Part shown: positions 1 through 55,814 of the stretch, one piece after another | Layout: each line of letters opens with the position of its first letter | How positions within the stretch are numbered: the stretch's first letter is position 1 | Assembly: GCA_963169805.1 (NCBI GenBank) | Contig: CAUJDY010000101.1 | Location: 1-55,814, forward strand | From: Bdellovibrionota bacterium | GTDB taxonomy: Bacteria; Bdellovibrionota; Bdellovibrionia; Bdellovibrionales; JAEYZS01 | Reading direction: 5' to 3' | Length of the DNA: 55,814 nucleotides | The notes under the pieces: model-generated | Seen by the model: only the letters and a program-made list of their open reading frames with translations | Database searches by the model: none | Told to the model about the DNA's origin: nothing | Position numbers and translations under genes: made by a program

Positions 1-77
1 GCGCCACCGTTGTTTTAGCTGCGCATCAAAAATCTGATATCGTTATATTTGATGCGCAGCTAAACCAACGGTGGCGC
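1..77. repeat. Long imperfect inverted repeat (30-bp arms)
   Basis: Arms 1-30 and 48-77 are reverse complements at 29 of 30 positions (single mismatch at 13/65), separated by a 17-nt AT-rich loop. The outer part is GC-rich (GCGCCACCGTTG). The left arm begins at the first base of the window, so the repeat may extend further left. No T-run follows it on the plus strand. It could be a terminator for an unseen gene reading right-to-left, or an interspersed hairpin element. Confidence 0.75.
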
Positions 78-142
78 CGTACCTTTTGTTGCTACATTGT
101 TGCCTATTAAGACTTTTGTCTGTTTCTTCCGATAAATATTGA

Positions 143-745
143 GTGAAAAAGCGTAACTTATATTTATTCTTCAGTTTTATCTGCCTATCTATACTTTTTG
201 GATTATTTCAAAACTTTTCGATTCCAAAGAAAAATGCTCTTGATAAGTTTATCCCTGAGTACCGCATTAAAGATTATGTAGGTGGAATAGAGGCTCCAAC
301 TGGCTTTACAGATTATATCGAAGAACAAATCTCAGATACTGATATTGTTTTTGATCATAAAAGTTTTTTAAAAAAGTCTATAAAAGATAGTCCTGTTTAT
401 AAATCTTTAAAAGACTATATGGATATATCGAATGAAAATTTAAGTGCAGGCACATGTTACGATGCAAATGGAGACGCCACTGTATGTCCTCAAAATTCTA
501 ACAGCGCTATTCATGAAAACGAAGAAATTATCAAAAGCATGAAGTTTCGTGCTAACCCTGGAAGAAGAGAAGCTTCAGTAAAAATGAATACAGTAGGAAA
601 TATCAACTCTGACATCAATTATTGCGTAGAGGATCAAAACCTAAGCCTTCGTGTTAGACAAAATATAGGATCTCAATCAAATGTTCAGCTTAAAGTAGAC
701 TCTAAAGATCAATCTGGCTCTCTTCAGTGGAGCTTGAGCTGGTAA
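143..745 (+). CDS. Hypothetical exported or membrane-anchored protein
   Basis: This 200-residue protein is not recognised. A GTG start gives an N-terminus with two Lys and an Arg followed by a hydrophobic stretch (about residues 6-24), which is a signal peptide or signal anchor. The rest is polar. A pair of cysteines near residues 104 and 114 and another Cys near 161 could form disulfides outside the cytoplasm. The last 45 residues have alternating hydrophobic/polar character suggestive of beta strands and end in Trp. Its last 44 nt overlap the 3' end of the gene on the opposite strand, so at least one of the two ends is probably not strongly constrained. No function is assigned. Confidence 0.6.
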   Translation: MKKRNLYLFFSFICLSILFGLFQNFSIPKKNALDKFIPEYRIKDYVGGIEAPTGFTDYIEEQISDTDIVFDHKSFLKKSIKDSPVYKSLKDYMDISNENLSAGTCYDANGDATVCPQNSNSAIHENEEIIKSMKFRANPGRREASVKMNTVGNINSDINYCVEDQNLSLRVRQNIGSQSNVQLKVDSKDQSGSLQWSLSW

Positions 746-1121
746 GCCTCTGAACCTCGGATTCTAGCACCCTTACTAAAGTCTTTAAGTCCGTTACTTC
801 TTCTTTCAATTGAAAAATATGCTCTTCTTTTTCATGCAGAACCTGTGTGTAGGCTCTTTTTATTTCATCAATGAGCGCCTGAGCCAATCCATTTCCTTTG
901 TTTTCATCTAAATTAAAATTTGTATTTACTACTGGCTGTTGCGTATCGATGTGAATGGATTTTCTCCCGCTATTATTTTTTTGAACCGACTCATCAAGTA
1001 TAAAATACTTACCGTCTTCTAGTTTGAACTCAATACTTTTGTCTTTGATGCGCCTTCTTAGGGTTGAAATACTTATGCTGTGTTTATTTGAAAATTCTAT
1101 TAGAGGTAGCCAATGATTCAT
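702..1121 (-). CDS. Small helix-turn-helix protein with C-terminal coiled coil
   Basis: This 139-residue protein has two visible parts. Residues 1-45 resemble an excisionase/MerR-type winged helix: a short helix-turn-helix (STLRRRIKDKSIEFK) followed by a beta wing (EDGKYFILDE). Residues 80-128 are a heptad-like coiled coil rich in Glu, Lys and Leu (EIKRAYTQVL, EEHIFQLKEE, LKTLVRVLES), which probably mediates dimerisation. A Ser/Thr tail follows. It is likely a small DNA-binding regulator. Its target is unknown; the adjacent 1191-1239 palindrome and the divergent lipase gene are the obvious candidates. It overlaps the convergent gene at 143-745 by 44 nt. Confidence 0.65.
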   Translation of the reverse strand: MNHWLPLIEFSNKHSISISTLRRRIKDKSIEFKLEDGKYFILDESVQKNNSGRKSIHIDTQQPVVNTNFNLDENKGNGLAQALIDEIKRAYTQVLHEKEEHIFQLKEEVTDLKTLVRVLESEVQRLTSSSSTEESQIDL

Positions 1122-1190
1122 AAGCCGATCCTATGCACAAAGGTCCTAACTGTAAATAGAAAATGGGTAGTCATCTGAATATTCACTAGG

Positions 1191-1239
1191 TGCCAGGCAC
1201 TTGGAAACAAATGAATTTTTTGTTTCCAAGTGCCTGGCA
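1191..1239. repeat. Perfect 21-bp inverted repeat between divergent genes
   Basis: Arms 1191-1211 (starts TGCCAGGCACTTGG) and 1219-1239 are perfect reverse complements around a 7-nt loop. Each arm contains its own odd dyad, TGCC-N-GGCA. A pyrimidine/T-rich run (1241-1256) follows on the plus strand, so in shape it is a Rho-independent terminator. However, no plus-strand gene ends close upstream (the nearest stop is at 745). It lies in the divergent control region between the HTH gene and the lipase. It may be a terminator, a large operator or an interspersed hairpin repeat. Confidence 0.8.
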
Positions 1240-1301
1240 TCTTTCTTTTTTTTCCTCTCTGCGTTAGAATGAGGTATCGACAGCGGAAAAGAGCGGCACC
1301 T

Positions 1302-2489
1302 ATGAAGTTTGTTAAAAATAAGAAATCAATAGCATTGGTCCTCAGTGGCGGCGGAATTAAGGCAGCAGCCTTTCATATAGGCGTTTGCCTTGCTCTCAAC
1401 GAAAAGGGTTTCAAGTTTGTAGGCGGACTAGCAAAAGAGTATCGAGATGAGGATAGCAGCCCTCTTAAAATTAGAACCTATGTAGGATCAAGTGCAGGCT
1501 CAATTATTTCCACCTTTCTTGCTGCCGGCTACACCGTAGAAGATCTAATTATTGCCTTTGAAATGGGAATTAAAAGCATACCCCGCCCAGCTGTTCCAAA
1601 ACTAAAACCACTCACTTATTGGGATATATTCTCTTTAGACTCTCCAGGAATTTTAAAATCGATTCCAAGTAAACTTCGCAAAAAATCTTTAGTAACAGGA
1701 GGCTTTGAGGCTTTACTCAAAAACGGTTTAAAGTTTAGCGGTTTATTCTCCACCAAAGGGCTAGAAAAGTATCTTCGTACAAATGTACTCCCAACGAATA
1801 ATTTCAGTGACCTGGCAGCCAACCTATACATAGTTGCAACTCAACTCAACCACTCTAGAAAAACCGTATTTGGCCCCATTACTAATGAAATCTGCACCGG
1901 AGAAACAGAGTACGCTGGTTACTCTAAAATCAGTGATGCTGCGGCAGCATCCATGGCTCTTCCACCTGTTTTTGGACCTTATGGAATCCAAAATGAAAAA
2001 AAAGAAATGAAGTATTTTTTTGATGGTGAGATTAGAGATACTCTTTCTACTCACGTAGCAGCAGACCACGGGGCTGACTTGGTTATTTCAAGTTATTCAA
2101 TTCAGCCTTATCATTATAATAAAAAAATGGGATCGCTTCATGAGTATGGAATTCCACTCATCATTAACCAAGCCCTCTATCAAGTTGTAGAACAAAAGAT
2201 TCAAAGGCACATCAAATACCAAGATGATATCAAAACAATTTACAACGCTGTGGATGGTTACTTTAAACAGATGAATCTTCCCGACGAACACAGAGAAAAG
2301 CTTTTAGAGATTATAAAAAAGCGAGTTAGCTACAAACCACAGGTTGATTACATTTACATTCACCCTAATCCTCAGGATTATGAAATGTTTTTCGTGGATC
2401 ACTTCTCACTCAATAGAGTCATTTTAGAGCGGATAGTAAAAATTGGATTTAAATCCGCTCTAAAAGTCTTAAGAAAGTACGATATTTAA
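1302..2489 (+). CDS. Patatin-like phospholipase / lipid acyl hydrolase
   Basis: A 395-residue serine hydrolase of the patatin family, expected to cleave acyl chains from phospholipids with a Ser-Asp dyad. The oxyanion loop is SGGGIKAAAFH (residues 15-25). The nucleophile elbow is GSSAG, with Ser64 as nucleophile. The catalytic Asp is in the DGE motif, about Asp241. ATG 1302 is preferred over GTG 1230 because the longer form would begin inside the inverted repeat and adds 24 residues unlike the family, while GGAAAAGAG lies just upstream of 1302. No signal peptide is seen, so it may be cytoplasmic or secreted by a leaderless route. It ends 5 nt before a convergent gene. Patatins are known as secreted toxins or membrane-remodelling lipases, but the role here is open. 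Confidence 0.85.
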   Translation: MKFVKNKKSIALVLSGGGIKAAAFHIGVCLALNEKGFKFVGGLAKEYRDEDSSPLKIRTYVGSSAGSIISTFLAAGYTVEDLIIAFEMGIKSIPRPAVPKLKPLTYWDIFSLDSPGILKSIPSKLRKKSLVTGGFEALLKNGLKFSGLFSTKGLEKYLRTNVLPTNNFSDLAANLYIVATQLNHSRKTVFGPITNEICTGETEYAGYSKISDAAAASMALPPVFGPYGIQNEKKEMKYFFDGEIRDTLSTHVAADHGADLVISSYSIQPYHYNKKMGSLHEYGIPLIINQALYQVVEQKIQRHIKYQDDIKTIYNAVDGYFKQMNLPDEHREKLLEIIKKRVSYKPQVDYIYIHPNPQDYEMFFVDHFSLNRVILERIVKIGFKSALKVLRKYDI

Positions 2490-2493
2490 TCTA

Positions 2494-2904
2494 TCACTTT
2501 ATACCAAATGTGCGACATGCTGTCTCAACATCTGTATCAGAGATATCATTGCAAACCCCATCTATTCTCACTCCCCAGACACGAGCAGTTACTGCTCTAG
2601 CAAGTTCATTGCAATCTGTGCGTCTATCTACATACGCCATTAAACTACTGCTACAGGAGTCTGAGTTGTACAATTGAATTGCCCTGTTTGATCCAGCGGC
2701 TTTAAATGCTACACATACAGCAGATCCAAACATATCATGAATATCCTCACATCTTCCATTAATGCGAACACCCCAAACTCTTTTACCTGCAATCAAAGAA
2801 CAATCAAATCCAGGCCTTAAGTTCGCGATTAATTCACCGCTACAAGTATCTGACTGATATAGAAATATTGGCCCCGCTGCCTCCGTGGTCATTATCCTCA
2901 CCAC
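2494..2904 (-). CDS. Two-repeat Cys-containing domain, likely 3' part of a frameshifted secreted gene
   Basis: The reading frame encodes two tandem copies of a roughly 58-residue unit. Each has the pattern LYxSDxCSxxL, then a Cys, then RVWGVRIxGxC, xDI and a final Cys-x3-F. Four cysteines per unit suggest a disulfide-stabilised extracellular domain, yet this frame has no signal peptide. The overlapping upstream frame (2840-3046) supplies a signal peptide and a Cys-rich segment but stops early. Skipping one G in the GGGG run near 2871-2874 would join them in phase. The nominal start (GTG 2904) lies inside the upstream frame. It is therefore either a broken gene, a +1 frameshifting gene, or a sequence error. 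The family is not recognised. Confidence 0.55.
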   Translation of the reverse strand: MVRIMTTEAAGPIFLYQSDTCSGELIANLRPGFDCSLIAGKRVWGVRINGRCEDIHDMFGSAVCVAFKAAGSNRAIQLYNSDSCSSSLMAYVDRRTDCNELARAVTARVWGVRIDGVCNDISDTDVETACRTFGIK

Positions 2905-3046
2905 ACTCTCTTAAATAATCTCTTGCATCTCGAATCGCTTCACGTGCTTGATTGATGCAGTATCTACTGCAAGAAAAATCACATTCATCCGCCCGTACAT
3001 TTATAGCTCCTAAAAAAATCATCGCTGCTAATATTAATAACTTCAT
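2840..3046 (-). CDS. Signal-peptide-bearing 5' part of the same secreted protein
   Basis: This 68-residue frame begins with a clear Sec signal peptide (LLILAAMIFLGAINVRA, cleavage after about residue 19). It is followed by a short Cys-rich helical segment (DECDFSCSRYC, then AREAIRDARDYLREC) and a Gly-rich linker. After the linker it runs into a stop at 2840, while the adjacent frame continues as a two-repeat Cys domain. The start overlaps the stop of the upstream gene in ATGA form (3043-3046), implying translational coupling with the 158-residue secreted protein. Alone it could be a tiny secreted peptide; joined with the next frame it would be a mature protein of about 180 residues. The joined form is the more natural reading. 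Confidence 0.5.
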   Translation of the reverse strand: MKLLILAAMIFLGAINVRADECDFSCSRYCINQAREAIRDARDYLRECGEDNDHGGSGANISISVRYL

Positions 3047-3519
3047 TTTATTCCCCCGAATGTATCATTAAAGATTGTGGCATTTTCATTACATTTTGAA
3101 TTACTACCCTCATATTTTCTTTCAACTTCCGAGACGCTACCTTCTACATCAAATTTAATTTTGATAAGATTTGTATAGGCATCACAAAAAGCAATAACCT
3201 TAGATCTGTGTAGTTGGCCGCCTTCAATTTTGCCCATCAAACGATCTTTTTCTGCATTACACTTGGAATTACTGCCTAAGTAATACTTTGCCTCACCTTT
3301 TTTGTTGGCTTCATTATCGTAGAGCTCAATATTGAGATTTGTATAAGAATCACAGGTAGCAATTACGCGCACTAATGGATAATCAAAGTCCTCACCCTTA
3401 CACTCATAGCCGCGATACCTCATTTCTCTCAGCAGCTCTCGATCTGTATAGCGATCAAGAGACTGAGCGTTTGCAAAAAAACTGATAAATAATAGTAAAC
3501 AAAGAATCAATGATTTCAT
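3043..3519 (-). CDS. Secreted protein with two Cys-containing repeats
   Basis: A 158-residue protein of unrecognised family. Residues 1-18 form a Sec signal peptide ending in ANA-Q. The mature part contains two copies of a roughly 40-residue unit: VIATCDSYTNLNIELYD and later VIAFCDAYTNLIKIKFD, each followed about 20 residues later by an identical GSNSKCN. The paired cysteines in each unit suggest disulfides outside the cytoplasm. It is followed, with a 4-nt ATGA overlap, by the split repeat protein, so the two probably form one transcription unit of small extracytoplasmic proteins. A hairpin lies across its ribosome-binding site. Confidence 0.65.
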   Translation of the reverse strand: MKSLILCLLLFISFFANAQSLDRYTDRELLREMRYRGYECKGEDFDYPLVRVIATCDSYTNLNIELYDNEANKKGEAKYYLGSNSKCNAEKDRLMGKIEGGQLHRSKVIAFCDAYTNLIKIKFDVEGSVSEVERKYEGSNSKCNENATIFNDTFGGIK

Positions 3520-3524
3520 GATTC

Positions 3525-3558
3525 ACCCCCTGGGCCAAGATTACATTCAACAGGGGGT
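3525..3558 (-). promoter_or_regulatory. Hairpin covering the ribosome-binding site of the 3043-3519 gene
   Basis: On the minus strand ACCCCCTG (3558-3551) can pair with CAGGGGGT (3532-3525) across an 18-nt loop. The second arm contains the only Shine-Dalgarno-like purine run (AGGGGGTG), which ends about 5 nt before the ATG at 3519. It also lies just after the nuoN stop, and no T-run follows, so it is a poor Rho-independent terminator. A translation-control hairpin is an inference from layout alone. Confidence 0.4.
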
Positions 3559-3570
3559 AGGGCAGTCAAC

Positions 3571-5031
3571 TTATATCAATGTCTTTAAAATACGTGTCAG
3601 AAAAGGCTGTGAGAATACACCTAGAACTAGAACCATAATAACAGAGAGGTAGACAATGGAAAGAGTTGAAACACTCTCATTTTTTACGAATATTTCAGAA
3701 CTTTCCTTATCCTTCATATACATATAAACAACAGGTTTTAAATAATAATAAACGGCAATTGCTGAGCTCATCATACCCCAAATAACCAACCAGTACTGCT
3801 CTACCTGTATTGCGCTTGAGAATAAAAATACTTTAGCAAAAAATCCACCTGTTGGAGGAATCCCCGCTAAGCTTAATAAAAATATAGACATCGCCAGCGC
3901 TAACCAGGGGTGGTCCTTTGCTAGTCCTTTTAAAGTATCTAGGTTTAGATCCTCGCCCTCTTTCTTTTCGTAAACGCACATAAGCGCAAATAAACCCATA
4001 ATAGTGAACATATAAGTTAAAAGGTAAAACAATATACCCTGATATGAAAACTCACCCGTTCCAAGCACCGCAGAGATCAATCCAACAAATAAATATCCTG
4101 AATGTGAAATACTTGAGTACGCTAACATTCTTTTCAGTGACGATTGTTTAAGGGCAACCATATTACCTAAAAACATAGTTAAAATTGCAACCCATTGGAG
4201 GGTATATAAAGCCACATTCATGTCCATCAATCGGATAACATCCACAAATCCGAGTAGAAAAACAAAAATTACCAACTTCACAGTTGTTGCCATAAAAGCT
4301 GTCATAGGAGTAGGAGATCCTTGATAAACATCTGGTAGCCATGAGTGAAATGGTACCAGGGCCACCTTAAAAAACATCCCAACTAAAAAGGCCATGATTC
4401 CAATTGTCAGCAAATTTTTATCTACTTGATCGCTTGCACTCAGAATTTTTGTTATTTCAGTAGTTTGTGTTGCACCAAAAATAAATGCTATTCCAAAAAG
4501 CAAGAAAGCAGAAGCAAAGCTCCCAAGTACAAAATACTTAAACGAGGCTTCTTTTGGTACAACAGAGTTTCCGCTCAGTCCGACTAGTACATAGAGTGGT
4601 AGTGACAACAATTCTATTCCAATAAATGTTATTAAAAGATCATTTGAGTAATTTAAAACCAGCATGCCAAGTAAAGCGCTAAGCAGTAAAAACACGTGCT
4701 CTGAATACTGGTTTTTGGGAATACTTGGACTGCGATATCCCAGAAATAATGTAAAGAGTGTCGATAGAACTAGAATTATTGTTGTGAGCTTAATGTACGG
4801 TGAAAATACAATTGTGTTATTAAATGCATAAACCACTTCAGTTGTATTTCTTAAAACAATTAGGACGCCAGTTAAAATCACAGCAAAGGCTGCCTGCAGA
4901 AATGTAAATAGTGGTTTTTGCTCTACGTTTCCTGAAAATATTTTAACTGTTACAGGCAAAAGGCTTAAAACAAATAGAACCATTAGCGGTATTGTGAGCG
5001 ATATATCTTGTAAGTAGATTCCTAATTCCAT
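3571..5031 (-). CDS. nuoN: NADH-quinone oxidoreductase subunit N
   Basis: A 486-residue, about 14-helix antiporter-like subunit of the complex I membrane arm, in the inner membrane, coupling quinone reduction to proton pumping. The NuoN/Mrp core is visible: GMFFKVALVPFHSWLPDVYQ with the key Lys in a transmembrane helix, GSPTPMTAFMATTVK, and MLAYSSISHSGY. The length matches the family. It is the last gene of the nuo operon, 3 nt after the nuoM stop (5035). The hydrophobic C-terminus lacks the lateral helix that only NuoL has. Identification is firm. Confidence 0.95.
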   Translation of the reverse strand: MELGIYLQDISLTIPLMVLFVLSLLPVTVKIFSGNVEQKPLFTFLQAAFAVILTGVLIVLRNTTEVVYAFNNTIVFSPYIKLTTIILVLSTLFTLFLGYRSPSIPKNQYSEHVFLLLSALLGMLVLNYSNDLLITFIGIELLSLPLYVLVGLSGNSVVPKEASFKYFVLGSFASAFLLFGIAFIFGATQTTEITKILSASDQVDKNLLTIGIMAFLVGMFFKVALVPFHSWLPDVYQGSPTPMTAFMATTVKLVIFVFLLGFVDVIRLMDMNVALYTLQWVAILTMFLGNMVALKQSSLKRMLAYSSISHSGYLFVGLISAVLGTGEFSYQGILFYLLTYMFTIMGLFALMCVYEKKEGEDLNLDTLKGLAKDHPWLALAMSIFLLSLAGIPPTGGFFAKVFLFSSAIQVEQYWLVIWGMMSSAIAVYYYLKPVVYMYMKDKESSEIFVKNESVSTLSIVYLSVIMVLVLGVFSQPFLTRILKTLI

Positions 5032-5034
5032 TTT

Positions 5035-6576
5035 TTACTCCTGCTCCGCTTTCTGTGCAATTGGCAATTCATAATCTAGTTGTGTTTTAACCAAATGATC
5101 TAAGCTGGATTGTGACCAACTTAAAAAATGGTTGGGAAATATTCCCATCCAAAAAATCAAAATAATTAAAGGAGCCAGCACAATAGTTTCTCTTAGTGAT
5201 ACATCTTTGAGAGCCTCATTGTATGTACCTTCCTTAGCTCCCTTTACATATTCTCCCTCTGGGCCAAAGAATACTTTCTTAACCATCCACAACATGTAGG
5301 CTGCACCAAGTATAACGCCCAAAGCTGCAATTGAGCCCAATGCTTTATTTTTCAAGAATCCGCCCATCAAAATATAAAACTCTCCAACAAAGCCGTTTGT
5401 TCCGGGCACCGCTATAGACGACATCGTCACAATCAAAAATAAAATTGTGTAGATTGGCATAGCTGCCGCTAGTCCTCCATAACTTTTAATTTCTCTTGTA
5501 TGCGTACGCTCATAAATAATTCCAACAAGCAAAAACAGCGCGCCGGTACTCACCCCATGATTGAGCATTTGGTATAAAGCACCAGTTGTTCCATATATAT
5601 TAAGTGCAAATAAGCCTAAAACCACATAGCCCATATGGGACACAGACGAGTATGCCACTAGCTTTTTGATATCTGGTTGGACCATCGCTACCAGAGCCCC
5701 GTAAACAATTCCAACAACTCCCAAAAGCATCACAAACCAACCGTAATAGTTTGTAGCCTCAGGAAATAGCGGAATAACAAATCTCATAAAACCATAAGTT
5801 CCCATTTTAAGCATGATTGCTGCCAGTATAACAGAGCCTGGTGTAGGCGCTTCAACGTGCGCATCTGGCAACCATGTATGAACCGGAAACATTGGAACTT
5901 TAATTGCAAAAGCAATAAAGAAAGCTAAAAACATAAGGGTCTGTGGATTTAAAACCTCACCTGCAACAAATGGAATTTGAAGTTTATAGAAATCAATCAT
6001 ACTTGCAGATGGCGCACCCAGCTGCTCTGCCGTCATAAAAATAAGAGCTAAAATAGCAACTAACATTAATAGCGAACCGGCCATCGTATATATAAAAAAC
6101 TTCATTGCCGCATAGATTCTGCGAGTCCCACCCCAAACACCGATCATTAGGTACATAGGTAAAAGAGAAGCCTCAAAGAAAATATAAAACATAATGCTAT
6201 CTATCGAAAGAAACGTACCCAACATAAATGTTTGAAGTAAAAACAAAGCAAAGTGAAACGTTTTTTCCTTCTTTTCTATTGAGTGCCAGCTGCCCAAAAT
6301 AACTATCGGTGCAAAAAAAGTTGTCATCAAAACAAGCCAGAATGATATCCCATCAATTCCCACGAAGTAGTTAATGCCAAAAAAGGAAATCCATTCGTGT
6401 TTTTCAACCAGCTGAAGCGCTGCTGTTGTTTTGTCAAACATCTGAAAGAGGCAAAGGCTATATACAAAATGTACTATTGCCATTAGTAGACTACCAACTC
6501 GCACCTTGCTTTGAGGCAATAGTAAAACTACTGCAGCAAAAACTATTGGAAGAAATATTAGGCCCGTTAAAAACAT
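5035..6576 (-). CDS. nuoM: NADH-quinone oxidoreductase subunit M
   Basis: A 513-residue proton-pumping antiporter-like subunit of complex I. The signature stretch has the key transmembrane Lys followed by MFPVHTWLPDAHVEAPTPGS, then ILAAIMLKMGTYGFMRF and LVAYSSVSHMGYVVLG, all diagnostic for NuoM. The FFEASLLPMYLMIG helix carries the conserved Glu of the first transport channel. It lies between nuoL (32-nt gap) and nuoN (3-nt gap), in the order usual for complex I operons. The C-terminal tail is short and polar. Confidence 0.95.
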   Translation of the reverse strand: MFLTGLIFLPIVFAAVVLLLPQSKVRVGSLLMAIVHFVYSLCLFQMFDKTTAALQLVEKHEWISFFGINYFVGIDGISFWLVLMTTFFAPIVILGSWHSIEKKEKTFHFALFLLQTFMLGTFLSIDSIMFYIFFEASLLPMYLMIGVWGGTRRIYAAMKFFIYTMAGSLLMLVAILALIFMTAEQLGAPSASMIDFYKLQIPFVAGEVLNPQTLMFLAFFIAFAIKVPMFPVHTWLPDAHVEAPTPGSVILAAIMLKMGTYGFMRFVIPLFPEATNYYGWFVMLLGVVGIVYGALVAMVQPDIKKLVAYSSVSHMGYVVLGLFALNIYGTTGALYQMLNHGVSTGALFLLVGIIYERTHTREIKSYGGLAAAMPIYTILFLIVTMSSIAVPGTNGFVGEFYILMGGFLKNKALGSIAALGVILGAAYMLWMVKKVFFGPEGEYVKGAKEGTYNEALKDVSLRETIVLAPLIILIFWMGIFPNHFLSWSQSSLDHLVKTQLDYELPIAQKAEQE

Positions 6577-6608
6577 GAAATACCTCGCATCTCGCTTCTA
6601 TCTACGTA

Positions 6609-8531
6609 TCAAAATAAAATTACAGAAATCATCGCTATAAAACCAATTACAATATAAACGGCATAGCTTTGTAGATTTCCATTTTGTAGTGATCTCAGAC
6701 CCTCTGCAGAGTTCTGAACAAAATTCGTTAATTTATATGTCGCCTTATCAATAAATTCTACGTCCATATAGAGCCATAGATTTCTACTAAACACCACCAA
6801 TGGATTAATAATAGCTTTAGCATAACCCTCATCTACAAAATATTTATTGTAGACGATGTTATACAGACCCTTGATTTTTGATGCCACTTGAGCAGGCTTT
6901 GCAGTGTCTTTTACATAAAAGATGTAAGCAAGAGTTGCGCTAGCAAATGCTACAGATACAGAAATCAACATCAGAAGTACTTCTTCTGCAGTTGTTGCAT
7001 TTTCTATGTGTAGCGGTGATATTTTTCCAGAAAACCACTCTTCAAGAATATTTGGTAGATGGAGGGCGTGTCCAATCACGTGAGGAATCCCCAAGTATCC
7101 GCCCACAACAGAAAGTATTGCTAGAATGATAAGTGGAATTGTCATGCTCAATGGTGATTCGTGCGGATGAACCTCTTTTGGCACTCGAGATTTACCCCAA
7201 AATGTAAGTGCCATCAAACGTGTCATATAAAACGCTGTACATCCTGCTGCGACTACCCCAACAAGCCAAAGCAAAAAGTGGCCGTGTGAGGAAGCATACG
7301 AAAACCACAAAATTTCATCCTTACTAAAAAATCCCGAGAATAATGGGGTTCCAATTATCGCCAGCCAACCCGCTACAAAAGTTATGTGTGTAATAGGAAG
7401 TTGTTTTTTTAATCCGCCCATTTTGCGTATGTCTTGTTCACCCTCCATACCGTGAATGACAGAGCCTGATCCCAGGAACATTAATGCTTTAAAAAATGCA
7501 TGAGTCATTAAGTGGAACATTGCCGCACCAAATGCTCCTACACCAACTGCTAAAAACATATATCCCAGCTGAGACACGGTTGAATATGCGAGAACTTTTT
7601 TAATATCCCATTGTGTGAGACCTATTGTTGCTGCAAAAAGCGCAGTTGATGCGCCAATGACAGCTATTGTGGTCATTGTTATCTCTGTTGCCATGAACAC
7701 AGGGTTCATTCTTACAATCATGTATATTCCAGCTGTTACCATGGTTGCAGCATGAATCAGAGCAGAGACAGGAGTCGGTCCTGCCATTGCATCTGGTAAC
7801 CAGACATAAAGTGGCATTTGAGCTGACTTTCCTGTTGCTCCAACAAACAGCAAGAGTGTTGCAGCCGTCAGAAGACTTAATGGAATACCCGCAACATCTA
7901 TCATTCTTGCATTAATCTCTTGAAACTCAAATGTTCCAAACAAAGAAAATAAAATAAATATTCCAAGCAAGAGCCCGGCATCTCCAACTCTGTTAGTTAT
8001 AAACGCCTTCATTCCTGCTGCGGCCTTTTCTGCGTCTTTAAACCAAAAACCAATTAAGAGATAAGAACAAAGTCCAACGCCTTCCCAACCAACAAACATC
8101 ACAATTAAGTTTGATCCTGTAACTAGCAGTAACATGTTAAATAAGAAGAAATTTAAATATGCAAAGTACTTTGAGGGTCTCTCGTCATGAGACATATAGC
8201 CAATGCTAAATAAATGAATCAAAGAGCCTACGCCTGTAATGATCAGACACATCAAAATACTGATGGTATCAAACATAAATGAAATGTTGATTTTGCTCTC
8301 TCCAATTAAAGTCCAATTGTAGAAGTGAACTAAGATTTCTCTTTGAGCGTGAGGTAGCGCAAGAAGGTCTCTATAAATAAGCAGCGTTGCCGCGAAGGAA
8401 GTTGCTGCAGCTAAAGTTGCAACAGTTCCAGCTAAAATTCCGTTTTGATTTCTAAATCGAATACCGTTAAACAAAAAACCCGCAACCGGGGCAAAAAGCA
8501 ATACAAGCGTTAGTATGTGATGTGTTGTCAT
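6609..8531 (-). CDS. nuoL: NADH-quinone oxidoreductase subunit L
   Basis: At 640 residues this is the distal pump subunit of complex I. It has the antiporter core (FVGWEGVGLCSYLLIGFWF; GKSAQMPLYVWLPDAMAGPT, PVSALIHAATMVTAGIYM, VLAYSTVSQLGYMFLAVG) plus a C-terminal extension of about 100 residues with a final transmembrane helix. That matches the lateral helix and anchor that clamp NuoL along NuoM and NuoN. The ATG lies 1 nt after the nuoK stop with AAAAGGA as ribosome-binding site. Identification is firm. Confidence 0.95.
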   Translation of the reverse strand: MTTHHILTLVLLFAPVAGFLFNGIRFRNQNGILAGTVATLAAATSFAATLLIYRDLLALPHAQREILVHFYNWTLIGESKINISFMFDTISILMCLIITGVGSLIHLFSIGYMSHDERPSKYFAYLNFFLFNMLLLVTGSNLIVMFVGWEGVGLCSYLLIGFWFKDAEKAAAGMKAFITNRVGDAGLLLGIFILFSLFGTFEFQEINARMIDVAGIPLSLLTAATLLLFVGATGKSAQMPLYVWLPDAMAGPTPVSALIHAATMVTAGIYMIVRMNPVFMATEITMTTIAVIGASTALFAATIGLTQWDIKKVLAYSTVSQLGYMFLAVGVGAFGAAMFHLMTHAFFKALMFLGSGSVIHGMEGEQDIRKMGGLKKQLPITHITFVAGWLAIIGTPLFSGFFSKDEILWFSYASSHGHFLLWLVGVVAAGCTAFYMTRLMALTFWGKSRVPKEVHPHESPLSMTIPLIILAILSVVGGYLGIPHVIGHALHLPNILEEWFSGKISPLHIENATTAEEVLLMLISVSVAFASATLAYIFYVKDTAKPAQVASKIKGLYNIVYNKYFVDEGYAKAIINPLVVFSRNLWLYMDVEFIDKATYKLTNFVQNSAEGLRSLQNGNLQSYAVYIVIGFIAMISVILF

Positions 8532-8532
8532 A

Positions 8533-8850
8533 TTATCCTTTTAAGTTCTCAAAGAGTCTAATTTCTACACCATTGAATTTTCTAAACACTGATATAGCAA
8601 TAGCAAGCCCTATCGCAGCCTCTGCTGCCGCAATAGCCATTACGAAAAATACAATAACTTGTCCGTCTGCTAAATTGTGATGCCTGCTAAATGCCACAAA
8701 GGCTAAGTTCACGGCGTTTAACATCAACTCTATACTCATTAGGATTACAATAACATTACGTCTAACTAAAACACCTACCATTCCAATAGTAAACAGCACA
8801 CATGATAGAAGTATAAAGTGTCCTAGTGTTATATTACTCAGTTCTAGCAT
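8533..8850 (-). CDS. nuoK: NADH-quinone oxidoreductase subunit K
   Basis: A 105-residue, three-helix subunit of complex I. The second helix carries [14 protein letters not shown] with the conserved Glu that lines the central proton route; the third helix carries [13 protein letters not shown] with the second conserved Glu. The start is placed at ATG 8850 (MLELSN...) because it gives the usual length of about 100 residues and has AAGGTGG nine nt upstream; a longer frame opens at 8889. It overlaps the end of nuoJ by 17 nt, as often seen for this pair. Confidence 0.93.
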
Positions 8851-9358
8851 GTGTACCACCTTTAGCTTTAGCAAGAGCAATAGCCCCAATAAGAACGACT
8901 GTTAACAGAGCGCCTACAACTTCAAATGCAAATATATGTTTACTAAATAACAGCTCAGCTAATTTTTTTGTCTCTAATCCTCTAGACTGCAACCATTCTG
9001 AATTTGATGCTTTCATAAGGTACGTGCAAGGAAGAGCAATCAAAATAAATCCCAGTGCTATGACGCCAAGTTTTGATAAATTGACTCTCCAATTTCCAGA
9101 GAAGGGCTGATTTTCATTTCTTAAATCAAATAACATAAGAACCATTACAAAGAGCACAACAACTGCCCCGGCATATACCATCAATTGAACGGCTGCTAAA
9201 AACTGTGCATCAAGAATAAAAAATAATCCTGACAAAAATAGCATTGTCAGGGCCAAACACAGCGCTGAGTAGATTGGGCTTGGCATCAACACAACTCCGA
9301 GGGCGGAAATCGTAACTAAAGCCGCAAAAAAATGAAATACAATTGGATATATATCCAT
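8834..9358 (-). CDS. nuoJ: NADH-quinone oxidoreductase subunit J
   Basis: A 174-residue, five-helix complex I subunit. The third helix contains [20 protein letters not shown], the conserved NuoJ/ND6 helix with the pi-bulge region, followed by the loop after LMLFDL. The start at 9358 overlaps the nuoH stop as TAATG; a longer frame from 9436 would overlap nuoH by 79 nt and adds a polar, unlike-family N-terminus. The nuoI gene that normally separates nuoH from nuoJ is absent here. Confidence 0.93.
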
Positions 9359-10512
9359 TAAATACCTCTCGCAAAATATAGAACAATGGCTGTGATAGCC
9401 GCGTTTGCTAGCGTCCAAGGAAGGAGCGTTTTCCATCCTAAATTCATAAGCGTATCGTATCTAAACCTTGGAAGAGTCCATCGAACCCAAATAAAAATCC
9501 AAAGTAGCAGCGCCAACTTAACAATAAAAGACACATGAAAAACTAAGGCTGTAAGCAAATTTGCAACTGTGCCCGCACCCACCTCCGTTGCAATCAAAGT
9601 CCGTACAGTGTCTTCTGTGAGGCCGGGAATCAAATAGCCACCCAAATAAAATGTTGTTACTAATCCTGCGCCTACCATCATGTGCCCATATTCTCCCATA
9701 AAGAACATTAGCATTTTGAATCCACCGTATTCTGTGTGAAATCCCGCAACAAGCTCGCCCTCTGACTCTGGTAAATCAAAAGGAAGTCTGTTGCTTTCGG
9801 CAAAGTTACAAATAAAAAACAATAATGCACCTAGTGGTTGATAAAAGATTCCCCAATTCGGTAAAAAGGGAATCACATATTCACTTCCCAAAAAAGAAAA
9901 CTGCAGTGGTCCCTTTTGCATATCTATCATTGCATTCAAATCAAAGGTTCCGTAAATCATGAGAATTCCCACAATAGAAAGGCCCAGCCCAAGTTCATAT
10001 GAAATCATTTGTGCAGATGCTCGAAGTGCACCCATTAACGAATATTTATTTGCAGAGGCCCAGCCAGCCAAAAGCAAGCCATAGGCGCCAAGAGAAGAAA
10101 CCGCTAAAATATAAATAATACCGGAATCCATTTTCACGCCTTGAAATTGAAATGTGTATGGCCCCCAGCTTTTCCCTAACATTTCAAACGCTTCGACCTG
10201 TATCGGAATTGAAAGTGGAATCGCGGTAAATGCAAGCGCCGCTGGTATCAAGGCTACTACTGGTGCTGCTAAAAATAAAAACTTAGCGGCATTACCAGGT
10301 ATAAATTGTTCTTTAAAAATAAATTTCACTGCATCCGCAAGCAGCTGAAGAAGCCCAAGCGGCCCAACGCGATTGGGTCCTAATCTATTTTGAATAAAAG
10401 CTGATCCACGTCTCTCAAGCCAAACAAGCAAAGGAACAGCCTGAATCATCATTAAGAATATTACTGCAACTTTTGCGAGGTTGATCCCTACCTCAAAAAT
10501 ATCTTTTCCCAT
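9358..10512 (-). CDS. nuoH: NADH-quinone oxidoreductase subunit H
   Basis: A 384-residue membrane subunit that forms the quinone chamber at the junction of the two arms of complex I. Conserved stretches are ERRGSAFIQNRLGPNRVGP near the N-terminus, the acidic loop AESNRLPFDLPESEGELVAG, FHTEYGGFKMLMFFMGEY, and the C-terminal WVRWTLPRFRYDTLM. ATG 10512 overlaps the nuoA stop as TAATG and is preferred to the in-frame GTG at 10521. In many bacteria nuoB, C, D (and E-G) lie between nuoA and nuoH; here they do not. Confidence 0.95.
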   Translation of the reverse strand: MGKDIFEVGINLAKVAVIFLMMIQAVPLLVWLERRGSAFIQNRLGPNRVGPLGLLQLLADAVKFIFKEQFIPGNAAKFLFLAAPVVALIPAALAFTAIPLSIPIQVEAFEMLGKSWGPYTFQFQGVKMDSGIIYILAVSSLGAYGLLLAGWASANKYSLMGALRASAQMISYELGLGLSIVGILMIYGTFDLNAMIDMQKGPLQFSFLGSEYVIPFLPNWGIFYQPLGALLFFICNFAESNRLPFDLPESEGELVAGFHTEYGGFKMLMFFMGEYGHMMVGAGLVTTFYLGGYLIPGLTEDTVRTLIATEVGAGTVANLLTALVFHVSFIVKLALLLWIFIWVRWTLPRFRYDTLMNLGWKTLLPWTLANAAITAIVLYFARGI

Positions 10513-10883
10513 TAATCCCACTCCAATGCACCGGATTTAATTTCGTATATCAATCCATAAACTAGGACTAAAACAAAGAGTCCCATAGATCCCAACAAGA
10601 AAGCTCCGTGTGGCTTGATGTAATCAGAATATACAAGCAACCATGGATAGAGAAAAACAACCTCAATATCGAATAAAATAAATGAGACGGCAGTTAGATA
10701 AAATTTCACAGAAACTTTTGTAGTTGCCGCCTCTTGTCCGGGCACACCACTCTCATATGGCATCATTTTCACTAAATTTTTCTTTGCTTTAAATCCGGCT
10801 AATTGAGTAAGCGCTATCATTCCAACTCCAAAAACAATGACAACGCAAAAAAGAAATATCACGGGCAGTAGCTGATCGAGCAT
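10512..10883 (-). CDS. nuoA: NADH-quinone oxidoreductase subunit A
   Basis: A 123-residue, three-helix subunit of complex I. Its diagnostic motifs are PYESGVPG in the loop after helix 1 and FYLTAVSFILFDIEVVFLYPW in helix 2. It is the first gene of the minus-strand operon nuoA-H-J-K-L-M-N. AAAGGACA lies a few nt before the ATG. The 228-nt spacer to the divergent mfd gene should hold the operon promoter. Confidence 0.95.
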   Translation of the reverse strand: MLDQLLPVIFLFCVVIVFGVGMIALTQLAGFKAKKNLVKMMPYESGVPGQEAATTKVSVKFYLTAVSFILFDIEVVFLYPWLLVYSDYIKPHGAFLLGSMGLFVLVLVYGLIYEIKSGALEWD

Positions 10884-10941
10884 GCAGGTGTCCTTTTATG
10901 ACAATTTTAAATTTAAAAAATCAATTTTAAATCGAATGTTT

Positions 10942-10959
10942 AATAGTCTTTAAACTATT
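10942..10959. promoter_or_regulatory. Dyad symmetry in the nuoA/mfd divergent spacer
   Basis: AATAGT (10942-10947) and ACTATT (10954-10959) form a 6-bp dyad with a 6-nt centre, in the AT-rich 228-nt region between the divergent nuoA and mfd genes and about 60 bp upstream of nuoA. It could be an operator or simply AT-rich chance symmetry. I see no convincing -10/-35 pair in this spacer on either strand. Confidence 0.25.
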
Positions 10960-11111
10960 CTATTTGCTGGAAAATTTGGAACATTTTCTTTTGGGTTTCA
11001 TGTCCGTATTGCTGGGCGGCAACAACACCTATGCTTAATTATTTAGCATGTATTTGATTTCTCTTTTGTGTTTTTGGTCAAAAGATCTTAGGTTATCCAA
11101 AAAGGAGCCGG

Positions 11112-14100
11112 TTGGTACCGTCAATGCAAGATTTTCCTGGTCGCCTCATCTCTGATCTTGAGGTCACGCTCTCTAAAAAAAAGCCCGTCCATATTGTTGG
11201 AGCTCAAAACTCTGTGGGACTTGCTGCGCTTTTAACAAGCCACAGTTACATTTATTTTCATAAAAACCCACAGCTTATTATTGTTCCAACAGATGATATC
11301 GCAGAAGAAATTAAATCTGCTCTTTTATTTTTTAACCCCAATGTGCAAGTTCATATACTGGAAAAATTTGATATTTCTCCTTACTCAGGTTTGTACCCAA
11401 ATTCTCGTGCTATTTCTCAGCGGCTATTTTGGCTTTACCGAGCTCAATATTCCACTGGTGGAGAAGTTTTTATTGCAACAGTTAATTCTCTTCTTCAGCG
11501 AACGTTGCCAAGAGATGTTTTTGACTCCAATATTTTTACCTTTCGCCTCAATGATGAAATTAAGCCTGAGTTTTTAAAAAAGCTAAGTCTTCTTGGATAT
11601 CAAAATGTTCCTCGCGTCGAGGATGTGGGGCAATTCTGTATGAAGGGCGGATTGCTTGATATCTTCTCTCCTGCTCACGAAAATCCTATTCGCATAGAGC
11701 TATTTGGAGATTATGCTGAATCTTTTAGATTTTTTAATCCTGAATCACAAAGAACTCTGGATGTTGCTAATGAGCTTGTTGTCATTCCGGCAAGAGAGTG
11801 TGTTTACCAAGATGGGTCTCAAGAGAGACTTCTTAAGTTTTTAAATGATCGGTACAAAGAGGCTGGTTTATCCAAAGATCAGCGTGATCATTTTTATGAA
11901 AACATAACTCTAAAGAGATTCTTTCATGGAATTGATTTTTTATTCCCATTTTTTTATGAACATACGGCACTTCCAACGGATTACTTTACCCATGAGATTT
12001 CCTGTTTTTACTTTGATCCCATTGAAATCACCAGGCAATCTGATCTCCTTTTAGAAGAAATCAAGAAAGATTTCTCTGCAACATCTGAAAGCTTATCCGC
12101 ACCTCCAGATTTGATTTTTTCGGAATTTTCTCAAATCACAATTCCAACTGGATCAAGAACGGTCGCATTTACTCAAATTGAGGTTCATGACTACAAAGAT
12201 GAGTCTGAGCAATTTTATTTTCATTACAAAATTTCAACTCCCAATTTTACAAAAGAAGATCCAAAGGAAAGACTTCAGCTTTTGTGTGATAAGGTAAAGC
12301 AATCTTATTCAAAAAATCAAAAAGTCATCATTACAACTCGAACACACGCACAGGCGGAACGAGTCAAGTTGCTACTTGAGGGTAGTGAAATATTGTCCCA
12401 CATTCACTCTGAAGATCATTATGATTTTCATTCTCTATCCTATGAGAATGTAGATATTATTCCACGAGCCCTCCCTCAAAGCGCATTTTTTGAAACAGAG
12501 GGAGTTCTTTTTTTACGAGAAGAAGATTTTTTTGGAGAAAAACAAGTTCGCTCCAAAGTTAAACGCGGACAAGTAACTCAAACAAAAAATCTGATTCTTT
12601 CTGACTTAAAATTGGGAGACCTTGTTGTCCATAGCGAATTTGGAGTTGGAGTTTATGAAGGCCTCAAGACGATGAATGTTCAGGGTATAGATTCTGAGTT
12701 TGTTCTTTTGAAGTATAAAGATGAAGATCGCCTCTATGTTCCTGTTTACAGAATGAATTTGATACGGAAGTTTACTGGAATTGCGCCTCTTGATAAATTA
12801 GGCCACAACAATTGGTCAAAAGTAAAACTGAAAGTACGCAACCACCTTCGCGATGTCACCTCTGAGCTACTCAATTTATACGCTAGAAGATCCCAAATTA
12901 CTCGTACGACATTCAAGCCACCAGATTTAGAGTACGCACAATTTGAGGCGCAATTTCCTTATGATGAAACTCCAGATCAAGAGCAATCCATCAAAAATAT
13001 CTTAGAAGATCTCCAAAGACCTTCACCTATGGATAGATTGATTTGCGGAGATGTTGGTTTTGGTAAGACAGAAGTTGCAATGAGGGCTGCATTCAAGGTC
13101 GCACAAGAAAGACGGCAGGTTGCCATTCTTGTCCCTACGACCGTTTTGAGCTTTCAACATGCGGAGTCCTTTAAACAACGCTTCAAGGGGTGGCCACTTG
13201 TAATTGAAAATCTTAGTCGATTTACTCCCACAAAGAAAGCCAAGGAAATTATTTCTAAAATTAAAACAGGAGAGGTTGATATTGTGATTGGTACACACCG
13301 ACTTCTCAGTAAAGATGTTGCGTTTAAGGATCTAGGGCTGCTCGTTGTTGATGAGGAACATAAGTTTGGAGTAACACACAAAGAAAAAATTAAAAAACTC
13401 CGTTCATCCATTGATACCATTGCAATGTCTGCTACGCCAATACCAAGAACTCTTAATATGTCTTTGGTAGGAATTAGAGATTTAAGTATTATTAATACTC
13501 CTCCGCAAGATCGCCTTCCGATACGAACATTTATCTGTAAGTTTGAAGAGGGAATAATCAAAAAGGCGATCGAGACAGAGCTACAACGAGGCGGGCAAGT
13601 ATTTTTCCTTCACAACAAGGTTCATTCCATCCATGAAATTACACAAACAATACAAGAGTTAGTTCCAGACGCGCGGGTTCGATTTGGACATGGTCAAATG
13701 GACGAGGATGAGCTCGAGCAAACTATGATTGCATTTTTCAATCATGAATTTGATGTTTTGGTCTGCACAACTATTATTGAATCTGGCGTAGATATACCTA
13801 AAGCAAATACCATTCTAATTGATCGAGCCGATACCCTTGGACTTTCACAGTTGTACCAATTACGTGGGCGTGTAGGTAGAAGCAAAGAAAGAGCTTATTG
13901 TTACCTCCTGATTCCTCAATCAGGAGCTGTTGATCCGATTGCGCAAGAGCGTCTGAAGGTTCTTCAAGAAAATACAGATCTAGGATCTGGATTAAGAATT
14001 GCCCACCATGATTTAGAGCTAAGAGGGGCGGGTAATATATTGGGCGAAGAACAAGCCGGACATGCAAATGCTGTGGGATACGAACTCTACGTAGAGCTTT

Positions 14101-14585
14101 TAGATCAAGCACTTCGAGAGGCTCGCGGAGAAAATATTGAGCGAGAGATTTTAGAGCCAGAAATTAATTTAAGAATACCTTCTCTCATTCCTGATGACTA
14201 TATTCCAGACATTCGAACACGCATGTCTTATTATTTTGAGCTTTCAAAAATTCAAAATCCAGATGATATGGATCGATATGAAGAAGAGCTTGCAGATCAG
14301 TTTGGTAAAGTGCCTGAGCCTGTTATGAATTTGATGGGTATCATGTTATTAAAGAAATATTGTAAAGATCTTGCCATTCGCGATCTAAGCGCCGGAACTA
14401 AGTCAATCTCTCTTGCATTTACAGAGCATACTCCTCTTAAGTCCGAAGATATGATCGAGCTTATAACAGGCTTCCCAAAAAAATACTCTCTAACTCCTGA
14501 CAGTAGGCTTATTGTTCAGATGCAAGAAATTTCATGGCCACAGATCTATAAGGAGCTTGCTTACTTGTTAGATCAGGTGAATTAA
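11112..14585 (+). CDS. mfd: Transcription-repair coupling factor
   Basis: A 1157-residue DNA translocase that removes stalled RNA polymerase and recruits UvrA to damaged template. Visible parts are: a UvrB-like N-terminal region; the CarD-type RNA polymerase interaction domain (GDLVVHSEFGVGVYEGL, about residue 502); RecG-like motor motifs GDVGFGKTE (about 645), DEEHKFG (about 746), SATPIPRTL, and the RGRVGRS motif VI; and a C-terminal TRCF domain. The length matches the family. The start is uncertain: TTG 11112 lies 4 nt after AAAGGAG, whereas ATG 11124 lies 16 nt after it, so 11124 is a real alternative. Its stop overlaps the convergent stop at 14582 by 4 nt. Confidence 0.95.
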   Translation: MVPSMQDFPGRLISDLEVTLSKKKPVHIVGAQNSVGLAALLTSHSYIYFHKNPQLIIVPTDDIAEEIKSALLFFNPNVQVHILEKFDISPYSGLYPNSRAISQRLFWLYRAQYSTGGEVFIATVNSLLQRTLPRDVFDSNIFTFRLNDEIKPEFLKKLSLLGYQNVPRVEDVGQFCMKGGLLDIFSPAHENPIRIELFGDYAESFRFFNPESQRTLDVANELVVIPARECVYQDGSQERLLKFLNDRYKEAGLSKDQRDHFYENITLKRFFHGIDFLFPFFYEHTALPTDYFTHEISCFYFDPIEITRQSDLLLEEIKKDFSATSESLSAPPDLIFSEFSQITIPTGSRTVAFTQIEVHDYKDESEQFYFHYKISTPNFTKEDPKERLQLLCDKVKQSYSKNQKVIITTRTHAQAERVKLLLEGSEILSHIHSEDHYDFHSLSYENVDIIPRALPQSAFFETEGVLFLREEDFFGEKQVRSKVKRGQVTQTKNLILSDLKLGDLVVHSEFGVGVYEGLKTMNVQGIDSEFVLLKYKDEDRLYVPVYRMNLIRKFTGIAPLDKLGHNNWSKVKLKVRNHLRDVTSELLNLYARRSQITRTTFKPPDLEYAQFEAQFPYDETPDQEQSIKNILEDLQRPSPMDRLICGDVGFGKTEVAMRAAFKVAQERRQVAILVPTTVLSFQHAESFKQRFKGWPLVIENLSRFTPTKKAKEIISKIKTGEVDIVIGTHRLLSKDVAFKDLGLLVVDEEHKFGVTHKEKIKKLRSSIDTIAMSATPIPRTLNMSLVGIRDLSIINTPPQDRLPIRTFICKFEEGIIKKAIETELQRGGQVFFLHNKVHSIHEITQTIQELVPDARVRFGHGQMDEDELEQTMIAFFNHEFDVLVCTTIIESGVDIPKANTILIDRADTLGLSQLYQLRGRVGRSKERAYCYLLIPQSGAVDPIAQERLKVLQENTDLGSGLRIAHHDLELRGAGNILGEEQAGHANAVGYELYVELLDQALREARGENIEREILEPEINLRIPSLIPDDYIPDIRTRMSYYFELSKIQNPDDMDRYEEELADQFGKVPEPVMNLMGIMLLKKYCKDLAIRDLSAGTKSISLAFTEHTPLKSEDMIELITGFPKKYSLTPDSRLIVQMQEISWPQIYKELAYLLDQVN

Positions 14586-15994
14586 AACTCCAACCTTAGG
14601 CCTGCAGCTAAATAGAGATCTGTAGAAAAATCAGGATCTTCTTCTGCTCTAACGACCCCTTGATCCATATACATTCTTCCTTCTACGAATATAAATGTAT
14701 TTTCAAGCCCCGAATTATATGCGCTCACATCTGCTGTTTTATCAAGCCAATCTAACTGAAACTCTGCGCCAACCGCCACAAAAAAGTTATCAGTTTCTCC
14801 TGAAACCTCCAAAACCTCAATGGTATCTTCATATTCTTCTTTGTAGCTGAAATATGAATACCCAAATGTTGCATATGGAACTACATACGGCTCGTCAAAA
14901 AGTGTATCTAAGTAAAGCGTAGCTTTTATCGAAGGCACAATTAACTGTAAATTAGCGTCATCAAGAGTTGCTTCTGTTGTGTAATAACCAATCGACCCTC
15001 CAAGCGCTATGGCTCCAAAAGAGAAGTTCTTTTTGACTTCAAGACCCAAGCCAGACAGAGGAACATCTCCGGACTCATAGTATTCCTCAAAAACTGTAGG
15101 GACAATTTCTGAGGTATAGTTTGTTGGCTCATACATAGAATACATAACTTCGAACTTTGTGGTCCAATTCGGACGACGCTCTTTAAAAGGTTTAAGTATA
15201 TCTGCTTTTCCAAGTGTTTTTGTTCCTGGAATGTAATCTGTATCTTCTACTTCTACCTTTGTTTCTTTCGATATTTTTTCTAACTCATCTCTTGAATAAA
15301 TTTTTTCTTGTTTTAAGGGCGCAATTGGTCTTGTAACTCTTTGTGGCTTAGGCACAACAGGTTCATCTGGCTCAATTTCAACAGCAGGCGCTTCATCTGC
15401 CGCTGGTTGTTGGGCTTGCTGTTCTACAGGTTCTTCATATGCCTCTTCCAAATCTTCTACTGGCGCATCTTCATTTTTTTCTTCATTAGTAAACATAGGT
15501 TCTTGAGCGGGCTCCTCCGGCAGAACAGGCTGAGCTTCAATTGCTGGTTGCTCTGGCACTTCCGCAGGAGTTTCTATGGGCTCTTGAGGTGTAGATCCAA
15601 AATTTAGTTCTTCTATTTGCTCCTCTGGAAGCTTTTGCTGCTCAGGAGTTGTTTTTTCCATTTCTGATTCTAAGCTTTGCGCTTGATTCTCTTGTAAGGG
15701 AACTTCTTTTCTTTCTATTGGCTCGGCCGCTTGTTCTTCGACTATCTGATTTTGCTCTGCCTTCTGAGCCTCTTGCATCTCTTGATCTATTTTTTGCTCT
15801 TCTGTTATTTCACCACTTTTAAACTCTTCATCATATTGAGGAGCGCTCGTTTCCGGTTTTGTTTTATTATTTTTTGGAGAATTGTCTTCTAAAATGATAT
15901 CTAGGTCAGATCCAAAACCTGAGGACTGTGAGTAGCTTTGCTGAGCCACACAGAAAGATACAATGATGCATAACCAAAGCCGACTAAGGTGCAT
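14582..15994 (-). CDS. Outer-membrane beta-barrel protein with acidic Pro/Glu-rich N-terminal region
   Basis: A 470-residue protein. Residues 1-23 are a Sec signal peptide. Residues about 25-215 are low-complexity and rich in Glu, Gln, Pro and Ala (for example PVVPKPQRVT, EEPVEQQAQQ), predicted disordered and strongly acidic. Residues about 265-470 show alternating strands and turns (FGAIALGGSIGYY, YVVPYATFGYSYFSY, FFVAVGAEFQLDWLD) and end in LAAGLRLEF, a C-terminal Phe typical of proteins folded by the BAM machinery. It is likely an 8-strand OmpA/OmpW-like barrel with a long periplasmic or surface arm. The function is not known. It is divergent from the glycosidase gene at 16060. Confidence 0.75.
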   Translation of the reverse strand: MHLSRLWLCIIVSFCVAQQSYSQSSGFGSDLDIILEDNSPKNNKTKPETSAPQYDEEFKSGEITEEQKIDQEMQEAQKAEQNQIVEEQAAEPIERKEVPLQENQAQSLESEMEKTTPEQQKLPEEQIEELNFGSTPQEPIETPAEVPEQPAIEAQPVLPEEPAQEPMFTNEEKNEDAPVEDLEEAYEEPVEQQAQQPAADEAPAVEIEPDEPVVPKPQRVTRPIAPLKQEKIYSRDELEKISKETKVEVEDTDYIPGTKTLGKADILKPFKERRPNWTTKFEVMYSMYEPTNYTSEIVPTVFEEYYESGDVPLSGLGLEVKKNFSFGAIALGGSIGYYTTEATLDDANLQLIVPSIKATLYLDTLFDEPYVVPYATFGYSYFSYKEEYEDTIEVLEVSGETDNFFVAVGAEFQLDWLDKTADVSAYNSGLENTFIFVEGRMYMDQGVVRAEEDPDFSTDLYLAAGLRLEF

Positions 15995-16059
15995 TTTTTT
16001 ATTATAGGAGAGATTTGGTCTTTTCCATTTAAGAAGTTCTGAGAAAATGTAAAATATAG

Positions 16060-17670
16060 ATGAAAGTTCGTTTTAAAATACTATTTCAACTCTTCCTTTG
16101 TGTGGGAATCTTCTTTCCTACGCACTCTTTTTCGTATTCAACTGAGACAAAGGACCAGTCTCTAGATCAAATAATTAAAGGCTTATCAGCTGAAGAAAAA
16201 ATTGGACAACTTCTTATGATTGGCTTACAGGAGCAGAGTTTTAGCAAGAGAGAACAATCACATGTCTTAAAAATTCGACCCGGTTTTATAATCTTATTTA
16301 AAAAAAATATTTCTACTCCTTCTCAAACACTTAAATTAATTCAAAAAACAGAAGGAGTTTTTAAAAATGCGAATTATGTACCTCCCGTTTTTACGGTGGA
16401 TCAAGAGGGTGGAGATGTCGTTAGGATTCCAACAACACCCCCACTACCTACAGCAATTGCAGTAGGAGAGCTTGGAGAACCGGAGCTTGCAAAGAAACTT
16501 GGAGATAATGTAGGTAAAATTTTATCTAGCCTACATATCTATATGAATCTTGCTCCGGTTCTTGATTTGACAGAATACTCTCCGACTTCTTTCATACAAA
16601 CTCGTTCTTATGGTCCTGACCCACAAATTGTGCATATTATGGCAAGAAGCTTTATTGATGGATTATCAAAGCATAAAGTTCTTTCTACCGCTAAACACTT
16701 CCCTGGAATAGGCTTAACTTCGAATGACAGTCATAAAAGCATTTCTTTTGCTGATTTAACTGAAGACGAGTTGGTGCAGTCTTTAGACCCTTACAAGAAA
16801 CTCATAAAAGAATCAAAACTGGATGCAATAATGATGACCCACCATATTTACAAGAACATTGATTCATTGCCTGCTACATACTCAAAAAAAATTATTTCAA
16901 TGCTAAGAAAAAAACTAGGCTTTGAAGGTTTAATTGTAACAGATGATGTAGAAATGGTAGGTGCAAAAATCCATAAGACACCTGAATCGCGAGCAGTTGA
17001 GGCTTTTTTAGCAGGTAACGATGTTATTATGGTGGCTTGGAACAAAAGCTCACAAAAAAGGGCATTTAATGGCCTTCTTAAAGCATATTCTGACGGCATT
17101 ATTTCCGAAGACCGTTTAAATTACTCTCTTAAAAGAATCTTAACTGCAAAAAAAGAAACTCCTCTTTTTAACAATGATAAATCCAGCGTAGAAGAGGTTC
17201 TTCTTACATTAAAAGACGAGGATTTGAAAAACACTGTAGACTTGATATTAAAAAAGAAGGTAGCAAAAGAGTTTAGCAAAAACCAGATTGACCTCTCCAA
17301 AAAGTTTTATGTAGTTTCTTCTGACATTGCCTTTTTGAATTCATTTAAAATGAGAGAGAAAGCAAGAACTCAATATATAACAAGCTCTACCAAGGCTTCA
17401 GATATAAGATTGCGTAAGCAAGAGAGCTTAGTTTTTCATGTGAGTGGCCCAAAATCTTCAGCTCTTCTTTCTCAAATCACAAAAAAATCAGCCTTTAAGG
17501 ACAGAATTTTAGTCATAAACTCAAGATTTAAAGGCTTGGCTGAGAGCAGTGTTCCTACTCTTCACATACAAATGAAACATCCTCTACTTGGCGGTGAAAT
17601 AGCCTCTTATATATCAGAATTTAAAAACAGAGGTCTCTCTAGTGAAAATGTATCAAACACTAGGAATTAA
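16060..17670 (+). CDS. Glycoside hydrolase family 3, beta-N-acetylhexosaminidase (NagZ-like), exported
   Basis: A 536-residue enzyme expected to remove beta-linked N-acetylglucosamine, probably from peptidoglycan fragments. After a signal peptide (residues 1-25), the GH3 barrel shows DQEGGDVVR (Asp114 substrate binding), the NagZ-type KHFPG (212-216), the Asp223-Ser-His225 pair that acts as acid/base in NagZ, and the nucleophile Asp295 in VTDDVEM. Classical NagZ is about 340 residues and cytoplasmic. This protein is exported and carries about 180 extra C-terminal residues, perhaps part of a second domain. It overlaps the convergent DUF3108-like gene by 11 nt. Confidence 0.85.
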   Translation: MKVRFKILFQLFLCVGIFFPTHSFSYSTETKDQSLDQIIKGLSAEEKIGQLLMIGLQEQSFSKREQSHVLKIRPGFIILFKKNISTPSQTLKLIQKTEGVFKNANYVPPVFTVDQEGGDVVRIPTTPPLPTAIAVGELGEPELAKKLGDNVGKILSSLHIYMNLAPVLDLTEYSPTSFIQTRSYGPDPQIVHIMARSFIDGLSKHKVLSTAKHFPGIGLTSNDSHKSISFADLTEDELVQSLDPYKKLIKESKLDAIMMTHHIYKNIDSLPATYSKKIISMLRKKLGFEGLIVTDDVEMVGAKIHKTPESRAVEAFLAGNDVIMVAWNKSSQKRAFNGLLKAYSDGIISEDRLNYSLKRILTAKKETPLFNNDKSSVEEVLLTLKDEDLKNTVDLILKKKVAKEFSKNQIDLSKKFYVVSSDIAFLNSFKMREKARTQYITSSTKASDIRLRKQESLVFHVSGPKSSALLSQITKKSAFKDRILVINSRFKGLAESSVPTLHIQMKHPLLGGEIASYISEFKNRGLSSENVSNTRN

Positions 17671-18367
17671 ATTTCTTTAAAATTTCCTGCGATTTTTCAT
17701 CCACTAAAGTATATCTTTCTTTTTTCTTTAGCGTTAAATTACCCATTGCTAATGGAGATGGAACCTTTGCCTCTTCAATTCCATCGTTTGATATTTTTAG
17801 TGATAAGTTTGAAACCAACTTGGACCAAAGCGAGTTCATTCCGTCCACAGGCTGAAATTCAATAGTGTCATTTTGTTTTGTAGCAATAACTTTAATGACT
17901 CTTTGCTTTCCAAACACACACACCTCTCTCTTGTGTCCATCGATAAGAGGTTGAAGTGTAAATTGTAGAACAGCACTCAGCGGATCATAAATATTTTCAA
18001 TGATATCATCTGCAAAATAGACAACTTCTCTTTCTAAAATAAGACCCTTTTTATCTTCTATATAGTTAAGACCTTCAGAGTTAATTTCCCACTTTTTTCT
18101 AATATTTTTAGAAAAATCTTTTTCTTCATATGAATCGAATATCAATTCACCGTTTTCATTTTCCCAGCGAGACATACATTCAAAATGGTACTCTAGATTA
18201 AGTAGTTTAATTTGCGCAGTTGAACTTAGATGAAAGCATTGCCTTCCTCTTTCATCTTCAAAAAAGCTTATATGTGCTTGGGCGGTTGCTCCCATAGCAC
18301 TAAGCTCATATTCGTATTGAGTGTTTAGAGGAAGATTTGAATATTTAATCTTCGATTGCAGTTGCAC
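17660..18367 (-). CDS. DUF3108-like protein
   Basis: A 235-residue protein with many short beta strands and a conserved-looking opening (LPLNTQYEYELSAMGATAQAHISF) and middle (YDPLSAVLQF) that resemble DUF3108 proteins. I base this on pattern memory, so the assignment is tentative. No signal peptide is apparent at the GTG start used here, although DUF3108 proteins are usually exported. It begins 4 nt after the atpC stop without a Shine-Dalgarno sequence, so it is probably translated by coupling as the last gene of the ATP synthase operon. Its 3' end overlaps the convergent glycosidase by 11 nt. Confidence 0.55.
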   Translation of the reverse strand: MQLQSKIKYSNLPLNTQYEYELSAMGATAQAHISFFEDERGRQCFHLSSTAQIKLLNLEYHFECMSRWENENGELIFDSYEEKDFSKNIRKKWEINSEGLNYIEDKKGLILEREVVYFADDIIENIYDPLSAVLQFTLQPLIDGHKREVCVFGKQRVIKVIATKQNDTIEFQPVDGMNSLWSKLVSNLSLKISNDGIEEAKVPSPLAMGNLTLKKKERYTLVDEKSQEILKKFNS

Positions 18368-18371
18368 GCTA

Positions 18372-18776
18372 TTATTGATTCATTTTCGCCACAGAAATTC
18401 GAACAAGAGCTCTTTCTCTTTTTAGGCGATATTTTTCAAGTTGAGCTGGATCAACATCACTCATCATCATTTTTTCAGAGGTTTTAAATGCTTCCTCTGC
18501 TCTCTTTAGATTGATTTCTTGGCTCGTCTCTGCAGTTTCTGCAAGTATGTTAACAACATCGTTGGCAACCTCACAGTAACCCCAGCTGACAGCTACAGAT
18601 TCAACGATATTTGAACCTTTTCTTTTAAATCTCACTGACCCTGCAGACAATGTTGTCATAAGAGGGGAGTGACCATCTAAAATATTAAGCTCACCTCTGA
18701 AGCCAGGAAGAGTTACATCTTCCACAGCCACATCGGTGAGTATCTTTTTTTCTGGGGTTACAACTGTAAGCAACAT
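18372..18776 (-). CDS. atpC: ATP synthase epsilon subunit
   Basis: A 134-residue F1 central-stalk subunit that couples rotation and can inhibit ATP hydrolysis. The N-terminal beta sandwich has VVTPEKKILTDVAVEDVTLPG, GELNILDGHSPLMTTLSAG and VSWGYCEVANDVVNILAETAE. The C-terminal part is a helical hairpin rich in Lys, Glu and Arg. It follows atpD by 8 nt. The length matches the family. Confidence 0.94.
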   Translation of the reverse strand: MLLTVVTPEKKILTDVAVEDVTLPGFRGELNILDGHSPLMTTLSAGSVRFKRKGSNIVESVAVSWGYCEVANDVVNILAETAETSQEINLKRAEEAFKTSEKMMMSDVDPAQLEKYRLKRERALVRISVAKMNQ

Positions 18777-18784
18777 ATTTATCC

Positions 18785-20194
<1,410 letters not shown>

Positions 20195-20222
20195 TTATTT
20201 CTCCTAAATTCTACTAGTTTCT

Positions 20223-21089
20223 TTAACCTTTTAATGATTCTGCGCCACTTGTAATCTCGATCAATTCCGTCGTAATGGCCGCCTGTCTAATTTTATTATA
20301 TGACAGAGTCATTTGATTGATGATTTCACCCGCGTTCTTTGTTGCATTTTCCATTGCACTCATTCTTGCGCCATGTTCTGAGGCAACACTTTCTTGCAAA
20401 CATTTATAAACTTGAACTGCAAAATGCTTAGTAAGAAGTTGATCCAAAATGACATAGGCATCTGGCTCAAAAACGAAATCTATGTTTTCGCTTTCTTCGT
20501 CTTCCTTGCTTCTAAGAGGCAGAACCACTTCATCTCTTACTATTTGTGAAATTGCAGATCTAAATTCGTTATACACAATTCGAATTTCAGTATACTCACC
20601 TTTAAGATAGTATTGGAGAAGTCTTTCTGAAATATCCGCCGCCAACTTATAACCCACATCTGTTACAAGATTATAAATGACATCAACTGGCTCTATTCCT
20701 TTTTGTCTTTTGAAAAAGTCTGCGCCCTTTCTTCCTACAAAAAGAAAATCAATTTTTGAATATTTAGATTTATTTTGATTATAGAAATTTCCTGCATGAC
20801 GAATCACGCTGTTATTAAAGCCACCGCAAAGCCCTCTGTCTGAGGTTAGAACAACAACAAGAGCCTTACCGTGTTCTTCTGGGTGCCCCAGAAGCGGGTG
20901 CTCAAGCTTGTGAGACTTTGCGAGCTTATGAATAACATCGTTGATTTTGCGTGCATAGGGACGAGCTTGAGTTATTCTCTCTTGAGCCCGTCTAAGCTTC
21001 GCTGCAGACACCATTTTCATCGCTCGCGTTGTTTGCTGCGTTTTCTTGGTGCTGTGAATTTTTCTACGAATGTCTTGTAAGTTCGCCAT
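20223..21089 (-). CDS. atpG: ATP synthase gamma subunit
   Basis: A 288-residue F1 rotor shaft. The N-terminal helix has LQDIRRKIHSTKKTQQTTRAMKMVSAAKLRRAQ. The C-terminal helix has SARMSAMENATKNAGEIINQMTLSYNKIRQAAITTELIEI; the two helices form the coiled coil inside the alpha/beta ring. The central fold shows TSDRGLCGGFN. The gene lies 17 nt after atpA in the usual order. Confidence 0.96.
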   Translation of the reverse strand: MANLQDIRRKIHSTKKTQQTTRAMKMVSAAKLRRAQERITQARPYARKINDVIHKLAKSHKLEHPLLGHPEEHGKALVVVLTSDRGLCGGFNNSVIRHAGNFYNQNKSKYSKIDFLFVGRKGADFFKRQKGIEPVDVIYNLVTDVGYKLAADISERLLQYYLKGEYTEIRIVYNEFRSAISQIVRDEVVLPLRSKEDEESENIDFVFEPDAYVILDQLLTKHFAVQVYKCLQESVASEHGARMSAMENATKNAGEIINQMTLSYNKIRQAAITTELIEITSGAESLKG

Positions 21090-21106
21090 GAATTATCAAT
21101 CCTCGA

Positions 21107-22624
21107 TTACTTAGTCTGCACTTGGAAAATTGTATTAAATTCTGCCAATGCTTTTCCTAGTAGGCCCTTCGTTGCGTCTGAGATCGCTTTTTCTTCACGA
21201 ATCTTTTGAACAACTTCATAATATTTCTGCTTTAAGAACGTGAAAAACTCTTTCTCGTATCTCTTGATTTCTTTTACTGGAATAGAGTCTAGAGCACCAC
21301 TTGTTGCTGCATAAATGATAATTGTTTGGTCCTCAACGTCATATGGCGAGTATTGGTTTTGCTTTAGCACCTCAACCAATCTTTGTCCTCTATTAAGCTG
21401 ATTCTGTGTTGCTTTATCAAGATCAGATCCAAAAGCAGCAAATGCTTCCAGTTCGCGATACTGTGCCAGCTCAACCCTTAGTGTTCCTGCAACTTGTTTC
21501 ATTGCTTTAATTTGTGCTGCTCCACCCACACGTGAAACCGAAATACCAACGTTCACAGCTGGCTTCACACCTTTGTGGAATAAAGATGACTCAAGAAAGA
21601 TCTGTCCATCAGTAATTGAAATTACGTTTGTTGGAATGTATGCAGAAACGTCACCCGCCTGAGTTTCAATAATTGGAAGCGCTGTTAGTGAGCCAGATCC
21701 GTGTTCCTTAGATAACTTTGCTGCTCTTTCAAGAAGACGAGAGTGGAGATAAAATACGTCGCCCGGATAAGCTTCTCGCCCTGGAGGTCTTCTTAAGAGG
21801 AGAGATAATTGTCTGTAGGCCTGTGCTTGCTTTGTTAAGTCATCATAAATAATCAAAGCATGTTTACCATTGTCACGGAAGTATTCAGCCATTGTACAGC
21901 CAGAGTATGCTGATAAGTACTGGAGTGGTGCAGGAGTAGAAGCTGTTGCTGCTATCACCGTTGTATATTCCATTGCTCCCGCTGCCTTTAGCTTTTCCAC
22001 CACTTGTGCAACTGTTGATTGTTTTTGCCCAATCGCTACGTAGAAACAATAAACATCGCGACCTTTTTGGTTGATAATAGTATCAATTGCAATTGCTGTT
22101 TTTCCTGTTTGTCTATCGCCGATAATTAATTCTCTTTGCCCTCGACCAATCGGAATCATAGAGTCAATTGCTTTAATTCCAGTTTGAAGCGGCTCATTTA
22201 CTGGCGATCTCTTCACGATGCCTGGAGCCTTTACGTCTACCTGTCTATATTGCTGAGCTTTGATAGGACCTTTTCCGTCGATTGGATTTCCAAGCGCGTC
22301 TACTACTCGACCTAAAACTGCCTCACCAACAGGAACTTCAACAATCTTCTTTGTTCTTTTTACTGTATCGCCTTCTTTAATTTTGTAGTCGTCACCAAAA
22401 ACAACTGCGCCTACGCAATTAGATTCTAAGTTAAGGGCCATTCCAGTAATTTCTCCTGGAAACTCCACAAGCTCACCCATTTGAACGTTGTCGAGACCAT
22501 AAACTCTGGCAACACCGTCACCAACAGAAAGCACACTTCCTGTTTCATTAACTTCGAGAGTTTTATTATAGTTTTTAATTTGATCCTTTAAGACCCTTGT
22601 TATTTCGTCTGCTCGGATTTCCAT
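21107..22624 (-). CDS. atpA: ATP synthase alpha subunit
   Basis: A 505-residue regulatory F1 subunit. The Walker A is GDRQTGKT (169-176). Also present are [44 protein letters not shown], the core of the family, and the arginine finger region [12 protein letters not shown]. It begins MEIRADEIT, as in other alpha subunits that contact delta and b. It follows atpH by 35 nt. Identification is firm. Confidence 0.97.
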
Positions 22625-22659
22625 GTTCTTCTTATCTCCTTTAATAACTTCACCTATTG

Positions 22660-23211
22660 TTACGTTCTGTTAGTAACTTGTTCTTTTAACTTCTTTAATT
22701 GCGTATCTAGCGACCCATCAAAAGTGTAGCTTCCTACCTGCGCGTACACTCCACCAATCATTGTTGGATCTTTTATATATTCAAGTATGAGTTGCGCCCC
22801 AGTGAAATCAGTAATTGATTTCTCAATTTCTTTTCTCTCTTGAGCCGGGAGCTCTTCTCTGGATTTTACAACCCCTCTCAAAACTTTATTCTGCTCATCA
22901 CTTATTGCTTCAAAACTATTAACAATCTCATCAAATATCGAGAGCCTATCTTTTGTTGCTAGAACACGAATGAATGCGTGCACATCTTTATCAAGAGCCA
23001 GAGATGCGCTGAGTTTTTCCAGAACTTCCACTCGCTCTTCCTGAGAAAGCACAGGGGAACATACAAGACTCTTTACTTTATCATGTGCAAGCAGGTCTCT
23101 TACTGATCTTAATTGAATCAAAATTTTATCCGAACCTGCACTTGAAACTGTGCCATAGAGAGCTCTTGCATATCTTTTCGATACCTCAGATTGATGTACA
23201 GCTTTTGCCAT
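22660..23211 (-). CDS. atpH: ATP synthase delta subunit
   Basis: A 183-residue peripheral-stalk subunit linking the b subunits to the top of alpha. The N-terminal six-helix domain begins with [12 protein letters not shown]. The C-terminal part carries [28 protein letters not shown], the family signature around the Gly-Gly and the final LDxSL-like motif. The ATG overlaps the atpF stop as TAATG at 23211, implying coupled translation. Confidence 0.93.
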
Positions 23212-23771
23212 TATCTTGCCGCTCCTATACTATCAACAAACTGCTTTTGAAGATTTTTTTGATCATCACTTGTCATGTTTTTTTCTATTGCAGATCTTGC
23301 CTGCTTCAGCGCAAGCTCAAACGCCTCTTCTCTTAAGAGTTGTTTTGCTTTTTCATGCTCATAGCTAGTCGTTTTTCTTGCCTCTTCAACAATTCTCTTT
23401 GCCAACAATTCTGCCTCTTGTATCAACTTAGACTTCATTTCTAGCGCTTCAGTTTGAGCTTTTGCAATTGTTTGATCTTCTGTCTCTTGTAAACTTTTAA
23501 GTTTCGATGAGACTTCTTTATGGCGCTCCTCAGCTTCTGCCTGAGCTTGTTGTGCCTGTTGCTTTGCTTGCTCATGGCTTTCTAGTCTTCCAATTAAATA
23601 TGCCGCCACTTTTTTTCTTGTTAAAAAAAACAACAACCCTACCAGTATAGAAAAATTGATGGCTTGATAGAGAACCTGGATTGGAACTCCCTCATCGTGC
23701 CCACCGCCCGCGGCCTGTGCTGCTTTGAAGAAAAGTAGTACTGCAAATATTAATATTAAATTCAATTTCAT
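23211..23771 (-). CDS. atpF: ATP synthase b subunit with signal-like N-terminus
   Basis: A 186-residue peripheral-stalk subunit. Residues 1-20 look like a cleavable signal peptide (FKAAQAAGG). A transmembrane helix at about 32-48 (AINFSILVGLLFFLTRKKV) and a very long charged coiled coil follow (SHEQAKQQAQQAQAEAEER and onwards). The signal-like leader before the membrane helix also occurs in other delta-type bacteria (from memory). It sits with b' upstream (4-nt ATGA overlap) and atpH downstream. The stalk is probably a b/b' heterodimer. Confidence 0.9.
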   Translation of the reverse strand: MKLNLILIFAVLLFFKAAQAAGGGHDEGVPIQVLYQAINFSILVGLLFFLTRKKVAAYLIGRLESHEQAKQQAQQAQAEAEERHKEVSSKLKSLQETEDQTIAKAQTEALEMKSKLIQEAELLAKRIVEEARKTTSYEHEKAKQLLREEAFELALKQARSAIEKNMTSDDQKNLQKQFVDSIGAAR

Positions 23772-24211
23772 GATAATTCTCTGTTTAGTATTTTTCTTTC
23801 GATGTCGCGTGCAAGCTCTGGCACAATATTTGATATGTTGGATTTTACTTTTGAAACCTCTTGCTGGATTTCTGCTCGTGCATTCTGAACCTGTTTTTCA
23901 GATTCCTCGCGTGCTTTTTCTATTGTTGACGCTTGGATCGCCTGTGCTTCTTTTTGTGCTTGTTCAAAATACGACTGAACCTTTGAGTTTACTTCGCGTG
24001 CCTTAGCCTCATACTTTATATGTAGCTCTTGAGCCTCTTGATTTATTTTTTCTGCCGCTTCTTGGCCGCCAAATGTCACTTCTAGTCTTTTGTGGTAAGC
24101 CTTTAAGTATGGTTTGAATAATAATCGGCTCAAAGCAAAGTACGCCACCATAAACACGGCAAGTTGATAGAACAGTGTATAGTCAATCCCTAGCTTAGTG
24201 AGAATATCCAT
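23768..24211 (-). CDS. ATP synthase b' subunit
   Basis: A 147-residue second b-type stalk subunit. It has an N-terminal membrane helix (YTLFYQLAVFMVAYFALSRL), then LFKPYLKAYHKRLEVTFGG, and a coiled coil to near the end. It lacks the signal-like leader of atpF and is shorter. It begins the F1/stalk half of the ATP synthase operon (b'-b-delta-alpha-gamma-beta-epsilon) and follows the bactofilin gene by 81 nt in the same direction. Having both b and b' is typical of phototrophs and several other lineages with heterodimeric stalks. Confidence 0.88.
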   Translation of the reverse strand: MDILTKLGIDYTLFYQLAVFMVAYFALSRLLFKPYLKAYHKRLEVTFGGQEAAEKINQEAQELHIKYEAKAREVNSKVQSYFEQAQKEAQAIQASTIEKAREESEKQVQNARAEIQQEVSKVKSNISNIVPELARDIERKILNRELS

Positions 24212-24292
24212 GAGTTTTCCTATAATAAATTAACTGCTTGAGTGCTAAGGAAGTAACATTTCGATTTTAGACAGGCAAGGATTTATGATGCC

Positions 24293-24667
24293 TCAGTTTG
24301 AGGGTTTGGGCATGTGCGTTGCACCTTCGAATACAACTCCCTCTTCTATCTTTAAACTTGGCGTGGTTACTGTACCCTTGAAGATTGCTGGAGGATACAT
24401 TTGCACTCTTTTTCTGGCAAAAATATTACCCTTAACAGTTCCACTAATAATCACTAAGTCCGCTTCTATTTGAGCTTCTACCTCTGCGCCAGCATCAATA
24501 ACAAGCGTGTCTTTTGTGAATATTTCACCCTTAAATTTACCTGCGATCCGTACCGTGCCTTCAAAAGTGAGCATTCCCTCAAAAGAAGCTCCCTGATCTA
24601 TAAGCGCGGTAACATGATCTAGATTTGACTTCTCAGAGCTTAAACTAGGTCTTTCGATGGATTCCAT
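24293..24667 (-). CDS. Bactofilin
   Basis: A 124-residue cytoskeletal polymer protein. After a polar N-terminal tail the DUF583 right-handed beta-helix core is visible as short repeats with Gly turns: GASFEGMLTFEGTVRIAGKF, GEIFTKDTLVIDAGAEVEAQ, ISGTVKGNIFARKRVQMYP, FKGTVTTPSLKIEEGVVFEG. Bactofilins polymerise without nucleotide and act as scaffolds for cell-wall enzymes or, in Myxococcus, for chromosome-segregation proteins. The ATG lies inside the 3' end of parB (28-nt overlap), so it belongs to the parAB operon. A role in origin anchoring is an inference from that position. Confidence 0.9.
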   Translation of the reverse strand: MESIERPSLSSEKSNLDHVTALIDQGASFEGMLTFEGTVRIAGKFKGEIFTKDTLVIDAGAEVEAQIEADLVIISGTVKGNIFARKRVQMYPPAIFKGTVTTPSLKIEEGVVFEGATHMPKPSN

Positions 24668-25716
24668 GATTTTTTAAGCCTTTCTGAAATTTGAGTCAGT
24701 TCACTATCAGAATAGAAGAAGATATTAATTTTTCCAATACCTTTTGAATAATCAATCTTCACCTTAGTCCCTAATGCTTTTTGAAGATCTTCTGCCATCA
24801 TATCAATAAGCTGGTTTGTGACCTCATCTCCCTTTGCTAATTCTTCTTTTGTTTTAGAAGCGCTTTTTGCAAGCTTCTCCGCGGCTCTAACAGTTAACTT
24901 TTCAGATGCAATTTTTTTTGCAACTTCTCTTTGTTTGATCGGATCCGTTATTGCCAATAGCGCCTTTGCATGTCCGGTGGAGAGCTCGCCAGAAATTACC
25001 ATATTTTTTACTTCTGGGGCTAATGTTAGTAATCTTAATGAATTTGTGATTGTGGTCCTATCCTTGCCAACCTTTAAAGAAATTTCCTGCTGGGTGAGAT
25101 TAAACTCGCGAGCTAATCTATCGTATGCTTCAGCTTCTTCTATCGCATTTAAATTTTCTCTTTGAATATTTTCAATGAGAGCGAGCTCAAGTGATTTTTG
25201 ATTATCAATATCCTTTAAAATGACAGGCACTTCGTGTAACCCGGCAAGCTGCGCTGCTCTCCATCTTCTTTCTCCGGCTATAATTTCAAATTCGCCATTT
25301 ATCATTTTTCGCGCCACTATTGGCTGTAATATACCTTGCTCTCTTATCGAGTTAGAAAGCTCCTGAATTTTTTCCTTTTCAAAATGTTTTCTTGGTTGGT
25401 AATTATTAATTTTTAATTTTTCAATTGGTATGTTCCAAATACGGCTTCCCTCTGGAATTTCCTCTCTTATAATTTCAACTTCTTTTACAACTTCTTTGAC
25501 GATCTTTATCTGTTCTGTGGGTGTTTGCACAGGGGCAGCTTGTGCTATCTGATTGCTTGCTTCCGGAACAGAAGTATACGCTTGAGTCTTTTCTTCTTCA
25601 TTGAATTCAATTTTCGACAACTCTGAGCCAAATAAACTACCTAGCCCTCGCCCCAATCCTTTTTTTTCACTTGGATTTGCCGCTGGATTGTTATTCGTTT
25701 TTTCTAAGTTAGACAT
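24640..25716 (-). CDS. parB: Chromosome partitioning protein ParB
   Basis: A 358-residue CTP-dependent DNA clamp that loads at parS and spreads. Visible parts: an N-terminal GRGLGSLFG box that contacts ParA; an unusual Glu/Lys-rich linker (about residues 60-95); the ParB/Srx CTPase region PRKHFEKEKIQELSNSIREQG and GERRWRAAQLAG; the helix-turn-helix LTQQEISLKVGKDRTTITNSLRLL that reads parS; and a C-terminal dimerisation domain. It overlaps parA by 8 nt and bactofilin by 28 nt. Three parS-like sites lie within 2 kb upstream. Confidence 0.96.
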   Translation of the reverse strand: MSNLEKTNNNPAANPSEKKGLGRGLGSLFGSELSKIEFNEEEKTQAYTSVPEASNQIAQAAPVQTPTEQIKIVKEVVKEVEIIREEIPEGSRIWNIPIEKLKINNYQPRKHFEKEKIQELSNSIREQGILQPIVARKMINGEFEIIAGERRWRAAQLAGLHEVPVILKDIDNQKSLELALIENIQRENLNAIEEAEAYDRLAREFNLTQQEISLKVGKDRTTITNSLRLLTLAPEVKNMVISGELSTGHAKALLAITDPIKQREVAKKIASEKLTVRAAEKLAKSASKTKEELAKGDEVTNQLIDMMAEDLQKALGTKVKIDYSKGIGKINIFFYSDSELTQISERLKKSWNPSKDLV

Positions 25717-26548
25717 TCGCCTCTCCTTGGTTCATGTTTTGCTCGTGTTGTATTTGTTGGCCAACAGCACTCTCCGCTACGCCATAGACATTATTATCAA
25801 GTTCTTGTGCAAGCTCCATATATTTCATAGCTCCCACCGACTTGTTGTCATAATGAATAATAGAACGACCGTGGCTTGGTGCCTCGCTTAGCCTTACATT
25901 TCTTGGAATAATTGATTTAAATACTTTGTCTCCAAAATGGTTTTGTATTTCTGAAACAACTTGGTGGCTAAGGTTATTTCTTGTATCAAACATAGTAAGA
26001 ACGATTCCTTCAATTTTTAAGTTTGGATTTATTCTTTTTTTAACCAAGCCCGCCGTATTTAACAGCTGACTTAACCCCTCTAGTGCATAGTACTCACACT
26101 GAAGTGGGACTAAAAAACTATTGCTTGCTGCTAGCGCATTTAGCGTCAACAACCCTAAAGAAGGAGGACAATCTATAAATATATAGTCATACGAGTCCTG
26201 GACTAGACTTAAGGCCTGTTTTAATCGGAACTCTCTATTTTCTGCATCAACAAGCTCAATTTCTGCGCCTACGAGGTCATTATTTGCAACAGCGACGTCT
26301 AAATTTGGCACACTGGTCTTTTGAGTAACCTGTTGAATACTCTTCTCACCAATTAGAACGTGGTATATGTTGGAGTCTACAAACTCATGACGCTTCACAC
26401 CAAGACCGCTTGATGCATTACCTTGGGGGTCTAGATCGATTAAAAGCACCCTACGACCTAAGTCTGCTAGGGCCGCTGAGAGATTCACCGATGTGGTGGT
26501 CTTCCCAACCCCACCTTTTTGGTTCGCGATGCATATAGTTTTTGCCAT
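25709..26548 (-). CDS. parA: Chromosome partitioning ATPase ParA
   Basis: A 279-residue deviant Walker ATPase that binds the nucleoid and pulls ParB-parS complexes. It has the deviant Walker A KGGVGKTTT near residue 11, DLDPQGNASSGLG, the Walker B FIDCPPSLGLLTLNA, and LRPLxC-type loops (PLQCEYYALEGLSQLL). ATG 26548 is preferred to the in-frame start at 26614 because GGAGGGAAGG lies just upstream and the ATPase domain then starts at residue 1. The longer form would begin at the edge of a parS site. Confidence 0.95.
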   Translation of the reverse strand: MAKTICIANQKGGVGKTTTSVNLSAALADLGRRVLLIDLDPQGNASSGLGVKRHEFVDSNIYHVLIGEKSIQQVTQKTSVPNLDVAVANNDLVGAEIELVDAENREFRLKQALSLVQDSYDYIFIDCPPSLGLLTLNALAASNSFLVPLQCEYYALEGLSQLLNTAGLVKKRINPNLKIEGIVLTMFDTRNNLSHQVVSEIQNHFGDKVFKSIIPRNVRLSEAPSHGRSIIHYDNKSVGAMKYMELAQELDNNVYGVAESAVGQQIQHEQNMNQGEANV

Positions 26549-26614
26549 GACCTTCCCTCCGTCGATTAGATAGTCAAATTTTGACAAACTTGCGCCTGTC
26601 ATTTGGATAGTCAA

Positions 26615-26630
26615 TGTTCCACGTGGAACA
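26615..26630. promoter_or_regulatory. parS site (perfect consensus)
   Basis: TGTTCCACGTGGAACA is an exact match to the widely conserved parS palindrome bound by ParB. It lies in the divergent spacer between parA (start 26548) and the lipoprotein gene at 26670, so bound ParB may also affect parA transcription (inference). Confidence 0.95.
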
Positions 26631-26669
26631 GTACTTAAGACTAATAAGGATTTTACCGAATAAGTAAGC

Positions 26670-27143
26670 GTGAGAACAAGAAAATTTTACGTATACATTC
26701 TTATTTTATTTTTTCTGGCGGGGTGCAAAAAACCCGTAGAAAATCCTGAGTTATCAGATCCTATCTACTCTGACTATATAGGGGATGCAGAGAGATTAAA
26801 AAAAGAAATTGAGGCAAAGTTTAAAGAAATAGAAAATCAAAAAAAGGATTTAAATTCTCCTGCTTCTATTGAAGGGCAAAGAAAGCTTGCAAGAGAAAAC
26901 ATATTTAGTCTTAAGAATGATATATTTAAACTTAGTCAAAAAGAGCAGTATTATAGATACTCCGCAGAATCTAGGAAGATATTTATCAGAAAGAAGAGCT
27001 TAGAGGCTTTTAAATCAGGCGAAGACTGGGTCGCTCCTGATATAAAGGAGGATTATATGGCTAGGAAAAGACTTTCACAGCAGCCAAAAACGTGGGCGCG
27101 AGGCATGGCTTCAACAAAAACTCCTGAAAAAAAGAAAAAATAA
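26670..27143 (+). CDS. Small lipoprotein with helical/coiled-coil body
   Basis: A 157-residue protein of unknown function. A GTG start leads into a basic/hydrophobic signal sequence with lipobox LAGC (Cys19), so it should be lipid-anchored. The residues after Cys are Lys-Lys, with no Asp at +2, which would not signal inner-membrane retention by the E. coli rule. Residues 40-105 are helical and rich in Lys and Glu (RLKKEIEAKFKEIENQKKDL), likely a coiled coil. The C-terminus is strongly basic. It sits alone on the plus strand between parA and rsmG, flanked by parS sites. Confidence 0.7.
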   Translation: MRTRKFYVYILILFFLAGCKKPVENPELSDPIYSDYIGDAERLKKEIEAKFKEIENQKKDLNSPASIEGQRKLARENIFSLKNDIFKLSQKEQYYRYSAESRKIFIRKKSLEAFKSGEDWVAPDIKEDYMARKRLSQQPKTWARGMASTKTPEKKKK

Positions 27144-27147
27144 TCTT

Positions 27148-27807
27148 CTATGCAATTTTATTTGAACGAATTACGACTTTTACGCCTTTTCTTTCGGGAA
27201 GTTCAAACTCAAGCGCCATTTCAGTGTTCCACGTGGAACAAATCTGACTAGGAAGGGCCGCAATTTCAGAAAACCAATCAGTCCCTTTTATTATATAGAA
27301 CTTAGACCCCTTAGATAAAATTTTATTACCAAGAAGAAGTGTGCGCGCAAGATTAGAAACCTCTTTAGCTACTACTACTGAATTTGGATCCAACTTTAGG
27401 GACTCAAGCTTCCCGCTAATAACCTTCACATTTTTTAATTCTAACTTAGCAGCAATACTTCGAAGAAAGTCGCACTTTCTCTCATCTTCTTCTGCTAGGG
27501 TCACCTCTACACTATTATCAATAAGAGCCAGGATTATTCCAGGAAAGCCGCCTCCTGCCCCAACCTGTATGATCTTCTTTGCATTTGAATCCTTTAATAT
27601 AAATCTTGATGAAATAATACTCTCAAAAAAAAGTAGAATATCTATATGATGTTCTGTTCCTGGCTGAATCAGGCTTAGCTGCTGATTGTATCTCAATAGT
27701 TCCACGTGGAACAATCTCAAGTTCGATAAGACGGAATCCTCTAGATCATTAAAGAAATTTCTAATTCTCCAGTTTGGCTCCAGACAATCTCCCTTAGCGC
27801 TGCACAA
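27148..27807 (-). CDS. rsmG: 16S rRNA (guanine-N7) methyltransferase RsmG (GidB)
   Basis: A 219-residue SAM-dependent methyltransferase that modifies G527 of 16S rRNA. Motif I reads QVGAGGGFPGIILAL, where most relatives have Asp before Val-Gly; the acidic motif II follows (VTLAEEDERKCDFL). It follows mnmG with a 14-nt overlap (classic gidA-gidB). The start is uncertain: TTG 27807 is used, but a CTG at 27783 has a good AAGGGAG sequence upstream. The coding region contains two parS palindromes. Its 3' end lies 4 nt from the convergent lipoprotein stop. Confidence 0.9.
   Translation of the reverse strand: MCSAKGDCLEPNWRIRNFFNDLEDSVLSNLRLFHVELLRYNQQLSLIQPGTEHHIDILLFFESIISSRFILKDSNAKKIIQVGAGGGFPGIILALIDNSVEVTLAEEDERKCDFLRSIAAKLELKNVKVISGKLESLKLDPNSVVVAKEVSNLARTLLLGNKILSKGSKFYIIKGTDWFSEIAALPSQICSTWNTEMALEFELPERKGVKVVIRSNKIA
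27225..27240. promoter_or_regulatory. parS site inside rsmG
   Basis: A second exact TGTTCCACGTGGAACA, located within the coding region near the 3' end of rsmG, where it must also encode amino acids. It is 595 bp from the first site. Confidence 0.95.
27698..27713. promoter_or_regulatory. parS-like site inside rsmG (one mismatch)
   Basis: AGTTCCACGTGGAACA differs from the parS consensus only at the first base (A for T) and keeps the 14-bp GTTCCACGTGGAAC core. It lies near the 5' end of rsmG, 473 bp from the second site. Confidence 0.88.
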
Positions 27808-29686
27808 TCTCTAGTTGGTTAATTTTTTTTCTACCTTTTATATGAACTAATATTGCTTGAATAGCTGATGGGTTTACTCCTGATATTCTCTGGGCTTGCC
27901 CTAAATTTACAGGCTTAACTTTTCCTAGCTTCTCTACTTCTTCGGAAGATAATCCTCTTATCTGAGAATAATCCAGATTTTCATCTAATCTTAATAACTC
28001 AAGCCTCTTAGTTTGATTAACAAGTTCAAGTTGCTTCTTAACATATCCCTCGTATTTAATTTCAATTTCTAGCTGCTCCGCGACATGAGGATCTAAGCTT
28101 ACTTCATAACCTAAATTATGAATAAAGTTCGAATCAACTTCGACCCTTCGCATTAAAACCTCAAGTGTTGTTGGCTTCAATAGCTCCTTTGTTCCAAGTG
28201 CAGATAATTTAGAGTTTGTTTCCTCGTTTGGATACAATGTTGTACTTGCCAACCTATTTCTCTCTACTTTTCTTGCCTCTCGAAGTATTTCGATTTCCGA
28301 GTGTTGGTCTTTGTTAATAAGACCTATCTCTAGACCTAAGTCTAACAGTCTATCGAGGGTGTTATCCTCTCTGAGAAGTAACCTATGTTCTGCACGAGAT
28401 GTAAACATACGATACGGCTCTTGAGTCCCCTTTGTGACAAGGTCATCAATTAATACACCTATGTAGGCCTGGTCTCTTCCTAGAACAACTGGATCTTTGT
28501 CGAGCAAACTCATTGCCGCGTTCACTCCTGCCATAAATCCCTGAGCCGCGGCCTCTTCATACCCTGAAGTCCCATTAATCTGACCAGCTAAATACAAATT
28601 CTGTATACAGCGTGTTTCTAGTGTGTGCCGAATCTGCGTTGGCTCAATAAAATCGTACTCAACTGCGTAGCCATACCTAGCAAACTTAACATTCTCAAGG
28701 CCAGCAATTGTTCGGATGAACTGATCTTGAGCCTCAGCAGGCAGGCTTGTAGATATACCCTGTAGGTAAATCAAATTAGTTGAAAGCCCTTCAGGTTCAA
28801 GAAAAGTCTGATGTCTAACTCTCTCACGAAAGCGAGTCACTTTATCCTCAATACTCGGACAGTATCTTGGACCTGTGCCTTCAATCACACCGCAAAAAAT
28901 GGGGGACTTGTCTAAGTTTTTAAAGATTATTTCGTGTGTCTCTGGATTTGTGTAAGAGAGGTAACAATCAACCTGTGGCAATTTATACTGCTTTTCTGAT
29001 AAAAAGCTGAATGGATAAAATTTTTCGTCTCCAGGCTGTGGAGTTGTTTTTGAAAAATCAATACTCTCTTTTAAAAGCCTCGGAGGAGTTCCTGTTTTTA
29101 ATCTAAAAACTTTAAAGCCAAATGATTTCATTTGATCAGAAATACCCGAGGTAGCCCTATCTCCTACGCGCCCTCCAGATTGCTGTTCTAGTCCCACATG
29201 CATAACAGCATTCATGAATGTTCCCGTTGTGATAATTACTTTTTTAGATTGGATTTCACTTCCATCTTCTAATTTCACACCTAAACAAATTTCATCCTTC
29301 AACAACAAGCTCTTCACCTCTCCTTGCAAGAGGGAAAGATTCTTCTGTGAGCGAAGAGTTTGTGTCATATAAGAAACATATAAATCTTTATCACATTGCG
29401 CTCTTGATCCTCTAACGGCCGGGCCCTTTTTTGCATTTAATCTCTTAAACTGAATACAACTCGCATCCGTTGCACGCCCCATTTCACCGCCCATGGCATC
29501 AATTTCTCGCACCATGTGTCCTTTGGCTAAACCACCAATCGCTGGGTTGCAACTCATGTACCCAATACGATCAAGATTTGTTGTAATGATGAGAGTGTTT
29601 AGGCCCAAGCGAGATGCAGCTAAACTTGCTTCAATTCCCGCATGCCCCGCACCGACAACAATGATATCAAATGATTTACTTTCCAA
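27794..29686 (-). CDS. mnmG: tRNA uridine-34 carboxymethylaminomethyl-modifying enzyme MnmG (GidA)
   Basis: A 630-residue FAD enzyme that works with MnmE to build cmnm5U at the wobble position of tRNAs. The dinucleotide fold is VGAGHAGIEAS (residues 11-21). Also visible are PAIGGLAKGHMVREIDAMGGEMG, KKGPAVRGSRAQ, and the C-terminal GYxGYVKKQ-like and NPSAIQAILVHI region. The TTG at 29686 is chosen because AGGAG lies 7 nt upstream and the family begins just there; a longer frame to 29749 would overlap mnmE by 74 nt. With TTG the overlap with the mnmE stop is 11 nt. Confidence 0.95.
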   Translation of the reverse strand: MESKSFDIIVVGAGHAGIEASLAASRLGLNTLIITTNLDRIGYMSCNPAIGGLAKGHMVREIDAMGGEMGRATDASCIQFKRLNAKKGPAVRGSRAQCDKDLYVSYMTQTLRSQKNLSLLQGEVKSLLLKDEICLGVKLEDGSEIQSKKVIITTGTFMNAVMHVGLEQQSGGRVGDRATSGISDQMKSFGFKVFRLKTGTPPRLLKESIDFSKTTPQPGDEKFYPFSFLSEKQYKLPQVDCYLSYTNPETHEIIFKNLDKSPIFCGVIEGTGPRYCPSIEDKVTRFRERVRHQTFLEPEGLSTNLIYLQGISTSLPAEAQDQFIRTIAGLENVKFARYGYAVEYDFIEPTQIRHTLETRCIQNLYLAGQINGTSGYEEAAAQGFMAGVNAAMSLLDKDPVVLGRDQAYIGVLIDDLVTKGTQEPYRMFTSRAEHRLLLREDNTLDRLLDLGLEIGLINKDQHSEIEILREARKVERNRLASTTLYPNEETNSKLSALGTKELLKPTTLEVLMRRVEVDSNFIHNLGYEVSLDPHVAEQLEIEIKYEGYVKKQLELVNQTKRLELLRLDENLDYSQIRGLSSEEVEKLGKVKPVNLGQAQRISGVNPSAIQAILVHIKGRKKINQLEIVQR

Positions 29687-31040
29687 TGCAAAACTCCTGA
29701 AAAATTTTAGCCAACACTTGGTCGTCAAATTTTTCGCCCAAGAGTTCATAGCTTGCCTCTAGGGCAAATCTTAGTTCTATTGCAATGAATTCTGGTGAGT
29801 AATCCTGCCGAAGCGCTTTTAATGCATTTTCAATTCTAGATTCCAAAGATGCGAGCAGTTCATATTGCCTTTGCTTAAGTACCACAATTGATGTTTCTAC
29901 AAAAGAGTCTTTCAGTTTTTGATCAATAATATCCCATATTTTCTGTAAAGACTTTTTATTCATTGCAGAAACTTCAATGTAGTTATGTTTTGGCATATTC
30001 TCAGATAAAAAATCTGAGTAGCTGGTCTTCTTAATATCGTCTTTATTCCCTACAAAAATAGTCTTTGCTGCGTAACCCTTGAGTAAATCAAAATCAAATC
30101 CCCCTCTTAAAGAAAGATCTAATACACATAAAATGATGTCTGCATCTTGTAGCTCTTGCTTTGATTTTGATATTCCAATCTGTTCAATTGGATCTAATGT
30201 TTGATGTACACCTGCTGTGTCTACAAAATGGATTTTGAACCCATTGTATACGACGCTTGCCTCTACAAGATCTCTTGTTGTCCCTGCAATAGGAGTTACA
30301 ATTGCCTTATCCTGATTTATGAGTTTATTGAATAAGCTAGATTTACCAACATTAGGCTCTCCCACTAAAACAACCTTTAAGCTATCAGAAACAATTTTTC
30401 CTAAGCTATACGAGCTAACAAGCTCTTTTGTTGTTTTGTGTGCGCTTCCTATACGAGAAATAATCTCTTCAGGATTCATGGTCTCTAAATTTTCTAAAGA
30501 AAAATCTATATTTGCTTCTAGGTGGGCAAGACTTAATTGTATTGAGTTCTGTACAGCCTTAATTTTATCACTCAGTTCGCCTTTGAGATGTCGAAGGGCT
30601 GTTTGGTGAGCCCTTTGCGTTTGGCTTTCTACTAATGTCAAAACACTTTCAGCCTGAACAAGATCAATATTTCCATTCATGTATGCTCTGAATGTAAATT
30701 CACCTCTTTCTGCAAGTCGACACCCATGGCTCAGTAACAGTTGAATAATTTCTTCAACAATTACAGGACTTCCATGACAAGAAATCTCTATGGTTTCATC
30801 TCCCGTATAAGATTTTCCTTTTTGAAAATACGAAACCAAAACTTCATCTACTGTCTTTTCCTGATGAAAGATATCTCCAAAATAAATTTTGTGTGAGTCC
30901 ACTTGGCTGGGAAACTTAAATATTTTTTTACAAATTTCCAAAGATCGAGGGCCGGATACACGAATAATACTAACTCCGCCAAATCCCGGCGGAGTTGCTG
31001 GCGCACATATCGTATCTTCTGGCCCGTTTAGATACGCCAT
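29676..31040 (-). CDS. mnmE: tRNA modification GTPase MnmE (TrmE)
   Basis: A 454-residue GTPase partner of MnmG. It has an N-terminal tetrahydrofolate-binding domain (DTICAPATPPGFGGVSIIRVSG), a helical domain, and the inserted G domain with GEPNVGKSS (227-234), the TPIAGTTRD switch, DTAG and NKDD (GTP specificity). The C-terminal FCIGK holds the catalytic Cys of the family. It follows jag by 2 nt, in the rpmH-rnpA-yidD-yidC-jag-mnmE order common to many bacteria. Confidence 0.96.
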   Translation of the reverse strand: MAYLNGPEDTICAPATPPGFGGVSIIRVSGPRSLEICKKIFKFPSQVDSHKIYFGDIFHQEKTVDEVLVSYFQKGKSYTGDETIEISCHGSPVIVEEIIQLLLSHGCRLAERGEFTFRAYMNGNIDLVQAESVLTLVESQTQRAHQTALRHLKGELSDKIKAVQNSIQLSLAHLEANIDFSLENLETMNPEEIISRIGSAHKTTKELVSSYSLGKIVSDSLKVVLVGEPNVGKSSLFNKLINQDKAIVTPIAGTTRDLVEASVVYNGFKIHFVDTAGVHQTLDPIEQIGISKSKQELQDADIILCVLDLSLRGGFDFDLLKGYAAKTIFVGNKDDIKKTSYSDFLSENMPKHNYIEVSAMNKKSLQKIWDIIDQKLKDSFVETSIVVLKQRQYELLASLESRIENALKALRQDYSPEFIAIELRFALEASYELLGEKFDDQVLAKIFQEFCIGK

Positions 31041-31042
31041 AA

Positions 31043-31576
31043 CTATGCGTTAGATCTATTTTCAGACTTTTCTGATTTTGCCGGATAGATTTTGATTTTT
31101 TTAAAATGTCCTTCGCCTACAGATCTAGATTTTACGCGACCGTCTTCAGCTAAATATTGATGAATTACTTTTCTATCTTTTGGCGGAAGCGCTCTAAAAT
31201 AAACAGATTTATTTTTATCTAGAACGATTTTTTTGAGTTTGTCTGCAAGCTTGATTAACTCTTCGTTTGACTCTTGTCTAAATCCATTTGAATCACAAAC
31301 AACGTTTGTTTTGTCATCTGGAAGTCTATGTTGAATTACTCTCTTAATATAGAGTTGAAAAGCGTCTAAAAGTTGGCCTTCCTTATCAATAAGGGCTTGC
31401 TGGTCGTTTCCGAAAATCTCTATAACAAGATCACCTGCATCGTTTGAACTAAGATCATAAGATAGGTCAAAGTTTGCTCGTGCAAAAATGCCATCCATTG
31501 TTTCTTCTACAATTGCAATTACCTTTGAATCAACATCTGCTTTCTTCGATCCGAAGAGCTTATCAAATATTCCCAT
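31043..31576 (-). CDS. jag: Jag/KhpB family RNA-binding protein
   Basis: A 177-residue protein with a KH-like domain (about 45-110; IEIFGNDQQALIDKEGQLLD, FQLYIKRVIQH) and a C-terminal R3H domain (about 115-170; RALPPKDRKVIHQYLAED, with Arg and His spaced as in R3H, then SVGEGHFKKIKIYP). KhpB proteins bind RNA and influence cell elongation and division. The N-terminal Jag_N domain seen in Firmicutes is reduced to a short MGIFDKLFGSKK-type start. It sits directly after yidC. Confidence 0.9.
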   Translation of the reverse strand: MGIFDKLFGSKKADVDSKVIAIVEETMDGIFARANFDLSYDLSSNDAGDLVIEIFGNDQQALIDKEGQLLDAFQLYIKRVIQHRLPDDKTNVVCDSNGFRQESNEELIKLADKLKKIVLDKNKSVYFRALPPKDRKVIHQYLAEDGRVKSRSVGEGHFKKIKIYPAKSEKSENRSNA

Positions 31577-31587
31577 CTAAATTCCTC

Positions 31588-33210
31588 CTATTTGGCATTA
31601 ATGGTCATTATGTTGCTTGGTTTTTTTTCATTCATAAATAAATACTGCTGTACGATTCCAAAAACAGTACTCACGAATATATAAAGCGTGAGTCCGCTGG
31701 GAAGAGTAATCATCAGTAAGCTAAATATAACAGGCATAATCTGCATGGCCTTTGCTTGCGCAGGGTCCATTGCTGTTGGTGTAATTTTTTGCTGAACAAA
31801 CATTGATATACCCATTAAAATTGGCAGAATATAATACGGATCTTTCGAGCTAAGATCATAAATCCAAAGCATAAATGGCGCTTGGTATAACTCAATACTT
31901 TGAGCAAGCACATTGTAAAGCGCTATAAAAATTGGAAGCTGCAAAAGCATGGGCAAACATCCCCCAAGAGGATTGACCTTGTTCTCTTTCATTATGTTCA
32001 TAGTCTCAATTTGCAATCTCTTAGGGTCATTTTTATATTTTTCTTTTACTGCCTTAAGCAAAGGCTGAACCTTTTGCATCGATTTCATAGATTTATAAGA
32101 GGAAATATTGATTGGCATCAAAAGTACTCTTATTAAGAGAGTCACTAAGATAATAGCAACTCCATAATTGCCAACTAACCCATAGAAAAACTGAAGCAGC
32201 TTTAGTATAGGAATCGCAATCCAACTAAACATTCCATAATTTACAACCCCTTCCAATTGAGGGCTGACAGATCCTAAAAGCTTTAAATCTTTGGGACCAA
32301 TAAAAGCTGTTTGTTTCAAATTGTATGTACGTGTGTTATCTGCAAAATCATACTGCAAAAACCCTATAGCTTGTTTGCCAGATGGGTTATTCACTATGCT
32401 TGTAGTAATTGTGGGCGCAATTGGAGATTCATCAACAATTGCCGAGGTAAAGTAGTGTCCGCCTAGAGACGCCACAGACACGTTTTGAAGTGCTTCCTCA
32501 AGAACAACTTCTGCATCTTCTCTAATGTCTACTTTTTTATTTGTTCCCTCATAACCTATATACAGAGATTCAAAATCATATGACGGCAATAAAAATGAAG
32601 TAGATTTGCTCTTAGAAATATTTTCTACAAGCGTAGTGACTAATGATGTTGTTGGGTTTGTTACCTTTGTTGAAATAAGAAGCTTGTGTCCGGCCGGGTC
32701 GATCTCATAAGTTTTTTCAATTTGTGACCCTCCAACCTGAGCAAAACCTATCACGCGATTTGATACACTCGTATCCATTCTAAAGTTTATTTTTTCTGAG
32801 TTCTTATATTGTGTTTCAAAAATATACTGATTTGCTAAATCTTCTCCAATTACAACAGGGCTCCCGTCCCTCTGGGTGTGGCTTTTAACTACGATGTTAC
32901 GTAATCCCATCCCTCTAGATGAAATTTCAAAACTAAGCTTTTCATCTTCATATTTATAAATCTTTTCTTCTGTTGCTGTGCTTAGATCGTTTGGACTAGA
33001 TGCTTTTTCAGTCGCTCCGGCTTTATTTTCAACTTGTAAGTTTTTGTTAGTCGAATCATTTTTTACTTCTACTGCGGGCGTTGCTTCCGCTGTCGTTATC
33101 GTTTTAGGATATTTTTTTGACAAGTAAAAATTCCACCCTAAAATACCAACAAAAACAAATCCCATAGCTAAAACTGTGCGTTTATCAAAAAAAGATGGTT
33201 CTTGATTCAT
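31588..33210 (-). CDS. yidC: Membrane protein insertase YidC
   Basis: A 540-residue inner-membrane insertase. It has an N-terminal anchor (about 12-28), a large periplasmic beta domain (about 50-330) as in Gram-negative YidC, then the five-helix core with YGLVGNYGVAIILVTLLIRV, the conserved positive residue in the groove (Arg in that helix), MPINISSYKSMKSMQKVQP, PLGGCLPMLLQLPIFIALY and the final PSGLTLYIFVSTVFGIVQQ. The stop codon overlaps none downstream; the start overlaps yidD by 4 nt. Confidence 0.96.
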   Translation of the reverse strand: MNQEPSFFDKRTVLAMGFVFVGILGWNFYLSKKYPKTITTAEATPAVEVKNDSTNKNLQVENKAGATEKASSPNDLSTATEEKIYKYEDEKLSFEISSRGMGLRNIVVKSHTQRDGSPVVIGEDLANQYIFETQYKNSEKINFRMDTSVSNRVIGFAQVGGSQIEKTYEIDPAGHKLLISTKVTNPTTSLVTTLVENISKSKSTSFLLPSYDFESLYIGYEGTNKKVDIREDAEVVLEEALQNVSVASLGGHYFTSAIVDESPIAPTITTSIVNNPSGKQAIGFLQYDFADNTRTYNLKQTAFIGPKDLKLLGSVSPQLEGVVNYGMFSWIAIPILKLLQFFYGLVGNYGVAIILVTLLIRVLLMPINISSYKSMKSMQKVQPLLKAVKEKYKNDPKRLQIETMNIMKENKVNPLGGCLPMLLQLPIFIALYNVLAQSIELYQAPFMLWIYDLSSKDPYYILPILMGISMFVQQKITPTAMDPAQAKAMQIMPVIFSLLMITLPSGLTLYIFVSTVFGIVQQYLFMNEKKPSNIMTINAK

Positions 33211-33539
33211 GACTTCCTACCTCTTCCTAGTTGTGTGTTCAATGGATCGTAGCCGGAACCGCCAAATGGGTGGCATCTCAAAATTCTCAATCCCGTTAAA
33301 TAGAGGGCTTTTTGTGGTGGCAACTGTTTAAATGCTTGTGTTGAATACTCAGAACAAGATGGATAAAAACGACAACACGGTCCAAAGAAATAGCTAATAG
33401 TTCCGCGGTAAAATGTAATCAGGCCCAAGCACAAATACGAAACTATATGCTTGGCTAAATTATTTAATTTTTTTAAGACCCTGATCCATACAAAAACAGA
33501 AGTCTTTATAGGAAATGTCCTTGTAAAAGTCTTTGTCAT
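33207..33539 (-). CDS. yidD: Membrane protein insertion efficiency factor YidD
   Basis: A 110-residue member of the YidD (haemolytic) family. It has the full core FYRGTISYFFGPCCRFYPSC, SEYSTQAFKQ, LTGLRILRCHPFGGSGYDP with its three conserved cysteines. Family members are about 70-85 residues; the N-terminal extra of roughly 30 residues comes from the nearest upstream ATG, which lies 80 nt inside rnpA. No better ATG or GTG is available downstream of it. It overlaps yidC by 4 nt. Confidence 0.9.
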   Translation of the reverse strand: MTKTFTRTFPIKTSVFVWIRVLKKLNNLAKHIVSYLCLGLITFYRGTISYFFGPCCRFYPSCSEYSTQAFKQLPPQKALYLTGLRILRCHPFGGSGYDPLNTQLGRGRKS

Positions 33540-33804
33540 TCGTCTCTCTAAAAATCACGTTCAAATCGTAGCTTTTAATGAACTGAGTTTTCTTGAAGTA
33601 TTCTCGGCACCATCGCTTAAGCTTGTTTCGAATTACTGCACTCCCTACTCGCCTAGATACTGTCCAACCAAATCGCGATTTAGGCTCCTTATTAGGGATA
33701 TAATTAAGAATACCCCAATTCTGGATATAAATTTTTCTACCTAACTTCTTGATATTATTGAAATCCGAGCTCTTTCGAAGAGTGATCAAATTCTTACTTG
33801 CCAC
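33460..33804 (-). CDS. rnpA: Ribonuclease P protein component
   Basis: A 114-residue basic protein that assists the RNase P RNA in maturing tRNA 5' ends. It shows an N-terminal [10 protein letters not shown], the central [26 protein letters not shown], the RNR motif region that binds RNA, and a C-terminal helix. The GTG start at 33804 lies 11 nt inside the end of rpmH, and its 3' end is overlapped by yidD for 80 nt. Confidence 0.94.
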
Positions 33805-33943
33805 CTGCTTTTACCGTAAGTCTCTTGCGCCCTTTTGTGCGACGTCTGGATAGAACCTTTTTTCCGTTTGCTGTTGCCATACGAGATCTGAAACCGTGAG
33901 TCTTACTTCTGCGTTTACGACTTGGTTGATACGTCCTTTTCAT
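33794..33943 (-). CDS. rpmH: 50S ribosomal protein L34
   Basis: A 49-residue, very basic protein, [19 protein letters not shown] then [16 protein letters not shown] and TKGRKRLTV, an unmistakable L34. It is preceded by a strong GGAGGAAAG ribosome-binding site. It is the first gene of the minus-strand operon rpmH-rnpA-yidD-yidC-jag-mnmE and is divergent from dnaA, as in most bacteria. It overlaps rnpA by 11 nt. Confidence 0.97.
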
Positions 33944-33983
33944 CTTTCCTCCGTTTGGATAACTTAAGAATTTATTTGGGCAG

Positions 33984-34013
33984 ATAGAAACATGCCGCGC
34001 TACAACCTGTCAA
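33984..34013 (-). promoter_or_regulatory. Probable sigma70 promoter of the rpmH operon
   Basis: Reading the minus strand, TTGACA (34013-34008) is a perfect -35. After an 18-nt spacer TTCTAT (33989-33984) is a weak -10 preceded by an extended TG. Transcription would start near 33977, giving a leader of about 35 nt before the rpmH ATG. Confidence 0.45.
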
Positions 34014-34025
34014 GATGTTGAACTT

Positions 34026-34034
34026 TTATGCACA
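34026..34034 (+). promoter_or_regulatory. DnaA-box-like 9-mer upstream of dnaA
   Basis: TTATGCACA differs from the TTATCCACA consensus at one base. It lies in the rpmH/dnaA divergent spacer, where DnaA autoregulation commonly acts. Confidence 0.45.
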
Positions 34035-34115
34035 AATTGTTATCAGTTGATTCCTTGTGGGATTCATTTAAAAGCAATAGGTACTAACCTGCTCCACAAA
34101 ACCGTCGGGGGAATA

Positions 34116-35528
34116 TTGGAAAACATCTGGGAATCCATAAAAAACAGTATAAAGGTCAAAAACCCTGATAATAAATATATACAGACCTGGTTTGAACCTG
34201 TCGAACTACTTGAAACCGAATCTAGCCACAAGGGGACGGTTTTTAAGCTTGGAGTTCCTACTGATTTCCATAAATATTGGATATCAGAGAATTTTTTAGA
34301 TAAAATTTGCCAAGAAATTTCTACTGTAACAAAAGACCATTTTGAAATTCAGCTTATTGTTGTGCCGGAACTGGGACAGCAAGACTCGGGTATTGTACAA
34401 CCTGATTTGCCGGTTGTTGAAACACAGCAAAGCCTTCAAGCACAATTGAATACTCAAGAGCATAATAGTTACTCATCTTTGAGTAGCAAGCCTCAAAAAC
34501 AAGTGCTCAATCCTGACTACTCATTCTCTACATTTGTAGTAGGGAGAAATAACGAGTTTGCACATGCTGCAAGCTTTAACGTCGCAAAAAATCCAGGTGG
34601 CGGATACAACCCACTATTTATATGTGGGCCAACCGGTATGGGTAAAACACACCTCCTAAATGCAGTTGGAAACTACATCCACGAACATTTCCCGCAATTA
34701 AAAATAAGATATGTCTCCGCAGAAACTTTTTTGAATGAGTGTATCTCTGGAATCCGACGCGGAGAAATGTTTAAGCTCCGTAAGCGCTACAGAGAAGAGT
34801 GCGATGTCCTTTTAATGGATGACATTCAGGTTCTTGGACGCGGCGAGTCTGTGCAGGAAGAGTTTTTCCATACTTTAAACTCATTTTTTGATAGTGGCCG
34901 ACAGGTTGTGGTGGCAAGTGACCGCATGCCTAGGGATATTTCTGGTCTTGAAGATCGAATTCGAACTCGCCTTGAATGGGGTCTGATTGCAGATATACAG
35001 ATGCCTGATGTGGAAACTAGAGTTGCTATCCTGAGATATAAGGCAGAGAAAAAAGCTCTTAATATACCAGATGAGGTGGTCAACTTTATTGCTCGGATAT
35101 CCAAAAGAAGCATTAGAGAGCTTGAAGGAAATCTAAATAAAGTAAAAATGTTCACTGAATTAAGGGGTTTACCAATTACTTTAGATTTGACTAAGCAAAT
35201 TTTGGCTAGTCACTCTTCAGAATCTCAGCAGCTAACAGTTGATGAAGTGCAAAGACTAGTTTCAGAGCACTTTTCAATTAAGGTATCTGACTTAAAATCT
35301 TCTGTTCGTTCCAAGCCTATTGTGGTTGCAAGGCAAGTTGCTATGTATTTAGTAAAAACCTACCTTGAAAAGTCACTAATAGATATTGGCCGTGCATTTG
35401 GAGGCAGAGACCACACAACTGTGATCAGTGCACTTAGAAGAATCGAAGAACTACAGGGAAAAGATTCAGATTTACATAAGGATATCGAAGATTTAAGAAG
35501 AAAGATCCACAATATCACAGGTGTGTGA
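34116..35528 (+). CDS. dnaA: Chromosomal replication initiator DnaA
   Basis: A 470-residue AAA+ initiator. It has domain I (MENIWESIKNSIKV, TWFEP), a Gln-rich linker (about 90-130), a domain III with Walker A GPTGMGKT (171-178) and Walker B VLLMDDIQVL, and a domain IV helix-turn-helix ending DHTTVISALRRIEEL, which reads DnaA boxes. TTG 34116 is preferred because DnaA proteins begin at this point and GGGGGA lies 3-4 nt upstream; an in-frame TTG at 34047 would add 23 residues of no recognisable domain. It is the first plus-strand gene after the strand switch, with an oriC-like spacer downstream. Confidence 0.96.
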   Translation: MENIWESIKNSIKVKNPDNKYIQTWFEPVELLETESSHKGTVFKLGVPTDFHKYWISENFLDKICQEISTVTKDHFEIQLIVVPELGQQDSGIVQPDLPVVETQQSLQAQLNTQEHNSYSSLSSKPQKQVLNPDYSFSTFVVGRNNEFAHAASFNVAKNPGGGYNPLFICGPTGMGKTHLLNAVGNYIHEHFPQLKIRYVSAETFLNECISGIRRGEMFKLRKRYREECDVLLMDDIQVLGRGESVQEEFFHTLNSFFDSGRQVVVASDRMPRDISGLEDRIRTRLEWGLIADIQMPDVETRVAILRYKAEKKALNIPDEVVNFIARISKRSIRELEGNLNKVKMFTELRGLPITLDLTKQILASHSSESQQLTVDEVQRLVSEHFSIKVSDLKSSVRSKPIVVARQVAMYLVKTYLEKSLIDIGRAFGGRDHTTVISALRRIEELQGKDSDLHKDIEDLRRKIHNITGV

Positions 35529-35629
35529 ATGTGGATTGTGGATGAGTGGTGTGGATTACTCGTGTGAATTAGGTGGATGTGGATTACTCCACAATTTCAG
35601 CTGCTCCACAGTGTTAGAAGTCACATAGT

Positions 35630-35638
35630 TTATCCACA
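35630..35638 (+). promoter_or_regulatory. DnaA box (perfect consensus)
   Basis: TTATCCACA matches the consensus exactly. It is the only perfect copy I see in the dnaA-dnaN spacer; the others there have one or more mismatches. Confidence 0.85.
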
Positions 35639-35692
35639 CAGAATGCATAATAATTTTAGTAGCTTAGGCTTTAAATGACATAATCCACGGCC

Positions 35693-35710
35693 CTACTACT
35701 ACTACTAGTA
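35693..35710 (+). promoter_or_regulatory. DnaA-trio element next to the unwinding region
   Basis: Five CTA triplets then GTA (CTACTACTACTACTAGTA) directly follow a DnaA-box-like TAATCCACG and a GC cluster, and directly precede an AT-rich run. This order matches the basal unwinding system described for bacterial origins, in which DnaA is loaded from a box onto 3'-GAT-5' triplets of one strand. Confidence 0.75.
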
Positions 35711-35778
35711 TTTAATTATATATAAAAGAAGTATATATAAGGCACAAAAATGAAGTAAAAAGGCATGATGAGGAATTT

Positions 35779-36906
35779 ATGGAATTAAAGATTAAAAAGT
35801 CAGAACTTGTAGATCTAATTGGCAAAACACAAAACATTGTTGAAAAAAGAAACACAATGCCAATACTTGTAAACGTCTTACTTGAAGCAAAAAATAATAA
35901 AATTAAAGTATACGCCACAGATTTAGAAGTTAGTATAACGGATGAAGTTGAGTGCAAAGTCGGAACAGAAGGGAAAGTTGCAGTTGATGCAAAACAACTT
36001 TTTCAAATTGTTAAAGAGCTTAACGATGAAGGGCTCATACAACTAAAAAGCAAAGACAATAATTGGCTTATTGTGCAACAGGGGAAAGCTGTTTTTAATC
36101 TTGTAGGTAAAAATCCAGAAGAGTATCCAATATTCCCAACTTATTCTTCAGATCAATTCGTACGAATTAAAGCATCCGTCATGAAAGAGATGATCGAAAA
36201 AACTATTTACTCTGTATCAACTGATGAAACGAGATATCACCTTAATGGAGTTTTTTTTGAACAAATAAAAAATGGAAGTAAAACTCAATACAGAATGGTT
36301 GCAACAGATGGACATAGACTGTCTCTTGTCGATAGAGAAACAGGATATTCAGACGAGCAAGCGGTAAAGTTTGAAAAAGGTGTTATCATCCCTAGGAAGG
36401 GACTTTCAGAAATATCAAAAATACTAGAGTCTAACATGGATGATGTGGAATTTACTGTGGAAGGACCTCAACTCATTCTTAGACATAACAACACGGTGTT
36501 GATGATTCGGTTGATAGAGGGTAAATATCCTAACTTTTTACAGCTTATACCAAAATCACTTTCAAGAAATGTATTAGCATCACGTAACGAACTTATACAG
36601 AGTCTAAAAAGAGTTTCTCTTTTATCGAATAAAAAATCTAAAGGAGTTACGCTATCTTTTGCAAATGGAGTTATGTCGATTACAAGTAATAATCCTGAGT
36701 TAGGAGATGCAAAAGAAGAAATACAAGTGAACTATGAAGGTGAAGAAATAAAAATAGGATTTAATGCGCGCTACTTGCTAGATATTCTAAACAGCTTTAA
36801 TGAAGATGAAGTTGAAATTGAGTTGAATGATCAACTATCTCCAGGACTCTTTAGACCAAAGCAGGACAATAAATATACTTGTATTGTAATGCCGATGAGA
36901 ATCTAA
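35779..36906 (+). CDS. dnaN: DNA polymerase III sliding clamp (beta)
   Basis: A 375-residue ring-forming clamp. Three repeated clamp domains are visible. Motifs include NTMPILVNVLLEA in the first domain, MVATDGHRLSLVDRE in the second, and the C-terminal VMPMRI, which ends the client-binding pocket. GATGAGGAA precedes the ATG. It is followed by recF after 10 nt, the standard dnaA-dnaN-recF-gyrB order. Confidence 0.96.
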   Translation: MELKIKKSELVDLIGKTQNIVEKRNTMPILVNVLLEAKNNKIKVYATDLEVSITDEVECKVGTEGKVAVDAKQLFQIVKELNDEGLIQLKSKDNNWLIVQQGKAVFNLVGKNPEEYPIFPTYSSDQFVRIKASVMKEMIEKTIYSVSTDETRYHLNGVFFEQIKNGSKTQYRMVATDGHRLSLVDRETGYSDEQAVKFEKGVIIPRKGLSEISKILESNMDDVEFTVEGPQLILRHNNTVLMIRLIEGKYPNFLQLIPKSLSRNVLASRNELIQSLKRVSLLSNKKSKGVTLSFANGVMSITSNNPELGDAKEEIQVNYEGEEIKIGFNARYLLDILNSFNEDEVEIELNDQLSPGLFRPKQDNKYTCIVMPMRI

Positions 36907-36916
36907 ATACAAAATA

Positions 36917-40467
<3,551 letters not shown>

Positions 40468-40510
40468 TTTTAGATAGACGTAATTGTTTCATTAAAGAAG
40501 GTTTATTGCC

Positions 40511-43015
40511 ATGATAGAAAATGATGGAAAGATAGAAAATAAAAATGTCATAAGTGTTGATATTGATAAAGAGATGAAGGAAGCATATCTACAGTACTCG
40601 ATGAGCGTGATTGTAGGAAGAGCGCTTCCAGACGTACGGGATGGATTAAAGCCAGTTCATCGTCGCATTTTATTTTCTATGCATGAAATGGGCAATCACC
40701 ACAACAAGCCGTATAAAAAATCGGCTCGTGTTGTGGGAGATGTAATTGGTAAATACCACCCGCATGGAGACACGGCCGTGTATGATACAGCTGTGAGAAT
40801 GGCTCAAGATTTCTCTCTTCGCTACCCGCTGATTGATGGGCAAGGGAATTTTGGATCTATAGATGGCGATAGCCCAGCGGCAATGAGATATACAGAAATC
40901 CGCATGACTAAACTAGCGGAGGAAATTCTAACAGATATCGATAAAGAAACGGTTCCGTTTGGACCAAATTACGATGACTCGCTTTTGATTCCACATGTAT
41001 TACCGGCAAAATATCCAAATCTTCTTGTTAATGGAAGCTCTGGTATTGCTGTTGGTATGGCCACGAATATTCCTCCTCATAATCTGACGGAAGTTATTGA
41101 TGCTTGCATAGAGGTTATTAATAACCCTAATTGCCAGCTCGCAGATGTATTGAAATATATCAAAGGACCTGATTTCCCTTCTTCGGGCGTTATTGTAGGT
41201 AGATCTGGTATTCTTGATGCTTACAAAACGGGTCGAGGTGGAATCACGCTAAGAGCAGTGGCAGAAATTGAGTCTTTCGGAAATGATAGAGAAAGAATAG
41301 TTGTAACAGAAATACCGTATCAAGTGAATAAAGCACGCCTGATAGAGTCTATTGCAGATTTGGTTCGAGATAAAAAACTTGAAGGTATATCTGATATTCG
41401 TGATGAATCCTCTCGAGAGGGCATGAGAATTGTTGTGGATGTGAAGCGTGGAGACGCAGCGAATGTTGTATTGAATCGCCTTTATAAGTTTACACAACTT
41501 GAAACACGGTTTGGAATTATTCTACTTGCTCTTGATAAAGGAAGTCGCCCAAAAGTATTTAATCTCAAGGAAATGCTAGATGCATTCGTACAACATAGAC
41601 GTGAAGTTGTAACAAAACGCTGTGTTTTTGATTTGAAAAAGGCAGAGGCAAGAATACATGTTCTCCAAGGTTTGAAAATTGCGATCGACAACATAGACGA
41701 TGTAGTTGAGACAATTAAAAAATCTGCAGACGCCCTCAGTGCAAAAAACTCACTCATAACAAAGTATTCTTTAAGTGAAATTCAGTCTCAGGCGATTCTA
41801 GAGATGAGATTACAAAGACTGACGGGGCTTGAGAGACAAAAAATATTAGATGAAATTGCAGAAATTCAAAAAGAAATTGATTGGCTCAAAATGGTTCTTG
41901 GAGATGTAAAAGAAATCTACAAGATAATTGTTCAGGAGTTAAACGATATTAAAGATAGGTTCGGAGACAATAGAAAAACTCAAATTATAACTGAGGAATC
42001 CGAAGATCTCGAAGACGAGGATTTAATTTCCAAAGAAAATGTTATGGTCACCATCACACACTCTGGATATATCAAAAGAATCCCATCAGAGACATACCGA
42101 ACACAAAAGCGTGGCGGTAAAGGGTTGAGGGGAATGGAAACTCGCGAAGAAGATTTCGTTACGAGTATATTTACTGCCAACACACATACCACTCTGCTTG
42201 TTTTTACAGACAAAGGAAAAGTATTTTGGGTTAAGGTTCATAAGCTTCCAACAGGCAACAGACAGTCTAAAGGAAAGGCTATCGCAAACGTAGTGCAGCT
42301 ATCTTCGAACGAAAATGTACGCGCTATTTTACCTATAGAAGAGTTTTCGGCAGATAAATATGTTGTTCTTGTTACAAAAAATGGTGTTATTAAAAAGACT
42401 CCTCTCGAGCAATTTTCAAATCCAAGACCATCTGGAATTATCGCGCTGACAATTGATTTAGATGATACTTTAATGGCAGCTCAACTTTCTTCTGGGAAAG
42501 ATGATATTTTTATTGCAACAAAAGAAGGTATGTCTATTCGCTTTAGCGAGGATGAGGTTCGGGCAATGGGCAGAACTGCGAGAGGCGTTAGGGCAATTGC
42601 TGTAAGTCAGGGTGATTATGTTGTGGGCTGCGAAGTCATTACCCCAGATTGCAAGAAACATATTTTAATGGTTACAGGAAAAGGTTACGGGAAAAGATCT
42701 GAGACATCCGAATATCGCGTTCAAGGGCGAGGTGGCGTTGGAATCATCACTCAGAAAGTTTCAGATAAAGTAGGAGATGTGATTTCTACAATACTTGTCG
42801 ACCAAGCGGAAGATGTTATGCTCATGACAGACAAAGGGCAGGTCATCCGTATTAAGTGTAGCAATATTTCTCTTTTAGGAAGAAATACCCAGGGCGTACG
42901 TCTTATTAATGTAAACGATGGCGAAACGGTATCTAGTGTAGCAAAAACTGTAGCTGATGATGACGCTGAAGAAGAGTCTGGCGGAGATACTCCTAATGGA
43001 GTTGATCACCACTAA
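40511..43015 (+). CDS. gyrA: DNA gyrase subunit A
   Basis: An 834-residue DNA-breaking subunit. The quinolone-pocket region is [19 protein letters not shown]; Thr occupies the position of E. coli Ser83, a natural variant also found in other Gram-negative bacteria. The catalytic Tyr is in [10 protein letters not shown]. The GyrA-box is [14 protein letters not shown], which marks true gyrase rather than topoisomerase IV. A short acidic tail ends the protein. It follows gyrB by 43 nt. Confidence 0.97.
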
Positions 43016-43024
43016 AGGCACTGT

Positions 43025-43819
43025 ATGAAGCTCATAGGCGTTGCTGCTTTTAGTCTGTTCGCACTGCTTGCATGTGAATCTAATAAAGGAAAAGATGATT
43101 ATGAATCGGCAAAAAAACTTTTACTGGTTCAGCCACAGCAAGCGATACTTGGGTTTGAAAGGCTATTAAAAGTTTATCCAAATAGTGCATATGCCCTCAG
43201 AGCGAGCTTAGATATGCAAGAGTTTTGCCCAAAATCAAAAGCTTGCCAAGAAACAGAAATAGTTTTCTTACAGCACATAATTGAGAAAGACCAAAACCAA
43301 AGTCAAACGGTTCGGGCCATGCAAAGACTTTCTGAAGTATTTTTTGAACGAGGATATTATCAACAAGCCATAGATGCAATTAATCTACTGCTCTCAAAAG
43401 ATGTAGAAAGTGCTTTTTTAGAACAACGACTTCAGTTAGCAAAAAGCTATTTCTATTTACGGAATTTTTATCAAGCAGAAGTAGAGCTGAATACATATAT
43501 CAAAAATATAGAGTCAGAAGACAAGCGAGTAGATGGTCTTATGCTTAAGGCAGAAATTTTGGGAGCACAAAAAAAGTATACAGATGCTGTTGATACGTAT
43601 AAAGAAATTAAAACTAAATACAAAGAGGTGTATCTCAAAAATCAAGTTTTTATAAATGAAGCCTTGATGTTTGAAGAACAAAAGCAGTTAGATCTTGCGA
43701 TTGCAACGCTCGAAGAAGTACAGGCGCAAATTCAAAACGCAGAATTTATACAACTCAAAATTGAAAAGCTAAAAGAGAGAAAGGCTTTAATGCCAGGGGC
43801 CTCTGGATTAAAAAAATAA
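43025..43819 (+). CDS. TPR-repeat lipoprotein
   Basis: A 264-residue protein with an N-terminal lipobox LLAC (Cys17), expected to be lipid-anchored on the periplasmic side. The rest is helical, with several TPR-like units (YESAKKLLLVQPQQAILGFE; RGYYQQAIDAINLLL; RNFYQAEVELNTYI; KKYTDAVDTYKEI; KQLDLAIATLEEV). TPR proteins of this kind act as scaffolds in envelope complexes, similar in layout to BamD or YbgF, but I see no specific match. It starts 9 nt after gyrA and ends 2 nt before the AtpZ-like gene, so it may be cotranscribed with the Fo genes. Confidence 0.75.
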   Translation: MKLIGVAAFSLFALLACESNKGKDDYESAKKLLLVQPQQAILGFERLLKVYPNSAYALRASLDMQEFCPKSKACQETEIVFLQHIIEKDQNQSQTVRAMQRLSEVFFERGYYQQAIDAINLLLSKDVESAFLEQRLQLAKSYFYLRNFYQAEVELNTYIKNIESEDKRVDGLMLKAEILGAQKKYTDAVDTYKEIKTKYKEVYLKNQVFINEALMFEEQKQLDLAIATLEEVQAQIQNAEFIQLKIEKLKERKALMPGASGLKK

Positions 43820-43821
43820 AT

Positions 43822-44025
43822 ATGGGAAAAAGAGAGTACATCATTTTTTTAGCCTTAGTTTTTGAGTTAGTGGGATTGGTGATATCTCTTGTTTACGCGG
43901 GGTATTATTTTGATAAAAAGATGGGGTTTTCTGGTGTTGGTGTAACATCCGGCGCAGTTTTAGCATTGGTTATTTGGATTTTCCATCTTATGAAAGCATT
44001 TAAAACCAAGGATGATATAAAGTGA
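43822..44025 (+). CDS. AtpZ/AtpI-like membrane protein
   Basis: A 67-residue protein with two transmembrane helices (IIFLALVFELVGLVISLVYAGYY and GVTSGAVLALVIWIFHLM) separated by a short DKKMGFSG loop, the pattern of small AtpZ/AtpI-type proteins found at the head of Fo operons. Such proteins assist c-ring assembly or ion supply; the role here is inferred from position and shape. It overlaps the next gene by 4 nt (GTGA form). Confidence 0.7.
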   Translation: MGKREYIIFLALVFELVGLVISLVYAGYYFDKKMGFSGVGVTSGAVLALVIWIFHLMKAFKTKDDIK

Positions 44026-44372
44026 GGCCTTTTGTTCTTTTGCAAGTTGCACTGACCGCTATCTTTGCACTCATTGCGCTGTTTATTGGAGGAAAATACG
44101 AGGCACAATCCTTCTTAATAGGGGCAGTAATTGCTATTGTTAATGTGCTGTTTTTTGCCATGATAACACGACGAATTTTTGCCAAAAAATCTGTTGCCAC
44201 GACGCTTCTACTTATTATATTCAAATATCCGATCTTAGGAGTTGGGCTTTACCTTATTATCACACATAACCTTGTGAGTTTATTGTGGTTTGTGTCGGGC
44301 CTAAGCATCTTAATACCATCAGTGCTAGGGTATGTTTTTCTTTTTATAAAACAAGATAACAGCGCTGCCTGA
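44022..44372 (+). CDS. ATP synthase I-like protein
   Basis: A 116-residue protein with four predicted transmembrane helices, similar in layout to ATP synthase subunit I (AtpI), a chaperone for c-ring assembly. The second helix region GKYEAQSFLIGAVIAIVNVLF resembles the G-x-x-x-x-x-S-x-x-x-G pattern of AtpI. A GTG start overlaps the AtpZ-like gene by 4 nt. It is followed by atpB and atpE, which supports the assignment. Confidence 0.65.
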   Translation: MRPFVLLQVALTAIFALIALFIGGKYEAQSFLIGAVIAIVNVLFFAMITRRIFAKKSVATTLLLIIFKYPILGVGLYLIITHNLVSLLWFVSGLSILIPSVLGYVFLFIKQDNSAA

Positions 44373-44404
44373 TAAAAATTGATTCGAAATAAAGGATTAA
44401 AATC

Positions 44405-45115
44405 ATGGTTCACTTTAACTGGACACAACTCATACCGGGTGTTGGTCATCACTATATTCATGTTGCAACTGCGATTCTAGTCACCGCCCTTCTAAGCATT
44501 TTTAGCTTGCTTGCCTACAGAGCATACAAAAAGTCTCCAACATTTGATCCGGCAGATAAGTTCTCTGTAAAAGCAGTTGCTGAAATCTTAACGGAATTTA
44601 TCATGGGCCTTGTAAACATGATTATAGGTCCTCATGGAAAAAAATATGTTCCAATGTTTGGTGCAATTTTCATGTATATTCTAGTGAACAACGTTATGGG
44701 ACTAGTTCCAGGGATGACGCCAGCAACAGATAACTTTAATACAACACTTGCCGTGGGACTGTTTACCTTTGTTATGTATACTTGGCTTGGAATCAAAGAG
44801 CATGGAGCAGCTTATATCAAGCAATTTACAGGTCACTTGCCATTAAATTTAAGCCCAATTCTTTTGTTATTACCACTCATGTTTGTGATTGAATTGATTT
44901 CACACGCAGTTCGTCCAATGTCTTTAGGACTACGTCTTAGAGGAAACATGGTGGGAGACCATACTGTACTTGGAATTTTCACAGATTTAGTTCCGATCGG
45001 AATTCCTGTTGTATTTTATTTGCTGGGTCTTTTTGTGTGCTTTGTTCAGGCATTTGTTTTTACGCTTCTGTCTATGGTGTACGTATCCATGGCGGTTGCA
45101 CATGACGACCACTAA
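44405..45115 (+). CDS. atpB: ATP synthase a subunit
   Basis: A 236-residue Fo subunit forming the ion half-channels. The essential Arg lies in MSLGLRLRGNMVGDH. The C-terminal helix has GLFVCFVQAFVFTLLSMVYVSMA, with the conserved Gln-Ala-x-Val-Phe-x-x-Leu. The N-terminal part begins FNWTQLIPGVG. It is 16 nt upstream of atpE. It is separated by about 20 kb from the F1/stalk operon. Confidence 0.95.
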   Translation: MVHFNWTQLIPGVGHHYIHVATAILVTALLSIFSLLAYRAYKKSPTFDPADKFSVKAVAEILTEFIMGLVNMIIGPHGKKYVPMFGAIFMYILVNNVMGLVPGMTPATDNFNTTLAVGLFTFVMYTWLGIKEHGAAYIKQFTGHLPLNLSPILLLLPLMFVIELISHAVRPMSLGLRLRGNMVGDHTVLGIFTDLVPIGIPVVFYLLGLFVCFVQAFVFTLLSMVYVSMAVAHDDH

Positions 45116-45131
45116 CTAACAAGGAGTTAAC

Positions 45132-45434
45132 ATGAGAAAACTATTCTCAATCGTCGCACTTACATTTATTGCACTTCCAGCATTTGCACAAGATGGTGCT
45201 GCTGGTTCACAAGCAGGTCTTTTAGGTCTAGCTGCTGCTATCTCAATTGCTGTTGCAGCATTTGGTGGAGCTCTTGGACAAGGTAAAGCTGCTCAAGCTG
45301 CTCTTGACGGAATCGCAAGAAACCCTGCAGCTCAAGGTAAGTTGTTTGTACCAATGATTATTGGTCTTGCTCTTATTGAATCACTAGTAATCTACGCGTT
45401 TGTTATCGCGTTCATGTTATTAGGTAAGTTTTAA
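45132..45434 (+). CDS. atpE: ATP synthase c subunit with signal peptide
   Basis: A 100-residue ring-forming subunit. Residues 1-19 are a signal-peptide-like leader ending in AFAQ, after which the usual two-helix hairpin follows: GALGQGKAAQAALDGIARNP (helix 1 and polar loop) and ALIESLVIYAFVIAF with the ion-binding Glu83. Gln50 and Ser84 occupy positions that are ligands in sodium-binding c rings, but Leu85 replaces the Thr of the Ilyobacter site. GGAG lies just before the ATG. Two hairpins follow the gene. Confidence 0.95.
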   Translation: MRKLFSIVALTFIALPAFAQDGAAGSQAGLLGLAAAISIAVAAFGGALGQGKAAQAALDGIARNPAAQGKLFVPMIIGLALIESLVIYAFVIAFMLLGKF

Positions 45435-45447
45435 TTAGGCTTTGCCG

Positions 45448-45497
45448 TTTGGCTGGGCTTATTGTTGCTTTATCAAAAAAGCTCAATCCCAGCCAAA
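45448..45497 (+). repeat. Inverted repeat downstream of atpE
   Basis: TTTGGCTGGG (45448-45457) and CCCAGCCAAA (45488-45497) are perfect 10-bp complements across a 30-nt interval, beginning 14 nt after the atpE stop. An A-run, not a T-run, follows. It could protect the 3' end of the transcript or attenuate it. Confidence 0.5.
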
Positions 45498-45544
45498 AAT
45501 CAAACCCTAAGGGACTGCAGCAAAAACAAAAAGCTTAATTAAGA

Positions 45545-45578
45545 AAGCCTCAGCAACAGCGCTGGGGCTTTATTTTTT
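45545..45578 (+). terminator. Rho-independent terminator after atpE
   Basis: AAGCCTCAGC (45545-45554) pairs with GCTGGGGCTT (45561-45570) with one G-U pair around a 6-nt loop, followed directly by TATTTTTT. It terminates the plus-strand gyrA-atpE side. The convergent gene at 45591 ends 13 nt beyond it, so it may serve both directions. Confidence 0.85.
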
Positions 45579-45590
45579 AAAATTGAAAAA

Positions 45591-46256
45591 CTAATTAAAA
45601 TACGAAAAACAGCGAACAGAAGTCCTTGCAAGATCTTGTTTTATAACTCTTATGCCGGCTCTTTTAAAATTTCTCAATAATTGATTTCTCTTATGGTTTG
45701 ATAAATGTCCAAGATCTGTCAGAGCATAGGAAGGTATTTCAACATTAAGACCGCCCATAGTTAAGTTGGTAAACTTAGTTAAGGCAGGGATAGCGCTTGA
45801 TCTTGTAAGTACGTCAAAGGCAGAATCAAAATAAGATTTGAGTTCAAGAGGCTCCAAATTTTGTAGTGAAACTCCTGAAGAATTTAGTTTTGGAGGAACA
45901 ATTGCATAATAACGTGGGCTAAAGTCTTTGCTGCTGTCCAGCTCAGCAAATGATTCGCGAAAAAAATAGGACGATCTTAAAAGGAATCTTTTAATAACAC
46001 CAGTATTAGCAAAAATAGCAAATTTATAGCTAACTTGTCCTAATTTTTCCTCTGAATAAATTAAGTTATGATAAAACTCAGACATGAACAGTCTATTAAA
46101 CTCATATCTGTTCGCAGAGTTTATTGTCACATTTATTAGAACACGCTCAAATGGCTTTGCATTACCAAAAGGAAGCTCTTGCGCGGATCCATTTTTGCTA
46201 ATCATAAAAAATAAAAATAGAAGTCCAATTAAAAGATATAATTTTTTTTTACTCAT
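45591..46256 (-). CDS. Hypothetical secreted protein
   Basis: A 221-residue protein of unrecognised family. It has a clear Sec signal peptide (MSKKKLYLLIGLLFLFFMI, cleavage after SAQ near residue 25). The mature part is basic, with aromatic-rich stretches (NRLFMSEFYHNLIYSEE; RFLLRSSYFFRESF) and a single Cys near the C-terminus. It is monocistronic: the upstream spacer has a promoter-like region with a dyad, and the convergent terminator lies downstream. GAGGAG precedes the ATG. Confidence 0.6.
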   Translation of the reverse strand: MSKKKLYLLIGLLFLFFMISKNGSAQELPFGNAKPFERVLINVTINSANRYEFNRLFMSEFYHNLIYSEEKLGQVSYKFAIFANTGVIKRFLLRSSYFFRESFAELDSSKDFSPRYYAIVPPKLNSSGVSLQNLEPLELKSYFDSAFDVLTRSSAIPALTKFTNLTMGGLNVEIPSYALTDLGHLSNHKRNQLLRNFKRAGIRVIKQDLARTSVRCFSYFN

Positions 46257-46314
46257 ATAAAACTCCTCTGTCTTAAGAGGGAATTTACCATCAAAGAGAA
46301 GATCGAAAATGGAA

Positions 46315-46347
46315 ATTATAAAAGCAGCGTATTCAATTAAGAATACG
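46315..46347 (-). promoter_or_regulatory. Putative promoter with overlapping operator dyad
   Basis: On the minus strand a perfect TATAAT (46320-46315) lies about 60 nt before the ATG at 46256. Just upstream, a perfect 7-bp dyad CGTATTC...GAATACG (46328-46347, 6-nt centre) covers the place of the -35 element, for which only a weak TTCTTA is seen. This is the usual layout of a repressible promoter. The dyad also lies 38 nt after the uvrA stop and could be read as a weak terminator. Confidence 0.4.
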
Positions 46348-46384
46348 TGTCAAATTTCTATAATATGGAAAATATCTGGAAAAA

Positions 46385-48919
46385 CTAGTCTTTAAGATGT
46401 TTCTTTAAAAACAGCCCAGTAAAAGATTTTTTTTCTTTAATGATATCAAGTGGGTGTCCAGTGCAAAGAACCTCACCGCCGCGCTCACCGCTTTCTGGTC
46501 CCAGATCAATAATGTGATCGCTTGACGCCACTAAATCAAGATTGTGTTCAATAACAACTACAGTGTTATCTTGCTCAACTAGCTTGTGTAAAAGTTCAAT
46601 AAGTTTTCTAGTGTCTTCAAAGTGAAGGCCCGTAGAAGGCTCATCAAGAATATATAAAATATGTCCCGCACGCTTTTTTGAAAGCTCTTTTGCCAACTTG
46701 ATCCTTTGAGCCTCGCCACCCGAGAGAGTTGTCGAGCTTTGTCCGAGAGTTAAATAGTCTAGCCCTACCTGGTTTAATATATCGAGTTTTGATTTTATAG
46801 AGGGATGGTTCTGGAAAAATTCCAGAGCCTCTGCAACATTCATATTTAGAACGTCTGCGATAGATTTTTCTTTGTACTTAATGTTGAGCGTCTCGGGATT
46901 GTATCTTGCCCCAGAGCACACATCACAAGTTACAAAAACATCTGCCATAAAGTGCATCTCGACTTTAATTTGGCCTGCTCCTTCGCAGGAATCACATCGT
47001 CCGCCTTTTACATTAAAACTAAATCGTCCTGGCTTGTAGCCACGAATTTTTGCTTCTGGTAATTGTGAAAATAAATCTCGTATATGAGAAAACAACCCTG
47101 TGTAAGTAGAAGGATTAGATCTAGGAGTCCTTCCAATTGGTTTTTGGTTTATTTCAATAACACCAGATAACTTTTCATATCCCGATATTTTTTTAAAAGG
47201 AGCGGGGTGATAATTTCGCACATAAAAATGATTACTTAGATATTTATACAAAGTATCGATAATAAGTGTGGATTTTCCGCTCCCAGAAACGCCAGTTACA
47301 GTAGTGAGAGAACGAAGTGGGATTTTTACGGAAACATTTTTTAGGTTATTACCAGTAGCTCCCGCTATATAAATGTACTCATCGAATTTCTTTGGGGATC
47401 TTTTAGAGTATGCATGAATTTTTCCAGAAAGGAATAGGCCTGTGAGGCTTTTAGAATTGTCTTGAAGCTCTTGCGGTGACCCAATGGCCATCAGCTCTCC
47501 ACCTAGCTTTCCTGCTCGTGGCCCGATATCGATCACATGATCTGCCGCAAGAATCGTATTCTCATCATGCTCTACAACGATTATGGTATTGCCCTTATTT
47601 TTTAGTTCTGAAAGTGCTCTCAAAAGTTCATCGTGATCACGTGCATGTAAGCCAATGCTGGGTTCATCTAAAACATACAAAACACCAACAAGAGGAGATC
47701 CTAATTGATTTGCTAAGCGAATACGCTGAGCTTCGCCCCCGGATAAAGTTCGGGCCGACCGAGAAAGGCTTAAGTGAGAAAGGCCCAGTCGCAATAAAAA
47801 TGAAATTTTATAATCAATTTTAAATAAAAGCTTATGAAGAATTTTTTTATCTCGATCAGAGAGAGTTAGTGATTTTAACCAAAGCTTTAGAGCTTCAAGG
47901 TTTAATTGAGTGACTTGGTGAATATTTTTACTTCCTACAAATATATTCAAGGCTTCTTTACGCAAACGTGCGCCGTTACATGCACGACAGATTTCCCCTT
48001 CCTCCACAAGATCATCCACATCATCTTCTTCACCCTCGTCGGAAATAAAATCTAATTCCTCGATCGTTCCGATTCCAGAACAAGTTTGGCAATATCCTCT
48101 AGGATCATTAAAGGAAAAAAGTCTTGGCTCTATTTCAGGAGGTGAATATTGACATAAGGAACAGGATGATTTTTCAGAATAAAGTTTTTCTGATACTGCA
48201 GTTAGATTTTCGACGCTTATATATCCTTTTGATAAGCTAAGGGCTAATTTTAAACTCTCAGTAAGGCGTTGCTTGACTTCTTTTTTGATAACTATGCGAT
48301 CAACTAGGACGTCAATGTTGTGAACTTTTGTTTTAAGTAGTTTTATAGGCTTATCAAGCTCTACATATTCGCCATCAACGCGCACTCTTACAAATCCTGC
48401 CCTAGCCCATTTTTCAAAATCTTTTTGAAACTCACCTTTTTTGTTTCTTACAATAGGAGAAAGGATGTGAAGTTTAGTTCCTTCAGGTAGAGATAAAAGT
48501 TCGTCCACAAGAACGCCTATATCCAACTTCTCAAGAACTGTGCCGTGCTCTGGACATTTAGGTATTCCAATTTTTGCAAATAGAAGCCTAAAGTAGTCAT
48601 AGATCTCTGTGATGGTTCCCACAGTAGATCGAGGAGACGCAACTGTCGTTTTCTGTTCTATTGATATTGCAGGAGATAGACCGCTAATAGAATCTACATC
48701 AGGTTTTTTGAGTTGTTCTAAAAACTGTCTTGCATAGGTTGAAAGTCCCTCTACATAACGTCTCTGTCCTTCCGCATAGATAGTGTCAAACGCCAGAGTT
48801 GACTTGCCACTACCGCTAATTCCAGTAATGACGGTCATTTTATTTCTTGGAATAAAAATATCTAAATTTTTAAGATTGTGCTCACGAGCACCTTTTACCG
48901 TTATGCCAGGTGATTTCAT
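46385..48919 (-). CDS. uvrA: UvrABC excinuclease subunit A lacking most of the insertion domain
   Basis: An 844-residue damage-recognition ATPase. Both ABC modules are intact: Walker A GISGSGKST (33-41) and GVSGSGKST (about 543), with two LSGGEAQRI signatures and two Walker B/His-loop sets. The UvrB-binding region (about 115-245) and the first zinc site (CSLC, then CQTC) are present, and the C-terminal zinc site (CDSCEG, CDVCSG) too. Between CQTCSGIG (about 280) and CRACNGARL (about 310) there is only a short acidic linker, where E. coli UvrA has about 130 residues. This accounts for the length deficit against about 940. It overlaps the upstream mutase gene by 4 nt. Confidence 0.93.
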   Translation of the reverse strand: MKSPGITVKGAREHNLKNLDIFIPRNKMTVITGISGSGKSTLAFDTIYAEGQRRYVEGLSTYARQFLEQLKKPDVDSISGLSPAISIEQKTTVASPRSTVGTITEIYDYFRLLFAKIGIPKCPEHGTVLEKLDIGVLVDELLSLPEGTKLHILSPIVRNKKGEFQKDFEKWARAGFVRVRVDGEYVELDKPIKLLKTKVHNIDVLVDRIVIKKEVKQRLTESLKLALSLSKGYISVENLTAVSEKLYSEKSSCSLCQYSPPEIEPRLFSFNDPRGYCQTCSGIGTIEELDFISDEGEEDDVDDLVEEGEICRACNGARLRKEALNIFVGSKNIHQVTQLNLEALKLWLKSLTLSDRDKKILHKLLFKIDYKISFLLRLGLSHLSLSRSARTLSGGEAQRIRLANQLGSPLVGVLYVLDEPSIGLHARDHDELLRALSELKNKGNTIIVVEHDENTILAADHVIDIGPRAGKLGGELMAIGSPQELQDNSKSLTGLFLSGKIHAYSKRSPKKFDEYIYIAGATGNNLKNVSVKIPLRSLTTVTGVSGSGKSTLIIDTLYKYLSNHFYVRNYHPAPFKKISGYEKLSGVIEINQKPIGRTPRSNPSTYTGLFSHIRDLFSQLPEAKIRGYKPGRFSFNVKGGRCDSCEGAGQIKVEMHFMADVFVTCDVCSGARYNPETLNIKYKEKSIADVLNMNVAEALEFFQNHPSIKSKLDILNQVGLDYLTLGQSSTTLSGGEAQRIKLAKELSKKRAGHILYILDEPSTGLHFEDTRKLIELLHKLVEQDNTVVVIEHNLDLVASSDHIIDLGPESGERGGEVLCTGHPLDIIKEKKSFTGLFLKKHLKD

Positions 48920-50286
48920 AGTAGTTTATTAACAATTCCTTCAATTTCAGATTTTGTCTTATTCAATGCAGCTTCAGTTTGAAACTCAAATCTTAACACC
49001 AGAACTGGCTGAGTATTTGAGGGTCTTGCAAGAAACCATCCATCTTCAAACTCAACTCGAATTCCATCAAGGGTATTCACTTTAATTGAGCCACTAGATT
49101 TTTCATACTTTTGCTTTATTGCCTCTACTATTTGAATCTTTTTTTCCTCGGTCGTATCAATTCGAATTTCTGGAGTAAAAAATGACTTTGGTAAATCTGA
49201 AATAATAGAGGAAAAGCTTTTTCGTTCATTCTTCAATACCTCGATAACTCGAAGTCCAGCGTAAAGAGCATCGTCGTAACCATAGTTGCGGTCATTGAAA
49301 AAAATATGGCCACTGAGCTCTCCACCAAAAGGAGCTTTTTCGTCTTTAATTTTTTGCTTTACCAAACTGTGGCCAGTTTTCCACATAATTGGAATTCCGC
49401 CGTGTCTTTTGATATCATTGTAAAGTCTGTAAGAACACTTCACGTCGCCAACAATTTTTGCACCTGGATTTGATTTGAGAATGGAGCGACTAATAAGCAC
49501 CATAAGATCATCTCCTAAGATCATTTTGGCATTTTCATCCACAACACCAATTCGATCTGCGTCTCCATCAAAACCAATACCAATATCAGCTTTTTTTGCA
49601 AGAACCTCTTTTTTAAGATCAACAAGGTTTTTTTCGACTGTTGGATCTGGGTGATGGTTTGGAAATGTTCCATCTGGTTTTTCAAATAATATAGTCGCTT
49701 GAATATTCATCGCGGAAAAAAGTTTTTGAGCAACTATTCCAGCCGCTCCATTCCCACAATCCAACACAACCTTGACTCCAGAAAGATCTCCAAATTCTTT
49801 TTTATATCTTGCTACATAGTCTTCAAATATATCGAGAGTCTCAATGCTGCCTGTTCCAGAAATATAGTTTTTTGTTTCAATAATTTGTTTAAGCTTGAGA
49901 ATATCTGCACCGTGAATTGTGCTTTTTCCTACAGATATTTTAAAACCATTATACTCTGGTGGATTGTGACTCCCTGTAATCTGGATAGCACCATCGATAA
50001 ATGGATAATAAAATGTTGTGAAATAGGCCATTGGAGATGTAACAAGGCCAAGATATTTCACATGAAAGCCAGAGTCTTTAAGACCTGCAGATAAACCTGC
50101 GTACAAATCCTGGCAAGATAATCTTGCATCGTGGCCTAAGGCAATAGTTGCTCCAGATTTATTATAAGTTTGAAAGTGAAGTTTGGCGTATGCCTTACCC
50201 AGATTGTAAGCAAATTCTTTATCAAATTGTTTACCTACTACACCGCGAACATCATATTCTCTAAAAATAACTGGGTCCATGATCAT
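48916..50286 (-). CDS. Phosphomannomutase / phosphoglucomutase
   Basis: A 456-residue alpha-D-phosphohexomutase that interconverts hexose 1- and 6-phosphates for polysaccharide and LPS precursors. It has FREYDVRGVVG at the N-terminus, the phosphoserine loop ITGSHNPPEYNGFKI, the metal site GFDGDADRIG, the sugar-binding GGELSGHIFF and the phosphate-binding RPSNTQPVLVLRFE. This is the AlgC/ManB-type set (bifunctional PMM/PGM), so substrate preference cannot be fixed from sequence alone. The stop overlaps the uvrA start as ATGA. Confidence 0.92.
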   Translation of the reverse strand: MIMDPVIFREYDVRGVVGKQFDKEFAYNLGKAYAKLHFQTYNKSGATIALGHDARLSCQDLYAGLSAGLKDSGFHVKYLGLVTSPMAYFTTFYYPFIDGAIQITGSHNPPEYNGFKISVGKSTIHGADILKLKQIIETKNYISGTGSIETLDIFEDYVARYKKEFGDLSGVKVVLDCGNGAAGIVAQKLFSAMNIQATILFEKPDGTFPNHHPDPTVEKNLVDLKKEVLAKKADIGIGFDGDADRIGVVDENAKMILGDDLMVLISRSILKSNPGAKIVGDVKCSYRLYNDIKRHGGIPIMWKTGHSLVKQKIKDEKAPFGGELSGHIFFNDRNYGYDDALYAGLRVIEVLKNERKSFSSIISDLPKSFFTPEIRIDTTEEKKIQIVEAIKQKYEKSSGSIKVNTLDGIRVEFEDGWFLARPSNTQPVLVLRFEFQTEAALNKTKSEIEGIVNKLL

Positions 50287-50344
50287 TGAATCATCCTTTG
50301 TACAGGGAGAGTCCCTTAAAAAATTATATGGAAGTAAAACCTTG

Positions 50345-51277
50345 CTACTCTAGCATTTGAAAGGCTTTTTGAATAGCCAAAACCATGGAAGTCGGATCTG
50401 CCAAATCTTTACCAAAAATATCCTTTGCAGTGCCATGGTCAACACTCGTTCTCACAAAAGGAGCGTTTAATGAAATTTGAACCCCATGCCTCTTTTTATG
50501 GTAAATCTTAAAGGGAATAAGACCTTGATCATGATACATGGCAACATAAATTGTGTGCGCTTTGTAGTCGGGATCATGGAAGCAGACATCCGGGATTAGA
50601 GGACCTGATACAGGTATTCCTTGGCTTTTGAGAGCGTGCAGAGTGGGCATAATAATTTCTGCCTCTTCCGTTCCAAGATTATCAATTTCTCCAGCGTGTG
50701 GGTTTAGTCCCAAAACACCAATGGCCACTTTCTTGCTTGAAGAAAGGTGTTTGGCATGTTCATAGCAGTTTTGAATCGTTAGAGAGAGCGCTTCTTTTGA
50801 AATTCTATTTGCAACGTCTTTAAGGGGAACATGATCGGTTACCAGTGCAACCGAAAAGTACTTACCCCAAAAAGCCATAGAAATTTTGTCTGAAGGATAA
50901 GTACGACGAATAATATCTGTATGTCCTTTATCTGCCAATCCACTTCTTTTTATTTCTTCTTTAGATAAAGGAGCAGTGACGATTGCAGATAGAACTTTCT
51001 CTTTTGTCAATAGAACGGCGTCCTCAAAGTTTCTTGCTGGAGAAGAATTGTTTTTAATAAAACAGACCGGTTTTTTAGACTTAGAAATCGCATCTAAAAG
51101 CGTGTTATAAATACGAAACTCTTTTTCTATTTTATTTTTGTATTTCTTTTCACTTCTATCTGAAAAAAAAACAAAGAGACGTCTGTTTTTGGGAACTTTC
51201 AGCTTGCGCAAGGCCTTGTATGTGATCTCAAGACCAATCCCATCCCAGTCCCCAGTGGTTATTGCGATGTTCTTCAT
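50345..51277 (-). CDS. pdxA: 4-hydroxythreonine-4-phosphate dehydrogenase
   Basis: A 310-residue NAD-dependent, metal-dependent enzyme of the DXP-dependent pyridoxal phosphate pathway. Motifs are ITTGDWDGIGLE at the N-terminus, TAPLSKEEI, GHTDIIRR, VTDHVPLKDV, GLNPHAGEIDN, the metal-binding His residues and the C-terminal YVAMYHDQGLIPFK, RTSVDHGTAKDIFG. PdxA is often encoded beside surA, as here, where it lies 10 nt after the surA stop. Confidence 0.93.
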   Translation of the reverse strand: MKNIAITTGDWDGIGLEITYKALRKLKVPKNRRLFVFFSDRSEKKYKNKIEKEFRIYNTLLDAISKSKKPVCFIKNNSSPARNFEDAVLLTKEKVLSAIVTAPLSKEEIKRSGLADKGHTDIIRRTYPSDKISMAFWGKYFSVALVTDHVPLKDVANRISKEALSLTIQNCYEHAKHLSSSKKVAIGVLGLNPHAGEIDNLGTEEAEIIMPTLHALKSQGIPVSGPLIPDVCFHDPDYKAHTIYVAMYHDQGLIPFKIYHKKRHGVQISLNAPFVRTSVDHGTAKDIFGKDLADPTSMVLAIQKAFQMLE

Positions 51278-51287
51278 GAGGCTCCAA

Positions 51288-52229
51288 TTACTTATTTATG
51301 CGAATAAACGATTCAGATTTTTTTTGCTCAATCCAAAACTTGAATTGCTGAGCAAAGGCTTTTTCATACAAAATATTTTGAATATCCTTTTTCTTTGCCT
51401 CGTAAGCAGGATCCTTCGTAATATTTTTACTAATAAGTTTAACAATATGGAAACCAAGCCTTGAGGAGACTACTTGAGAATATTGGCCTGGATTTAGACC
51501 TGCAACGGCATCCTCAAGTTCTTTTAAAAACTCTCCGTTTTTGAAGGTGCCTAAATAGCCGCCTTGAGTGAAATTGGGATCTTCACTGTATTGTGATGCA
51601 AGGGATTCAAAGCTGCCACCGTCATTGAGCTTCTTAAAAACATCATCTGCTCTCGATTTCGCAGCATCTTTATCTCCGCCCTTCGGACGAAAAAGAATAT
51701 GAGCAATAGAAAATTCAAAGGCACTTAGATTTTTGTTTCCATATTGACTGAGGTAGTAGTTCTGAATCTCTTCTTCAGAAATACGTATTTTTGAAGAGAT
51801 CGCTTTTTGAATAAGACCCTCTCGCTCCAATCTTTGCTTCATGAAATTTTGATACTCGGAGTAAGGAACACCTTGAGTTTTAAGTTCGTCAATAAGCTGT
51901 TGTTTGGTCATTCGATTTCTCTCGGCTACACGACGAATCTCTTGATCTACTTTTTCGACTGTGACGGCAAGGTCTTGCCTCTTTACTTCAGAGTCTATGA
52001 TTTTTTCATCAATCAACTGTTGTAAAAGAGCAGCATCGTTTTTGAGAAGAGAGGCTCTATCTTTAATGAGCAAATCATCTACAAATTTCCCTTTTTGAAG
52101 CTGCTTTTTAAACTTAAGAATGTCTGTTTGGGTGATAATCTCGTCATTCACTACAGCCACGATTTTATCTATTGTCTCTGCAGATACATAAGTAAAACAC
52201 AAGATCATAGCAATAAATAAGTGAAACAT
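51288..52229 (-). CDS. surA: SurA-type periplasmic chaperone / parvulin
   Basis: A 313-residue periplasmic chaperone for outer-membrane proteins. It has a signal peptide (residues 1-17, ending VSAE), the SurA N-domain opening IDKIVAVVNDEIITQTDI, a helical core, and one parvulin domain (about 170-265; IAHILFRPKGGD, GSFESLASQYSED, GGYLGTF, GFHIVKL). E. coli SurA has two parvulin domains. ATG 52229 is preferred (CAGGAGA upstream, signal peptide at once) over the in-frame start at 52295. It lies 1 nt after the next parvulin gene. Confidence 0.88.
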   Translation of the reverse strand: MFHLFIAMILCFTYVSAETIDKIVAVVNDEIITQTDILKFKKQLQKGKFVDDLLIKDRASLLKNDAALLQQLIDEKIIDSEVKRQDLAVTVEKVDQEIRRVAERNRMTKQQLIDELKTQGVPYSEYQNFMKQRLEREGLIQKAISSKIRISEEEIQNYYLSQYGNKNLSAFEFSIAHILFRPKGGDKDAAKSRADDVFKKLNDGGSFESLASQYSEDPNFTQGGYLGTFKNGEFLKELEDAVAGLNPGQYSQVVSSRLGFHIVKLISKNITKDPAYEAKKKDIQNILYEKAFAQQFKFWIEQKKSESFIRINK

Positions 52230-52230
52230 T

Positions 52231-53217
52231 TTAATCTCCTGCGGGAGTAACTTGGATAGCCCTAATGGCATCGGTATTTTTAAAAACCTTGGCATTTCGA
52301 ATTTGCTGCTCTAGCCAACCTGAATAGAGGGCATTTTCTTTGTTTCCCATTAGAATTCTATATATTTTTTTTCGCGCTTCTTCAAATGTTAATGTTCCCT
52401 CTGGCTTTTTACCGATAACCTCGAATATATGAAATCCATATGGACTTTTCATAACACCACTGCGCTGTCCGACTCTCATATTAAAGGCTTTATCAAAAAT
52501 ATCTAAAGCACCCTCGTCAATCCAGCCGGTATCCCCGCCAACCTTAGCGTCCGGCGAAGTAGAGAATTTTTTTGCGAGTTCTTCAAAGTTCGTTTTAGAG
52601 TCTATGCTATGATAGATTCTCTGCGCGGTATCCTCATCAGTTAGAACAACCTGCCTGAGTCTAATCTGAGCAGAGACCTTAAACTGCTCTTTATTGGAAT
52701 TGTAGTAAGAGCGCAGATCCTCTTCTGAAGGTTCTGCAACGTCTTTCATTAATACAGCAAACACCTTTTTTTGTAGAATTTTTTCTGAAAGAACCTTTTT
52801 CCAGTCGGAAAGGGTTTGCTTAGACACAGCTAGCGCCTCATTAAAGCTTATATCATCAGGGTAATTTGATCGAACGGCATCTATTTCTTTGTTTATCTCT
52901 TGGTCAGATACGGAGATGTTATTTTGCTTTGCCCACTCGACTAATAAAGTTTTGTGTATAAATCCTTCTATGATTCTGCTTTTTTGAAACTCAACAACGC
53001 TAGAGTCTCTTGCCATAACGTTATCGTATTCTTCAAGAGATCTCGCGAGCTGTTCTGATAATTCACCTGCAGTTAGGGCAGAGCCGTTAACTCGGATTAA
53101 AACTGTATCTGATAAACTGCTTTTTTTGTGTAAATTAAAGTAAAGCGCCACTCCAATGAAGAGAAGAACTAAAATCCCCCCCCAAAATGAAAGTACAAGT
53201 AGGCGCTGTTGCTTCAT
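52231..53217 (-). CDS. Membrane-anchored parvulin-type peptidyl-prolyl isomerase
   Basis: A 328-residue protein. An uncleaved membrane anchor (about residues 8-27) is followed by a SurA/PrsA-like N-domain (VNGSALTAGELSEQLA, then FIHKTLLVEWAKQNNISV) and one PpiC domain (about 185-272; RLRQVVLTDEDTA, FEELAKKFSTSPDAKVGGDTG, GFHIFEVIGKK). It likely assists folding of exported proteins at the inner membrane. The start overlaps the stop of the upstream parvulin gene as TAATG, and surA follows by 1 nt. Confidence 0.88.
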   Translation of the reverse strand: MKQQRLLVLSFWGGILVLLFIGVALYFNLHKKSSLSDTVLIRVNGSALTAGELSEQLARSLEEYDNVMARDSSVVEFQKSRIIEGFIHKTLLVEWAKQNNISVSDQEINKEIDAVRSNYPDDISFNEALAVSKQTLSDWKKVLSEKILQKKVFAVLMKDVAEPSEEDLRSYYNSNKEQFKVSAQIRLRQVVLTDEDTAQRIYHSIDSKTNFEELAKKFSTSPDAKVGGDTGWIDEGALDIFDKAFNMRVGQRSGVMKSPYGFHIFEVIGKKPEGTLTFEEARKKIYRILMGNKENALYSGWLEQQIRNAKVFKNTDAIRAIQVTPAGD

Positions 53218-54032
53218 TATAAATTTTTAGGAAAAGTTTTAATGCTGTACTGTGATTTTAACTTACTGAATAGACCATCAAAAAGAGCTTTCTTTTTTGT
53301 TTCTAAAACAGCGGCTCTTAACTTCACCTTGTCTGCATCTTTATAAGTACGTCTTCCTGTTAGTTTAATAACATGAAACCCATAAGGAGTTTCTATCAAA
53401 CCTGAAGATTGCCCATCTTTCAATTTAAGAGCGGCTTGGTAGTACTCTGGTATGAGAGTATTGGAGGCGTGCCAGCCAATGTCTCCACCATTCTTTTTGC
53501 TTATTGTGTCGTCACTATAGAGCTTTGCAAGTTGTTCAAAAGGCTTATCTGATTTGCGAATCTCAGAGTACACTTGGTTTGCGCGACTTTTAGCTGCATC
53601 GATTTCTTTTCTATTTGCGTTTTGCTTAAGCTCAATCAGGATATGACTTGTTCGAATCTCCGGATTTTTTGCATAGTAAGCCTGCATTTCTTTATCTGTT
53701 ACAGAAATCTCATCTGCTTTTTTACCAAGCTCTTTTTCAATAAGATCTACATAAAGAACCTGACGGATTCTTTCTTGAACAATAGGATCTTTTTCTAAAT
53801 TTCTTTTTTGAGCTTCCTGCACCCCAACTTCATAGCGAACTAGATCTTCTAAAAATAATTCTTTTGGAGGAGGATTTGCAGTTTTTGTAACAACTTCTTT
53901 ATATCTTTTATTAAATTCGTCTTTTGAAATTTTGCGAGTTCCTACGACGGCCACAATATCTTTTTCTTCTTGTGCGTATGTCGAGGTTGCAGTTAAAAAA
54001 ATAATCAAAGCTGATAATGCCAATTTAAGCAT
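53217..54032 (-). CDS. Periplasmic parvulin-type peptidyl-prolyl isomerase
   Basis: A 271-residue protein with a Sec signal peptide (residues 1-20, TYAQ) and a PrsA/SurA-like arrangement: an N-domain (DIVAVVGTRKISKDEFNKRY), then a PpiC domain (about 127-230; RTSHILIELKQNA, FEQLAKLYSDDTISKKNGGD, GFHVIKLTGRR). It is the first of three tandem parvulin genes and is preceded by a strong GGAGGA. It lies 43 nt after the acyltransferase gene. Confidence 0.88.
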   Translation of the reverse strand: MLKLALSALIIFLTATSTYAQEEKDIVAVVGTRKISKDEFNKRYKEVVTKTANPPPKELFLEDLVRYEVGVQEAQKRNLEKDPIVQERIRQVLYVDLIEKELGKKADEISVTDKEMQAYYAKNPEIRTSHILIELKQNANRKEIDAAKSRANQVYSEIRKSDKPFEQLAKLYSDDTISKKNGGDIGWHASNTLIPEYYQAALKLKDGQSSGLIETPYGFHVIKLTGRRTYKDADKVKLRAAVLETKKKALFDGLFSKLKSQYSIKTFPKNL

Positions 54033-54075
54033 ATGTCCTCCGTGTCTAAATTCTAGTTTAATAGGTATTAAAAGA

Positions 54076-54738
54076 TTAATGCAACGCTTTAAGAGCGTCT
54101 GACGCCAAGTGACCTGCTTGAAGAGCTTTTTCCTTCAATTCTTTAACAAAAACTGGATCTCGTGGGTCATCTGTTTCTTTGAGGGCTTCAATGGGGTCTC
54201 CCCACTTCAGATAAACAGTACTAAAAAGTTTTGGCATAGAGGCTTTATCCCAGGCTTTATTCAAAACATATTGAGAGGAACAAGCAATTCCACCGGGATA
54301 AATTCTTGCTCCCAAAATTTTTGATAATTCAAACACTCCGGGTTTAGGTTCGTGGCGTGGTCCGCGCGGTCCATCAACAGGCACAACTGGGATTAAGCCA
54401 CTTTTTGACATTCGAAGCAGGGATCTAAGACCTTGTGCCCCTTTTTTTGAGGAAGATCCTCTTGCCATTTTTAATCCAAGTTTTTCAAGAACGCGTGTGA
54501 TGATCTCCCCATCCTTACTTACAGAGGCTATAGAAACAACTGGATAAAACCTTGAAAATGCTACGATTGCCTGAATATCTCCGTGCCAGTGGGCAAAGAT
54601 AACAGGCCGTTTGTTTTTTAAATCTTCATCAAGCTGGGGGTGAGAGATAATCTTCAGTCTCCAGCTTGCAATAAAAATACGATAGACAAAAAAAATAAGA
54701 TTTGTAAAAAACCATATCTTTAATTTTTCAAAAAACAT
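54076..54738 (-). CDS. DUF374-type lysophospholipid acyltransferase family protein
   Basis: A 220-residue membrane-associated acyltransferase relative. An N-terminal hydrophobic helix (LKIWFFTNLIFFVYRIFIAS) is followed by the FAHWHGD block, with His and Asp of the acyltransferase site. Next come the DUF374 signature ARGSSSKKGAQGLRSLLR and PVVPVDGPRGPRHEPKPGVF. DUF374 proteins sit in the LPLAT superfamily and are suspected to act in lipid A or phospholipid acylation; the substrate is unknown. The ATG overlaps the etfA stop by 1 nt (TAATG). Confidence 0.85.
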   Translation of the reverse strand: MFFEKLKIWFFTNLIFFVYRIFIASWRLKIISHPQLDEDLKNKRPVIFAHWHGDIQAIVAFSRFYPVVSIASVSKDGEIITRVLEKLGLKMARGSSSKKGAQGLRSLLRMSKSGLIPVVPVDGPRGPRHEPKPGVFELSKILGARIYPGGIACSSQYVLNKAWDKASMPKLFSTVYLKWGDPIEALKETDDPRDPVFVKELKEKALQAGHLASDALKALH

Positions 54739-55694
54739 TACGCCAAGATCTTTTTAAATTCTTCATTCAACTTTGGGACCACTTCAAAGACATCACCAAC
54801 TATTCCGTAAGTTGCTTTTTTAAAAATTGGAGCTTCAGGATCTTTGTTGATTGCAACAACAACTTTACTTGAACCCATGCCAGCCAAGTGTTGAATGGCT
54901 CCAGAAATTCCGCAAGCTATATACAAGTTCGGAGCAACTGTTTTACCTGTTTGTCCCACTTGAAGCGCATGCGGCACCCATCCTGAATCAACAACAGCTC
55001 GGGATGCTCCAACGGTTGCGCCGATGGTTTCAGCAAGGTCTTCTAAAATTTTAAAGTGCTCTGGCCCCTTCATTCCACGACCACCAGATACAATGATAGA
55101 AGCCTCTGAAAGATCTGGCTTTGAGGATTGTGATTTTACAACTTCTTTGACTTTAATTTTAGCGCTCGGAATCGTAAAAGAAACTGTTTCAATAGAAGCA
55201 GTTGCTCCTGCTTCTGCAGGAACAGGGTATTGATTTGGCCTCATAACAATAAATTTCTTTTTTGATGATGCAGAGAACTCGGCATCAGCAGTACATTTAC
55301 CGGAGTACAAAGGTCTTTTAGCCTTAATGCTTGCTCCTTCCACTTTTATTTCAACAACGTCACTAACATATCCGGAGTCAAATTTTGCCGCCAAACGAGG
55401 AAACAGATCTTTTGTTGTCATGCTAGCAGACGCAATAATAAGCTCGGCACCAGAAGAGTTAATAATATTGGTAAGTGCAGCCATATAAAAAGCAGAGTTG
55501 TAATTTTTTAGATCGGCATGATCTATGGAGTAAATTTTTGTAACGCCATACTTGGATAAGCTTTGTGCTGCCTCAGAAACTCCATCCCCAATCAAAACGG
55601 CATCTACTGATTTTCCAGATAGAGCCGTTAATATTTAAAGAGAGCTTTTTTTGATTTTTGATTGATTTGTTTAAACAAATAAAAGTGTTTTCAT
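54738..55694 (-). pseudogene. etfA: Electron transfer flavoprotein alpha subunit, with two in-frame TAA codons
   Basis: Read through from ATG 55694 the frame is 318 codons, the usual length of EtfA, and encodes MKTLLFV-TAA-TNQSKIKKSSL-TAA-ILTALSGK and onwards. The TAA codons are at 55671-55673 (codon 8) and 55635-55637 (codon 20). Both fall where EtfA proteins normally have Glu (compare LLFAE and KSSLE), so each is one base from GAA. From codon 34 (TTG 55595) the frame is open, with domain I (IGDGVSEAAQSL, TKDLFPRLAAKF) and an intact FAD domain II (VSGGRGMKGPEHF, GATVGASRAVVDSGW, VGQTGKTVAPNLYIACGIS). AAAGG precedes ATG 55694. It is either a recent pseudogene, a truncated protein starting at 55595, or a sequence error. 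Confidence 0.85.
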
Positions 55695-55712
55695 AGCTAA
55701 ATACCTTTGTAG

Positions 55713-55814
55713 TTAAATAATTTTTGCTTCTTCTCTAAGGAGTTTTGTAAGGGTTTGCGCTTGAGCACCAGCATCACCACTCAGCATCTTCACAGGAGGT
55801 CTCTCTGCTGGAAG
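55713..55814 (-). CDS. etfB: Electron transfer flavoprotein beta subunit, 3' end (partial)
   Basis: The last 33 codons of a gene that continues past the right edge, ending QAQTLTKLLREEAKII and TAA at 55713. The preceding residues (LPAERPPVKMLSGDAGA) and this tail match the C-terminus of EtfB, which wraps onto EtfA. It lies 18 nt before the ATG of etfA, the normal etfB-etfA order. Confidence 0.75.
   Translation of the reverse strand, partial: LPAERPPVKMLSGDAGAQAQTLTKLLREEAKII

Follow-up and report, generated by a model that had tools for sequence, protein, structure and literature searches.

Contig breaks left by the assembler MEGAHIT carry overlaps of the maximum k-mer length, and alternative joins at such breaks can arise from sequencing error or from strain variants; a usual k-list has 141 as its maximum (PMC10914622). 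The locus considered here is an etfA gene (electron transfer flavoprotein alpha subunit) with two in-frame TAA codons near its start (Table 1); a search of the literature for stops in metagenome assemblies yielded nothing. The window, that is, the stretch of DNA that was analysed, makes up contig C101 in its entirety (55,814 bases). This contig is one of 159 in a fragmented metagenome-assembled genome that is Bdellovibrionales-like (2.38 Mb, estimated to be 93.8% complete), and the start of etfA therefore sits at a contig end, with the terminus of the contig 141 bases upstream of the first TAA. Genome-wide tests of stop usage, tRNAs and interrupted genes sampled 1.62 Mb, about two thirds of the genome. 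As argued below, the two stops most likely belong to a contig-end branch of the assembly rather than to the organism's own biology or to a new mechanism.

Table 1. Features at the etfA end of the window, with coordinates in the 55,814-base contig C101
Feature	Position	Strand	Evidence
3' end of etfB, continuing intact into contig C66	55713..55814	-	frame read across the C66/C101 junction
etfA (electron transfer flavoprotein alpha subunit), frame broken by two in-frame TAA	54738..55694	-	translation; PF00766 and PF01012; homology
First in-frame TAA, codon 8; first base 55673	55671..55673	-	translation; relatives E 55, D 16, A 1
Second in-frame TAA, codon 20	55635..55637	-	translation; relatives E 71, G 1
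16-base palindrome ATTTGTTTAAACAAAT, made perfect by the first T of the first TAA	55665..55680		palindrome search
Contig-end overlap, same as the last 141 bases of C66 (53677-53817)	55674..55814		100% identity

The minus-strand translation of etfA from ATG 55694 begins with MKTLLFV*TNQSKIKKSSL*ILTALSGKSVDAV..., and the frame consists of 318 codons plus a final TAA (54738-54740), with 298 open codons after codon 20. Translation reveals neither a frameshift nor any stop besides codons 8 and 20 and the terminal TAA, in agreement with the sequence-only reading made earlier, which had described TAA at these two codons of an unshifted frame of 318 codons. Two features upstream of the ATG that were pointed out in that reading are likewise present, namely AAAGG, at a distance of 9 nt, and the stop codon of etfB, at 18 nt. 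The open part of etfA matches PF00766, the C-terminal FAD-binding domain, over profile positions 1-80 of 81 (E=2.9e-38). Of PF01012, the N-terminal ETF domain, the open frame covers only profile positions 42-178 of 181; a complete PF01012 in one open frame is absent, its initial part being encoded but broken by the two TAA.

In an alignment of 72 EtfA relatives, 29 from related whole genomes and 43 from GTDB contigs, the N-terminal segment is present in every one. The residue corresponding to codon 8 is glutamate in 55 relatives, aspartate in 16 and alanine in 1, and that corresponding to codon 20 is glutamate in 71 and glycine in 1, bearing out the earlier expectation of glutamate at both sites; a stop occurs at neither site in any of the 72. 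The closest relative found shows 66% identity, while the scan of GTDB genome contigs gave a best relative of 60% identity and no record of the same species among the contigs scanned. Homologues of etfA were found in 59 of 60 related genomes. Besides the stops, the gene departs from the relatives at 6 of about 100 near-invariant sites; this falls within the range of 0-7 departures seen in 36 relatives, and thus nothing suggests that the gene drifted as a pseudogene between two separate hits. Neither relaxed constraint nor further damage was seen elsewhere in etfA. Its partner genes are also in order: read across the C66/C101 junction, etfB is a single open frame of 273 codons ending with TAA at 55713-55715, and ETF-QO is intact, Fer4_ETF_QO being encoded in an open frame of 567 codons on contig C65. 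A second copy of etfA, raised as a possibility in the sequence-only reading, did not appear when the genome was searched by protein and by family, both of which gave a single etfA. Immediately beyond etfA and a DUF374 gene, on the downstream side, a row of three genes (51288-54032) encodes PPIC-type peptidyl-prolyl isomerases of 271, 328 and 335 aa, which have SurA-like N-termini.

When the last 300 bases of the window were searched against the same genome, one other match was obtained, at the end of contig C66. This contig is 53,817 bases long, so that the overlap spans its end too, and C66 and C101 share their ends; the terminal 141-mer is absent from the rest of the bin outside these two contigs. 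A comparison of 247 contig ends, which did not extend to C140-C159 or, for contigs longer than 20 kb, to the far end, gave 14 exact end-to-end overlaps once masked all-N contigs had been set aside (11 short contigs being masked); every one is of exactly 141 bases. The shared 141-mers do not look like genome repeats, since each of the 14 occurs at most twice among the contigs sampled. The constant length points to a de Bruijn assembler with k=141, a signature of MEGAHIT; several GTDB records of metagenome-assembled genomes have k141 in their names. The C101/C66 pair, being among the 14, shows the fixed-length exact overlap of a k-mer fork in de Bruijn assembly. Of the other 13 junctions, most have long open frames running across the overlap, and at none of these 13 does the first new base make a premature stop.

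The first base past the C101/C66 overlap is 55673, the T of the first TAA. Because the overlap ends exactly before this T, we infer that a base other than T is present in the reads at 55673, with a sense codon at this place on the other branch; the fork would most likely be at the end of the overlap next to the T, with T opposed to another base at this position. A fork on the C66 side was considered and rejected: the stop-making base would then stand at the end of the overlap by accident, for which we estimate a chance of about 2 in 957, assuming a random place in the gene. The shortest contig seen in the bin has 2,516 bases, and a short contig with the alternative branch would thus be excluded from the bin.

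The sequence-only reading had left four options for the two stops, namely recent inactivation, a truncated EtfA, stop readthrough and errors in the assembly. Since the first TAA starts exactly after the 141-base overlap, assembly error or variation is the best supported of them, while truncated EtfA and readthrough are without positive evidence. We assign a probability of roughly three in four to the reading that the stops represent either an error path or an allele of a minor or mixed strain on a branch of an assembly fork at the contig end; the error path and the minor-strain allele are favoured jointly, as one pair, over a fixed inactivation. According to this reading, etfA would be an ordinary gene, the first 20 codons of which, at the contig end, lie on one branch of a fork in the metagenome assembly graph. 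In either case both TAA would belong to the C101 branch, and the working etfA of the species would most likely have sense codons, for glutamate, at both sites and encode a subunit of normal length.

Compared with the consensus of the relatives, the apparent changes at the two TAA are both G to T, and each turns a TTGAAA hexamer into TTTAAA, the original codon at both sites presumably being GAA. G to T is a common Illumina miscall of G; in one MiSeq study it was the commonest, making up 45% of the substitutions of G in one read and 40% in the other (PMC4381044). Known error motifs end in GG (PMC4787001). The TT context of the etfA changes is outside the known error motifs, and C101 runs unbroken past the second TAA, both of which count against a pure error. 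From the unbroken contig it also follows that no other path rejoined there in the final graph of the assembler; the TAA path was thus its surviving link into C101 and may have real read support.

The alternative that survives best, although we regard it as unlikely, is that etfA was truly inactivated not long ago in the sampled strain, alongside strains in which the gene is intact. The gene is otherwise undamaged, as a recent event would leave it, the continuation of the contig past both stops may reflect real read support of the TAA path, and the fork itself fits a mixed population. It is, however, improbable that two nonsense mutations arose independently at a distance of 36 bases with no other damage; both changes possibly came from one clustered mutational event. 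The loss would also be costly: with etfB and ETF-QO intact, a single etfA in the genome, and etfA present in all 51 good-quality relatives (51/51), fixation would strand a complete ETF system. Quasi-palindrome correction was considered as a source of the stops, on account of the perfect 16-base palindrome that the T creates, and rejected as unproven; it leaves the second TAA, which has a 6-base palindrome only, unexplained. The 16-base palindrome at the first TAA, among just three perfect palindromes of this length in the window, is probably incidental.

Production of a normal but shorter EtfA from TTG 55595, or by reinitiation past the stops, is highly improbable. The frame from this TTG is open for 285 codons, but the codon has no ribosome-binding site, while ATG 55694 is preceded by AAAGG, and the N-terminal segment that would be dispensed with is shared by all the aligned relatives (72/72). 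The product would begin only after position 41 of the 181 in PF01012 and so miss the strand and helix with which domain I opens, and the truncated EtfA put forward in the sequence-only reading finds no support in these observations.

Readthrough of TAA or its recoding as glutamate at both sites, by local recoding or a partial suppressor, deserves even less credit. Both TAA fall on sites where glutamate is expected and the frame goes on after them, but TAA is the main terminator, ending 515 of 899 long open frames in the sampled contigs, a usage with which the earlier judgement that a genome-wide reassignment is unlikely holds good. No tRNA with a TTA anticodon is present among the 18 tRNAs in the 1.62 Mb sampled, and a scan based on codon bias and coding potential, a weak test that is blind to early stops, detected no other gene with an internal stop. 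The single strong match in the scan for interrupted genes was identified by eye as a natural pgpA-cinA-like gene boundary between two neighbours. That both TAA are real, fixed and decoded, as glutamate or by readthrough, in etfA alone, with ETF synthesis tied to the efficiency of stop suppression, is extremely improbable.

Elsewhere in the window, a chromosome-origin region encodes proteins with ParB, ParA, GidB/RsmG, DnaA and DnaN domains (24640-26614, 27148-27807 and 34047-36906). Two identical perfect 16-base parS-like palindromes, TGTTCCACGTGGAACA, occur in this region, one (26615-26630) and the other (27225-27240) being divided between a place just upstream of parA and a place within the rsmG frame. 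The left contig end (1-103) is occupied by an inverted-repeat element, positions 1-77 of which match their own reverse complement at 87%. Pieces of this element, 78-100% identical and often in facing pairs, were found on contigs C94, C40, C30, C26, C36, C19, C84, C16 and C120; the element looks like a dispersed hairpin repeat.

The assignment of the etfA stops to a branch of an assembly fork gives a caution for the use of metagenome-assembled genomes: where an in-frame stop falls roughly a k-mer length or less from the end of a contig, end overlaps should be looked for before the stop is called pseudogene or recoding. Were the stops of etfA real, a relative of predatory bacteria would be losing its only ETF and hence the ETF-linked dehydrogenases, a modest metabolic finding.

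The locus can be compared with three known systems. It resembles nonsense-inactivated bacterial pseudogenes in having in-frame stops in a conserved gene, but differs from them in that etfA shows no drift, frameshift or further damage and that the stops begin exactly at an assembly fork. It shares with the EtfA family (PF00766/PF01012) the full downstream domain structure, the etfB-etfA gene order and an ETF-QO in the genome, whereas two in-frame TAA in the first 20 codons are found in none of the aligned relatives (0/72). It also resembles the maximum-k overlaps of MEGAHIT described in the COBRA paper (PMC10914622), with which it has in common an exact overlap of fixed length, its position at contig ends and a sequence that is not repeated; it differs from those overlap systems in that two variants lie on the branch and in that the competing branch is absent from the bin.
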